From Antedon mediterranea (lineage: Eukaryota; Echinodermata; Crinoidea; Comatulida; Antedonidae): a stretch of 64,000 nucleotides of DNA. Below are positions 1 to 64,000 of this stretch, in pieces. Under the pieces are notes generated by a model. It saw only the letters and a list, made by a program, of their open reading frames with translations. It was not told the origin of the DNA and did not search any database. A program made the position numbers and the translations under genes. The DNA lies in the NCBI RefSeq assembly GCF_964355755.1, contig NC_092672.1, forward strand, positions 27,338,501 to 27,402,500, written 5' to 3'. Each line of letters begins with the position of its first letter. Position 1 is the stretch's first letter.

Positions 1-1701
1 TCACTAGGAAATAAGTTATCGCAAGGCAACAAAAACAGTACAAATTTTGAAGACCTCTTACGGAATTTAGAATCTAATATTACTTTAAGAGGGTTGCCTA
101 ATTTTCGAATTTCTCTAGATAAAAATGGGAAGGTAGAGAAAATATCTCTTAATAAAGATCATGCATTAACAATATTATGTCCAAACCCTCCTGGAAAACA
201 AACTTACCAACATGTGTTAGAAAATGTAGTTCCTAAAAATAAAATTACTAATCCTCTACCATTCAATATTAGACAGTTTTTGAAATTAGATTATGATTTT
301 ACAGAACTTGAGTGCGTGAAAATGATTTGGCAAAGTTTGTACACGATGTTTGAAATTTTACAAAAGGAACCCAAGCCACAAATTAAACAAGATTGTATAG
401 AAGGAACTTTAAAGCCTTGTGATTATGTATGGGGATATACAGAGCTACAAAAAAGTACATACAAATTTCATGCAGAAAGGTTGTACCAGCTTGTAACGAT
501 CCGTTATGGCTGGAAAAACATTACACCATACATGATTAAATTCATTGACTATGGCCTAAGATTTATGTCAAATGATGGTGATTTTCCGTTGTCAAGATTT
601 TCCACTGAAGGAGGCGAGCATAGCCATTACGACAGGAATTGCTTTTATTTTCACCATACTACAAGGAATGGAGGAAAAAGTAATTTTGACCCTAATTTTG
701 CTCAATTTAATACAACATGGAAACGGTTATCTTATGAAATTTTAAATTGTACCAATGACGAGGCCAAAAAATCTTTTAAAGAGTATGTTGCTATGCATGA
801 AGCAGCATCTAAAATACAGCGTTGTTTTAGATTATTTAATGTAAAAAACAACTTGAAAAAATTAGGTTTTATTCAAAGTCCGCAAACAAAACAAGAAAAG
901 TCAAATAACTTATCATGTCTATCTAATTTGGTGGCTAAGAACACACAAGAAGTTGATTGTCAGAATAAAATCTTTTCTGGCAAGACTTTCATTTTAATTG
1001 GAAATGTTCCTAAGTATAAAGGAGAAAAAATGACACAGCCAAAAATAACCAAATTAATTTTAGATAATGGTGGAAAAGTACGGAAAAGTCTCCCCGGAAC
1101 TGCCAAGGGAAATTCCACAAAAAAGTTCATAATTTTAGCTACTCTCTCAGAAGGCAAAAATGTTGCCAGTGTTATAAAGAATGCTCTGAGAAAACATTGT
1201 AAAGTAGTAGACTATAGCTATGTGTACAAGTCAATAGACTTGGATAATTTAGAAATGTTTTCTGCTCATCAATCCCCACTTATTAAACAAATAAAGTCTA
1301 AAATTTCTGTTCTACCAACTCTTAACCAAGTACATTTTAAAAAGAATTTTCGAATGATTTCAATGCTAAAAGGGCCACGTAAAACCAAACCTTGTAGGAA
1401 AGATGTGTTGATGACCTGTGCAAAAAATGTTGCAGTGTTTTATGGTAATTTAAAAAGGAAAGAATTTTGCAAGCTTAACAAAAACTTAACGTTCAGAGAA
1501 TCTCGTGGCATATTTGTAAAGCATATTAAAGAGTACTCTACATTAAATATTGTAGAAAAAGATAGGTACGTACAAATGTGGTTAAATAAGAAAAATGAAA
1601 AAAATAACCAGGCAAAAAGAATACAGGCACTTAAAGCTTACAATTGCCCACAAACACCACATTTTAAAGTTGTTGGAAACTGGAAAAAAACATCATCATA
1701 A
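1..1701 (+). CDS. BRCT/IQ protein with transposase-like region, 5'-partial
   Basis: The frame is open from base 1 to the TAA at 1699-1701. There is no ATG near the left edge and the codon at 94 is TTG, so the true start lies outside the window and this is the C-terminal part of a longer protein. Numbering from codon 94: residues ~135-195 carry a conserved-looking block (ITPYMIKFIDYGLRF, STEGGEHSHYDRN, FYFHHTTRNGG) that resembles the C-terminal part of certain eukaryotic DNA-transposase-like proteins. Residues ~237-258 are an IQ-type helix (AASKIQRCFRLF). Residues ~292-385 form a BRCT-like domain (GKTFILIGNVPKYKG, then KITKLILDNGGKV). The remainder is basic with no recognised motif. BRCT domains bind phosphopeptides or DNA ends in repair proteins. 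I infer a transposon-derived or domesticated protein. The BRCT call is fairly firm and the transposase link is weak. There are no internal stops, so the frame looks maintained. Confidence 0.6.
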   Translation, partial: SLGNKLSQGNKNSTNFEDLLRNLESNITLRGLPNFRISLDKNGKVEKISLNKDHALTILCPNPPGKQTYQHVLENVVPKNKITNPLPFNIRQFLKLDYDFTELECVKMIWQSLYTMFEILQKEPKPQIKQDCIEGTLKPCDYVWGYTELQKSTYKFHAERLYQLVTIRYGWKNITPYMIKFIDYGLRFMSNDGDFPLSRFSTEGGEHSHYDRNCFYFHHTTRNGGKSNFDPNFAQFNTTWKRLSYEILNCTNDEAKKSFKEYVAMHEAASKIQRCFRLFNVKNNLKKLGFIQSPQTKQEKSNNLSCLSNLVAKNTQEVDCQNKIFSGKTFILIGNVPKYKGEKMTQPKITKLILDNGGKVRKSLPGTAKGNSTKKFIILATLSEGKNVASVIKNALRKHCKVVDYSYVYKSIDLDNLEMFSAHQSPLIKQIKSKISVLPTLNQVHFKKNFRMISMLKGPRKTKPCRKDVLMTCAKNVAVFYGNLKRKEFCKLNKNLTFRESRGIFVKHIKEYSTLNIVEKDRYVQMWLNKKNEKNNQAKRIQALKAYNCPQTPHFKVVGNWKKTSS

Positions 1702-1815
1702 TTGTACACAATATAGTCAAACATTTAAATTTTAAGTCAAATGTTGATATGAATCACTTTCAAAGATAAATCATTTTTCTGTGCAGTACTTCAATGAGAG
1801 TACAGTATTCAATGA

Positions 1816-2590
1816 TTTCTAAAATCAAATTTGGTTACATTTACCATACTGTATATCAATGGCTTTAAGAATATAATGGGGTACTGAGTGGAAATGAGTT
1901 TCTTTAAAGGCAAGCTGATAAATATTGTGTTAGTGTCTTTTTTGTATGTAACAGTTATATATTTAAAGTAAATTTACAGTAGGCCGTACTTGCTTTTTGT
2001 ACCGTGTTAATGCAATGGATAATGCCTTTAAACTGGAATAATGGTTATGATGGTTGATTATTTATTTTTCATTGATTTTAATATTATACAGTAGTACAGT
2101 TTTTTTTAATCATTTTGTTGTACAGCTATTGTGTAATGTGTAAATAAACAGTAGTTCATTTTTTTTAATTTGACAGTAGGCCTACAGTTTTATGTATCCC
2201 ATAAATAAATCCTATTACTGATTTCTAATATAAATCAAATGTTGTTATATCAAATCAATGACTTTACCCAATAATGGGATACACAGTTCATCATAGTGGT
2301 ATTGAATTTCTTTAAAGGCAAGCTGATAAATATTGTTTTGTTTTTTGTATGTAACAGTTATAAAGTAAATTTACAGTATGAAGCTTTTTTACCATGTTAA
2401 TGGATAATGCCTTTAAACTGGACATAGTAATTGTTATGGTTGATTATTTTCCAGTGACTTTAATGTTTTTACAGGTTTTTATCATGTTGTTGTACAGCTA
2501 TTGTGTAATAGGGAGTAAAAAGAATTTTCTTTTTTTAAATTTGACAGTACAGTTTTATGCATCCTATTTACTTGTTAACTGATAAAATAA
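1816..2590. repeat. ~400-bp direct tandem duplication in the 3' flank
   Basis: Two diverged head-to-tail units lie at about 1816-2220 and 2221-2590. Shared blocks occur in the same order: TTTCTTTAAAGGCAAGCTGA, TTTTGTATGTAACAGTTAT, AAAGTAAATTTACAGTA, GGATAATGCCTTTAAACTGG, TTGTTGTACAGCTATTGTGT and ACAGTTTTATG. It starts ~115 bp after the stop of the BRCT gene and contains AATAAA-type signals (around 2142), so it may be duplicated 3' UTR. The edges are approximate. Confidence 0.75.
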
Positions 2591-2599
2591 ATACAAACA

Positions 2600-3590
2600 A
2601 CATAAAATAGTGAATTTTAGATTTGTTTCTTAAAAAAATAATTTGCATGGTATTTACTTTGCAGTAGTAGGCCTAATTGGTGAAAGCTACTCAAATATTT
2701 CTATTAGATGATGCATTTCATTTGTAAAAAATATGTTGTTTAATGAATAAATATTTGGATATTATATTCGTTTCAGTTCTATTTTGTTGAGTGTTTTGGT
2801 TGCTGCCTTTTTTTTAATGTTCAGTAAAAAAGATCACAGGAAATACCTAGATAGCTTACATGCTTTAATCCATTTAGCATTTAATGAGGTCACATGCTGA
2901 GTAAAGTCATTAGGCTGTCACTATCAAGGTCAGGCGAAACCTGGTTCAAAAGTTAGAAATTTGGTAAGAGGGAAAGTTTCCTCATGTAATAGGACAGCAT
3001 TTGAAGGATCATAACGTGATTGTTAATCCAAGTAAAATTAATTCATGTTTTAGTATACTTAGGAAATGCAAAAACAAATTTGACTGTCTTATCTATGAAA
3101 TGTTGTATATCAGACAATTAAAACCTAGTCTGAATAAACAAAGTGACTCTGTAAAAGCTAAGCTTTTCATTTGACAGGATGTTAGACAATAGGTCTTTTG
3201 TTATTTAAACTTTGACCCTTGGCTTGTGCTACTTAATTAGTTGTTGTTTTATATTTTATTCATTGGACTTGATAATGACCCCATGATGGAGTCGAAACGT
3301 CGTTCTCTTTTAAGCGTTATTTTTATATTATGTATTTACAATAAACGTACCCTCATTATTATTACATTATGTATTGAATAATTATATATTGAATAATTTT
3401 TAAATTATTTATTTATTAGGTGGGTGTTATATAACGACAACAAAGTAGCATTGTCTGAGAAGCTTCCATATGATCTTGGCTATTTATACTTGTACCAACG
3501 TCACTGATAATACTGACCATCTGATGGCAGCAGACAGTTCATACCATTAGCAATATATAATTGAACATTTTGAGTACATGCATGTGACAA
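2600..3590. other. Noncoding AT-rich DNA, no gene seen
   Basis: I see no exon with credible splice sites and no long frame. At 3270-3355 is a repeat-like tail with a small hairpin (GACCCCATGATGGAGTC) followed by GAAACGTCG and AATAAA. It resembles ends of dispersed retroelements, but its family is not certain. Confidence 0.4.
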
Positions 3591-3595
3591 TCTAT

Positions 3596-3892
3596 TTAAA
3601 GATGTATTTGTCCCACTGACAATTTTTTTAAATTATTTTTTTGTTGAATATGGCATTTCAAGGTTCCATAATAGTTATTCACTTTGACCAAAAATTGGAT
3701 TGGAAAAATGATTTACTTGAAAAGACTGGCTGCCAGCCAATAGGTTTTTGGTTGACTTAGCCGTTAAATGTTTTTAATAATTAAAAACATTATTGTTTTG
3801 GTTTTTTGGTGAATAAAACTAGAAATAGAACTACAACATTGCCTAAAGTCCGATTAAAAAAAAAATGTTTTTGGGAGACAATACATCTTTAA
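3596..3892. mobile_element. TTAA-flanked MITE, copy 1
   Basis: Inverted termini read TTAAAGATGTATTTGTCCC on the left and its near-complement GGGAGACAATACATCTTTAA on the right. TTAA at both ends suggests TTAA target duplication (piggyBac/Kolobok type). The interior (ATAATAGTTATTCACTTTGA, GGCTGCCAGCCAATAGG) recurs at 9991-10540 and, in the opposite orientation, at 35928-36276. It has no coding capacity. Confidence 0.7.
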
Positions 3893-4254
3893 GCTGAATA
3901 TAGACACTGCAAAACTAAGTTTTGGGTTGTGTTTTAAATAGATACATGTTACTTTTAAATTGAAATTCAGTTTTTTTTGTTAAGGCATATTTTTTATTAT
4001 AATGTATTAACCATCTTTAGAGAGGATATCACATGCATTTTTTCTGATAACTGATATTTCAGAATCCTCTATAAATCGAAATAAAATACATATTCAACAT
4101 AAATATGAAAACGTTTATAAAGAAAATAAAACAATACAAAGCAAACAAATTCAGATGTTAAAATAATAAAATCATTATTAAATAAATGATAATAATGCAA
4201 TACTATGACCATATATAGCAATATTATTTCATAATAATGGAGTTTTTTTGTGGA

Positions 4255-4905
4255 CATAACTGCTGGTACAGGGAAATTTTCTAAAAATGGCCAAATTTCA
4301 ACCCTTATATTTTTTTACATAACTGCTACTTAAACAATAATTGGAATGCACAGAATCACATAATGTGTTCTGCGCATATACCTCAACATATTCTAAAAAG
4401 TCAATATTTATTTTCCATTTTTTGAAAAATGTCAAAATTTTGACCCTTATTTTTTTTACATAACTGGTTACTATAGCAAAATTGACTTGTGAAGAATCAC
4501 ATATGTGGTGTAAGTCAATATTTTTGGCAATTTCTTTTTAAATAACTGGTTACCACCCTAATTGACTTGACTTTTCCCTATTATAATATATTTTTGGCCT
4601 ATTTTTTAAAATGAATCTATATATATACCTAGTACAGGAAAATTCACCAACCCGACTCGAAAATGTTGGAAATATGGCAAAAATTTGACCCTTTTATTTT
4701 TTACATAGCTGGTTACCATACAATAATTGACATGTACAGAATCACATAATGCATTCGGTGCATTATTTTCGAAAAATGACAAAATTTCAGTATTATACCA
4801 CCGTAAATGCGCAGAATTACTGCGCATGTAGTTTTTCGAAAAATCAATGCTAATAATAGTACAGGGAAATGAACAATTTCGAAAAATTGCCCTTTTAAAT
4901 TTTTT
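4255..4905. repeat. Degenerate tandem array, ~150-190-bp units
   Basis: Three to four diverged units repeat the same order of blocks: GTACAGGGAAA, AAAATTTTGACCCTTAT, TTTTTTACATAACTG, AATTGACATGTACAGAATCACATAAT. Unit boundaries are blurred. The longest minus-strand frames here have no family features and I treat them as noncoding. Confidence 0.6.
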
Positions 4906-5787
4906 TTTATGGTAATTAATAACACAATATTTGCGCATGGCAATAAACCTTCAGGACACAGCAAATTGTTCCTTTGTCGAAAAGGGATGTCCCAAAAAAA
5001 GGGTTTACTATAATAATAATGTTTAGATTTTGAATAAATACAGTATTTAAAAGTGCAGATAAAGTTTATTTCCATATCTTATACACAATTTCAATCATTT
5101 ATAAACAATAAATATATCTTTTTCTTTTACTATAGTATTATTACACATAGTTTACAATAATAAATTTCACAACATGACTTAACTTAATTCAGATTGATGG
5201 AATGTTCAGACCACATCAGGTCAAAGTTTAACCTATGTCACTGCTACGCCTCGCATCTAGAGTTCATAAATTCATCAAGGTAGTGTTCTCCCAGTATTAT
5301 AGAAATCAATTCTGGAATTAAGCTTGAGTAGGAATAAGCTATCATATCTTATCTTATTATCAATAATCCTACAATTGACAAAATATAGTTTCTGATTATC
5401 CTCCTCAGTCAACTCTCCCATTCTCGGGGACACCTTTGAGCTGGCCAATTACTGTATGTCTGGTTTTCCAGAAAGCCTGGTATTCGGAATGTGCTTTTAA
5501 TGTTAAAAAGGAATTCCGTATCTTTTGGTCTGGTATTGGGAGAGTTTCTGGTTTTCTGTGTTTACAACTTACTAGATAAGTGTTTATTTTATGTTATATT
5601 TTCTTACACTGTTTTTAATACCGGTTGGAAGCAGTTTATTCCGTTAAATCATGCTGGTAAACCGGTTTTGGCAGAACACTGTAGGGGCTAGATCTACTAT
5701 TTTATTTTTGACTTGGTCAGTGTTGCTGAGAGGCTTCCATTGGGATAGCTATCTGACGATGCATGTTTAAACATTTCCTGTGAACAT
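4906..5787. other. Noncoding, nothing recognised
   Basis: AT-rich intergenic DNA. Short frames (for example 5491-5691) show no family motifs and no splice context. Confidence 0.4.
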
Positions 5788-5790
5788 TGG

Positions 5791-6110
5791 GCCTGTTTCT
5801 GCTGCAAAAACTGTTTAATAACTGAGTGAATAAATTACCCCCAATTAATTAATAATGAAAATTTTAAAAATCATTGGTTTTTCAAACGTGCAACTCTTAG
5901 ATGCAACGCAAAATAACAATTATTTGATTGACAGTATAGTATAAAGTTTGACCGCCTGATCGCATTGCATTTTGGGTAATGTTTTTGTCAACGACCAGAT
6001 CACTTATTTAAACGGATTATTTGGGAGCACAAATTTAGCAGAAATGCAGACGGTTTAAAAATTATATTTTGAATAAACTGTTTATTCAGCACTATGCAGC
6101 AGAAACAGGC
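5791..6110. mobile_element. MITE with GCCTGTTTCTGCTGCA inverted ends
   Basis: The left end GCCTGTTTCTGCTGCAAAAA is mirrored at 6094-6110 (GCAGCAGAAACAGGC). Subterminal AAACTGTTTAATAA and TTGAATAAACTGTTTATTC also face each other. It is about 320 bp, noncoding, with no clear target-site duplication, so the superfamily is not assigned. Confidence 0.6.
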
Positions 6111-6773
6111 CACTATCAATCTACGTCTTATCAACAATGGCAAATCACTAGACTACATGCCTATTGAGTCAAAAAGTCATTCTGCATATGCATATATATA
6201 AGTGGAAAGGTCACTACGGTACAATAATATAAAGTGAAAAACTCTAAACCTGCACACTCATCAAAATAATGCTAAAATAAACAAACTGTTACGTTTTTTT
6301 AAAACCCAAATATACATACTTTTAGAATAAACCTTCGGGCCAGTAAATTAGTTTTTTAGTGGCCCGAATTCAATTTACTTGTTTTGTATCATGATTAGTT
6401 TTTAAAATTAACTCTTCCACAGTTTTAAATGTTCATTTATTTAGCACATTTTGTTGTTAAGTGCTCTTAATTTAAAATTATATGATACAGTATTTACAAT
6501 GTCATAGCTATAAAACTTAATAGTGCATTTAAATTAAGGCAACTCGAAGAAACTCCTTAAAACATTAATTTTTTAAAAATTAATAAAATAAAAACTAAAA
6601 AAAAAAATGGAATAAGTTATAAAAAGAAATAAAATTAAACCCCCAAACTAGCTGTGAAAGACGGGCACCACAATGACTTCGAGCTTTTCGATAATCAACA
6701 TGATCATTGTGGGAACTTGACGATATAAAAATGTTATAAAAAATATTATGTAAAACCATTCTGTGAATTTATT

Positions 6774-9232
6774 TCAAATGTGCCAGAGACAAGAACAACA
6801 AGCCGTTGGCTCATAGCAGACGCCTGTCCGTTCTTTGCGATTCAATACAGAGTTTGGAAAGAAGTAGTTCAAGAGCCAAAATGGTATCATTACCATTAAA
6901 AATGCTGAAAAAGAAAAATAATTTGTGTGTTCAAAATAAATATGTAACAAAAAAAATTGAATTATACAAATAATGAATGTTCTGTATTTGTTGAATGGTG
7001 AGAATATAATCTTTGAAAAAGATTGATTTCTCTATTTAATGAGGTGGTGTCGAATGAAATATTTTTATCATTAAAATAGACTTTGAATCATTGACTATAA
7101 GGCTAGACTTGGAAAATAATGAATGTCTTAAATTTGTGCAATGGAAGAAATTATTCATTCGGTGAAAGATGACAATTTGTTCTATTTTCACCGTATTAAA
7201 TTATTTGTACCAATGCACTCATAAACATTCAATAGTTGTTTAATATAGTATACTTTTATTTTCATACAGTAACAATATAAAAAATAAACCATATTTAAGT
7301 CAAAAGAGGCTCAAAAAGTAAAAAAATTTCGCCTATCAAATCATTTGTTAGGCCTAATGATGAATTACTTACCGAAAGATGTTACAGTGAGAACTGCAGC
7401 TGAAACAGACAGATAGTAAAGCTCCAGGGTGTTGTTTCTCTGATGGAAAAAAAAAACAATCCAATTTACAAATAGCAAGAGCAATTAGAGATTACATACC
7501 TCCGCCAATGTATAAAAAAACTATGTAGTATCAGACAATCATCACACAGCCTAGGCCCTAAAAGTGATCCAGAATTAGGATGGCCATTTAAAGTAAGCTT
7601 TAGGCTGGGTGAAAGGCCTTTGGTCCTTGCCAATTTCCATCAGAGGTGGATTTAGAGAAAAGGGAGGAGGTATGGGTTTCAGGCCTTTCACCCACCCTTT
7701 ATACTTCACTTGAAAAGAATTTAAGTACACAAACCATTTACCACACTATACTTACACAATCAACAGCTAATGAAGCGAAAACAGTTAGAGTTAAGCCCAT
7801 TACAAAAGCTATGACACCAAAGATGTGAAAAGCTAGCTTCACCTCCCATGGTACAGGGTCCATCAACGAGAATATAAAACTGAAGCCTGGAAGAAACAAG
7901 CAAATTAACATATTTTAAAGCTCTGTTTACACTATCACATTTTATGTGGCAAACAAATGTAATGTGCCCATATTGGGACACTGCCATATTTGGGTCCATG
8001 AGCTTAAAACTAGTAAGGAATTATGTGTAAAGAGAAGTCACCCTAAAATCTGTGTGGGTGCAATTTTCTGTATATTTTTACTGTTTTATTTATATAATGA
8101 TACGCCAGTTTCCATAACAAATTTCTGTTAATTCTTTTTAATGGACAAATAAAGATACTATGACTATGACTAAAAAAGTAAATTTTATTTGATAATATAC
8201 ATACCAATCATGAAGAAAGTAAAAACAATGGAGACAATAAGAAAATCAAATAAATGCTGGCCACAATACCGAGTTGAATGCTCCCTACAAAGTAAAAACA
8301 ATATTATTCAAATGACAATAACACGACGATACACGTTCTAACACCCTAAAGCTCTGTCTACACTATCAAACTAGTTTGATGATAAAAAAATGTGTGATGT
8401 GCTCAAATATGGTAGCGATGTGGCATTATCGTGTCAATATATGGACACATCACATTTTTTGTCAAATAAAGTTTGATATTGTAGATAGAGCTTATAAGAT
8501 TGTGAGTGTTAAATTGCTATCAATGGAAAACCACACCATGTTGGAACTTGGTACAATTTGATTCTTTTTAAAATGCAATTGAAGTTTTGTGTCATTTCGT
8601 ATCTATACCAAAAACTGAACTCGGCTAGTAGACATGTTGGTTTTTTAAAAGCATGCATTTCAATTAGAAATCTTTGGTATTTGTTACCATTTTTCAGTTC
8701 GTGATATTTGGATAATAAAATGAATGTCCTTTTTGTTGAGTTATTAAAGGCAGTAATTTACCAGCCATTATGTTTACTTTGGAAGTCGGTCGGTTGGTTT
8801 AATTTATTGCATAATTTACATTTGACGTACATTTTCCCAAAGGTTTTATTATTTTGGATAATTACCTGGACAATACGAACAATTGAGGAAACAGCAACCC
8901 GAATGAAAACAGAACAATTACAATTCGACTGAAAATAAATAAAAGTTATTCAATAGAAAGATATAGAGCATTAATACAGCCCAAAGGCTGAATTGCAAAA
9001 TATTTTTTTTTAAATAAAAAAAATTAATATACAGGACATTCAAATATTAAACAATTTAAAATCTGGAACTACTGTACACTTCAGTTTAATTATAACAACT
9101 TGTAATACAGCTTAAAAAGTTTTGTTGATAATAATTAGTATTAAAGATAAAAACGTACATTTTAAGTCTGTTGTTTTTCGGGAACCAACGTATCAAGTGA
9201 TAAACAACATGAGCGAAAGTATACCACCACAT
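6774..9232 (-). CDS. Four-pass membrane protein, 181 aa, six coding exons
   Basis: Reconstructed from splice sites. Coding exons in gene order: 9232-9159, 8928-8866, 8284-8205, 7886-7756, 7439-7373, 6904-6774. All introns begin GT and end AG, phases join without a break, and the total is 546 nt (182 codons with stop). The start is the ATG at 9232 (MWWYTFAHVVYHLIRW). Hydrophobic segments lie at about residues 25-44, 59-80, 90-112 and 123-153. A short basic stretch (FPKNNRLK) precedes the first segment. The tail is cysteine-rich (GVCYEPTACCSCLWHI), which suggests palmitoylation or metal binding (inference). I do not recognise the family. Upstream, a likely 5' UTR exon has its donor at 9449. MITE copies and a LINE tail sit in its introns. 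The exon structure is firm; the function is unknown. Confidence 0.8.
7918..8010. mobile_element. MITE AAGCTCTGT family, truncated copy
   Basis: The left terminus AAGCTCTGTTTACACTATCA and the interior (TAATGTGCCCATATTGGGACA) match the copies at 8349-8493 and 46858-47358. The right end is lost next to a LINE tail. It lies in an intron of the four-pass membrane gene. Confidence 0.55.
8030..8173 (+). mobile_element. LINE 3' tail fragment
   Basis: The segment ends AATGGACAAATAAAGATACT followed by a short (ATGACT)n-type tail at 8160-8173. That layout is typical of CR1/L2-type non-LTR retrotransposon 3' ends. No coding sequence remains. Confidence 0.55.
8349..8493. mobile_element. MITE AAGCTCTGT family, complete short copy
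   Basis: Left end AAGCTCTGTCTACACTATCA, right end the near-complement (GATATTGTAGATAGAGCTT), about 145 bp. The interior contains CTAGTTTGA and the TGTCAATATATGGACACATC imperfect palindrome. It lies in an intron of the four-pass membrane gene. Confidence 0.65.
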
Positions 9233-9449
9233 CTTCAAGCAGTTCTGAAAGGAAATGAGTTTAATTTACTGCCACAGCTCTTATGTATGTAGGTAGCCTA
9301 GGCTAGTCCTACGGCCGGCTAGGCAAGGGCCAAGGCGCGGCCTAGCTACCTAGTAGTAGGCCTAGGCTATGCCTAAAAAATAGTAATATGTAGCAAGAAT
9401 ATCCTTAAACAGAACTATTGATTAATAAAGCCTTTAAAAAGTAATTTAC

Positions 9450-9600
9450 CAATCACTTTTCACTCACTGGGCCTAACACTAACTAGCTCTCCGATCGATC
9501 CGCCATTAATTCTCCTCAAAGCTTCACCGTGATGTCATCGTTACCAGGCTACATAAGTTGAGGGCGTTAGTCAATCAAGCAGATTTCGTGCAATTTAATT
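9450..9600 (-). promoter_or_regulatory. Probable 5' UTR exon and core promoter of the four-pass membrane gene
   Basis: On the minus strand a region of higher GC ends in a donor (GTGATTG|GTAAAT, exon edge 9450). The first coding exon's acceptor is at 9245. The segment holds a CRE/ATF-like TGATGTCA-type site near 9528 and an ATGGCGG box near 9500. The ATG in that box opens a frame of only a few codons (ending TAG), so it would be an upstream ORF. The transcription start is not determinable. Confidence 0.4.
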
Positions 9601-9990
9601 TATTAACAAAATGTTTTATGCAACGAATTACATTATTGCATTGTTTAGAGTTTAATACTTTCAAATTTATGTTCATGTATGTTACTGGAACAGTTTTAAT
9701 TAATTTAAACCCTTTCAGTTAAATGCAAAAAATACTTTTAAAAATGTCTAGTCCCTATAATTAGGCTTCCCACGCGGTTCCTCTTTTTACTGATGGTGTT
9801 CAGTATTAAAACAGCACATTACAAGTTATAATTAATGTTGCTTATATTTTAATTATTTGAACCAGGTGCTAACATTATAGGCCTAAATGATTAAGTGAAA
9901 AAAAAGTCCCGCAAAAAAGTATTATAGGCGGATGGTTTGATAAAGCTGATAATGATATTGCAATAAGTCGTAGAAAAAAATTAACGCACG

Positions 9991-10540
9991 AAGTTCATGT
10001 ATTGTCCCTTTGTCAAATTCCAAAAAAATAAAAAATAAAAGATTTCGAAAAAAGTGGGTCATTTTGAAGTATCATAATAGTTATTAACTTTCACAAAAAA
10101 TTTGTCGAAAAAAAATATCATTTAACTGAAATACAGACGTTTTTTGGTTCAAAAAATTTGACTTCCAGTCAAAGTTTTCAATCAAAACATACCTCATACA
10201 GCAACGCGCTTATTTGGCTACTCTGTATGCATACTCATAAAACTTCCTCGCGATCTGTGTGAAAACACCTTCTCAACCGTGACGAGTTGTAAACAATCCT
10301 AATCAGCATATGCAGAATGCGTACTTGTGGTTTGAAATCTTTGTTTACTTTCGCTCGCGACGATTTTCCAGACGAAATGTAATCAAACTAATTTAACTGT
10401 TAATTACGTAAACTTGTTGCTTTTGACTCGAATTTTCGACTTAAAGTGAATAACTTTAATATTACTTTGATATGGCGAATTAAAATTTAGAATATTTTGA
10501 CCTTCATTTTTTTGTGTTTGAAGGGACAATACATCTTTAA
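9991..10540. mobile_element. TTAA-type MITE, copy 2 (550 bp)
   Basis: The left end is a decayed ATGTATTGTCCC and the right end is GGGACAATACATCTTTAA. It shares the interior ATAATAGTTATTAACTTTCA with copy 1. The middle is ~250 bp longer than in the other copies. No gene is seen inside it. Confidence 0.6.
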
Positions 10541-11130
10541 AAGAATAGATAAAGATAATGCACTTCAGAATTTCTTTGGAAAAATTATCTGGAAAAACGT
10601 GCCTATACTTAAGTTGCTAATAAAGGTGGACCAAGGGGTAAAAACTTATGGAAGCCGAAGTTCAAAACATAAACAGGCCGGGGTGGTCAGTTTTATTAAA
10701 CACCTAAAACACACGGGAAACGCTAGGAAAATGCATGCCTATAGGCCTATGTCTGATTGCACTACTTACTAAAACGTCAAGGTGTACGCTCATAACTAGA
10801 TTTAATTCGTCACTATGACGAATTATAGGTTATAGGCCTATAATGCATTGATTTAAATTAAGATAATTAATTTTTAAAAGTTATTTTGATTGATTGCTTG
10901 ATTTTGTCAGAATCTTTAATTATTTATAACATAGGATCTTGCTAACGCAAATACAATAGTCGGTACCACAATCCGATCAAAGATCCCTCTGCGTAAAATG
11001 TCATAAACCACATAATAATAAAGACATAAAATGGCCCTAAGTTATTTTTTCTCTAGATTTCATTTTAAATCATGGATATAATCTATAGGCCTACACTAAG
11101 AAATAAAATTGAACAAACAATACGGATGAT
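10541..11130. other. Noncoding, with a dispersed short repeat
   Basis: No gene is seen. Bases 10800-10890 (GATTTAATTCGTCACTATGA, then TTATAGGTTAT) recur in diverged form at ~62130-62220, marking an unnamed dispersed repeat. Confidence 0.4.
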
Positions 11131-11151
11131 AAAAAAAAATTATTTTGTTTC

Positions 11152-11236
11152 GTTTCCCAAGGTGAAACTCGATCTCGGTACCTTGAATGCTATATAGGCC
11201 TAGCCGCGATAATCACAGACCACCGAGCTACACACA
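11152..11236 (-). repeat. tRNA-like SINE head or tRNA pseudogene
   Basis: On the minus strand an A-box-like stretch (GTAGCTCGGTGGTCTG) is followed about 45 nt later by a B-box-like stretch (GAGATCGAGTTTCACC), the spacing of a tRNA-type internal promoter. The cloverleaf is imperfect, so this is probably a tRNA-derived SINE fragment. Confidence 0.4.
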
Positions 11237-12117
11237 ATTCTGAATGAAAGTTGAAGATCAGAAAGATTCTCCGTGTATTTTTCTATGCAGTAGTAGGCCT
11301 AGTATAACCACTTTGGTGGAGATAGATTATACACCGGAAGAAGAAGGTTAATGTTAAGTTTGTATGTATTCAATATGCAATTAATAATGACGTAATCAAC
11401 GTTTTCCTCTTAATTTCATAATAACTCATAAAATAGATAGGGGTTCCCGAGCATTCTGACGATCTATATTTAATTTCAAAATTTAGCATAATTTTCACCA
11501 TTTTGTTAACTTACACGTGCGTAGCCTGTTACATATCTGACGTTAGGGCCTACTCGTATAACGCAATTTGTTGAAAGCAGTGGTGGCTGCAGGATCTCCG
11601 ACACGGGGGATAAATTCCCAGACGGTGTGTGGGGGGGGGGGGGGAGGCATTAGCGTAATTTGAGGCCGTTTTAATCAGATTTTGGGTAGCCAACTTTATA
11701 ATAAACATTCGGAATTATGACCTTCTGGCCTTGTCCGTATGTCATAATCACTATCGGAAGAGCCTAAATCCGTTTGAGCACATATTTAAACGCATGCGCA
11801 CCTAATGTATGTAATGTGATTAATGGACACTGCCAAGTTCGATTATCTATATTATCTGATTTGTGTTTTGATTATTCACCATTTCCTTTAGTTTGTTGAC
11901 TTGACAACAAACGTGATGACCTTATTTGGTTATTTACTTAATGAGGTATCTTTCTATTATTATTACATCATTGTGTGAAAGTTAACACTGAGCCGAGATA
12001 ACAAACACACACGTCACCGGACTTGCATCAGTCTAAACCAAAACTACGACTTCAGCACTTACTGCGGTATTACGACACAAACAGTTTAGCCTACCTCACT
12101 TCTACTACTTAAGGTTG
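11237..12117. other. Upstream region of the P450 gene
   Basis: Noncoding apart from the 5' flank of the P450. A G-run (14 G) lies at 11630-11644. No clear TATA box is seen within 100 bp of the start. Because the coding exon is preceded by pyrimidine-rich sequence, an upstream noncoding exon cannot be excluded. Confidence 0.35.
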
Positions 12118-13671
12118 ATGATGGCTTTTCTTGGCTTAGAAACAACTACATGGCTGCTCGTTTTGTGTGTTGTAATTCTACTGTATATCTATGGCATATG
12201 GGGTTTATCCTATTGGAAAGATCAAGGTGTGCCTGGACCAAAACCACTGCCCTATCTTGGAAATGGTGTTGAAATATTCTTTACAACCGGTATGCACCAA
12301 AGTCAATTGAAGTACATTCTAAAGCATGGTCCTGTTGTTGGTATATACGAAGGAAGAAGACCACATATAATAATAGGAGATTTGGATAAACTCAGACAAA
12401 TACTTATCAAGGATTTTGACAATTTTCAAGATCACAGAACGGTTGGTGACCTCGATATGAAACCTTTTGATAAGGGGCTGACTCAGTTAAAAGGCCATGA
12501 GTGGAAGAGAATTCGAAATACAGTTACTCCGACCTTCAGCTCAGGTAAGCTTAAAATGATGGTGCCATTGATAAATGCAGCTTGTCAAAGTCTACCAGAA
12601 AGAATTGGGGACCTTATTAAAGAAGGGAAAGATATCAACGTAAAGGACGTGTATGGTTGCTTGATGATGGATGTTGTTTCTAGCACAAACTTTGGACTTC
12701 AGCTTGACTCTGTGAAAAATCCAGAAAACCCATTTATCAAAAACATAAAGACAATGCTTAATGGAGGGCAGATATGGATGTTTGCCCTTGCTATGATGAT
12801 ACCTGGATTCGGAAAATTGTGCAACTCAATAGGCTTAGGTGTCTTTTCTAAAAGCGCAATTAAATTCTTTATGGATGTAACCGAACAAGTTGTCGAAGGA
12901 CGAAAAAAGGACCCAAGTGACAAACGAATTGATTTCATTCGATTGATGATTGATGCGCATGATATGGACATCACAAAAGAGGAAGATGGGCTCAAGATCA
13001 GTTTTGATGAAAATGCAGAAAGTGTACCAAAAAAGAAACTTTCAACCGAAGAGATGATGGCTCAATCTTTATTTTTTATAGCTGCTGGCTATGACACAAC
13101 CAGTACTCTATTAAGTTTCATTTCTTACGCAATGGCTCTTAATCCTGACATACAAGATAAGCTTGTTAACCACATTGAAGACATATTGAAAGGTAAAGAC
13201 ACAGTGACATATGAAGATGTAAGTAAAATGGAATATTTGGACCAGATCATTCAAGAAACCCTGAGGATGTATCCTTCTGCTCCTTCGACAGACAGGCTTT
13301 GTACCTCAACGTGGACGGATGGTGACCTTACAATTGAAAAGGGTGTTGGAGTAGTCGTTCCAATTTGGGCAATCCATCACAACCCTAGTATCTGGCCGGA
13401 ACCAGAAAAGTTTGACCCCGAGCGATTTAGCAAGGAGAACAAGGAAAAACACCACCCAATGTCTTGGATTCCATTTGGACATGGGCCTAGGAACTGTGTT
13501 GGTATGCGATTTGCTCTGACAACAGTTAAATTTGCAGTTGTGCACATATTCCGAAAGTATCGATCCGTTCCAGTTAAGAATACCCCTATTCCTATAGAAT
13601 CCAAAAAAAGTGACATCGGCCAGGTTATTCCAAAGAGTGGTATTCCACTTGGTTTTGAGAAGATGCAGTAG
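12118..13671 (+). CDS. Cytochrome P450, CYP3-clan (CYP3A/thromboxane-synthase-like), intronless
   Basis: A haem-thiolate monooxygenase of the endoplasmic reticulum. Starts at the ATG at 12118; the preceding TTG codon is not a start. A second ATG follows at once. 517 aa, close to the usual ~500. An N-terminal anchor (WLLVLCVVILLYIYGIW) is followed by the proline hinge PGPKPLPYLGN. The C-helix has WKRIRNTVTPTFSSGKLKMM. The I-helix oxygen-binding motif AAGYDTTS is at ~322. ExxR (ETLR) is at ~380, then DPERF. The haem loop FGHGPRNCVGMRF has its cysteine at ~460. All catalytic landmarks are present and there are no stops or frameshifts. The C-helix TFSSGKLK and the overall pattern fit the CYP3 clan. 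Substrate is unknown; xenobiotic, steroid or eicosanoid oxidation are possible. The lack of introns suggests retroposition or intron loss. A poly(A) signal AATAAAATAATAATAAA follows near 13793. Confidence 0.93.
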   Translation: MMAFLGLETTTWLLVLCVVILLYIYGIWGLSYWKDQGVPGPKPLPYLGNGVEIFFTTGMHQSQLKYILKHGPVVGIYEGRRPHIIIGDLDKLRQILIKDFDNFQDHRTVGDLDMKPFDKGLTQLKGHEWKRIRNTVTPTFSSGKLKMMVPLINAACQSLPERIGDLIKEGKDINVKDVYGCLMMDVVSSTNFGLQLDSVKNPENPFIKNIKTMLNGGQIWMFALAMMIPGFGKLCNSIGLGVFSKSAIKFFMDVTEQVVEGRKKDPSDKRIDFIRLMIDAHDMDITKEEDGLKISFDENAESVPKKKLSTEEMMAQSLFFIAAGYDTTSTLLSFISYAMALNPDIQDKLVNHIEDILKGKDTVTYEDVSKMEYLDQIIQETLRMYPSAPSTDRLCTSTWTDGDLTIEKGVGVVVPIWAIHHNPSIWPEPEKFDPERFSKENKEKHHPMSWIPFGHGPRNCVGMRFALTTVKFAVVHIFRKYRSVPVKNTPIPIESKKSDIGQVIPKSGIPLGFEKMQ

Positions 13672-14700
13672 TCAAGTCAATACTGCACATTTTCAGAAGA
13701 ATCCAATTACAACATCCATGCAATGATTGTAAATTATTTGACAAATTTTACCCTATTACCGGTTGTGGTTTTGATTTATGAACAAATTTTAAAATAAAAT
13801 AATAATAAACATTGACTTAAATTTACTTTGAGAAAAAGTAGTTTTGAGAGTAGCTAAGTCTTGGAAACTACAAAAATAAAACATTATTTTAAAATTCACT
13901 GATTCACTCCACCTATAAATTATACTTTTGTGCAAAATATTGCATTTCCTGATGACAAAAATGTTAATACTGTAATAATAATAGGTTACAGAAAAAAATT
14001 ACAATTTTGAACTTTAAATGAAATCATTTGCAGTAGGCTTATACTATTACTGTATAAAAACGAATCAAATAAAGATCACATTTCCAGTTTGACTTGTGCA
14101 TGCTTTATTTTGGGTTTAACAAATTGTATTCAACATCTACCTTTTAGATCATGCATACACAGCACATGGCTTTCACTATGATGAAGCCTCGTTTGTACAA
14201 AACATTTGTTGGTCAAACAAATTTGGTAGCAGCGTTCGTAAGCAGAAAAAATAATTAGACACTATGGCAAGTTCCGCGCCATGCCAGTCTTTATAAAAAC
14301 ATTTATTGATGAGGCGAAAATCGACCATATCTCTTTTAATTGTTTAGCGTCCACAAAATAATACGACGCACCTCTTCTCTTAAACTTGCCCCAAGTCTCT
14401 AGTTATTTCAAGTCTTTTTGAAGTTTCTCTGAACCTGAAATGTAGTATACATATGAAACGCCATATGTGCAAAAATATTTATCTTTTTACTAATATTAGG
14501 TCAAAACTCTGTATGTACCCCAGACTACTCTTCTCTGTGGAACATGGTCTACACAAACCCCCATATTTTCGAGCGTCTAACAACTTTTCTGGACCCAATC
14601 AAACGTTTTCTCCAAGACCAGTTGTTCAGTCAAAGTTTATATTCTCTGCTTTGGTACACGACATGTTAAAGCCATCCTGGTTTTAGTGGAACAGCTTTAC
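13672..14700. other. Noncoding 3' flank of the P450
   Basis: AT-rich, with AATAAA signals near 13793 and 14069. No exon or repeat family was recognised. Confidence 0.4.
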
Positions 14701-15928
14701 CGCCGGTCGTTGCAAATCAAAAAGCCTAATTAGAATTCTCTGAAAACTAAAACAGCCTACAACTACCATTGGGGCATTATTAAAGCAGAACTAAATAATG
14801 CAGTGTGTAATGTTTTTTTCACCTTTCTTTTCCGGTCACATAATCAATTTTACTTATTTGAGGGGGTGAAGAGACACAAGCAAGGCTTTCACTGTTTCTA
14901 TATACAAATATCGACACCAGAATCGATCATACAAGCCTACCAAACCACAGACTTGTAACAAATTAAAAAAGGGTCCTATAAAAAAGAAAACCTTTCTTCT
15001 TCCTCAACTAAAATTATTTATTGGTACTATGTCTATTACATATGTAGGCAAAAAGTAAAATTAATAAATAAACTACATTGTATTCAACTCATAATAATTC
15101 TTAAAAATTAAGACAAACTTTTCTAATTAAAAATATTCAAATCTCATCAACTGATCTTTTGTCTTTTTTATGTCATATTTCAAACCAAAATGAAATGAAA
15201 CTATGGTAGAAAATGACTATAATTTATGAAAAATCAAACGTTAAATGAATAAAAACAAAAGAAAACAAATAGTGTCCCATTTACAGTTACATTTCGGTAC
15301 CAGGCATATTTTTAAGTGATGTCCATTTCTCTTGATAATTTGTAAAAAATACATTCAAACTCGCCACGATCCTTTACAATACACCATATAGTATCCAACT
15401 CAACAGTGATGTCATAATCAAAATGCTGAAACATAAAAAAATATGTATAAATACGGAGTATTTTAACATTTGATGTAAAAATAAATATTATATGGTCCTA
15501 CTGCAATAACCGTTTCATCTTTAAAAGGTTAAAAATGTCAAAAATAAGTTGATTCTAATCATTTTATTGGCCCACTATAAATCCAAACATTCATTGCGCA
15601 CGGATTGATATTTTAGTTTTTCTTCTATGATTCACCTACAGTACTTTCGATCGATTGTAAGGCCAAAATAAATAGAAGATAATTAATGCATCATCATTCT
15701 AGGCCTATAACTAGCGTACGATGTTAATACGTTACTGTTGTTTAGCTAGGCCTACAGAACTTAGCCTGGCTAGGCCTAGCCTAAAAACTGTACACGAGAG
15801 GACATTCAACGCGAGCTACTTAGGTAGTGCATCGTTTCTTTTCTTTTTATCATCAATTACCTTAAAATGTACATCTAAGACGAGGAATGACTTGGTTTAA
15901 TGTTTTTAAAGTAATATATTACTATTAA

Positions 15929-15956
15929 CTAGATGGTACGCTCGCGTACCATCTAG
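15929..15956. repeat. Near-perfect hairpin palindrome
   Basis: Twelve-base arms CTAGATGGTACG and CGTACCATCTAG around a CTCG loop, in the last intron of the proximal DCAF17 copy. It resembles the end of a foldback or MITE-type element, but no partner end was found. Confidence 0.6.
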
Positions 15957-16144
15957 GTCGTGCCCACAGATGGTTCTCGAATACACAGTAATTTCAGCGT
16001 AACAAAACTGGCGATTTCAAATGTACGTACCGCAGGACTATAATACATTGTCGTTTACAGAAACGAATGAATAGACACGATGATTTATGTAGTCAACTAA
16101 AGTTAGCACCCTGGGAATTACTTCCGAAGGAGAAACTTATCACA

Positions 16145-16177
16145 AAATGAGTCCAAATTTTTGATTTGGACTCATTT
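16145..16177. repeat. Hairpin, 13-bp arms
   Basis: AAATGAGTCCAAA is complementary to TTTGGACTCATTT seven bases later. Intronic; role unknown. Confidence 0.6.
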
Positions 16178-18059
16178 AAAGAAACCCAATTTGTGTTTTG
16201 TATGTAACATTAGGGTTGAGGGATGGGAAAGCGGATAGGTACAAAGAGGAAACATTTTTAAATATATTCTTTATCCACTCAGTAACGAAATATTTTTTTC
16301 ATGTTTTATAGGCCTATAAATAATATACCTCTAAATAAAGTAAAACATTTGCGATTTAATACTTTGTTAAAACTGTCACTGTCATAATCGATTGAAATAT
16401 CAAAGTACATGTCACGATACACCACTACGACGTTTATATTATTGGTAATTATTAATTAATACAAACGTTGAGAGAAGGAACTGTCAGTATAAAGTTTATT
16501 TGTATATAATAATGTGTTTATATATAAGTAGAGCCTAACCACAATCTCAGTAATAAAGTTTATTTGTATATATTTTTATATTACATCTAACAGTATGAAC
16601 ATTCACAGTAAGAAATGTTCGATTCAAATGACGACCAAAAATAGTTAATAGGTATTTACAGTATTGTCAAAGTATTGCAAGTTTATTCTCAAAGGGCCCA
16701 TATATTTACCTACCGTATGTGTTAAACCAAGGGCTCATAAATTTACCTACTTGTGTTAAACCAAACTCTGGGATGTTCCATTCATCGCAAATCAATACAT
16801 TTGTATAATCGTATATTAAATCTATCAAAATAGTATTTTTTTAAAAGAAAATCGGCCTGTCTTCAACATTATGATGCTGTACTCTAGCTGTTCAACTAGT
16901 TTTCAGCTATTAAAAACAATTATCGTAGGAGGAGATAGGAAAATGCGAAGCCTCCTCGCATTTTTGTGGCGGGTATTTTTCAAGATGGACATCCATTAGA
17001 CAGTGTATACCACGATCGGAAAACACCCCTATTTGGGGCAAATCGTTGAACCTAAATTCGTTTTAATCGTCAATAACTAATTACCTAACTCAATTTAATT
17101 AGTAAACAGGGTTATGTCAGATGGTTAAAATCAGTACCGAAAGTATGAACCAACTTTATATACCATCGAGTAAAAATTCTATAAATTAACCTAGATTTAT
17201 CGAATTTTGCCCTTACGTAAATTTATATATAGATATATATGCATTATTTTTACAAAATTTCTAAAATTGAAGGGAACGGGTCTTTAATTATGAACCTAAA
17301 TTTTACTAAAACAAAATTATATTATTATTATTAATATAATTTGCCGAATACAAAACGTATTGATTGCATGAAGTTTGAAGCACAGCACAGCACATTTCAG
17401 GAGTTAATTTTCATGACCTTTCTAGGTCCATGATTTTAAAAAAGGAACAGGTTTATTTAGCAAAATCCAATTTCAGTTACCCTTTCTAATACTCCTTCTA
17501 ATGTAACAACCTTATACATCTCGCCTGTATCATTGTCATGGAAATAGATGCGCCCTTTTTGGTCTTCATCTGTGCTGACAACCATTAATAAATCTAGCTC
17601 ACTTTCATGTTGAACATCTTTCAAAGTCTAAAAAAAAATACAAACATTAATTTTTTTTCAATTGAAATCATGAATATAATATGTTGGTTTCAAAGTCTGA
17701 AAAAAAATACACATTCATGTTTCAATATTTTGGTTGAAAAGAATTATTGTTGAAGGGAATGTAAAATAATAAACATTTCGTGTGTTATTAATACTTTATC
17801 ACACAAACGTTGACCGAGTTCTATATAAGATTAAGCAAGTTTTACTTTTCCTTCACACTAAACAATAATCCTTTTCACAGCCTAAATATAATTTGAAGAA
17901 GATGAATTTCTTTAATCACATGTTACAATAAAAGATAAATTTTTAATACACAAAGAGATATTCTACTTGTAAGCGCTAACTCAATTATTGAGGATATCTT
18001 AGCCAAGGATTTTTCTTTAACATTTAATTTTACATTTTTAAGTGAAATTTTTATTTTTG

Positions 18060-18270
18060 GTTCCGATCTTCTTTCGAATTGTGAAAATGCTTTATTATTT
18101 TATTATGTACAACAATTTCTTGTTAATTCTGGAAGATTTAATTGATGTTTCTGTTAGTTGTTTTAAAATGTTGTATTTGTTAATCTGAGGCGCCTTGAAG
18201 CTAAGATGGTTCCATCTTGTAAGGCGCCTCTGTGTAATATACTGAATAAAAAAAAAAAAAAAAAAAAAAA
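18060..18270 (+). mobile_element. Retroposon 3' end with stem-loop and A23 tail
   Basis: A stem-loop at 18187-18230 (GAGGCGCCTT pairs with AAGGCGCCTC; inner AAGATGG pairs with CCATCTT) is followed by TGTGTAATATACTGAAT and a run of 23 A (18248-18270). A terminal hairpin plus tail is the usual 3' end of some LINEs or SINEs, recognised by their reverse transcriptase. The tail ends only ~11 bp from the splice donor of DCAF17 proximal exon 12. The left boundary is unknown. Confidence 0.55.
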
Positions 18271-20467
18271 GATAAATTTACCTCATTTCCAGGCCAAGGG
18301 ACTAAAGATGAATCAAAGACCCTTGGCGTGACTACCCCTCCAGTTGTTGGTGCTGATGATCTTTGTGTTACATTGTTCTTCATGTTAATATTAAATAATT
18401 CTACCACTTCTGAATTTGTTGAAGATTGTTTAATTTTTAACATTCTGTAAATTAAAGCACATTTGTATTTTTGTTACTTTGTATATTTTATAATTTGTAC
18501 GTTCAAAGCTTATGCATTTAATATCTATATTACACTACAGGTTTCCCTCCATTAGAGACCGCTGTACCGCAGGCTGGATGATAATCTATCTTTTACTACA
18601 GTATTAGTTCATAGATTTCCTTTAATTAGAGATCAAGACCACAGTTTGGGTGAACTCAACTGACCACTTTAAAATTGGGATTTTTAGGGTTTTTTAATGC
18701 ACAATTTAGTTATCTTTAGTTATAAGGATTCTAATTTGAGACCTGCACAGCTACTAAAATCTGGGTTCCAAATGTAGATAAGGTTTCACCTTTTCATAAA
18801 GGCCTTTGACAACACATGGCCCACACACACACAGATTGTTCTATTGTTTGCCATCACTGCACCACCATGGCTACAGTACTGACCGGTATCTAGAACAAAT
18901 AATAACTTCTTGAAAATTTAAATCTGCAAATTTATCATGGACACTAACCTCATCTTGTTTGGTCCAGTGTGTATTATCCTTCCCGATTCATCCCAGTGAA
19001 ACCAAGATTTCTCCCCTGTTGTAGGATCCTGAACAAGATTTAATCTCCCATTGACGGCCTAGAGAACAATGTTATTTTCAGTCAGGGGAAAAATTGCAAA
19101 AGGCTTCCTACAGTACTTTCTAGGATTTTTATCAGATAATCTATATTGTTTTGACAACACTTTTGATTTTACCTGATTTATCATTACTAGAGGGTGAGTG
19201 GCGATAATTATTTGATGTTTTATTGGGGAGGTGTTCCGGGCGTTTATTCAAATAAATAACATCCTAATTGGTATACTTAATACATTATTCCGTCAGTGAG
19301 CCGTTTTGGCCTAGGAAGGAAGACGCTTAATAGACGGCTTGTAACATGGGCAGAAGTATCCCAGGGTCCTGACGGGACACAGATAGCGCACAGTATACAT
19401 AAAGTCCTGGCAGCTTCTCAACAACTCGGCTATCAGGGTTTAATTCGATTTCAAACAAAAGCTTTATCAATTCTGTAATTTTATATAATTATTTCCCACA
19501 ATTTACTCCTGTTTTATGAATATATTTAATTTGATCTTTATGTACTATACTGTACCTTCACACGCCCGGTCCGCGTCCGAAAATAAACCAAAATTGCTAT
19601 TGCCACCAAGCACCAACGGCCAACTTAAATAACCAACAATGCAGGGAACTTGCAAGGTGCTTGACGCACCTTACCGTGAACCCGGAAATTACTGCTACCG
19701 CGCATAGAGTTAAAATTTACTGATTGAAAATTTCTTATAAAACCCTTTATAATATCTTTCTAAGAAAGAAATATGGAACAAAAGCGTAGTACTGAAAACT
19801 AATGTTATCAAATATATGTTTCGCGGTACATCTGAGATAGATAAGGTATCCAAGGCGGAGATTAGTACCAAAGTTTTTCTATTGTGGTTGCCTATGTCAG
19901 AATTAACCATAATTTATATATAGATACTTTAATAATCTTCGTTTTAGCACATCTACTGTTTCAAAGTAAATAGACAGTACCATTTTAACCAATGAAAATT
20001 ATTATATTTTACTTATCTTTTATTCCTGTTAAACAATCTGTTGCATAATTTATGAGTCATGATTCCTTCATGTGTCATAAATTAATCAAGAGATTGTGTT
20101 TATGACTTTGGAACTGTAATCTATAGCCATATCGGCAAGAGGTTTCAATCTCACTTGCTTTATTGATTCTGGTGGTAGAACCAGTCTTCTCGGATAAGGA
20201 CTATAAACTGTAGGTCTGGTATCATACACAATATGCTTGTGTGAATTGGCAGCACTGAATGACATGACCCTTAGGAAGAAGCATGTCAAATCCATAGCAT
20301 AAGAAGCAATTCATGGCACTAAACAGAAGTTTGTTTGAAGTAATTGTCGATTATGAAGCATAGAGGTTATACAATGTTGATACCTTACCTTGTCATCATT
20401 TTCCATATTAAAAACCGTTATATCACCATAATTTGGCATAAATGAAATGATGTAATGCCAGGGAAAT

Positions 20468-20470
<3 letters not shown>

Positions 20471-20509
<39 letters not shown>

Positions 20510-23500
20510 ATGGCGCCGTTCAATGGTGACACAGCTCTGTTGGCTCTGTTAATGTGTTCTGTGTTTTTGTCTTTTCTTGTGGATGATATTGGTGCAATAA
20601 TCACTTATACCAGGATTGAATTGGTAAATATTAGAGAAAATGTGTCAAATCGGCCGATCAACTTGCCCGAGTCTCTACTTTACAACGATTTTTTCAAGCC
20701 CGACGACGTAGGCCTACCAAATCCGGTATTGAAAACCCCGCGAAGAAGAGGTAGGCGTGGCGGTGTTTTAGCGAGGCTTAGGCGAGATTCGTGGAAATCA
20801 CCGTTACCAAGTATCTTTTTAGGTAACGTGAGATCTCTAAAAAACAAATTTGACGAACTTACCTGCTGCTTAAACACAAAACGCGAATTTTGTAACTCTT
20901 GTATTTTCGCATTTACGGAAACCTGGCTTGATCAAAATGTACCCGATCAGTACGTCACCACAGAATTTTGGGATGTATAGACAGGATCGTGACTCGGAAG
21001 CTGTAGGGAAATCCCGCGGGGGCGGAGTATGTCTACTTGTTAATCAAAATTGGTGTAAGGATGTAAAGAATCTGTCAGCCATATGCACATCGCAACTGGA
21101 GGCGCTTACGATTCGCTGTCGTCCTTTCTACTTACCACGAGAGTTGACGTCGCTAATCATAACAGTAGTCTACATACCTCCTGATGCAAATGCAGAATCC
21201 GCGGCTACCCAACTATCTACTATAGTAACTGACAACGAATTAAAACATCCAAATGCAACTTCCATAATATTAGGTGATTTCAACCACGTAAATTTGAAGA
21301 AAACGCTCCCCAAATTGTTTCAACATGTTACGGTTGCGACCCGGAACAATAACATCTTGGATCATTGTTATACAACAATTAAAGATGCTTACAGGTCACT
21401 GAAGCGACCTCCACTTGGCGAGTCCGACCACAACCTAATTTACATGATACCACGATACAGATGTCAGTTCAAGCGCGAGGCTGTCAAATCACGCATGATT
21501 AGCAAATGGACACCGGATAATATTATGAAACTACAAGGCTGCTTTGATTGTACAGACTGGAATGCTTTTAAGGACAGTTCGGACATTAACTTATGTACTG
21601 AATCCGTTATTTCATATATTAAATTCTGCCAGGACATATGTATTGATAAAGACGTAGTTAAGATATATCCAAATCAAAACCCATGGTTTAATAAGTCTAT
21701 TAAGGATCTGATACGAAATAGAGACAGGGCTTTCAGATCAAATGATAAGGATCTATTTAGGAAATCAAAATACGAGTTAAGAAAGGGAATAAATAAAGCC
21801 AAGAGAGAATATAAAAATAGGTTAGAGGAAGATATATCTTCCGGCGATTCCAGAGAGTTATGGAAAAGCTTAAATAAAATAACTAACTACAAACCAAAAT
21901 CTGATAAAATTAACTCAAATGATGACCTACCCCAACGACTGAATGATTTCTTCAGTCGTTTTGACACTCCCCCTCTCCATGAAGACAATAATTATGAAAA
22001 TGGTAATGATGTACCGTTAGTTGTTCTTGAAGAGAATACTTGTATTGAGTTTAGTAGATGTAAGTCAAATAAGTCAGCTGGTCCAGACGGTATATCCCCT
22101 ATGCTTGTTAAACATTGTTGCAAACAGATTGCCCATATTTTTACTTACATTTTCAATTTCTCTCTTATATCTCAAATTATTCCGCGATGTTTTAAAGATT
22201 CTATAATAGTTCCAATTCCGAAACGTTCCCCAATCGAAACCCTGAATGATTATCGACCTATAACATTAACATCGGATCTGATGAAATGCTTTGAACATAT
22301 AGTCCTTAATTACCTAAAGGCCAAGTGTCCTCGAGATCTTGACCAATATCAGTTCGCCTATAGACCAAACCGGTCTACCGAAGATGCTGTATCGATCACT
22401 TTGCATAGGATCTTAGAGCATCTCGAACGTGATAAAAGATATGCTAGGATTTTATATATAGATTTTAGTTCAGCATTTAATACGATTGTACCGTATAAGT
22501 TACACACTAAGATGGTTGAAATCGGTTTCGATATTTCTATATGTAACTGGGTGTTAAACTTTTTAACTGATCGACCCCAACGTACTAAAGTGGGTACCAC
22601 TATATCAGATAAGCGTATTATAAATACAGGTGTACCACAGGGCTGTGTACTGTCGCCCTTTCTTTTTACTTTATTTACTTATGACTGTGTTACCTACTAC
22701 AGTAACTGTCACATCGCTAAATTTGCGGATGATACTACCATTGTAGGTCTAATCAATGATGACAGTGATGAGTCTAATTATCGCAACCAAGTTAAACGAG
22801 TTGTAGACTGGTGTAACGAAAACAATCTGTTCTTGAATGTATCTAAGACTAAAGAAATGGTTGTTGATTTCCGTAAATCACTTAATGTCAAATATCCAAT
22901 ATTTATTAATGGTATATCAGTTGAGTTTGTAGAAGAATTTAAATTCTTGGGTATTTATATTTCAAATGATCTGAAGTGGCATATTAACACACGTAACATT
23001 ATTAGAAAGGCCCAAAGAAGAATCTACTTCCTACGTAGACTTAAATCATTTGGTATAAACTCTGAAATAATGTCGTCCTTCTATAGGTCAGTTATAGAGA
23101 GTGTAATAACGTATTCTTTAACGGTATGGTTCGGTAGCGCTACCGAAAATGAAAAGCGTGACCTAAATAGAATAGTCAAGACCGCATCGCGTATAATTGG
23201 ATCTACACAACTGCCTTTGGAGAACATATTTTCGGATCGTCTTCTGAAAAAGGCAGTGGCTATCAAAGATGATCATTTTCATCCGGCCTCTAGTATGTTC
23301 CAGTTGATGCGCAGCGGTCGGCGATTTCGTTCTATTAAGGCCAATAAGGCACGATTTACAAATAGTTTCTTTCCAGGATCTATTAGAGCCTTAAATATGA
23401 TGTAGACTTTTTTTTGTAATGTTTTTGTTTTTGAGTTCGTGTTGTGTCCGTTGGATATTGTGCTCCGCCAACAGAGCAAACAGAATTTCTATGTTTTTCC

Positions 23501-23545
23501 TAAAACAAATGATAATAAATGATACTTGACTTGACTTGACTTGAC
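20471..23545 (+). mobile_element. CR1/L2-type LINE inserted in DCAF17 proximal exon 10
   Basis: The insert lies between the two halves of exon 10 (host resumes at 23546 and at 20470). It begins with 36 T (20471-20506), then ATGATGGCGCCG. It ends with a 3' UTR, AATGATAATAAATGATA and a short (CTTGA)n tail at 23525-23545. Tails of short tandem repeats rather than poly(A) are usual for CR1/L2 elements. It runs opposite to the host gene. No target-site duplication is evident; only a few host bases around the site seem altered relative to the intact copy. Confidence 0.85.
20507..23405 (+). pseudogene. LINE endonuclease-reverse transcriptase, one frameshift
   Basis: Two overlapping frames together make one protein: 20507-20980 and 20928-23405. 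The APE-type endonuclease spans the break (FTETWLDQNVPDQ in frame one, MYRQDRDSEAVGKSRGGGVC in frame two, then GDFNHVNLKKTLPK and GESDHNL). The reverse transcriptase is intact: KSAGPDGISPMLVK, NDYRPITLTS, YIDFSSAFNTI, GVPQGCVLSPFLF and catalytic FADD. The C-terminal part ends with an SIRALN motif. The frameshift lies at ~20955-20980, inside the endonuclease, so the element should be immobile as it stands. With a single lesion over ~2.9 kb, it looks young. The clade (CR1/L2) is inferred from the endonuclease wording and the tail. Confidence 0.85.
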
Positions 23546-25854
23546 AAACAGCACACGAAACTCTCGAGTGTATTTAACTTCAAACAATACATCAGGTCAT
23601 TCTAAGAAAAAAGTTTATAAAATTGCTTAGTGACACGAGTTTGGAACTATTTTATTCATGTGCTTTCTTGTTTACCAAAGGCCGGTTTATACTAAGAATG
23701 AAAACATGCGACAACAAATACATAAACTTAAATTTTTCTTACATAAAATATAATAAATTAGAAATGTTTTCATTCTACAACTAAGATAACCATTTATTCT
23801 GTCTTTTTAAAATTCAATCAAATGATATCATGATCACTATTAAGAACAAAGACATCATTTTACCGTCACAATATTATTGCTCTGACTATTCATGATGCCA
23901 TTTTATTGAGCTTGTAAAAATATTATTTTCAATCAAGGCAGCATAAATGGTTTAATAAATCTAGGAAAAAAACTTTCTTGATTGCTTTTATTTTTTTGTA
24001 TAAAAAAAAGACATTTTGCCACCCTCTATAACCACCAATGTATTTTGTCTGATTTGCCCTTTGACCTTCAGTACCTAGTGTATATCCTTACCCGTTATTC
24101 TCACATTACAAGGGATTCCTATTGGATACTCTCCTACAACATCATCTTCATATATGTCACCTAACTTGATGTTTTTAGTAGCAAACTAAAAATTCAATAA
24201 TCAATTTTGTATTAATCGGAGTATTACAACTTAACCGTACTTAACTAAAAATCTATAAGGATAAGTTTAAAACTAGAAACCCTTAGTTTCTGTAGTTACT
24301 GTACATACAGGGCTATTCACAGTTTCGTTTGAACAATTGAAAGCAATTCAACACAACCTAACTCGTTACCTGATTTTATTCAGTTGTGTTAAGTTGTTGG
24401 GAGCGAGCATGTAAACTTCTGTGTCATAAACTACTAACACCACTGTTAGGAGGCTCACAGTGATTTATTAACTCATGGCTTGGCAAATTTATTCAAGTGG
24501 ACAAAGACGGAAAATATATCAGTCCAGCCAATACTAGGTGACTTGTTAAAAGTAGATAGACTTGAAAGGAAGTTTAAAGAATAAAAAGCTAAGTTAGGTC
24601 GACACAAAACTGGTTGAAACTAATCAGGGTCACAAATACAACGCGTGCGACAAAAGTCATCAGTTAAAATAGAATAATGGACACAAGTATCGAACTGATG
24701 GCAAACATTTGCACTTAAACACAATAATGCTATTCAAAGTTAAGTTCAATTAAAAGCAACTCAATGCATCACTACTCATGTGTTGCTTTGCGTTGCATTT
24801 AGTTTCCCGGAGCACATGTGTAGTTCCGTGCCGAGCACCTTGGCCCACCTTAAAGTGTACTTACTGTTTCTAGTATTCTTGGAAAGCTATAATAACATTG
24901 CTGTCCATCATAAAGATGATAAGAGATTAATTTATTTGCTGAAATGTTTAAATCTATGGCATCATTTCCAAACATCTAGTGAAAGAACCAAAAGATCCAA
25001 AAACAATTTCACAAAAAATAAAGCAACTTCAAATAAAGAGACAGGACACATTAAAAAAATAAGAAAATCAAATAATACTTATTTGCATGTTGATCAGCAT
25101 ATAGACCATTTTAGTTGGACATGCACAAATGCACATTATCTTCCTTTGTAAAAGCGTCGTAAATATATGTTACCTTTACATTTATTTCAAACATGGCAAT
25201 TAGTTCAAATGGGTAAACTTGAAAAACAGCGAAGGCCAACCATGACACCTGGCCACCATCCTCCTAAATGATAAAGAACAATAAATTATACTATATGTAA
25301 AAAGGAATCCAGGCAATGAATCGAAATTACACAATGTAATAATAGCACACTAAATACAGCTACTAATAATACAGCAATGCTTTATCAATTGTAGATCATT
25401 CAAATGTGTTATAATACAATAGTGTATATATGCATGTAGCGGGGAATTTATTTTAGGAAAAATAAAGGGCTATAGGGCCTTTTATTCGAATAAATAAGAG
25501 ATGTCAAATGTATATAGTAAACTGAAAATAAAAAAAAATGGCATCTAAAATAAAAATCTGTAATGGTGGTTTAAATAAATTTAAATGCTAACATTTTCAA
25601 AGGATGTTGACTTGACAACGACTGTTTCCAATTCCTCATCCCATGACAAATTTCTAAAAGATAACAACAAATTCAGTTAGTTTGAAGGGGTTTTTATTTC
25701 TTTAATAACAATGTCGTTCATTATATAGTGTTTAATGCTCAAGGCCTCTAAGGGCCTCAAAACATTACCCTGGTCATTTTTTGGATCAAAATGTATGGAA
25801 ACGTACTTCCATATTGTTGCAGCTAGTAATCAGCGCAGTTTGTCTTTTGATTTA

Positions 25855-26003
25855 TAAATCCATTTGTACACCTGGGTGGAGAGAGGCACACAAAGGTAAA
25901 GTGTCTTGCCTAAGGATACAAGCAATGCGACGAGCAGACTTGAACTCCAGATCTCACGATCAATGTTCCAAAACCAACGAACTGCGCGACAATTTCTCTT
26001 GTT
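25855..26003 (-). repeat. tRNA-derived SINE
   Basis: On the minus strand, an A box within GTCGCGCAGTTCGTTGG and a B box GGAGTTCAAGTCTGC lie ~35 nt apart. They are followed by a body with GGCAAGACACTTTACCTTTG and CTCTCTCCACCCAGGTGTAC, a body type common in marine deuterostome SINEs. It sits in the intron between exons 5 and 6 of proximal DCAF17. The flanking block (TTTTTTGGATCAAAA, CAGCTAGTAAT) recurs at ~27010-27060, so it landed in an older repeat. Confidence 0.65.
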
Positions 26004-28529
26004 ATTTCTAATTATTATTTTTTAAATGTAGTGTATCATTATGTTTCACTATATGTGATTTTGAACTAAATTTTGAATTTATCAATACTGTAAAACATAC
26101 TTAAATTTATATTTTCTTGACAAGTAAACAGATTGTAAAACTTCACCAGTGTCAAGATGAACTCTTTGTAGCAGATTGTTGGAAGTTAGAACTAGAAGAT
26201 GAGGTTGATAACCTTTGAACTTCATCATACTTGGTTCAAGATTGTTCTAAAATAAATTTATTAAAGAAATACATAATTAATTGTGAGTTTCAAATTTGCT
26301 ATGACTAATGATGCAATACAAGTATTAAGTAGGGAGCAAGCAACTTTCAAGTATTCGTATTGACAAAAAAACTTGACATATATAGAGGTAGAGAGGAAAC
26401 AGGACAGCCAAAGGTGGCGCGGAAAGACATGGTAAAGAAAGAAAGCATGAATGTTGTCCAGAGGTGTTTATCTAAGGGTAGATAAAGTCTACCTTCTTGG
26501 AGTTTGAATAGATTCTGTTTTTGCAAACCGAAATAAATTGTAAACCAACCAGGGCTCAGGAAATGAAATGTCAAAAATGAGCTAATGAGCATTCATGCAA
26601 ACTCTCTTGATTTGTGTGGAAAGTGTGTAGCATGAATTTTTCTAATTCCTCTGCGTATACATATGATTTGTGCAAACAAATTTTCCTACTGGAAAATTAG
26701 GAATTACACAAAGTAACTTTTAGTTTTTTACTGTACCACATTCACACTGCATATTAATGCATCATAAAACTCTTCTTCTTGATTTTCAGACTGTTTGTAC
26801 AACAAGCCTGGCAATCCATTTAAGCCATTACTGAAAACAAAAATATAACTACATTATTCCTCATGTATGTATTCATGTATGTATACCCAATCGCTAAAAA
26901 ACAAGACTTTTTTTTTTTTTTTATTTATATAAAATGTTTTTAAACATGACATCTTGTCAAACAATACTTGTTCTTTTAGCACTTATTGTACAATGCCTCA
27001 CTTACCCTGGTAATTTTTTGGATCAAAAACATATTTCCCATAATGCAGCTAGTAATACGCACTATTGTTTTGACCTTATGCCCAAAACTGACCCAAAATC
27101 TTTACAGTAATTAATTTGCATCAAATTTATTCTCAGGTTTCTGTTTGTGGAAGTCAATTGAATATTTGTCAAACGGTTAGAAGGCATGGAACTGATTGTA
27201 TCGCAATCACAGATAAAACTCTTGATCGAAAAGAGCTCAGCATACTGTTGTTAGATTGCCTTGGTTTGGGCAAATGAAAACTTTTTGAAGACTTATTTCA
27301 CATCATTTTTAAACATTTGACTAATAAATACTATTTTTTTTCATAAAAGTTAATAAAATAAAACAAATACTTGACTCCAAAAGATTTGTTAGTTCTTACC
27401 AAGAATAACATGTTTTGTAATTGTCCAAATACAATCTTTTTCTGGAAAAAAAATAGACAGTGATTGAAACTGTGAAACTAAACAAAGAGTAACAGATACT
27501 GTAGCTAGGAGTTTGATACATTGTAAAAAAACTATAACACAACATAGACCTATTTGTGACATGGTCGGTTTGGTACTCAGGCTTGAGATTTACTAATTGT
27601 GACACCATATCCAACAGAAACGTCTTCTCAGGGCAATTCATTATAATCCCCAAGTTGTTTTGAAATTTGGTTTAATAAAATATTGATTCAGATTTGTGAA
27701 AAAACATGAGATTATAGGTGTTTGGTAGCATAAGAAAAGGAAGAATCTACAGAGAAACCGACATCAAGATGTACACAAAATTTTATCAAAATTAAGTTTA
27801 CAACCTTTTAATCTTCAGGTTTAAAAAACATTTATCAATTCCATCAATTAACATGTACTAGTAGGGGTTTCCATTGGTCTTTGGTCTTTGATAGGCATTT
27901 GAGGTATTTGCTTTTGAAACATCCTTTCGGCTGGACAGGTGGATTTTTTTATTTATTTTTCCATATTATTATTCTCAATTTAGTGGCATAAAATTCAGGG
28001 ATTCCATAAAAACCAACAAATAAAGCAACATGCCTATTATATTTGAATAGATACTTACTCCTCGTACACAATATGGGACCTTGATTGAATTTGCCATACT
28101 TTCTTGTATTTAGCAGATTTCTACAACAAAATATACAACATATCATCATGAAGCTTCTTGTGCATCACTAGTTAGCCAGTTCCTTTATTGTAATGTTAGT
28201 TCTTAAAACTCATACAGTGACAGTGTTGATTTTTATGTTAAAAGTATAATATGGTGCGCTTCATAGATATTCGATAATTAAGTACACACAACTATCATCT
28301 TCCTATACTATGCAAAATATCATTTGAATATAGTCACACATCTAGGCTACACTGGGCATAATATTATACAAATAATTAATGTTTTTTATGAGTGTAATGG
28401 TACAAATAATGGCATGAGGTGAATGATAAAAGGTTATATTTTAACGAGGCGCTAGCTCTGAGTTGAAATATAACCTTTCTTCATAATATCCTAATTGCCA
28501 TCAGGCCAAGGCTAGACCCAGCTGGGCTG

Positions 28530-30063
28530 TAGACCGGCAGCCTAGAGACATTTGGTTAGATGAGCCAGGTACCAATATCTGACTATTTGAGTGTGTTGGG
28601 GGTCACTTGAAGTGAATGAAAATGGGAGTCTGCCGGGTACCCCCTGCTGCGTCTAGACCGGGGGGACCCCGAAACGTGCTAAAAAATCGGCACAGGTTAG
28701 ATGAGAGAGATACCACCTAATTTTACCACCATGGGATGCCCATTGGCATCCTTATAACAGTATCACAAACGACAGACCTTTTCTCTGCTGCAAAAGGCCC
28801 GCCAGACCCCCCGAGGGAGGGCCTAAAATGGGGTTAGCATAGATGAGTGAGGTACCACTCAAAATCAATTCCAAACGAACAAGTTGTGTTCATACAATAC
28901 TAAATGGATAACAACAGACTAATTGTCTGCTGCACCGCAAGTGCCAGACACCCTAAAGTTAGGCCCCCTTCCCCCAACTAACCCAGCTTAGATATTGTAG
29001 ATACCACCAGCAACCAATGTTATATGATTTAGCACATTGTAAGCAATACCAAATGACCTATTACAGACTATCTGTACACTGCTCTGGCCCTGGCAGACCC
29101 CTCTAAAGTTAGACTAGAGACCCCTCTTTCCCCAACTAGCCCAGCTTAGATATTGTAGATACCACCAGCAACCAATGTTATATGATTTAGCACATTGTAA
29201 GCAATCACCAAATGACCTATTACAAACTATCTGTACACTGCCTTGGCCCTGGCAGACCCCTCTAAAGTTCGACTAGAGACTCCATTCCCCCAACTGGCCT
29301 AGCTTAGATATTGTAGATACCACCAGCAACCAATGTTATAATTATGATTTAGCACATTGTAAGCAATACCAAATGACCTATAACAGACTATCTGTACACT
29401 GCCTTGGCACTGGCAGACCCCTCTAAAGTTCCCCCATTTACCCCAAGTATATCCTTAGATATTGTAGATACCACCAAAAAAACCACACAAAACAACATAT
29501 TTAATTGAATAAAGTTTAACTTTAATCGAACTAACACAAAACAATTGAAAATATATCACATCAATGACAATAAAATGACCATTACCATTTTAAAGGGAAA
29601 AATAGTTTTAGAGTTTCACTTCAAACTTATATAAGCCAAATATAAACAAGTACGGATTCGAGTAAATTTAGCATTCCTGCTAAGAATTGTGAGGATCTGG
29701 AATTCCTTGCCTTTGAATGTCAAAGATACATTCGTCTGTAACTCTTGCAACCTATTTTAAGAGAAAGCTTAGTAATCACCTTAATCAAATTCAGGATTGT
29801 AGTAACTTAATCAAAAGTGATTTGATTAATTAATAGTTGGTAATTTTAAATGCTGTATATTATAATCTTAATCCTCTATATATATTTATATATATAAATC
29901 CAAAGGCAAATAACTGAAAAAATGACAATGCTGTGGGTATCAGTGGCTGAATCTCAATGGAGATACAAAAAAAAATTGAAAAGCTAAATCAAAAGGCTAA
30001 AGTAAAACAGCCAGAAACGTTAGCAGAGCTTTCGGGCAACACTAGCCCTTCATCATTGCAAGT
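28530..30063. repeat. Left inverted arm with satellite array
   Basis: Bases 28530-29480 consist of about seven diverged units of ~150-165 bp. Each contains a (T)TAGAT..G..TACCA box and a CAGAC...CTGCTGC/CACTGC box. The last three (around 28990, 29160 and 29330) are nearly identical (ACCAGCAACCAATGTTATAT, CCTCTAAAGTT). Bases 29480-30063 are AT-rich, single copy within the arm, and pair with 32426-33000. Confidence 0.8.
30003..30063 (-). ncRNA. Hammerhead-like motif, left copy (core mutated)
   Basis: On the minus strand: ATGATGA, then stem II GGGC/GCCC around TAGTGTT, GAAA, then AGC/GCT closing a TCT loop. This is the order of a hammerhead ribozyme as found in Penelope-like elements. The first core base is A instead of the invariant C (C3), so self-cleavage is not expected. 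Same orientation as the element's coding region, at its 3' side. Confidence 0.55.
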
Positions 30064-30239
30064 GAAGGATAAGAGCTGGCAAGTGCTGCCTGGGTGGACA
30101 GGAATAAAAGAAATACAACAAAAGGAGACAGGGTGGAGTCTGAATAAGAGTAGAAAACAAAGAAGGTAGCTTGGTAGAGATACAGTATAAACAATTTTGG
30201 AATGAAACTAAACACGGCCAACAGCCATAAGTCGCGTGC

Positions 30240-30310
30240 TAAAACGCATAGTGATACCGGACCGACAGACAGACCGACAGACCGACCGACCGCCGACATA
30301 GTGAACTATA
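30240..30310. repeat. GACCGACAGACC-type short tandem repeat
   Basis: A run of CCGA/CAGA tetranucleotides (ACCGACAGACAGACCGACAG and on) lies just downstream of the Penelope coding end, inside the composite. Confidence 0.7.
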
Positions 30311-30368
30311 GAGTCGCGTCCACGCGACTAAAAACAGCTTAAATGGTGGTTAATATTGATACTTAAAT

Positions 30369-31990
30369 TTAGGTAGACAATGGAATAATTTTACCAACCT
30401 GGGAGTATGTTTCTAATGTTAAGTACAAAAGGTTTTGTGGTTTTAAGTTGTAATTCCCAGTGGTTTTCCTTGTCTTTGCAAGTTTTGTCGCTCCATTTGA
30501 CACATGGAATATTGCAATAACTCTGAAATTTGTTATCGAGTGACCAGATGAATTAAAATGTTCGGCTACAGGTTGAACAAGCTTTAATGTGTTGATAGCT
30601 GATCTGTGTTGTGTCATTCTCATACGGAGAGTGTTTTTGGTTTCTCCGACGTATGTTTGCCACAAATATTACAGTATATGAGATAAATGACGTTTTTGGT
30701 TAGACAATTAATTGATTGTCTTATCCGAAAAATGTGGCCAGTTTGGTTACTCTTAAATTTTTCAGTAGAATCAACCAATGAACAAGTTTTGCAAGATTTG
30801 CCGCAAAGGTGACTGCCCAAATTTTGACTGTCATGAGAGTTAATTTCACTCTTACATTTGGATCTGACTAATATATCACGAAGGTTGGGAGGTCTACGAA
30901 ATGCAATAATGGGTAGTTCCGGAAAAACAGTCCTGAGACGTTCTGTGGGCTGTAGAATGGGCATATGTTTCTCAATAAATTAATAGCCCCGTAATGGAGG
31001 CAACCTAGGTTGATAGGTTTGTAATTTCTATTCCGGAGATGTCCGGTTAGTTCTTCGGTACGATTCTGAAAATCTAAATCTGAAGAACAGATAGGTCTGA
31101 TAGGTAATGCTTTACTGTTCGGTATGTTTTTAGTACAGTGTTGGGGATGACAACTGCTAGGGAGCAGGTACATATTTTTATCAGTGGGTTTACGGAATAG
31201 GTCAGTTTTGAGAGTACCATTTTCTATGGTCACTATAGTGTCCACAAAATCAACGCTACTAGTGGATTTGGTAACTGTAAATCTTAGGATCGATGGAGTG
31301 TTTTTTTTTACCATCACAGAAACAGATTTTGCCACCTTATCCGCAATTTCCGGGGTGGGTTCCGTTGTGAGTTTACGATATATAATGAAGCTGTCTTAAG
31401 GATTCCTCTTAATAAAATTTGATGTCCATAGCAACAGTGGCAGAACCTTTATCAGCGGGTTTAATGATGATATCATTACGCTGACGCAATTTGGCAATGG
31501 CCTGCCTCTCTTGTTTTGAGATTGTCACGTTTATCTGGACTCGGGACGTAGTTTTGTACATCCTCCTCAATAGCCTGGATAAATGTTTCTAAAGCTGGAC
31601 AACGATTTTTAGGTGGATTCCAGGAACTTTTTGGTTTAAATTTGTTAACGTTGCATTCGTTTTGCGTGGTGCTGCTGTCTGAATCAGCAAAATATTCACG
31701 TAATCGTAATCTTCTAGAAAAAGACTCTATATCCAAAGATAGTTGTTGTGCGCCGACCTGCCTTGGTTTTGGGCAGAATTTAAGTCCTCGGGAAGGAAGT
31801 TTTTTCTCTCCTTCGGAAAGTCAACAATTAATTTCAACAACTGAATCAGAGGTGTTGCTCTGATTCTTGTAATATGTCCCAACGAACCTTCTGCAGGGTT
31901 TCCTAAAAGCCCTGAAGTCATCCGAAGGTAGAGTCATTTGTGTTGAAATGACCAAGTCTGCATATTAGACCAAATTTGTGATGTTCCCTT
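30369..31990 (-). pseudogene. Penelope-like reverse transcriptase plus GIY-YIG endonuclease, decayed
   Basis: Fragments in three frames follow the Penelope order. N-terminal part: SRRLRLREYFA, KSSWNPPKNRCPALETFI, then a block around 31430-31480 reading DIIIKPADKG. Next a short LRQLHYIS region, a late RT region (SSVDFVDTIVTIENGTLKTD, LFRKPTDKNMYLLPSSCHP), and a C-terminal GIY-YIG nuclease (VIYLIYCNICGK, then TYVGETKNTLRMRMTQHRS). The central RT portion, including the catalytic double-aspartate motif, is absent between ~31440 and 31335, so there is an internal deletion as well as frameshifts near 31735, 31400 and 30650. The element cannot encode active enzyme. Confidence 0.8.
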
Positions 31991-32425
31991 CGGGTCATTA
32001 CCGTTGATTGTTTACGGCAGTCATTGGCGATAATCCTGAGTTTGTTTTGAAACTAGGATGCAGGAAGTTCTCTTTTCAACTTCTTAGTTCTAGAGTGAAT
32101 TTCAACGTCAAACTCAGTGAGGATTTTGCGGCAATTGTCAATTTGGATCTCATTGAGATCTCTAATTTTGTTCAAATACCTTTTTTAATAGATACAGTAC
32201 TACATATCTACATAAATAAAGTACATAAAAAAAAATTATATATATTTATAATTTTTTTTTTAAATATTTTTTTCGATCGAGATACGGTATTGTTCAGTCT
32301 ATCTGAAGATCGTTTAACGTGAAACACCGTGTAATAGACCTCCGTGTTCCATCTACTTTATAAAAATATATATTCGCTCTTGATTCCAATTGAGCACGTT
32401 TGCAGCCTCAACGCATCTATATAAG

Positions 32426-32480
32426 ACTTGCACTGATGAAGGGCTAGTGTTGCGCGAAAGCTCTGCTAACTTTTCTGGCT
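32426..32480 (+). ncRNA. Hammerhead-like motif, right copy (core intact, stem II mismatch)
   Basis: CTGATGA, then GGGC-TAGTGTT-GCGC, GAAA, then AGC-TCT-GCT. The conserved core is complete here, but stem II has one G-G mismatch that the left copy lacks. Stem I is weak in the immediate flanks. Activity cannot be judged by eye. Confidence 0.55.
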
Positions 32481-33801
32481 GTTTACTTTATCGTTTTGAT
32501 TTAGCTTTTCGCTTTTTTTTGTATCTCCATTGAGATCCAGCCACTGATACCCACAGCATTGTCATTTTTTCAGTAATTTGCCTTTGGATTTATAAATATA
32601 TATATACATATGAATACAGGATTAAGATTATAATATACAGCATTTAAAATTACCCACTATTAATTAATCAAATCACTTTAGATTAAGTTACTACAATCCT
32701 GAATTTGATTAGGGTGATTACTAAGCTTTCTCTCAAAATATGTCCAAGAGTTACAGACGGATGTATCTTTGACATCCAAAGGCAAGGAATGCTAAATTTA
32801 CCCGAATCCATACTTGTTATATATATTTGGCTTATAATATATAAGTTTTAATTGAAACTCTTAAACTATTTTCCCCTTTAGAATGGTAATGGTCATTTTA
32901 TCGTCATTGATATATTTTCAATTGTTTTGTGTTAGTTCGATTAAAGTTAAACTTTATTCAATTAAACATGTTGTTTTGGGTGGTTATTTTGTTGCTGCTG
33001 GTGGTATCTACAATATCTAAGGTAGGCTATATACTTGGGGTAAATGGGGGAACTTTAGAGTGGTCTGCCAGTGCCAAGGCAGTGTACAGATAGTCTGTTA
33101 TAGGTCATTTTGTATTGCTTACAATGTGCTAAATCATAATTATAACATTGGTTGCTGGTGGTATCAACAATATCTAAGCTAGGCCAGTTGGGAAAATGGA
33201 GTCTCTAGTCGAACTTTAGAGGGGTCTGCCAGGGTCAAGGCAGTGTACAGATAGTTTGTAATAGGTCATTTGGTGATTGCTTACAATGTGCTAAATCATA
33301 TAACATTGGTTGCTGGTGGTATCTACAATATCTAAGCTTGGTTAGTTGGGGGAAGGGGGGCCTCTAGTCTAACTTTAGGGTGTCTGGCACTTGCGGTGCA
33401 GCAGACAATTAGTCTGTTGTTATCCATTTAGTATTGTATGAACACAACTTGTTCGTTTGGAATTGATTTTGAGTGGTACCTCACTCATCTATGCTAACCC
33501 CATTTTAGGCCCTCCCTCGGGGGGTCTGGCGGGCCTTTTGCAGCAGAGAAAAAGTCTGTCGTTTGTGATACTATTATAAGGATGCCAATGGGCATCCCAT
33601 GGTGGTAAAATTTGGTGGTATCTCTCTCATCTAACCTGTGCCGATTTTTTAGCACGTTTCGGGGTCCCCCCGGTCTAGACGCAGCAGGGGGTACCCGGCA
33701 GACTCCCATTTTCATTCACTTCAAGTGACCCCCAACACACTCAAATAGTCAGATATTGGTACCTAGCTCATCTAACCAAATGTCTCTGGGCTGCCGGTCT
33801 A
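32426..33801. repeat. Right inverted arm with satellite array
   Basis: Reverse complement of the left arm, about 160 bp shorter, roughly one satellite unit fewer. The outer end CCGGTCTA at 33801 mirrors TAGACCGG at 28530. High similarity along the whole arm suggests either recent formation or gene conversion between arms. Confidence 0.8.
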
Positions 33802-34902
33802 CTGCAGCAATAAAAAAAAAACTTCGACAGGCAACCGGAACTAGAATTATAGGCTAGCCGCTATAATTATGTTTTTTCCAACGATTTCATGTCTTGTTTG
33901 TAGAGATGTTCTCATTAATAATTCATAATCCTAAAAACGATCAAAACCTATTTAAATGCTTGATCTAAATTTGTACATATTTCTCCAAATCGTACACATC
34001 GTGTGGTGGTGTTTACAAACAAAACAGAGGCAGAATAACAGGTGGTGCTGTTGTATTGTATTTATAAAGTAATTTGTATACTAAATTTTTTTTCATCCAC
34101 AAAATTTTTTTTTTTTCATACAAAAATACTACTAAAATACTATTAAAAGATCGTTTAATAGTGCGATCAAATGACAGGAATTATTTAGAGGTTATATAAA
34201 ATCAAACATTGTATACTCTATCTCTAAGAAATATTTCAATCTTTTATCAACTAAGCCGAAGTTATTTATACAGTTATTTCTGGACATTTGGCGTGCCATA
34301 CTTGGCTACCGAAATGAACATTTTGTTCTTTTGGCGTTTCATGAACTTGGCATAACCACCTGCAGAATGCACTGTACTGTGTGATAACCAGTGATTTGTA
34401 ATAGCCGAAGGCTGGATAGCAATATATTGTGTTATAGCAGTTCAAGAAGTGATTCTCCATGGACCATGCCATGGAGAGGGAACCAACTTCACTGTGCTTT
34501 AACAAGAATATGTGTTGTAATTTATGTGGTCTTAATGTATTATATAAGATTATTATTTTTTATATTAAATAATGTTTTTGAACACATTTACGGCCGCCAT
34601 CTTGTTGGTTCCCCTCCTGATGTTGGAATCACTTTTCAATCAATCTGGAGTACGCCAATCTAGCCTTCGGCTTTACCTCACTGGTGATGACTCGACCGTG
34701 TCTAGAGCGTGGCGCTGTCTCCTCTCCTACTATTTTTTAGGCCTAGCCTGGACCGTATATCTGTTCAGTATTATTATTAATACTAGAGGCCTATTGATAC
34801 GAAAATAAAAGGCAATTAGTACCTGTAGTATCAACTTCCTAAGTATCCTACAATTTTTGCGATAATTTCTGCCATCTATTCTTTCTCTTTCGAATATTTG
34901 TT

Positions 34903-35666
34903 CGCCGTGGTTAGGATTCCGGCACCGGAACTCAACTGCCCAGCGTTAGGGGGAATCCGACACGCTATTGCGCATGCCCAGAGCGAGGTAATCGGCGACT
35001 CTATACATCAACAGCGATGGATCATTTCATAGCTGCGCCACACGGCGAACTAGCCTATAGAGATGCCTACTAATACGGGATCCACTAATCTAGGCTAGGG
35101 CTACCAGTTAGACGTGACCAGTGGGCCTATTTATTTTGTAATTAAAAAGTGGTTGCTTTATTCATATAATTAAACTTCATATCATTATGAATTATAATAA
35201 TTACATGACTAGTTTTATGATTTTTCATAACGCATTATACTGTACATAACAACAGGGAGTTGTCCCTGATAACATTAACAACATGCAATCACAAGTTGGA
35301 TGTGAAAAAACTGTTCGGGAAGTCAGGGTCGCAACGCTAAAAACAACATTACGAATCTTAGATAGAAACTGATACTTATTAATATCATTATAATTATTTT
35401 AACACGTGGCGTAGTCGTATTTTAATAATTAATTCATGTATGGCATAGGCAAAGTTTCATCCATCGCTCTCTCCCTCGCGCAACGACTATCTAGGCTACA
35501 GTAATCCCTATAACACTCCGACTCTCGGTGGTGTGGTGTGTGTGGCACTCTATATTATAAGTGCAAGCTATAATTCACTTCCCAGAGCTATGGGCATGCG
35601 CAATAGCGTGTCGGATTCCCTAACGGTGGGCAGTTGAGTTCCGGTGCCGGAATCCTAACCACGGCG
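34903..35666. mobile_element. 764-bp TIR transposon in DCAF17 proximal exon 1, 9-bp TSD
   Basis: Inverted termini of ~80 bp start CGCCGTGGTTAGGATTCCGG at both ends. The insert is flanked by ATATTTGTT at 34894-34902 and 35667-35675, a 9-bp target-site duplication. Removing the insert and one TSD copy restores the reading frame seen in the intact DCAF17 copy. It has no coding capacity (non-autonomous). A 9-bp duplication fits Mutator-like (MULE) elements best; the superfamily is otherwise unproven. Confidence 0.85.
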
Positions 35667-35810
35667 ATATTTGTTTCACTACACTCATCATAGGGCCTAG
35701 GCCTAAAATATACCGCATGCTTCCTTCATCATCAGGTTTCACAAAATCAACACATTCATAGATTGTAACAGTTCACTGCACACACATAACAACAAATACC
35801 AGCTGAGTTT

Positions 35811-35855
35811 GTTTTGCTGCTGCTGTTTTGCTGCTGCTGCTGTATGCTGCTACCC
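35811..35855. repeat. CTG/GCTGCT microsatellite
   Basis: Interrupted GCTGCTGCTG runs in the promoter-side flank of proximal DCAF17. The distal copy has a shorter version around 53378. Confidence 0.6.
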
Positions 35856-35927
35856 TGGGAATGAGTTGAGAACTATAATTGAGTACTACGGCAGTCAACT
35901 TTATCAACCATAAATAGAAATTTCATC

Positions 35928-36276
35928 TAGATGTATTGTCCCCAAAAAACATGAAAAATGAAGATTAATTAAATCAGACTTTGAATGTGTTATTTTGTAG
36001 TTTTAATAAAATAATTAATCACTTCCATAGAAAAAAAACGAAAAAAAATGTTTTCACTTATAAAATGACAAAATAAATGGTTAAATTCAACCAAAAATCC
36101 ATTGGCTGGCAGCCAATTTGACAATTTTTTGCTTTAAATTACATTTTTTCAGGTAAATACATTTTTTTTCGATCCAATTTTTGGTCAATGTGGATAACTA
36201 TTATGTTACATTAAAATGGAATATTTAAAATAACAAATTTAAGAATTATTTTTTCAGGGGGACAATACATCTTTAA
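35928..36276. mobile_element. TTAA-type MITE, copy 3
   Basis: Ends AGATGTATTGTCCCC and GGGGGACAATACATCTTTAA. The interior carries the GGCTGGCAGCCAATTTG block of copy 1 in reverse orientation. The left TTAA is mutated. The intact duplication unit lacks it at the matching place. Confidence 0.65.
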
Positions 36277-36707
36277 ACTTTAAAGTTGAAAAAGAATGAA
36301 TAAAATAATTATCACAAAAGTGACAGTTCATCTTTGTAGTTTATAGGCACCGTGTAAAGTTATTCGTTTTTGACTAAAAAAACAGTTTGCTTTGTTGAAT
36401 TGAAAGTGTGCACTCCAATTGTCCTTCAGATTCAATTAGCCTATATATAACTACTGGATAAAATACAACAAGCACAGTTGCAGATTCAGAGGTTTTTTCC
36501 TGTTTTGCTTCACACCGTCGGTTAACTGGATTTTCTATTTTTACTATTTATATAACAATTCGCGCAATCAATCGTCAAGTCATTTGAAGATTAACAACAA
36601 CATTATCATTTATTTGCATTGTTGCCTTGTATCATGGCCATTATTCATTACACATATCTATCAATACATCTGTGTTAATGATATGCAATTATGAAAATAT
36701 TAATAAA

Positions 36708-36974
36708 AAAGATAAAAAGAAATTGAATCGTATTACAAGGAAAGCTGAATATATTGTTAAAGATCCGTTAGTGCAGTTTAGATGAAATATATACATAGAT
36801 TGGATAGTGAAGGCAGCTCATAAAATAATTAAAGATGTTGATCATCCCCTTAGCAAATACTTTATTATCAAACGCAATGGTAGAATACATGTTCCAATAA
36901 CTAAGAAAAACAGATCGAGATATGCCTTTGTTGCAAATGCTATTCATATAATTAATTCACGTCACCATCGATAA
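36708..36974 (+). mobile_element. LINE reverse transcriptase C-terminal fragment
   Basis: One frame with a single internal TGA reads LNRITRKAEYIVKDP, KIIKDVDHPLSKYF, RNGRIHVPITKKNRSRYAF and ends INSRHH. This is the pattern at the C terminus of CR1/jockey-type LINE polymerases. It marks the seam between the two DCAF17 duplication units. Confidence 0.6.
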
Positions 36975-37325
36975 AATGTTATGTAATACAAGACTATGTA
37001 AACAATGAAACTTTTAAAACGTAAATTTTTTCAATTTATAAATGTTTTTTATATCTTTAATATTTTTAAACGTTTTAAACATGTTTAGCCTATTTGAAAT
37101 TTTAGCAATTTATAAATTGTAAAGGTTTTAGGAACATTCTAATGGTTTAAATCCTTTTAAAGCTGTTTATAATAATTATTATAATAATAATAATATAAAA
37201 AACTTTCGATTTCCAGCAACCTATAGAAACAAGTTAGGGCTGCAGGTTGTTTCATTGTGTTAATTCAGGGAAGTTTCCTATCCTTGTTCTTCAACAGTCT
37301 TGTGGTCGATGACACATTATTGCAT

Positions 37326-37674
37326 GCCCATAACAAAAAGTCTTTAGTAGATATAGCTCTATATCTATTAGCCTTATAAGTTATTTTCTTAAGCTATATA
37401 TAGCTCTATTACTTATTAAGAAGATAGCTATTAGAAATCTATGAATATCATATAAATTATTGTCTACTATTAACAAATAATAATTGGCCACTTAAATATT
37501 AATCAACTATATATTTTATATAGCTGGGAAGTAGTCATTCCATTGTTGACTCATTAAGTTAAAATCATTAGTAGCCGAGATGAAAAGGTCTACTAAAAAA
37601 CTATTAGGGCTACTAAAAATAGAGCTATTTCTATTTAAGTCTACTTAAATCTACTATTTTTGTTTGCTATGGGC
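37326..37674. mobile_element. AT-rich MITE with GCCCATA inverted ends
   Basis: GCCCATAACAAAAAG on the left faces TTTTTGTTTGCTATGGGC on the right. TAGTAGAT/ATCTACTA and TAGCTCTA/TAGAGCTA blocks also mirror each other inside. No coding region; the superfamily is not assigned. Confidence 0.55.
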
Positions 37675-37955
37675 TAGTTCTACTGTAGGTCTTGGTCTTT
37701 GCAATTTGAAAGCTCCAATGACAAAGCTCTGAAAACTAAACAGCCCTGTCTCTTTCATCAGAGCCGCAGGGACAGAGGTAGCATAACATTTTAAGTGGTA
37801 ATCTAAGTGGTCAAGTCTGACAGCAAGGTACAATGCAATGCAGTGTGTTTTACTATTTCCAGGTCACCGAATGAATTTTAATTGTTTGAGAGGGTAAAGT
37901 GGGTGAAGAGACTCAAGCAAAGTTTTCACTGTTTTCATATACAAATACTGTACGT

Positions 37956-38046
37956 GTGAGGGTGTAAATTGTACACCTCCGCATAGAAAAAATAGGGCAT
38001 AACAATTTACACATTAGTCCAGTTTTATGACACTGGTTAATAAAAT
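37956..38046 (+). repeat. LTR-like fragment, left
   Basis: About 90 bp (GTGAGGGTGTAAATTGTACA, CCTCCGCATAG, TTAGTCCAGTTTTATGACAC, GGTTAATAAAAT) match 43721-43811 almost base for base. The two flank the gypsy-type coding remains, so they are probably LTR remnants. Confidence 0.6.
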
Positions 38047-38094
38047 GGACAACAAATTAATGATTGGATACTGGACATGCAGTTCTTGATAGAC

Positions 38095-40560
38095 TCAAAA
38101 CAACTTTCTGGTAGCTACGGGTATGCAGATGTGGTAAGAAACACACAAGGAAGAGCAAGAGATCTCTCGTTCTGAATTTGGAGGCCCAAGGAAATGAGGG
38201 AAAGACAGCGAAAGCGGCGCTTGAGGAATTAATGTACGAATACGGAGAAGCGAACTCTGCCGTATCTCCAATGGCAAATTGTTATGCTAGTATCCAGAGA
38301 AGTGGGGAAACTGCAAATAAATACGCAATTGCCTTGGAAGCCGTGTTGGGCAAAGTGGAAAGAAAGAATTCATCTGTGCTCGAAGAACGTGATTGAATGC
38401 TAACGACGCAGTACATGTTTGGACTAATGGATCTCTGAGTTCGTGAGCGGTTAGCCCCTATGAGACTACGGGACATGTCCTTTAACCAATTGAGACGGGA
38501 GCTGAGAATCATCACAGAGGAGAACAACTAGGCGAAGAGAAGGGCATTCTACATGACTCAGACTGCCGGAGATATTACTTCCACACAGACAGATAAGCTA
38601 AGGGCAGCGTTAGATAAACAACTAAAGGCCACAAAAAACACCTCGATCGCATTGAACTGTCTGGACAATGAGTTTTAATCAGGACATGGTTCGCCCCCCG
38701 TCAGCAGTACCAACCAATGACAGGACCCCTACCAGGGGCACAAAGGCCCATCGAATGTAACCATTGCCACGAGTACGGACACATCGCCCGATACTGCCCA
38801 TGGGCAGGCCTTCCTTTAAACTAAAGTCACCTGCTGTTGTGGGACAACCAGTGGGTGTGAAAGAAAAGAGCCCAGTAGTAAATAATGAAGTTCCTGTACC
38901 ATTGGATGAGAAACATAAACAAGAACTAGTAGGACACGTAAACACATGTGAAGTGCACGTAAGTGGCCAGCCATGTACAGCTCTGTTAGATACCGGATCA
39001 CAGGTGATGACAATCACCTTGGCGTTTGTTAAAGAGCATCGCACCTTGTCGAAGTCGGATATTGTTCCGTTGAGTATCACCATTGAAGGCGCAGGGGGAC
39101 TGGCGTTTCGAGTGCCGTACCGACGAATTCCACTGACCAAGTTTCAAGAAGTACGAGAGCACGTAAAGGACTTAGAATAATCTGGAATCATCCGACGAGA
39201 GTCCTTTTGCTTCGCCCATTGTCATCGTTCAGAAGAAGGATGGAAGTAGTCGTCTATGCGTCGAGTACCGTAAGTTAAACTCACAAACCGTACGGGACGC
39301 TTTTCCATTACCGAAGATAGAAGAAAGCCTTGATTCTCTTGCTAACGCAAAATATTTCTAAAGTCTTGACTTAACGTCGGGTATCTCCAAATCCAGATGG
39401 ACCATAATGATCAGCACAAGACGGCATTCATTACACCCTTTGGTTGTTTGAATATACTATGATGTCGTTTAGACTCATGAACGCCCCTGCCACGTTTCAG
39501 CGTCTAATGAACACTGTTTTTGGCGACCTTAATTTTACCGACATTCTACTCTATCTAGATGGCATTATTGTGTTTAGTAAAAAAGTTGAAGAACAAGAAG
39601 AGAAGCTTCAAAATGTGTTTGATAGGCTCCGCACACATGGCCTTAAGCTGAAGAGGTCAAAACGTCAATTCTTCAAGAAAGAAGTTCAATACTTTGGACA
39701 TCATGTTTCAGCAGATGGAGTGAAAACCGACCAAGAAAAAGTAGCAGCGGTAGAGAACTGGCCGGTTCCGAAAGAAAAGAGGGTGCCACTTCCTTGGTTT
39801 TACTGGCTATTACCGACGTTTCATAAAAGACTATGCAAGTATCGGCAGACGAGAATTCAATGCGAAACAGAAAAGAATGTACTAGGTAACTGTCTACGAC
39901 GAAAAGATACAAAAGAAAGTTTTTTATTACCGCCGTCAAATAATTAACACATTATCAATAATGGGACAGTCCTACAGGTATCTTTGCCACATGAGGAAAT
40001 TAAACAAGAACAGAGGAGAAACAAGATCACTTCTACTTGAGAGTGAGGATAAGCTGAGTGATCGGCGTATGCAACAAGAATCCCGGCAAGTACGGAATAT
40101 TTTATCAAAATTGGATAATCTAAAGTTCGACAATGGAGTGATGATCCAGAGTCCCAATCTCAACACACACGATTTATCATTACCAGTTACTGCCCTGTGA
40201 AAGTAATTCGACAGTTGCATGATATTATGGGTCATTAAGGCTTTGAAAGAACACTCGATTTAGTTCAAAGGTGTTGTTTCTGGCCAGGATTAAGAGGCGA
40301 GGTCCGCGAACACATCAACCAATGTGAAAGATGTGTGCTTAGAAAGACCGCAGAACCCAAGGCTAGAGCTCCTCTAAGTAATATAAATAACCACCCGAAT
40401 TGGTTTGCATCGACTTTTGAACAGTTGAAATGTCACGTGGGGGCATAGAAGATGTACTGGTTTTGACAGACCACTTCACAAGATACGCCCAAGCATATCC
40501 AACGAGCAATCAGACGGCGCACACTGTCTTTTTTTATTCATTATGGTCCCTGTTTTATAA
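38095..40560 (+). pseudogene. Ty3/gypsy element 1: gag-protease-RT-integrase remains
   Basis: In order: a gag fragment (38178-38680, with stops); a CCHC knuckle near 38755 (IECNHCHEYGHIARYCP); aspartic protease (ALLDTGSQVMTI, in 38764-39180); RT start (GIIRRESFCFASPIV, VQKKDGSSRLCVEYRKLN, 39180-39300); RT core (39444-39840, FEYTMMSFRLMNAPATFQRL, ILLYLDGIIVFS). After a gap that removes RNase H, an integrase HHCC finger follows (LHDIMGH, CERCVLRK, ~40200-40350) and the start of the DDE core (~40430-40520). The RT active site is YLDG instead of YxDD. Multiple frameshifts; inactive. Confidence 0.8.
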
Positions 40561-40592
40561 ATCCAATTTGTTTTTAAAAAAAAGGTAACAGT

Positions 40593-43370
40593 ATGACTAG
40601 TAACCAACAAAATGCTGCAGCGGATTCATCGCTGGATCCATCAATACCTGATCCGATTTCTACAAACACACCTATAATGCCGGAACTTAGTATCCAAGGA
40701 CAACCAAGGCGACCACGACCAAGACTTCTCAGATCCACTACACCGAGGAGTGGTGCAGTAAACAGCCCAGAGATGGCAACAGACGTCAGCGTAGTTCAAC
40801 CAGGGACATTGCCCTTGTTGTTGGCTGACATTGATCCACCATTGGATACTGTACCAAGAGTGTATCAGATAAAGAGTGTTCCCACATTTACTGGGAGGGA
40901 TAAGGATGGATTAAAGGTGGAAGACTGGGTTAGAGATATAAAGTATCTGTTACGATCCAAGGGTTATTCTGCACCACTTCCCCAATTCCATGAGATTGTA
41001 AGACACACTGAGGATCGGGCCCGTGACTTTGTATTGAACTTGGAGAGTAGGGGTCCAGACCTAATGACACCTGATGCTGCCCTGAAAGAACTGGTCAGAG
41101 AGTATTGGGGACTTGAACTTTATTGTGTCACCTATAGCAGCTTTTTATGCCCGTTTTCAGCAGTCCACTGAAACGCCAAGAGACTATGCAATTGCGCTCG
41201 AAGCTCTTTTACGCCAAGTATGTGGCCAACTCAAGTCACAAAATTCTGTCGAACTGATGGATCGAGATGGGGTTTTATGAACCCAGTTTATGTATGGCCT
41301 GCGAGATGTAAATGTAAAGAATCGGCTGGCTCCGATGCACCCATGGCACATGACATTTGCAGCTTTACGGGAAGAACTACACATCATCTCCTATGAATTG
41401 GCACATAACCGTGATCAGACAGACAGACTGTAGCAAGACCTAAAGACAGTGTTGCAAAGAGCGAAGTGAAATCAATACCAACCACGGATATAAACCTCGA
41501 AATATTAGAACGGTTAAAGGCTTTAGATGGTACGCATTCAAGGAATCGAAAACAAGCCAGAAAGTTATGACAGACCTCGGGCACAACCTCGCAGGAACGC
41601 CTGCTTCAAATGCGGCAAGATTGGTCATTTCGCCAGAAACTGTAATCCGACTAACAATCGCCCCGCATCAATGTGACACAGCAGCAACAACAGACTTACT
41701 TCGAACACCAGACACCTTTTCAGCCACAAAGTGTAAACTCCTACCAGACCGGCAATCATGGTGTACAAATAACACAGCAGCTGCGACAACAAGTTTACTT
41801 TGAACATCAGATTCCATTCCAGCCACAAGGCCCTTTCCAACAATTTGGCCGACCATGGTATCCCACTAATCAACAGCTTCCAGTAAATCAACAAGCCGAC
41901 CTGAAACAGCTGCTGCCAGCCATCAGCTTTCTTTAAACGGGTATGAACTGCAGACGACGGGCTATCTGTTGGTATGAATTTGTGCCCAAACAAATCAATA
42001 GAGGGATTAATCGGTCCAGTGAATGAAGCTATTGTATCCATATCTGGTCAACTTTGTAATGCTCTTTTAGATACAGGTTCACAAGTTACAACCATCACTG
42101 CAGATTTCGTCAATGATCACCCAACTTTAAAGATCTAAAAGCTACAGCTAGTTGCTGTGAACATTGAATGGGCTGGAGGTCAGTTAGTAGCCCACCATGG
42201 TGTTCTGCTCATCAACTTGGAAGTACTGGGAGTAGAGTTGGAGGCGGTTCCGGTACTGGTTGTACCATCAAGATGAAGATGCCCTGTTTCATTGGAACGA
42301 ATGTGATATGGCCAACTACATGGTCAGTATGGACGGTCATTCATGGAAATCATTCGGGAGAAATCTACTACATGGTTTGCAGCTTACCAGTCTCTAAAGG
42401 GTGATGGGATGGACTGACTGACTGACTGACTCTGAGGTTATACAGATTATACTGTGTAAACTCCTCGAAATGAAAAAAAGCCGAACCACACCTTACCACC
42501 CACAGGGGAATGGCATGACTGAGCGGTTCAACTCTACATTACTCAATATGTTGGGAACGCATCAGCCTCATCAGAAACCTCGGTGGCGTGACCATGTAGA
42601 GGCCATGACACACGCCTATTGTTCCACGCATTCATCAACTCAGTTCACCCCATTTTTTCTGTTTATAATGCGTGAACCGAGAGTGTCTTTAGAGTAGAAC
42701 CTTTTGAACTTTTTGAACTAGAGACTGATGGAGAGGAACTCACTGACACAAATGAAGTTGATTTCATCCATTGACTCAGATACCAACTTCGTCCATTGAC
42801 TCAGATACCAACTTCGTCCATTGACTCAGATACCAACTTCGTCCATTGACTCAGATACCAACTTCGTCCATTGACTCAGATACCAACTTCGTCCATTGAC
42901 TCAGATACCAACTTCGTCCATTGACTCAGATACCAATTTCGTCCATTGACTCAGATACCAACTTCGTCCATTGACTCAGATACCAACTTCAAGAAGCTTA
43001 CGACTTAGCAGCGATGCATACAAAGGCTGCAAGACAGAAGCAGAAAAATGCGTACAACAAAACGTTGATTTGAACGTTGGAGACTCTGTTTTAGTTGCTA
43101 ACAAGTCATTGCGTGGCCGTAATAAACTGAGGGAAAGATGGGAGGAAACACCATATACCATTATTCATCACATCCAAGGTCAGTCCACATTCACTGTGCA
43201 CCGAGATGATGATGGCAGAGAGCAAACTGTTCACCGCAACCATGTACCTTTGAAAAATTTGATAGTGATGGTAGTAGTTGCAACAATGCACCAGAGTCTC
43301 CTTCAACTGATGATGATGATCCAGAAGTTTACAGAACGAATGCAACTGACTTGATTCCTCTTCCTGCTGA
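40593..43370 (+). pseudogene. Ty3/gypsy element 2: gag-protease-integrase, internally deleted
   Basis: The gag N terminus is open for 192 codons (40593-41171; VPTFTGRDKDGLKVEDWVRD). A CCHC knuckle (CFKCGKIGHFARNC) lies near 41600 and protease (NALLDTGSQVTTITADF) near 42055. Polymerase is missing. The integrase core end (TPYHPQGNGMTERFN, 42480-42540) is followed by a minisatellite and the integrase C-terminal region (NVGDSVLVANKSLRGRNKL, near 43075-43110). Gag blocks shared with element 1 (RARD, VLNLE, AL.EL..EY) point to the same family. Broken by stops and by the loss of the whole RT-RNase H segment. Confidence 0.75.
42768..42990. repeat. 25-bp minisatellite, nine units
   Basis: The unit CCATTGACTCAGATACCAAC plus TTCGT repeats with almost no variation (one C-to-T change around 42938). 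Eight full units and a 23-base ninth. It sits inside the integrase region of gypsy element 2. Since 25 is not a multiple of three, it shifts the frame. Confidence 0.95.
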
Positions 43371-43720
43371 ATTTTGTACTCACTCCCCCACTACTAACAT
43401 TACGGATAGGGATGGGCACTGCAGTAATTATTTTGCCAAAAGGGTTAGAGAATGGGAAACTAATGCTGTTTTTTCTCGTAAATAAGAATGTCTTTATAAT
43501 TTTTATCTATAATTATGTCGTTGGGACAACATCGCTCTTAAGCTGGGGTGGGTGTGAAGGTACCTGTACATGTATTAAATGTATTTTCTGTAGATAGGTT
43601 ACACGGCCTAATTTTTTAAACATTTTATATCTTTCATTTTATAAAATTATGTTAGTATGGTATGTTAGTATGGTATGTCATATGTAATGTTGTTAGGGAA
43701 CGATTTAAGCTGTGGTGAAT

Positions 43721-43811
43721 GTGAGGGTGTAAATTGTACACCTCCGCATAGAAGAAATAGGGTGGGACAATTTACATGTTAGTCCAGTTTTATGACACTG
43801 GTTAATAAAAT
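43721..43811 (+). repeat. LTR-like fragment, right
   Basis: Matches 37956-38046. Just upstream, two related blocks (around 43515-43565 and 43690-43730; GTTGGGACAACATCG, TTAAGCTGGGGTGGGTGTGA and its diverged repeat) resemble the start of gypsy LTRs. Confidence 0.55.
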
Positions 43812-44395
43812 AAATAAATAAATAGTGTTACATAAATAATTATTATCACGGTCCAATATGGCATTTTTAATGTATGGGTAAATAATGTGTTAAACGGAAT
43901 AATCTGCACCCATTCTGCGTCTTCGTCAGAGAATGGTAAGCTTGGGATGATACCTGATACATCCTCTCTCCTTCGGATGCTTGCATCGACTAGACGTATA
44001 TTTGCCTAGCCTGTTAAACAATTTAATTATTTTTCTTTTTGTTGAGAGCACATCGTTTGATCTTGATGTAATCAATCTTGTTCCTGTTTGCTGCTAGCGA
44101 CGGCTGCAGTGTTGTGTTGGGTTTTAGCTTCTTTTCTGTTATTAAAAAATTGCGATTAAACTGGAATCAGGTCTTTTCTATTATGTGTCAGTGATCATTA
44201 TTTGCTCTCCCACAAGCTAGTCAAACACCAACGGACACAATCCGAAGGCACACACACAACTGGTTGCAGAATTGGTTGTACAAGCCTTACTATGGACTGT
44301 CCTGTATAAAATAAATGCAAGGCTGTGTAGAGAAAAGACACATGGTGGTTTATCTGAAAAAAGATTATACTGTATTGCTATAGAGTTCCCCTTAC
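43812..44395. other. Noncoding, nothing recognised
   Basis: No coding signal or repeat was identified between the gypsy remains and the DCAF17 3' flank. Confidence 0.35.
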
Positions 44396-44423
44396 AGTTA
44401 GATTTCAGTAGCAGGCATATCAT

Positions 44424-44611
44424 TCATGGCAGATGTTCTGCTATGGCAGCCAAAACATGGGCCTGCAAAACAAGGAAGAGCAGCACTCACAAACATTGAT
44501 GTACTAGAGACAGATACTGGTATGCAGAGAGAAGAACTAGTTGTCACAATGGCAGATAGGAAGTTATGGATGAATCCGTCATATAAGTTTGGGTATGTCC
44601 CAGACTAAAGT
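44424..44611 (+). mobile_element. Retrotransposon C-terminal remnant in DCAF17 3' flank
   Basis: It interrupts sequence that is continuous in the proximal unit: GCAGGCATAT occurs on both sides (44417 and 44619) against once at 15301. The insert reads LLWQPKHGPAKQGRAALT, TDTGMQREELVVTMADR, a pattern seen at the C terminus of some LINE polymerases. The family is uncertain. Confidence 0.45.
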
Positions 44612-44629
44612 AAGTAGCAGGCATATTTT

Positions 44630-47600
44630 TTAAGTGATGTCCATTTCCCTTGATAATTTGTAAAAACTACATTCAAACACGCCACGATTCTTCACAATAC
44701 ACCATATAGTATCCAGGTCAACTGTGATGTCATAATCTAAATGCTGAAACAAAACAAAAAATTAAATCAGATAAAAAAAAATTATCAATATGATAAAGAT
44801 CGCCTCGTTTTTTAAGAGTTTACCCAATATTAGGAAGCTATCGTTTGGCGATAATCGACGAATAAGTACAAGCTAGGTTATGTAAATTGATATGTCTTTA
44901 ATTGGACCTAGAAACCACCAAACCTGTTGAGGTAGAGAGCTATAATAATGCACATTATGACTTCCCGGCATCCTCACAATAAACTTCTACAATTATCCCC
45001 ATGGAAATTAGGCCTATAGACTACCAAAAAAAGTGTAAAATACCCTTTTTTCTATGACATCAACTTTTTAACCTGCTGAACTGTTTCAACTTTTTCAGTT
45101 CAGCAGGTTAAAATGCTGATGTCAACTGTCTCAAAACCCTGGTAGAGAGTCCAGTTTGGAGAGTTGTAATTGTTCTTTAATCTTACTCCAATGACAGTCA
45201 ATGTCCATTCCAGTAAATGGAAATGTTTTAGTAAAATTCAATGATTATTTAAATCTTCAGTGATTTGTATGAACCCTGTATGATTTTTAAAAAGAAACCG
45301 GTTTATTTAGCATAACTGCTTTTAACGACAATATTAATCAAAATCAAAATTCTGTTACCTCTTCCCATCTTCCTTCTAATGTAACGACCTTATACATCTC
45401 GCCTGTGTCATTGTCATGGTAACAGACATGACCTTTATGGTCTTCATCTGTGATGACAACAATTAATAAATCTAGCTCGTTTTCATGTTCAACGCCTTTC
45501 AAAGTCTAAACAAAAAATACTTGTACTATAATTCACAGTTCTAAAACATATTTGTGCCCAAAAGCTTTAAAATATGAATAGAATTTACATGCATTAAATT
45601 TTACAAATTGGAAATCATGTTATAATATAACCACAATATTGTTTGTGATTTTGTAATATTGATTTATCACTGCTCACACAATAAATTAAATGCCAACCAA
45701 AATGTGGTTCATGGTATGGTTTTATTTCTAATCTTCCTTAATACATGTCCAGTACATATGATCCTCATTTTATCTTGACCTCTCCCTGACCTTATGGTCT
45801 ATACCATTCTATGTGCAATTATAAATTTACCTCAAGTCCAGGCCAAGCGACTAATGATGAATCAAAGACCCTTGGTGTGACTACTCTTCCAGAGGATGTG
45901 AAAGTTGGCCCTGGCGATCTTTGTGTTGCATTGTTAATCATGTTAATATTAAATAATTCTACCACTTCTGAATTTGTTGAAGATTGTTTCATTTTTAACA
46001 TTCTGTAAAATAAAACACATTCATTTTGTCCTTTTCTAAGCTCTATAATACACTACAGTACAGGTCCACCTCAAATAATTAGAGACCCCTCCAATTAAAG
46101 ACTGCTGTACCACGGCCCTGGATGATCACATTTTCTTAATCTTTAAGTGTTCCCTCAAGTCAAAGACTCCCTCTAGAGATCAGAGACCATGGTTTGGGTG
46201 GACCCAACAGAACATTTTCTTTTAAATTGTTCTACTAATTAAACACCATTAAAAATAATCTTTTGACAATTTTGCATTTTTAAGGGTAGAACAGAAATTG
46301 ACATTTTGAAAAAAAAATCCAAAGACAAAACTGCAGATTTTGAAATACACACAAACATGATAGACAAGCCAACATTTGCCATCACTCTTTGGGATTTAAT
46401 TTCCCTCTAAATAGGATAATTTAAAACTACTTCTAGTGCCAGTCTTTATTTGAAAGGATTCTAAACAGAGATCAGTACCAAAAAAAGTGGATTCCTGTAG
46501 TTTTATTGGATTTGGAGGAAGACCTGCAGTTTGATAAAAACGTTTCTAAGCTCATCAAAAACAGGTGTGTAGAACGAGCAATCAAAACTTTCAAGAAAAC
46601 TTAAATCTGCAAATTTATCATGGACACTAACCTCATCTTGTTTGGTCCAGTGTGTATAATCCTTCCCGATTCATCCCAGTGAAACCAAGCTTTCTCCCCT
46701 GTATATGTAGGATCCTGAACTAGATTTAATCTCCCATTGATGGCCTAGAAAACAATGTCATTGACATCACATTTTACATTTTAAAAGAAAAATGGTCCAG
46801 CATTGATCGTTGGAATGGTGTTATACAAACGAAAATTATTTGTTATTATAAAGCATAAAGCTCTGTCTACATTATAAAACTAGTTTGACAAATAAAGTGC
46901 CCAAATATGTTATTCATATGCCCACATATGGTAGTAATATGACATTACCTGTACAGCCCCATTAGAGAATGTATTCATTTTTACCCGAAGTTTTTCAAAA
47001 CTTCGGGTAAATGTCACTTAACCTCCTACTGTGACATGTGTTTATATAAGTCCAACTTTGATAGACAGGTCGTTAAACCTTTTGATCATTGGCCGACTTC
47101 TGCTAGTTTTTGCCTGACCATTGACCTTGCATACTGAAGAATGTACCTTTTCCTAATCAATCAATTACAAGAGAGCTAATAAAATCACAGGGGTATAATA
47201 GGATTCAGGTCATTAATCACATGTTTAGTTGATTTATCTGATAAGGATTTTGACCAAAAAGTTCTAATGGGGATGTACACCTAATGGACATCATTATGTC
47301 CATATATGGGCACATAACATTTGTTGTCACATAAAGTTTGATAGTGTAGACAGAACTTAAGTAACTTAAAGGAAATCTGACAGTAACATATCTTACCTCT
47401 TTATTATTTTTCATATCAAAAACCGACATATCACCATTATTTGGCATATAAGCAATGATGTAATGCCAGGGAAATCCCCCAATCACCACACAATGTTCCT
47501 CACTCTTGGCAACATCAAACAGTACATCAGGGCATTCTGATTATAAGAGATATAAAATCAAATATAAATTTAATTTGTGACACAGGAGTTTTGAACTCGC

Positions 47601-50600
47601 AATTGTTTGATGCATGTGCATGTGAATGATAACTTTTAAAGCTTGTTTTCCAGAAGTGAATAATATTTACATGAATCAATCAAACTTTCCTGAGTTCTGA
47701 TTCGTTGTGTTTTTTTTCGTTAAATGAATCTAAGAATATGCATGCGCATATACGGATGCTTTAGATTTGATTGAAGTCACTAAGTGGAAAACATGCTAAA
47801 GACTTAGACGTAGAGGCCCAGGCTATAATAACACTCACGATGATGGGATTATTCTCATTCAAAAGGAGACCTAACATAAATTATCATTTACAGTGGTGGA
47901 TCCAGAAATTTCACATAAAGCTGGAGGTAAAAAAGTATAAAAATAGAAATATGTATATATTAACTATAATTAGTAATATGAATTTAGTACTAACAAAGAC
48001 ACCAGCCTTGTAAAGGCGCTTTTCAAATGTAGTTTCACACACCTTTAAAATGTTACAGCTTTCACAATACTTTTTTAAGGTCACTACCATTTTTAAAACT
48101 ATTGTTCTTTTTAGTATACCAAAGTTTTAAAACAATCCCATCAAAAACAAATGAAAGCCGTGATTGTAGGCTTTCGTTTTTTGCCAAGTCTACCAATGGT
48201 CTAAATATGTCAAAGGATGTTGATATTTTGGATCCGATTTTGTCTGATTTGAACTTTGACCTTCAGAACCTACTGTATATTCTTACCTGTTATTCTCACA
48301 TTACAAGGGACTCCTATTGGACGCTCTCCTACAACATCATCTTCATATATGTCACCTAACTTGATGTTTTTAGTAGTAAACTAAAAAAAATATAATAATT
48401 CATTTCGAATTGATCAGAGTACTAAAATAACTAAGTAAAGCTTGACATAATATTCAGAATTAGCCACTACCGCACTTAACTAAAATCAAAGATTTTACGA
48501 GGCTTTTATGAGGTTAATTTGGATATTCTGCTAATTTTGGTCACAGTGCCTGCACATGCGATGCTATTCACAGTTTTGTTCAACCGAAGGTCAACGCAAC
48601 TCAACTGCTCTCATGTCACAACTGTGCGTTACTTTGACTTACTGCAAGTTGCCTTCTGTTGCTTAGAGCGTGCATGTTAATTTATGGCTGGGCCAACGCT
48701 ATTCAATCAAAGTTATGAAAGCAACTCAGTATCTCATGTCATTGAGTTGCGTTCTGTTACTCGGAGTGCTCATGTCAACCTGTCGAATTGAATTCCATGT
48801 AGAACATTTTAGCCAACCTTAACATATAAGTATACTTACTCTTTCTAGTAATCTTGGAAAGCTATAAAAACATATTCGTCCTTTCCGATGATAAGAGATT
48901 AATTTATTTTCTGAAATATTTACATCTAAAACATCATTTCCAAATATCTAGTGAACAGAATCAAAAAATCTATAAAATAAGCTTAACTCTAAATAAAAAG
49001 ACAGATCACATAATGATCATTAAAATAAAGAAAAAGGGAAAATATCTAAAATAAACAAGTAATAATAATTATTTGGTGCATGTTGATTAAAATTAATGTG
49101 TTTTGTGACTATTTTATTTTGTCAAAAGTTGCTAAATTATAGATTTGCAAAAAACACCATAAAGTACAATACAACAGATGTTACCTTTTTATTTATTTCA
49201 AACATGGCAATTAGTTGAAATGGGTAAACTTGAAAAACAGCTAAGGCCAACCACGACACCTGGCCACCATCCTCCTAAATAACAAAGAATGGATTATATT
49301 GCTAGGATGAAAAGAAATCCATGTACTGTATTGAAATAATTACACTGTTACTTTCAGACTAGGGGTCATAGCAAAGAAATTGTATGCAGTAGAATTTCTC
49401 CTTTGAGACACCCCTTAGGAGGAGACACCCCTTAGGAGGCACTCCTATCAAGGGGAAATTTTTGTGGGTTTAAGAATGTGTTCCCTTAATATGGGTTTCT
49501 AATAGTGAATTGCAATGTAATCACAGCTTAAAAATTGATTTACTGTGTAGAGAGATACCGATTTTAGAATATTCTAGTATGGCTTGTCTTCCTCAGTTTG
49601 TTGGTGATTCAATTCCCCCAGAAAAAGATCAGTAAAGAGCCACAAAATTTGCTGTTGAAATTAAATCTCAACCATACAGTGACCGCATGAAATTTATGAA
49701 ACTGGCATCTTTAGCATTTCGAAGAAAGAGGTCTTGCTGCTTACAGATTTTTAGAATGATAAAAAAGTATGATAATGTTAATCCGGGTGTCTTTTTTGAA
49801 TTAGCACCATCTACTATAACTAGAGGCCACAATTTTTAAATTTAAAAAAGTTCAAGTAAAATCAAAACACAGACAGAAATTCTTTACAATGTCTGCAGTA
49901 AATGATTGGAATAGTTTGCCATATCATATAGTAATGCATACTTTTGAAACACACTGGAAAACCCACAACCTAAAGTTTGAGCCATATAACCAAGATGTTC
50001 AAAGAGGGACTCCAAACCTTAACAGGTTTATAGTCTAAAGGTCAAGGTAAATCAAGGTAAAATTATGGCTACATCAGATTGGCCAAGAAGATTTTTGTTT
50101 GAATTTAAGTCTATGTCTGTGTTGAGAATGTCAATGTGAGAACAGTCTAATTGTGTGAAGTGAAATTGAAAGGTTCCTACTATGAAAATAGGATTCATTT
50201 TCAATCCAACACAGAGGTTTGCTGCTTAAGATGCACCAATAAAAAGGCTTTTCTGTTCTTGTGTTGATTGGATCTAGCAACTGTAAAATTAGAATGACAA
50301 TTAAAAATCTATCATAGTTTAAATAAATTTAAATACTAACATTTTTAAAGTTTGTAGACTTGATGACGACAGTTTCCAATATCTCATCCCATGACAAATA
50401 TCTAGAAGATAACAAAAAAATTGTTTAGTTAAAACGGTTTTATTTTATTCTCATTTTAGGAATCCACATGGAGTATATTCCACTGATTACTAGTGTTTCC
50501 TCACCATACAATAAGAGAGTAGTAGTCAATACCGTATTCACTTTTCTATCGGTTGTAGCACTTGCAACATCCGACTGCACCACCCTTTCGCAATGCAAAA

Positions 50601-53285
50601 TCGTGTGTGATTTATACAATTGTTATTTATTTTTTCAAATCTCCACTGAAGCATATCGAAAAAAATTCCACAGGTTAGTCCAAGTTCATTCGTACAAACC
50701 AATAATCACAAAATGTTTTCAACATGCTAGTTTTTCCGTCTTTTTTCCAAAAAAATATATTCTATTTTAAAAAATGTGAAAATCCTTTGCTTTTTTCTAC
50801 CCGAAATTAATAAGTAGGCTAGTAAGAGTCTATAGGCTGAAAGTTCTATCTATAATTATGGAGAAAAGACTACTGTACAAGTTTTTTATTTCTACTCCTA
50901 GCCATGTGTCTATAAACTCAAGAGTAACAACATGTCTGTATATGATTGGCAATTGGGAGTTAATAACAACTGAATCACCACCGATTACGATTTACTATAT
51001 CACAATGTAATGCACGTCTCAATTGGGTATAGTTGTAAATTTAGCAATTGTATAAAACATACTTAAATTTATATTTTCTTGACAAGTAAACAGATTGTAA
51101 AACTTCGCCAGTGTCAAGATGAACTCTTTGTAGCAGATTGTTTGAAGTTAGAACTAGAAGATGAGGTTGATAACCTTGGAACTTTATCATACTTGGTTCA
51201 AGGTTGTCCTAAAATAAATGCATGACAGATTAGTGAGTTTCAAATTTGCTATGACAGACAGCCTAGCAACAAGTTAGACTATGTCAATTGATTTGTCGTC
51301 AGTTGTTGTCTGGACCTAGAAATCATTAAAACTGTGTGGAGTAGGGAACATAGTTAGGTTGTCACAAGCTCTCTATAGTGCTGGCAAGGCCGTAGCGAGA
51401 GGTTAAAATCAATTTAAATGTTTTATAAATTTTTGACACAAAATAACTTCTAGTATCTACTGTACCACATTCACACTGCATAGTAATGCATTTTTATACT
51501 CTACTCCTTGATTTGCAGACTTTTTGTACAACAAGCCTGGAAATCCATTGAAGCCATTACTGAAAACAAACAAAAAGAATACTGTACTAGATTATTTCTT
51601 ATACTTTTTTTTTAAAGAAGACTTTTCTCTTTTTTTCTGTTTTTAAACATAAATTCTTGCTAAAACCTACTACTAATATAAACAAAATTCAACTAAACAA
51701 ACACATTTGCATAAGAGAGGCAGGTCTAAGGGTTAGACAATGTGTGACCAGTTGATTAAGAATTTTGTTTTCAATTTTTTAATGCCCATATCCAAAAAAC
51801 CAAAAAAAAGTTTTTTTTTTCATTTGTTTTGGTTAGCGTTGGACTATTTATTTATGGCATATTTCAGACCTTTATCATTTGACTATTAAACTATAAAGGT
51901 TTTTTTAATGTGAAGCATACCTATTTTTCAACATAATAATCGGTTCTTACCAAGCATAACATGTTTTGTAATTGTCCAAATACAATCTTTTTCTGGAATA
52001 AAAAAGACTGTGATTTAAGCCTATTTTCCAACATTTCACATAGAAAATTACTGCATTTTCACCGCAACAGTTTGGTGAGCTTTTCAATTTCGCATTTTTG
52101 CTCATGAATGACGTGATGACACATTTTTTGAGCTCTTGTTGATTGTGCAATTTTTCGCTTCAAATAAAAAAACTCAAGGAATTGATTTAAAAGAAAGGGA
52201 TTTAAAAGATAGAAACATGAAAACGCATGCATAAATAAGCTGACGCATGCGATTTGCGCTTCAAATTCATCTAGTGTTAAACAGGCTTTATTAAACTGTG
52301 TATTAATCTATTGTAATGAATTGGAAAGTTTTCTGAAGTATTTTTTATTATATTGGTGGCGCATTAAGTCGCATTTCATAGGCCTTTGTTTTGCTTTCGC
52401 AACACCCTCGCCTGACAGCAGGTGGATTTTTCTATCTACTTTTGCATCTTTTATAACAAGAATGAATTTGCACGAATTCAGGATTTCCTAACTAACTAGT
52501 TGTCAAAATAATCAGACAAATAAAATAATAAGGTCTATATTATTGAATGGATACTTACTCCTCATACAAAATATGGGATCTTGATTGAATTTGCCATACT
52601 TTCTTGTATTTAGCAGATTTCTACAACAAAATATAATCTACATCATTAAGTCAAAGAAGCTTTAATCATGGAGCTATAAATATTATAGCTCCATGTTTGC
52701 TTTAATAATTGTGCAGTAGGCATATCTAAATTCAAATAAAATGATACTCCAAAGTCCTCACTAGGCCTACTACAGCTACTACTAGCACAACTATACTATT
52801 ACAATACTATAGCAGTAGGCCTTGTATTAATAATATACTATTCATTAGGCCTAGAGAGCATTACAAACCATTATACTAAATGATACTATGGAGTATCCTA
52901 GCACAACTATTAGGCCTAACTACAAATCTATGGCTATGCTACTTCCAATCAATAATGTCCTCTCTAGGCCTAGGACTAAACCAGAGACTACCCTAGAGCC
53001 TAATCTAGATAGGCCTAGGCCTAGTAGATTTGAGTGTGGCGCTGCCTCCTTCCTTCTTTTTTCTAGTTCTAGTAGGCTAGCCTTTCAATTTTCATTGTTC
53101 AGTAGGCCTAGCCTAGCTAGTATAGGAGGCCTGCAGGCCTATATATTGTATTGATATTATCAAAATAAAAGGTATTAAAAGGCAATAAGTACCTGTAGTA
53201 TCAACTTCCTAAGTATCCTACAATTTTTCCGATAATTTCTGCCATTTATTCTTTCTCTTTCAAATATTTGTTTCACTACACTCAT
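44630..53285 (-). CDS. DCAF17: DCAF17, intact distal copy, 14 exons, 491 aa
   Basis: Exons in gene order: 53285-53193, 52620-52559, 51992-51951, 51559-51466, 51208-51063, 50401-50341, 49274-49185, 48947-48840, 48380-48287, 47536-47397, 46744-46632, 46002-45831, 45505-45359, 44743-44630. All splice sites are GT/AG, phases join, and the total is 1476 nt ending TAA. Diagnostic matches to vertebrate DCAF17 as I remember it: KFKYLSWDEI, FEINKKIFGN, GIPCNVRITECP, IGGFPWHYII, DESGRIIHTGPNK, NELDLLIVV. Vertebrate DCAF17 is ~520 aa. It is a DDB1- and CUL4-associated factor thought to act as a substrate receptor of the CRL4 ubiquitin ligase and is found in the nucleolus; loss in humans causes Woodhouse-Sakati syndrome. 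Start: ATG at 53285 (MSVVKQIFERERI). No lesions seen. Confidence 0.92.
45055..45124. repeat. Long imperfect hairpin in DCAF17 intron 13
   Basis: TGACATCA, then TTTTTAACCTGCTGAACTG, faces CAGTTCAGCAGGTTAAAA and TGATGTCA. About 27 paired bases around a short loop. Not present in the proximal copy at the matching place. Confidence 0.65.
46858..47358. mobile_element. MITE AAGCTCTGT family, long copy with internal insertion
   Basis: Left end AAGCTCTGTCTACATTATAA, right end TTTGATAGTGTAGACAGAACTT. The interior is enlarged and contains a perfect hairpin at 46979-47011 (TTTACCCGAAGTTTT / AAAACTTCGGGTAAA). In the intron between exons 10 and 11 of intact DCAF17; absent from the proximal copy. Confidence 0.6.
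49595..50040 (+). mobile_element. LINE polymerase C-terminal remnant
   Basis: Decayed frame with RATKFAVEIKSQPYSDRMKF, MKLASLAFRRKRSC, FRMIKKYDNVNPGVFF and TRGH, a pattern found at the C-terminal end of CR1/jockey-type LINEs. Several stops. In the intron between exons 6 and 7 of intact DCAF17. Confidence 0.55.
52667..52695. repeat. Perfect hairpin, 13-bp arms
   Basis: CATGGAGCTATAA and TTATAGCTCCATG around an ATA loop, in DCAF17 intron 1. Confidence 0.7.
52740..53150. repeat. Cluster of AGGCCT palindromes
   Basis: About a dozen AGGCCT cores, mostly as TAGGCCTA or CTAGGCCTAG, fall in ~400 bp of DCAF17 intron 1. The longest frame here (52888-53154) is read through this low-complexity sequence and is not a gene. 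Confidence 0.7.
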
Positions 53286-53430
53286 CCCGCATGCTTCCTC
53301 CAAAAAACAACAGTAGTAGTCCCTGGATTGTTACAGTTGACTGCACACACACAACAAAATAGGAGGAGCTGAGTTTTGGTGCTGCTACTACCCTGGAAAA
53401 TGGATTGAGAACTACTGGAGATTTAACTTT
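53286..53430 (-). promoter_or_regulatory. DCAF17 promoter-side flank, conserved between copies
   Basis: GCATGC next to the start, TGTTACAGTTGACTGCACACAC, GAGCTGAGTTT and CCCTGGAAAATG have counterparts upstream of the proximal copy (35700-35880). Retention in both units suggests a promoter or 5' UTR. No TATA box stands out. Confidence 0.4.
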
Positions 53431-56117
53431 ATATCGTCAACTTTAACTGTGCTGATAAATGAACAAATGTCCATGCTTAAAAATTGCGACTTTTTAAAAA
53501 TATACATGTTTAATCTACATAATTGAAAAAGGATGAATAAAATAAAAGTTTAAAGTTAAGGTAGGCCTACAGGCATGAATTTTAAATTTAATTTCTGGTT
53601 AATTGTAAATCAAATATTTTGTAACAGAAATCAAGACGAAAAAACATGAATTTCCCTTAAAATGGTCAAATACAACATTTGGAAAAATTCTGCTATCAAA
53701 ACCAGGAAGACCTTTTTCAGTAGTTAGGTAGTTTAACCTATTAAAATATGTTGGATATACGGTGGATTATTTTTGCTATAGCATGAAAATAAAACTCTGA
53801 AGTTGTGTAGTTTGTGTACAAAAGAATAGAGATTTTACTGTGCTATTTGAACTATCCTCCCACTGATAAGAAAGTGCTTATATTCAACAAGCTCGTGTAA
53901 CACAAATAAAATCTCAAACATTATGAAACAGGGGAAACTATAAATTATTGGAATATATGATCAATAGAACCTGGCCTTTAAACAACTCTGTAGTTTAACA
54001 GGCCAAAATTATTCACTTTGACTACTAAAACATGTTCATCGTTATGTTCAATTAATTATTGCCTTGTTTTTCGGATGAGATTTAAAGCTATTGGCCAACT
54101 TGTTCGAGTAGCTTCTACCGGATAAAATGCAACAGCAAGTACTGGCGAAGATCCAGGGATTTTTTGTTTGCTTCTCGTGGGTAACTATTTTTATTTTTAT
54201 TTTTTTTTTGGACAATTATAAATAATAATTAATAAAGCACAAAGCACACTGTCAAACAAAGTCATTTCAAGGTTTACAAGGTTTATTTGCATTGTCAGTC
54301 GTTAACACATATCTATCAATACATCTGCGTTAATAATTAATGAGCAGTATGGGCATAAATGGACACCGTACAACCATTCCATCTCCATCCGATAACTTGG
54401 ATACGGCCCTGTCATGTTTGCATGAACAATGTGTATACTAAATACTAAATAAAATATATAAAATGATTATAATTATTCAAAACGTATACATGTGTTCACA
54501 ATACGTTTGAAAATGTCTATTGGAAACGTCCAAAACACCGATAAATATGGATATAAAACCTTTTGAAAACGTGTTTGTGTTTGGTTTGTGTTTGGTTTGT
54601 GTTTGGTAGGATAGGATGCTGCTGTAAATAATTAATGTACATTTGTTACTACATTGTATTGTGATACTGTGTAACGTGTAACCATGACAATTTAGCAACG
54701 ACATGTATAAACATAAATGGATTCCGCTTAATTACCAAACCACCACCTGGGCTTAATTACTAAACCACCACCTGGAAAGGCTACTTGAAAAGGCTACTCG
54801 ATAACCAGTCAGGTTGGTGAGCTGGAGTAGCCCTTTAAGTAGCCTCATGGGACAAGTTGCCCTCTGTATGTAAAGACGATAACATAGCTGCAGGCGGAGT
54901 GACATTCCCGTTAATACAACATGGCAGTTGTACAGTATGTATGGACAACTCAGTTTCACCTGGCGCAGTATTGGTCTAACCACAAAAAAAAAACATAAAA
55001 AAGCATAAATAAGCAGAATATAGCATTTATATCTTTTGCACATTTAGGCACATAATGATTTCTTATATATAACCTCTTTCCTATTTTTTTTTTTGCATAG
55101 CTTATGTTTTGCTATTGTGCGCATTTTGAGCAATAATAATGCCGTTTTATTAATAACATGTCAATATATTAATGTTAATATATTCTGACATGCTTTAAAG
55201 TGTTGCTTAAGATGCTTAAACTGCTAAATATTATTATGCCATGCTGTTAATGTGTTGCTTAAGCTGCTAATATTATAACATACATAAATAATCAGAATAT
55301 AGCATTTAGATCTTTACTAATTTATGTGTTGCTTAAGCTGTTACAACTTAGGATAATTAGGCTGAAACTGCTAAATATATTATGATATTCTGTAAAGTTT
55401 AGCTTAGTTGCTGAAACTGCTAATAATCTGACAATTTAGTACGGAAAGCAAACCTACTTTCTAAATCTTTGAGAAAAAGGTTATGCGCGATTTACCTAAA
55501 TTTGTCCATACAAATACAACTTTTTGTCCTATAAAACCATACATCAATTATACGTACGCTTTAATTGCAATTGCCCGATGACTATTGAATATAGGAACTT
55601 TGGCGTACTGGAAGTTGTAAAAAATGTACACAAAGCGAATAATTACAAACACAATATGATTCTGTATCCAAATATAAGGTACAAACTATTTAGAGAGTTA
55701 TGTTTTTATATTTAAGGCATATTTTACAGTAAAAAAAAACATTTTTTAATGGTTAAAATATTGCCAATCCGCCCATAACCAAAATCTTTATAAATAAACA
55801 ATACCTAAAGCACAGCAATCTATTAAGATTAATCGTTAGGATTTTAAAAGTTCAGAAACAAACTGCTCGGACTTCGAACAATTTACACATTGTAACTAAT
55901 TGTTTAATTCTGTTAATTTTTAACTTTTGTTGTAAAGATAGGCAGCATAATACGAGACCTTTAGCCAAAGACACACTATCTTTATTGATATAACCTTTCA
56001 CACTTTGGTAGGATTGGAGTTTGATCATATAGAATTGCTGTCGACACCTCTTTGTCTATATCTACCCGTATTGTACGATTAAACTTTCTCCAAGTTTAAA
56101 TTGCCATAAATGCAATT
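53430..56117. other. Intergenic region between DCAF17 and the Mab-21-like gene
   Basis: No gene is seen. It contains an 11-bp tandem (TTTGTGTTTGG, three units, 54570-54607), a duplicated ATTACTAAACCACCACCTGG block (54733-54775), and a diverged tandem array at ~55180-55440 (GTTGCTTAAGCTGCTAA and CTGAAACTGCTAA units). A direct repeat (CAGAATATAGCATTTA) occurs at ~55014 and ~55292. Confidence 0.45.
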
Positions 56118-58115
56118 ATGACAGGCGTAGACAATTCAAGCAGTGACGAATTGGATACATTTGCAGATGGACTACTCAGAATGGCCAATGGATCAAGATA
56201 TCTTTATGTTGCTAGCGATAAAGTTGACCAGAAAATATGGGATATTGCTTTTAACCAATTACCTTGCATAACTTATCAAAAATATCGGGTCGGGAGTCTG
56301 AATGAAGCACTGCCTACTTCAATATGTGGAGATCTTGATGTCATGTATAACCACTCAGTTTATCCAGTTGTATTGTGGCCATATGAACCAGCAAAGAAGT
56401 ATCATAAAGGTGGTTATGTAATGGCTGAGCAAAATCCATACGAACCAGCTCATTTAACACTGAAAGTAAACAGCAACTGGCCCTTGGATGCGTCTTTAAA
56501 ACACGTTGCTGATAAGAATGGTTATATAATGCCTGATAATATTATAAATGCAGATGAATTCGCTAAATTCGATAACTCCAGAAGACGTGGACCTTCGGTA
56601 GAAACTATTTCTGGTGATGGTTCTACAACTGATAACGTATCCTGTTTTAAATCCCAGTCACTACCATTACAATTAGTGAACTATTTTACAAGAGAAAGAC
56701 GAAATAACTGGCCAACACAAGCAATTTTAAGAAAACTTTCTAAGGTTGATTATCTGGTGGTTGGTGTTGGCCACCCAAGAAGTGCATCAAAAGACATTGA
56801 ATGGAGATTATCATTTTCACTAGCTGAACGAGAAATCTGTTTTGAACTCAGTGAGCCGTATGTTGAATGCATGTGTGCCTTAAAAGCAACAAAATCTTTA
56901 GTGGTTTTTAGTGAATCTGATTCAAAACCGTTCTGTTCCTACTTTATTAAGACAGCTTGCTTCTGGATGTGTGAGACTTTTCCCTTTAAAGGGCACAGCA
57001 CTATGGACTTGACTAGAAAGACATTTGATTGGCTAATAAAATGCTATCAACAAAGATACCTTCCTCATTATTTTATTCAGCAACAGAATTTAATTGGACA
57101 TTTATCAAGGGAAATTTGTGAAGAAGTTATAGTTTCATTAAAAGCAGTTAAGAGAGACCTTTGGAGCAATGTGATGTCTGGTATTGCAGTTGATGTTGGT
57201 GACTTTATCAACAAAAATATTTGTAAACAATTCAAAATCGGTGAACGCCTATATGTCCCCAGGGACTATGCAACGATAGAGGATTTCTTACGGAAAAGCA
57301 AAGATAACATTGAGAAGGCAAACCAGATTTTAGGCATGGGTAATGATGATTTTGCTATTGAAGAACGACTATTAGTATTAACTACTTTGTGTTTTTCACA
57401 ATTTAGTCAAATCTTCCAAGAATATATGCATGAAAAAGCTGATCCTTTGGAATTGCTTAGACATAAACTAGACGATATGATTGTATTACTCTTAGAAAGT
57501 GATGAAATACCGACCGGCTACAAGAAAGTCTTTAAGCACAGTTTGTATTGCTGTTTAGGAGACAGTTGCATAGGATTACTTACACATTTACAAAGTACTG
57601 GGAAAGATGATCTGGATGGCTACCTCAATAAGCCATTGGAATATTATGAGAATGGATTGGACTTTGAGTACCCTAATGGATGGAGTGATAAGGGTATCGG
57701 TACTCAAATTAATGTGATTAAATATTACTATTTAATGAATGATGAAGAAAAACTGAAAGAGATGCTTGCTAAGTTTGAACCAGTACTTAGCAAAGTGAAG
57801 CGGAACAAAGCTGTAATGACAAAACTAAGAAAAATTCCAGTAGATGCGACACGACCCTTGGATATCTTGCCTTGGAAGAACATGGTTGACAAGGACATAT
57901 TTATTATTTCTAAGAGTTCACACAGATATTTGATCATTAATCTAATTATTTTCATTTTTTATGTTAATGCAAAAATTGCACTAAAAGAGGGAGATAGGGA
58001 TAGGGCAACTGAAAATTTAAAGGAAATGAAGTCAAGTTTGCATGTGATTGATTATCCAGATAAACCAGCAACACGATCATTAATTAATATTATAGAACAG
58101 AAAATGGTCAATTGA
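56118..58115 (+). CDS. Mab-21/cGAS-like receptor (cGLR-type) protein, 665 aa
   Basis: Single open exon. The N-terminal ~60-380 residues form a Mab-21-type nucleotidyltransferase fold: G59-S60, then D72-L-D74 (GDLDVMY), the same 12-residue gap as between the Ser of human cGAS GTGS and its first catalytic acid. A candidate third acid is D172 (GPSVETISGDGSTTDNVSC). The strongest family signature is at ~211-240: VVGVGHPRSASKDIEWRLSF, then SLAE, followed by FIKTACFWMCETFPF. No cGAS-type zinc ribbon is seen. Residues ~390-660 are mostly helical by composition; a hydrophobic stretch near 606-626 (YLIINLIIFIFYVNAKIAL) could be buried or a membrane segment. cGLRs sense nucleic acid or other cues and make cyclic dinucleotides for STING, whereas other Mab-21 proteins lack activity. 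Enzyme activity is an inference. Two decayed relatives follow downstream. Confidence 0.8.
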   Translation: MTGVDNSSSDELDTFADGLLRMANGSRYLYVASDKVDQKIWDIAFNQLPCITYQKYRVGSLNEALPTSICGDLDVMYNHSVYPVVLWPYEPAKKYHKGGYVMAEQNPYEPAHLTLKVNSNWPLDASLKHVADKNGYIMPDNIINADEFAKFDNSRRRGPSVETISGDGSTTDNVSCFKSQSLPLQLVNYFTRERRNNWPTQAILRKLSKVDYLVVGVGHPRSASKDIEWRLSFSLAEREICFELSEPYVECMCALKATKSLVVFSESDSKPFCSYFIKTACFWMCETFPFKGHSTMDLTRKTFDWLIKCYQQRYLPHYFIQQQNLIGHLSREICEEVIVSLKAVKRDLWSNVMSGIAVDVGDFINKNICKQFKIGERLYVPRDYATIEDFLRKSKDNIEKANQILGMGNDDFAIEERLLVLTTLCFSQFSQIFQEYMHEKADPLELLRHKLDDMIVLLLESDEIPTGYKKVFKHSLYCCLGDSCIGLLTHLQSTGKDDLDGYLNKPLEYYENGLDFEYPNGWSDKGIGTQINVIKYYYLMNDEEKLKEMLAKFEPVLSKVKRNKAVMTKLRKIPVDATRPLDILPWKNMVDKDIFIISKSSHRYLIINLIIFIFYVNAKIALKEGDRDRATENLKEMKSSLHVIDYPDKPATRSLINIIEQKMVN

Positions 58116-58780
58116 TTGTAAAGATGTGGCTTTTTTTCAGATAGCTTGAACAGTATGTACTTAGAGCGGCCAGTATTTTGATGATAGAGTCAAACAATGC
58201 ATGTTATCAACCAAAGTTACATGTTTGTAAACAGAAACTTTTACTGTAATATGATTCTAAATGTGTCAAATACAAATGTGTTCATCTTCAGTTTATTTTT
58301 ATTGCAAAAATATCTTTAACTATTTAACTGTTTGCTTCTTCAGGCAGTCAGTGTTGCTATTGCTATGACAATATAATTATAACTAAACTATAAATACCAA
58401 ATATTCCTTTCAAATCCTAAACACTACGTAAATGTGTAGGTTAATGCAGGTCTATCAAATTACATTTTTTCTAAAGTATTGTATGTATCTTTTTTTTTTT
58501 ATAAAAAATAAAATTTAAAAATAAATGAATACTGCATGTTGTTTTATTTATGTGTAGTACTGTATTTCTAAAATTATGGTTACAACATTTTCAATCTGAA
58601 AATGTTGAATGTTAATTGTTTGAGCACATCACTATAGGTATTCGCAGAAACCTGTAGAATTATTTGATTTCAAGTTCCACAATTTTCATCAGGTAGTGAC
58701 GAATAGTGTGAAAATTCTGAAATTTACAAGTTGTTATTCTTCAGTTCACAATATTGTTTTGCTTTTCTTTTTCTAGTGGT
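58116..58780. other. 3' flank of the Mab-21-like gene
   Basis: AATAAA-type signals around 58507 (AAAAATAAAATTTAAAAATA). No coding signal until the next partial copy begins. Confidence 0.45.
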
Positions 58781-59370
58781 ATTACTTATTTATTCAAAGA
58801 AACTAAGGATTGGAATTGTGAGCCACTAGCACTAGGCCAGAAACTATGGGATATTTCTTTTAATCAATTACCCTGCATAACATATCAAAAATATATGATG
58901 GGAAGTTATTTCGAATCTATGTCTGAGATAATAAGTGGAGTTAAAGATTACATGTATAGCTACTCACATTATCCAGTTGTATTGTGGCCATTTGAACTAG
59001 CAAGGAAGTGTCATAAAGGTGGCTATGTAATGGCTGAGATGAATCCAAGACAACCAGCCTTTTTTACATTGAAAGTAAACAGCTGGCTTTTGAGTGAGTC
59101 TTTAAATAATGCTGTGAAGAATAATATATAATATAATAATAATATAATGCCCGATGCTTTTATAATGGCAGATGAATTCTTTTATTCTCTTAACTCCAGG
59201 AAAACACGGTCCTTCAGTAGAAGTACTTAAAAAAGCTTTAATACAGATAGAACATTATATTTGAAAAGTCAGTCATGCCCATTTCATTCAAAAGATTTTT
59301 GACAAAATAGTTGGCCAACACAAGATATTTTAATAAAAAATTCTGAACTTAATTTTCTTGACTTTCCTGC
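58780..59370 (+). pseudogene. Mab-21-like partial tandem copy, decayed
   Basis: The frame to 59131 aligns with residues ~25-135 of the intact gene (LWDISFNQLPCITYQKY, YPVVLWPFELARK, GGYVMAEMN). The match continues in broken form (MPDAFIMADEFF, then SQSCP, NSWPTQDIL) to about 59370 and then stops before the signature WRLSF block. The first metal-binding motif is lost: GVKDYMYS replaces GDLDVMYN. An AG splice-acceptor-like sequence (TTTTTCTAG) precedes it. Truncated and inactive. Confidence 0.8.
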
Positions 59371-59879
59371 TTAGTTTCTAATTTATATATCATTTACATC
59401 AATACAGCAAAGTGCACAAGCCTTTGGCTGAGCTCCATTTGTTTCTTGTTAATAGTTACCATTGTGTTACTCATCTCAGAAACTGTTTTGTTGCATAGGT
59501 TTGCACACCTTATATTATATAAGGGCTAGTATCATTGTTTTACCCGCACATGACAGTAACCTACACTATAGTATATGTAAATTATAGAGTAAAAATTAAG
59601 TACATAAACCAACGGTATTGTGGACTGATCTTGTTTTGATATGGGTCCATGTATGTGAAAAGCAGCAACTGACCTAAATCAAGTCATTTATAGCTAGTAA
59701 AACAGTAGTATAATACAACTTACTGGAATAAAGCATTTGATAGAGTAAAGACAAACAATTACAAAGATTCATTGATTAGTTAGACAGGAATTAAAGCCCA
59801 GTTCGGAGACTATAAGATGTCATAGAGAAAGAACTTGTGTTGTGCCAAGCTTACATTGAGAATTGTTTGGTCACATCTT
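59371..59879. other. Noncoding spacer between Mab-21-like remnants
   Basis: No frame or repeat recognised. Confidence 0.35.
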
Positions 59880-60120
59880 TTTTAGTATCGCTGTTGGAAT
59901 TCTCCTTCTTTGATGTTGATATTACTGGAAAAAGTCTGTATACTACGACGTTTTTAACTAGTAGAATTTGTCAAAAACTGACCTCAAGACTTTAGAATTT
60001 CATTGCAGATGATCTTCTCCGGATGGTTTCAAAGTTTACCAGAAAATAATATGAGATATTGCGTTTAGTCAATTTTGTTTAGGGGTTGGTATTTGACAAG
60101 TTCTTATACTTCTTTTTCTG
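59880..60120 (+). pseudogene. Third Mab-21-like remnant, heavily decayed
   Basis: TTGCAGATGATCTTCTCCGG matches TTTGCAGATGGACTACTCAG of the intact gene. CCAGAAAATAATATGAGATA followed by TTGCGTTTAGTCAATT matches the VDQKIWDIAFNQ codons. Frameshifts throughout; only the first ~50 codons are traceable. Confidence 0.55.
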
Positions 60121-62090
60121 ATCCAAGAAACAGTTCTAATTTAATGTTACCATTTTAAGTTATTGTAAATGTTTGCTGCTTTTATTTCTTGAACTGTTTC
60201 TAAATAATTGAATGAACAATTACATTGCATATCGTTGAAAAGATCTAGAATTTCAGCTGACTACTTTATTTTACGCTGTCGTTGTTGTAATACTGAAGCA
60301 AGTTGTGTACTACCACGGATCTATAAATTAGAATACTGATGATAATCATAACAAGGATTAGACTATATTTTATTTTAGGTACGCGTGCAATATGATTGTT
60401 ACGTTTTCCGCTTACTTCGTTCTTTATTAAGTTAATTATTGTCTCATTTAGATACAACTGTGTAGTAGGTATGTACTCTAGGCGTTGATTTCAGTTCTGA
60501 TGATGAGAATAGTATTATTATAATAGTATATTATATAAGAAACTGGTATTTGCAGGTAGAAACATTTTTTTAGAAAAACTTAAAATCTTATTTTAAATTC
60601 ATTAATAAAAATTAATAACATACTAGGCGACCATAACTATCATCAAAATAAGATTCTGAAATTTGATTATCAATAAAAAAAAATAACATTCTACTATTTT
60701 TTGACAGTAATACTTAATGGCACTATCCGATGATAGACGCCATCAGTCGTCCTTCTAGCTCAAAATACAAAATAAAAGTTTTACCGATTTTAACCAAATG
60801 TTATGTTTTTTTTCGTGTAAGTCTTTCATTTTTGCATTATATTATTTTTACAGCCTAGGGTGTCAACAGTGTTATGTTTGATGAGTAGCATGATGTTGTT
60901 TCTAAGCTACTTTTCACGGCCTATTTTGTACGGCCTACAACTCATCAGCTTTCTAAATATTTTTTTTTTAATATTTAGTGTGCTTTCTACAGAGTTAAAA
61001 AATAGGCATGTTTTTGATAAATTTGCATTAAATAAATGCAGACGAATTTTAAATTTTAACGTACACGTGCGTTTTCACCAAGCATCAATAAAAAATGAGT
61101 TTTTAATCTAGCGCGTAAATCACATTGCGCAAGTCTGACGTTTAAAAAAAAAATAGGAGGTGGACAACTTCACATGAATGTCGATATGACAAAGTTACGA
61201 AATGTTATGTTTACACGTTTTAGACAAACGCGACGCACAAATAAAGCTAGAAGAAAACAATAATAATACAGAAAAAAAAAACGATGAAGATAATTCCATA
61301 CAATTCCAATCATATGTCCGCCAAGGTGTGGATAAATAAAAGTGTAGTGAAGAGCAACCTCTATAGCCATAATCGCAACAGTTATATATCATTTGAAAAA
61401 AAACAGAATAATAAAAAGATCAATATCAGCTAGAATTTCAACATGCTAAGTATTTAATACTAATATTATGCTACTGACTAAACATGAAATAATATATAAT
61501 TAGTAATGATATTTGTTTGTAGATTATTACAATATATTCATAAAATTGTATTTTAGGAAATACATTGTTATTGATAATTATTAAGAAATATTGTTCAAAT
61601 TCTTTATTAAAGTGTAATACTAGAATGATAATTATAGGTGTGATACAACGTATTGTTTTACGATAGGTTTTAAGAATTAGCCTTTTGTGTTTGAACTTCC
61701 ATTCTGTTACTTTTTTATTAATTTGATTAGCTTATGCTAATGAAATAGCAAGAAATTGATTTAAACCATTTATTTAAATCACTGTAGGGTGACTGCAGGT
61801 AAATTCAATAAACTCAACAGCAGCTCACGTTTTGATAATTCGCTGCGTAAACGATGTTAGTTGCATTTTAGTATTATGGTCATGAATGAATGAAAAGAAT
61901 TAGTGATCTATTAATGCGTTATTATTTTGTTTATAATTATTGGACAATTTTAACAATCAATGTACAATGCAATATCGTAAGTAATCAATATAAAATGTAA
62001 CTACAATCTAGAAAATATTATGTTGGTAATGTAATGGAAGTGGCTTGGAGTTCTACACCTCTCTCCTTCCATTTTACATCATTCTGGTAT
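60121..62090. other. Noncoding AT-rich DNA
   Basis: No exon with family similarity was found. Frames such as 60860-61111 are hydrophobic AT-rich readings without conserved motifs. Confidence 0.4.
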
Positions 62091-62093
62091 TGT

Positions 62094-62394
62094 TCATTGG
62101 CGTGCTGGAAGAAATAAGATAAAACCTGGATTTAATTCGTCATTATGTCGAGTTATAGGTTATATGCATTTATTTAAATACAATAATAAAAAAGATATAA
62201 TATTTACTGATTGATTAATCAATAATACTAATTGCATTCATTAATAAGCCTTCTTTAGGAGCTGGAAAACTTACGTTTTTCACACACAAAGCTTTTTTTT
62301 TTTCCACAATATAGATCAAGCCATTTCCCCCAATCAGTCATACTGACACAATCTTCGTTATTTGCGAGATTGTTTGGCTGACCAGTAAGCCAAC
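62094..62394 (-). CDS. C-type lectin domain, last two coding exons (partial gene)
   Basis: Exon 62394-62275 (acceptor TTTTTTCAG, donor GTAAGT) encodes WLTGQPNNLANNEDCV, TDWGKWLDLYC and SFVCEK. This is the C-terminal half of a C-type lectin fold with a QPN sugar-specificity loop, the ED before the WxD calcium site and the final two cysteines. QPN/EPN loops go with calcium-dependent mannose or fucose binding, QPD with galactose. The next acceptor (TTCTTCCAG) opens a short terminal exon, 62104-62094, giving Pro-Arg-Gln-stop in the correct phase. The 5' exons were not found up to 64000 and probably lie outside the window. The exon could also be an orphan fragment. An 11-A run in the codons for Lys-Lys-Lys is a frameshift-prone spot. 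Confidence 0.65.
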
Positions 62395-62399
62395 CTGAA

Positions 62400-63110
62400 A
62401 AAATAAAGGAGTTTTTATTGTATATAACATGCACCGGTAACTATCATTATACAAAGTATTGGTTGTAAGGTTTCTCAGCAACGTGATTTGTTTGAACGAT
62501 GACCATGATGAGTTCTAACCTTATGTGAAACAAAAAGTGTCTTTTTTTTATTAGATGAGCAAATTAGCACATGTGGTCAGGGATTACCATTAGTAAATTA
62601 ATCACTGTCCTATCAGATAGGTGGAATCCTCCTGATGCAGGGGCTATTTTGTGAACCAGATCACCGGAGTAACCCCTATTTGTCACGAATGATGAACTGG
62701 GTTGGCACACAGATTACAACTGTGTACACTACGCCTACGGTTCATATTCCTTATCCGAAAAGAACTAGAGATGAGAGGCAGCTATGTAATGTATGAAAAA
62801 AGAATGTCAGATAATGCTGCCTTTCATTTTAGTAAGTCATATTAATCTTTATTAGTATATCATAGTAAAATTGTATCTAGAAACTGACAATATACAATGA
62901 AACATATCAACTGATATCAAGTATTTCGGCAACGTACTTGTACTCATATTATACTAGTACATCCCTTTTGTGTTTCCCTACAACTTTATCTTTAGAATCT
63001 CTTGTACATCATATTATTGGTAAATGATGAACACACATATTGTATTGTAATGAGGCCATTGTCTGTGGTTCAGGCTCATTAAGCCCATCCCACAACTCAG
63101 ACCCATCCCT
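62400..63110. other. Noncoding, possible unnamed dispersed repeat
   Basis: 62520-62760 has moderate GC and phrases such as GGTTACTCCGGTGATCTGGT (minus strand). It looks repeat-like, but nothing in the window matches it. Confidence 0.3.
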
Positions 63111-63117
63111 AATTTAG

Positions 63118-63262
63118 ATCTTAGGACAACTACCCTCTGGACAATTACCACCCGGACAACTACTTCCCGGACAATCACTCCTCTAGGACAACTACCCCCG
63201 AACAACTACACCTTAGGAAACTACTCCCTAGGACAACTACTCCCAAGGACAACTACCGCATA
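63118..63262. repeat. Degenerate minisatellite, ~15-18-bp unit GGACAACTACCCCC
   Basis: Around nine copies of a GGACAACTAC core followed by 4-8 variable pyrimidine-rich bases. Confidence 0.75.
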
Positions 63263-63603
63263 TAACAAATACCCCCTACTGCAGTTTTTGGTAACAAGTG
63301 AGCATCTGCAATCATTTCATTGCCAGAATTTGATCTGTGTGGTATTAAAGCCACCAGCTTTTTGCGGCTAATATTATTTTTATTTTATTATTTATTTCCT
63401 TTATTGCATCAAGTAAGCAGTGATGAAGTTGACATAAATATAATAGTAAATATGTAAACACATAGTATAACACAGTCCAAACAAGTAATACTAAAATATA
63501 TCATAGTCCACAAATCAGTCTTTCAATGGCCATCATAGTACAGTACATCCAGTAACACAAACCAATATAGGTTCACAATTTGCTTATCATAACTCAGTTA
63601 CTG

Positions 63604-64000
63604 ATCATTCACCAATCATTGAAAACTCCGTGGAAAGTAATGAAGTTTTTTGTGCGTTGTGTCCGGACTTTGGGGAGGGTGAACGATCTAACGCGTCGGA
63701 GCTGATGGTTGTGTGTGGGAGGTTTAGGTAAGAGAGAGTGTAATATATGATCTTCTTTTTTCATTTTATCAAAGAATTTTCTTGACAACTTCTCGCGGCG
63801 TTCAGATAGAGTGATGATGTTAAGGTATCTGCGGGTATCAGCATACGAGGTACCATCGGGGCATATTATGTTACACGCTCTTCTTTGGACATGTTCAATT
63901 TGGTCAGATTGTGCTTTGGATAAACTCGGGGACCAAACAGCACAGGCATATTCGAGAACTGGTCGTATCACTGCTTGATAGTATCGGAGCAGTTCCAGTC
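63604..64000 (-). pseudogene. LINE reverse transcriptase C-terminal end, cut by window edge
   Basis: The frame is open through the right edge (LELLRYYQAVIRPVLEYACA, then VWSPSL). It continues with QIEHVQRRACNII, PDGTSYADTRRYLNI, LSERREKLSRKFF and ends in FNDW-stop. This is the region after the catalytic palm in CR1/jockey-type polymerases. The visible part has no lesion, so the element could be intact beyond the window; I class it as a mobile-element gene fragment. Confidence 0.75.

Follow-up and report, generated by a model that had tools for sequence, protein, structure and literature searches.

Several described mobile elements share parts of their anatomy with the element analyzed here. 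The foldback elements Galileo (P superfamily) and Tetris (probable Mutator) of Drosophila have long inverted arms and non-autonomous copies, and the excerpts consulted of the two reports on them (PMC3573991, PMC4079207) describe internal tandem repeats of about 210-220 bp, changes in arm length and recombination between arms. AcademX, of the Academ superfamily (Kapitonov and Jurka, Kojima), has terminal inverted repeats with conserved ends and a large single-protein transposase. Its target-site duplications (TSDs) measure 3 or 4 bp, those of AcademH 9 or 10 bp (PMC10045372). Penelope/Poseidon-like retroelements encode a reverse transcriptase (RT) and a GIY-YIG endonuclease in one open reading frame (ORF), carry a hammerhead motif in their pLTRs and use AT-rich targets. 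Their pLTRs are normally arranged as direct tandem copies at both ends (PMC11167929).

The window is a stretch of 64,000 nucleotides from the crinoid Antedon mediterranea (contig NC_092672.1), and the genome search covered 354 Mb with 11 large contigs. The element in the window is very probably a non-autonomous foldback-type DNA transposon, most likely AcademX, which took up a Penelope truncated at its 5' end and multiplied through DNA transposition in trans, since relatives with the same ends occur without Penelope, the same Penelope occurs without arms, and the two together form unit copies flanked by 3-bp duplications. The composite is unusual, yet it is made from two known kinds of mobile DNA. 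Its features are the following.

28527..28529, no strand: left TSD, CTG, the trinucleotide that also flanks the other side
28530..33801, no strand: complete composite element, 5272 bp, with termini TAGACCGGCAGCC...GGCTGCCGGTCTA common to the copies
28530..29889, plus strand: arm A, long terminal inverted repeat adjoining the Penelope 3' end, from the arm alignment
28964..29431, plus strand: 158-bp tandem repeat, 2.9 units, within arm A, from repeat detection in the window
29890..32156, minus strand: Penelope-like element captured by the DNA transposon, truncated at its 5' end, with a broken frame and a deleted RT core, homologous to the free copies L064 and L065
30213..30326, no strand: dispersed repeat, short and GC-rich, that lies within the Penelope part of young copies, missing in L064 and the older composites
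30369..30668, minus strand: remnant of the GIY-YIG endonuclease of the Penelope ORF, weak Pfam match (0.011)
30868..31395, minus strand: C-terminal part of the Penelope RT ORF, which runs colinear with its L064 counterpart
32157..32424, minus strand: spacer of the DNA element, lying upstream of the Penelope insertion and between the two arms, present at the same junction in old composites
32425..32597, plus strand: second Penelope insertion, consisting of a 3' pLTR alone, within the (TA)n tract of arm B, absent from five older composites
32598..33801, minus strand: arm B, long terminal inverted repeat adjoining the Penelope 5' side, from the arm alignment
33050..33386, minus strand: 158-161-bp tandem repeat, 2.1-2.4 units, within arm B, from repeat detection in the window
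33802..33804, no strand: right TSD, CTG, identical to the left one

The limits of the element coincide exactly with those given by the original prediction, and the TSD that it proposed to look for near both ends is the CTG listed above. The sequence TAGACCGGCAGCC is present at both ends of the element and has 91 exact matches genome-wide, with 0 in the reversed control, and these matches form 28 convergent pairs against 0.1 expected. Perfect 3-bp duplications, including CTG, GTA, ATA, ATT, TTT and ACT, flank 12 of the 15 insertions with both flanks read (the exceptions being L029/L011, L068 and L069); shuffled flanks gave a mean of 1.7 perfect 3-bp pairs, with none of 20,000 shuffles attaining 12. 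A 4-bp flank match was found at none of the same 15 insertions. One relative, L070, even provides an empty site, as it lies within Penelope sequence as GTCAGCGTAA[element]TAATGATAT, and the uninterrupted counterpart of its target, on the minus strand at window positions 31475-31490, reads GTCAGCGTAATGATAT.

The inverted arms reported earlier are real, with complementarity of 99% over 437 nt and 97% over 350 nt, and further pieces, 91-95% complementary, extend inward to 30063 and 32426. Arm A begins with an outer part, followed by the tandem repeats and then by an AT-rich inner part ending in (TA)n. By their sequence such arms should be able to pair, with tandem repeats inside, as expected of a foldback-type element. 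The satellite seen in the original prediction is indeed a tandem repeat, with two to three units per arm, but the description of the arms as largely satellite was overstated, as roughly one third of each arm consists of the repeats. At least 140 repeat units were matched genome-wide in short blocks, nearly all in arms of this foldback family; elsewhere in the genome the matches, as far as checked, are again blocks of two or three units in family arms. As far as checked, the 158-bp "satellite" is a short repeat seen only in this family.

At least 24 two-ended genomic copies hold the arms and the Penelope centre together; 24 composite loci, each with different flanks, are spread over 10 of the 11 large contigs, most copies retain both termini, and the young ones differ by a mean of 1.0% over about 1.7 kb. 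The parts do not always travel together, since Penelope-free relatives with the same ends (L067, of 7987 bp, with TSD TAG and arms 88-93% identical to the window arms; L068, 784 bp; L070, 1662 bp) and Penelope copies without arms (L064 and L065) also exist. The earlier reading had taken the separate occurrence of the two parts as a sign of chance nesting or local inversion; both do occur alone, but as separate components, while the composite is a stable mobile unit. With fixed termini and 3-bp TSDs in addition, the reading of a foldback-type DNA element with a captured retroelement has held up.

The centre is, as predicted, a Penelope; it lies on the minus strand, its ORF is broken, its RT core is deleted, with a gap at about 31280-31282 in the alignment against L064, and the GIY-YIG match is weak. 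The free relative L064, in contrast, matches RVT_1 at 1e-9 and GIY-YIG at 1e-4 (Pfam), and, read at both ends, bears ordinary direct pLTRs. The window copy resembles Penelope/Poseidon-like elements in its homologous centre (RT and GIY-YIG ORF, pLTR and hammerhead-like core) and AT-rich target, and differs from them as a 5'-truncated passenger that lacks the RT core and in which inverted pLTR pieces from two insertions replace the direct tandem pLTRs at both ends. Its 3' pLTR, with a hammerhead-like core, lies at the left end. The spacer at the other junction is also present in L066, L073+L059, L074+L060, L076 and L077, and its last ~50 bp match the transposase-bearing relative L067 (6993-7045).

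Each of the two inverted pLTRs with a hammerhead motif goes back to a Penelope insertion of its own, into (TA)n tracts that mirror each other at the inner ends of the arms, because older copies lack the second insertion and because this second pLTR, which supplies the mirrored hammerhead-like motif, groups with free Penelope: in the tree, the pLTRs of young B arms join free Penelope and not the arm-A pLTR (support 0.996). The derived states ATGATGA, ACGTTT, CAGTTATT and GAGATTC are found in every readable arm-A pLTR, old and young, whereas every readable arm-B pLTR has the free-Penelope states at those sites. The order of insertion can be read from the copies, first Penelope and then the second, mirrored pLTR.

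Other origins of this anatomy have been weighed. Misassembly may affect long near-identical arms, and chance nesting, a local inversion or an assembly artefact at a single locus might be invoked, but 24 loci that differ in their flanks all show this structure, which refutes them and leaves them a negligible probability. The alternative raised in the original prediction makes the long inverted satellite-bearing arms the terminal repeats of a Penelope variant, which would move by its RT and GIY-YIG endonuclease. It would account for the central Penelope sequence in all these copies and for the inverted pLTR fragments at both inner arm ends of young copies; it is nonetheless highly improbable, and is refuted by arm-free Penelope copies, whose pLTRs in L064 are direct, and by same-end arms without Penelope, while the TSDs fixed at 3 bp, the retention of both termini in most copies and the loss of the RT core in the young family also speak against it. 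The mirrored pLTR could also have been produced by copying from arm to arm, through gene conversion that ran on from the terminal repeat into the end of Penelope, with no second insertion. The outer arms of one element do seem to change in concert (within elements they show 2.0 differences per 433 bp, and a single element has two variants that both of its arms, and no others, carry), left-right identity is alike in the AT-rich inner arms (94.0%) and the pLTR parts (94.2%), and an excerpt of PMC3573991 reports extension of terminal inverted repeats by recruitment in Galileo. Copying from arm A would, however, transfer the derived states, and the diagnostic sites and tree split described above make arm-to-arm copying quite unlikely as the origin of the second pLTR, for which it was rejected in favor of two insertions.

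The same anatomy could also be served by a transposase of another superfamily with 3-bp TSDs, namely PIF/Harbinger, CACTA or Zator, as a TSD of this length cannot by itself separate these groups. This is unlikely, as the TSDs are not the TWA of PIF/Harbinger, the ends are not CACTA, and the protein linked to these ends in L067 and L069, and in L079 by position, gave no Pfam match to those transposases. The protein encoded by the 8-kb copy L067 is degenerate and aligns colinearly with residues 61-1452 of the 1524-aa ORF of L071 (2.5e-120), and the proteins of L067, L071 and L072 are large and mutually homologous. L069 has the same 13-bp ends, with arms only 57% alike, and still encodes part of that protein (5e-17). 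An intact transposase with exactly these ends was not found, the frame of L067 being broken, and searches against Pfam, NCBIfam and PDB sequences gave no named transposase, nuclease or XPG match. The L067/L071-type protein has weak DUF6589 similarity, and the large ORF contains an acidic motif, HEEADT...SDTD...TGCD, seen by eye, which we take to resemble that of XPG/FEN nucleases. Autonomous Academ elements are expected to encode a transposase with an XPG-like nuclease domain. Given TSD length, this large ORF with its motif and the DUF6589 similarity, the element probably belongs to the AcademX lineage.

Compared with AcademX, the TSDs of 3 bp and the terminal inverted repeats with conserved ends agree, and a large single protein is found in relatives with the same ends; the window element differs in being non-autonomous, in its 1.2-1.4-kb arms with internal tandem repeats and in its retroelement cargo. 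We know of no foldback-type Academ with retroelement cargo, and a literature search for one found none. Helentron-associated elements move as rolling circles and lack both terminal inverted repeats and TSDs. Those of the Pacific oyster, according to an excerpt of PMC7492417, resemble the present family in that a non-autonomous mobile element disperses short satellite-like arrays. Galileo and Tetris differ from the window element by the transposase and by the length of the TSD, which is 8-10 bp in Tetris, and the excerpts of PMC3573991 and PMC4079207 report no captured Penelope.

The composite would have started as an internally deleted foldback copy with terminal inverted repeats of ~1.2-1.4 kb holding short tandem repeats. 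A 5'-truncated Penelope would have entered one arm at the (TA)n tract of its inner end and, later, a 3'-only Penelope fragment the matching tract of the other arm, hits that may reflect the preference of Penelope endonucleases for AT-rich DNA. A transposase acting in trans on the TAGACC...GGTCTA ends would then have mobilized the composite, leaving 3-bp duplications in a recent amplification, and we infer that the family's own AcademX-like transposase drives it. The surviving copies allow the steps to be recovered, from Penelope-free relatives through the first insertion, RT-core loss and second mirrored insertion to the burst. They document in good resolution how a class II element captured one of class I and thereafter carried it by DNA transposition. 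The foldback elements with arm tandem repeats, hitherto described mainly from relatives of P and Mutator, also gain a member that is probably Academ. The retroelement itself need not change for an inverted pLTR arrangement to arise, a warning against taking such an arrangement for a structural type of Penelope. There is a slim chance that Penelope lands repeatedly in the mirrored (TA)n tracts inside the arms and that the two elements aid each other's spread, in which case the DNA element would scatter Penelope target sites and 3' ends, and a Penelope homing to its own pLTR would reload the DNA element with new copies.

The hammerhead motifs of the original prediction are present as a core, CTGATGA...GAAA, at the inner end of each arm, but covariance searches with the Rfam hammerhead models gave no match at gathering or relaxed thresholds, even at E<=5, and for this reason no ribozyme activity is claimed. 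The left copy has a C>A change at the first core base, the core being mutated in arm-A copies, while in the right copy stem II is broken.

The composite element is a member of a mobile family and integrates in the manner of a DNA transposon. In the window it occupies one interval:

28530-33801, composite element, bounded by inverted arms

Its ends, set by comparison with other copies, are TAGACCGGCAGCC at 28530 and GGCTGCCGGTCTA at 33801, and the target-site duplication (TSD) sought beside them by the original prediction is present, with CTG on both flanks. The outermost 437 nt of the arms are 99% complementary, and complementarity stays at 91-97% deeper inside, as far as 30063 and 32426; a tandem repeat of 158-161 bp is present in 2-3 units in each arm, and the centre holds broken Penelope-like ORFs on the minus strand. 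Identical 3-bp flanks occur in 12 of the 15 elements with both flanks read (flank-shuffle control: mean of 1.7 identical pairs, 0 of 20,000 shuffles reaching 12), and none of these 15 has a 4-bp match. L070, a Penelope-free foldback, sits within Penelope sequence, with TAA twice at L070 and once in the uninterrupted window sequence, so the two kinds of element insert into each other.

Separate searches of the same genome with the outer arms, the inner arms and the centre gave matches that largely share places, with order and orientation kept. The 13-base terminus has 91 exact matches (reversed control, 0), and 28 convergent pairs less than 20 kb apart were found versus about 0.1 expected by chance. 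The Penelope centre lies inside 24 of the 28, copies in which arms and centre travel together, as the original prediction had proposed to check; copy numbers are lower bounds, and several arms were read from one side only. Young copies diverge by a mean of 1.0% (range 0.05-1.9%) across about 1.7 kb. Nested in their Penelope part is a short GC-rich repeat (30213-30326 in the window; GACCGACAGACAGACC..., ends AGTCGCGT/ACGCGACT), missing in the free Penelope L064 and in older composites, and present elsewhere in L065, also a free copy.

Penelope and arms also occur apart, a possibility raised beforehand. L064 and L065 are arm-less Penelope copies, and L064 has RT and GIY-YIG domains and direct pLTRs (terminal repeats), like ordinary Penelope (PMC11167929). 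The relatives with the same ends are:

L067, 7987 bp, related arms, without Penelope centre
L068, 784 bp, related arms, without Penelope centre
L070, 1662 bp, foldback, related arms, without Penelope centre
L069, 3892 bp, identical 13-bp ends, arms just 57% alike and internally repeated, transposase remnant; a sister subfamily

In all older composites (L066, L073+L059, L074+L060, L076, L077) the spacer joins Penelope at nearly one 5' truncation point, which points to one insertion. RT-core sequence is retained in L066 and L076 and gone from L073+L059, L074+L060 and the young family. The (TA)n tract of arm B directly abuts the spacer in older composites (TTATATAGATGCG in three aligned; the same join in L076 and L077, judged by coordinates), while young copies have 173 bp of Penelope 3' end there, in opposite orientation. 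Every readable arm-A pLTR has ATGATGA, ACGTTT and CAGTTATT at diagnostic sites; every readable arm-B pLTR has CTGATGA, ACTTTT and CAGTAATT, as does free Penelope, with which arm B groups in the pLTR tree (support 0.996). Together with the older copies lacking the 173 bp, this shows that the mirrored hammerhead motifs stem from two Penelope insertions, independent of each other, in corresponding AT-rich tracts of the arms. Such a double hit would be reasonable because Penelope endonucleases prefer AT-rich DNA (PMC11167929). Part of the spacer (32279-32424, ~146 bp) recurs at five other genomic places with ~92% identity and may be a separate small repeat; the one place read, L078 (397-540), has no arms inside the 1 kb fetched.

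One A and one B arm occur in 11/11 elements with both arms read, so the young family descends from a single composite. The two arms of one element differ by a mean of 2.0 bases over the outer 433 bp, and inner parts by 6% in the window copy. Two variants are common to both arms of a single element and found in no other, which suggests, on a thin basis of two sites, arm-to-arm conversion.

The L067 transposase, its frames broken in several places, is colinear with residues 61-1452 of a 1524-aa ORF at L071 (E 2.5e-120) and with L072; L069 keeps a fragment of this protein (5e-17), and a diverged version of the gene lies in L079, ~1.6 kb off a TAGACC-type terminus. The family has more than 100 genomic matches, some with ORFs of ~1500 aa, and conserves HEEADT, SDTD and TGCD blocks, which we take to resemble acidic motifs of XPG/FEN nucleases, a resemblance that no profile confirmed in searches with the family. 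The composite's DNA-transposon family is probably AcademX. TSDs are 3 or 4 bp in AcademX and 9 or 10 bp in AcademH, a difference tied to the nuclease and helicase encoded by the two lineages (PMC10045372). For PIF/Harbinger, the variable TSD sequence speaks against membership.

The foldback transposons Galileo and Tetris carry 210-220-bp tandem repeats within long arms (PMC3573991, PMC4079207), a design shared by the window element with its shorter units; the version found here, which makes 3-bp TSDs and has an AcademX-like relative, is new. Searches of openly available literature found no account of an Academ or foldback element with Penelope as its cargo. DNA transposons with nested retroelements are common; a nested unit grown to two dozen copies with a readable history is less so.

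Other repeats include a 25-bp tandem array at 42763-42990 (9.1 units, 98% matches; TTCGTCCATTGACTCAGATACCAAC), a degenerate GGACAACTACYCC array at 63120-63257 (periods 15/31/45/61 bp) and, from an RVT_1 search, a series at G000:C9:5062264-5087100 of four reverse transcriptase ORFs (1516 aa) that are nearly identical and lie ~8-9 kb apart.
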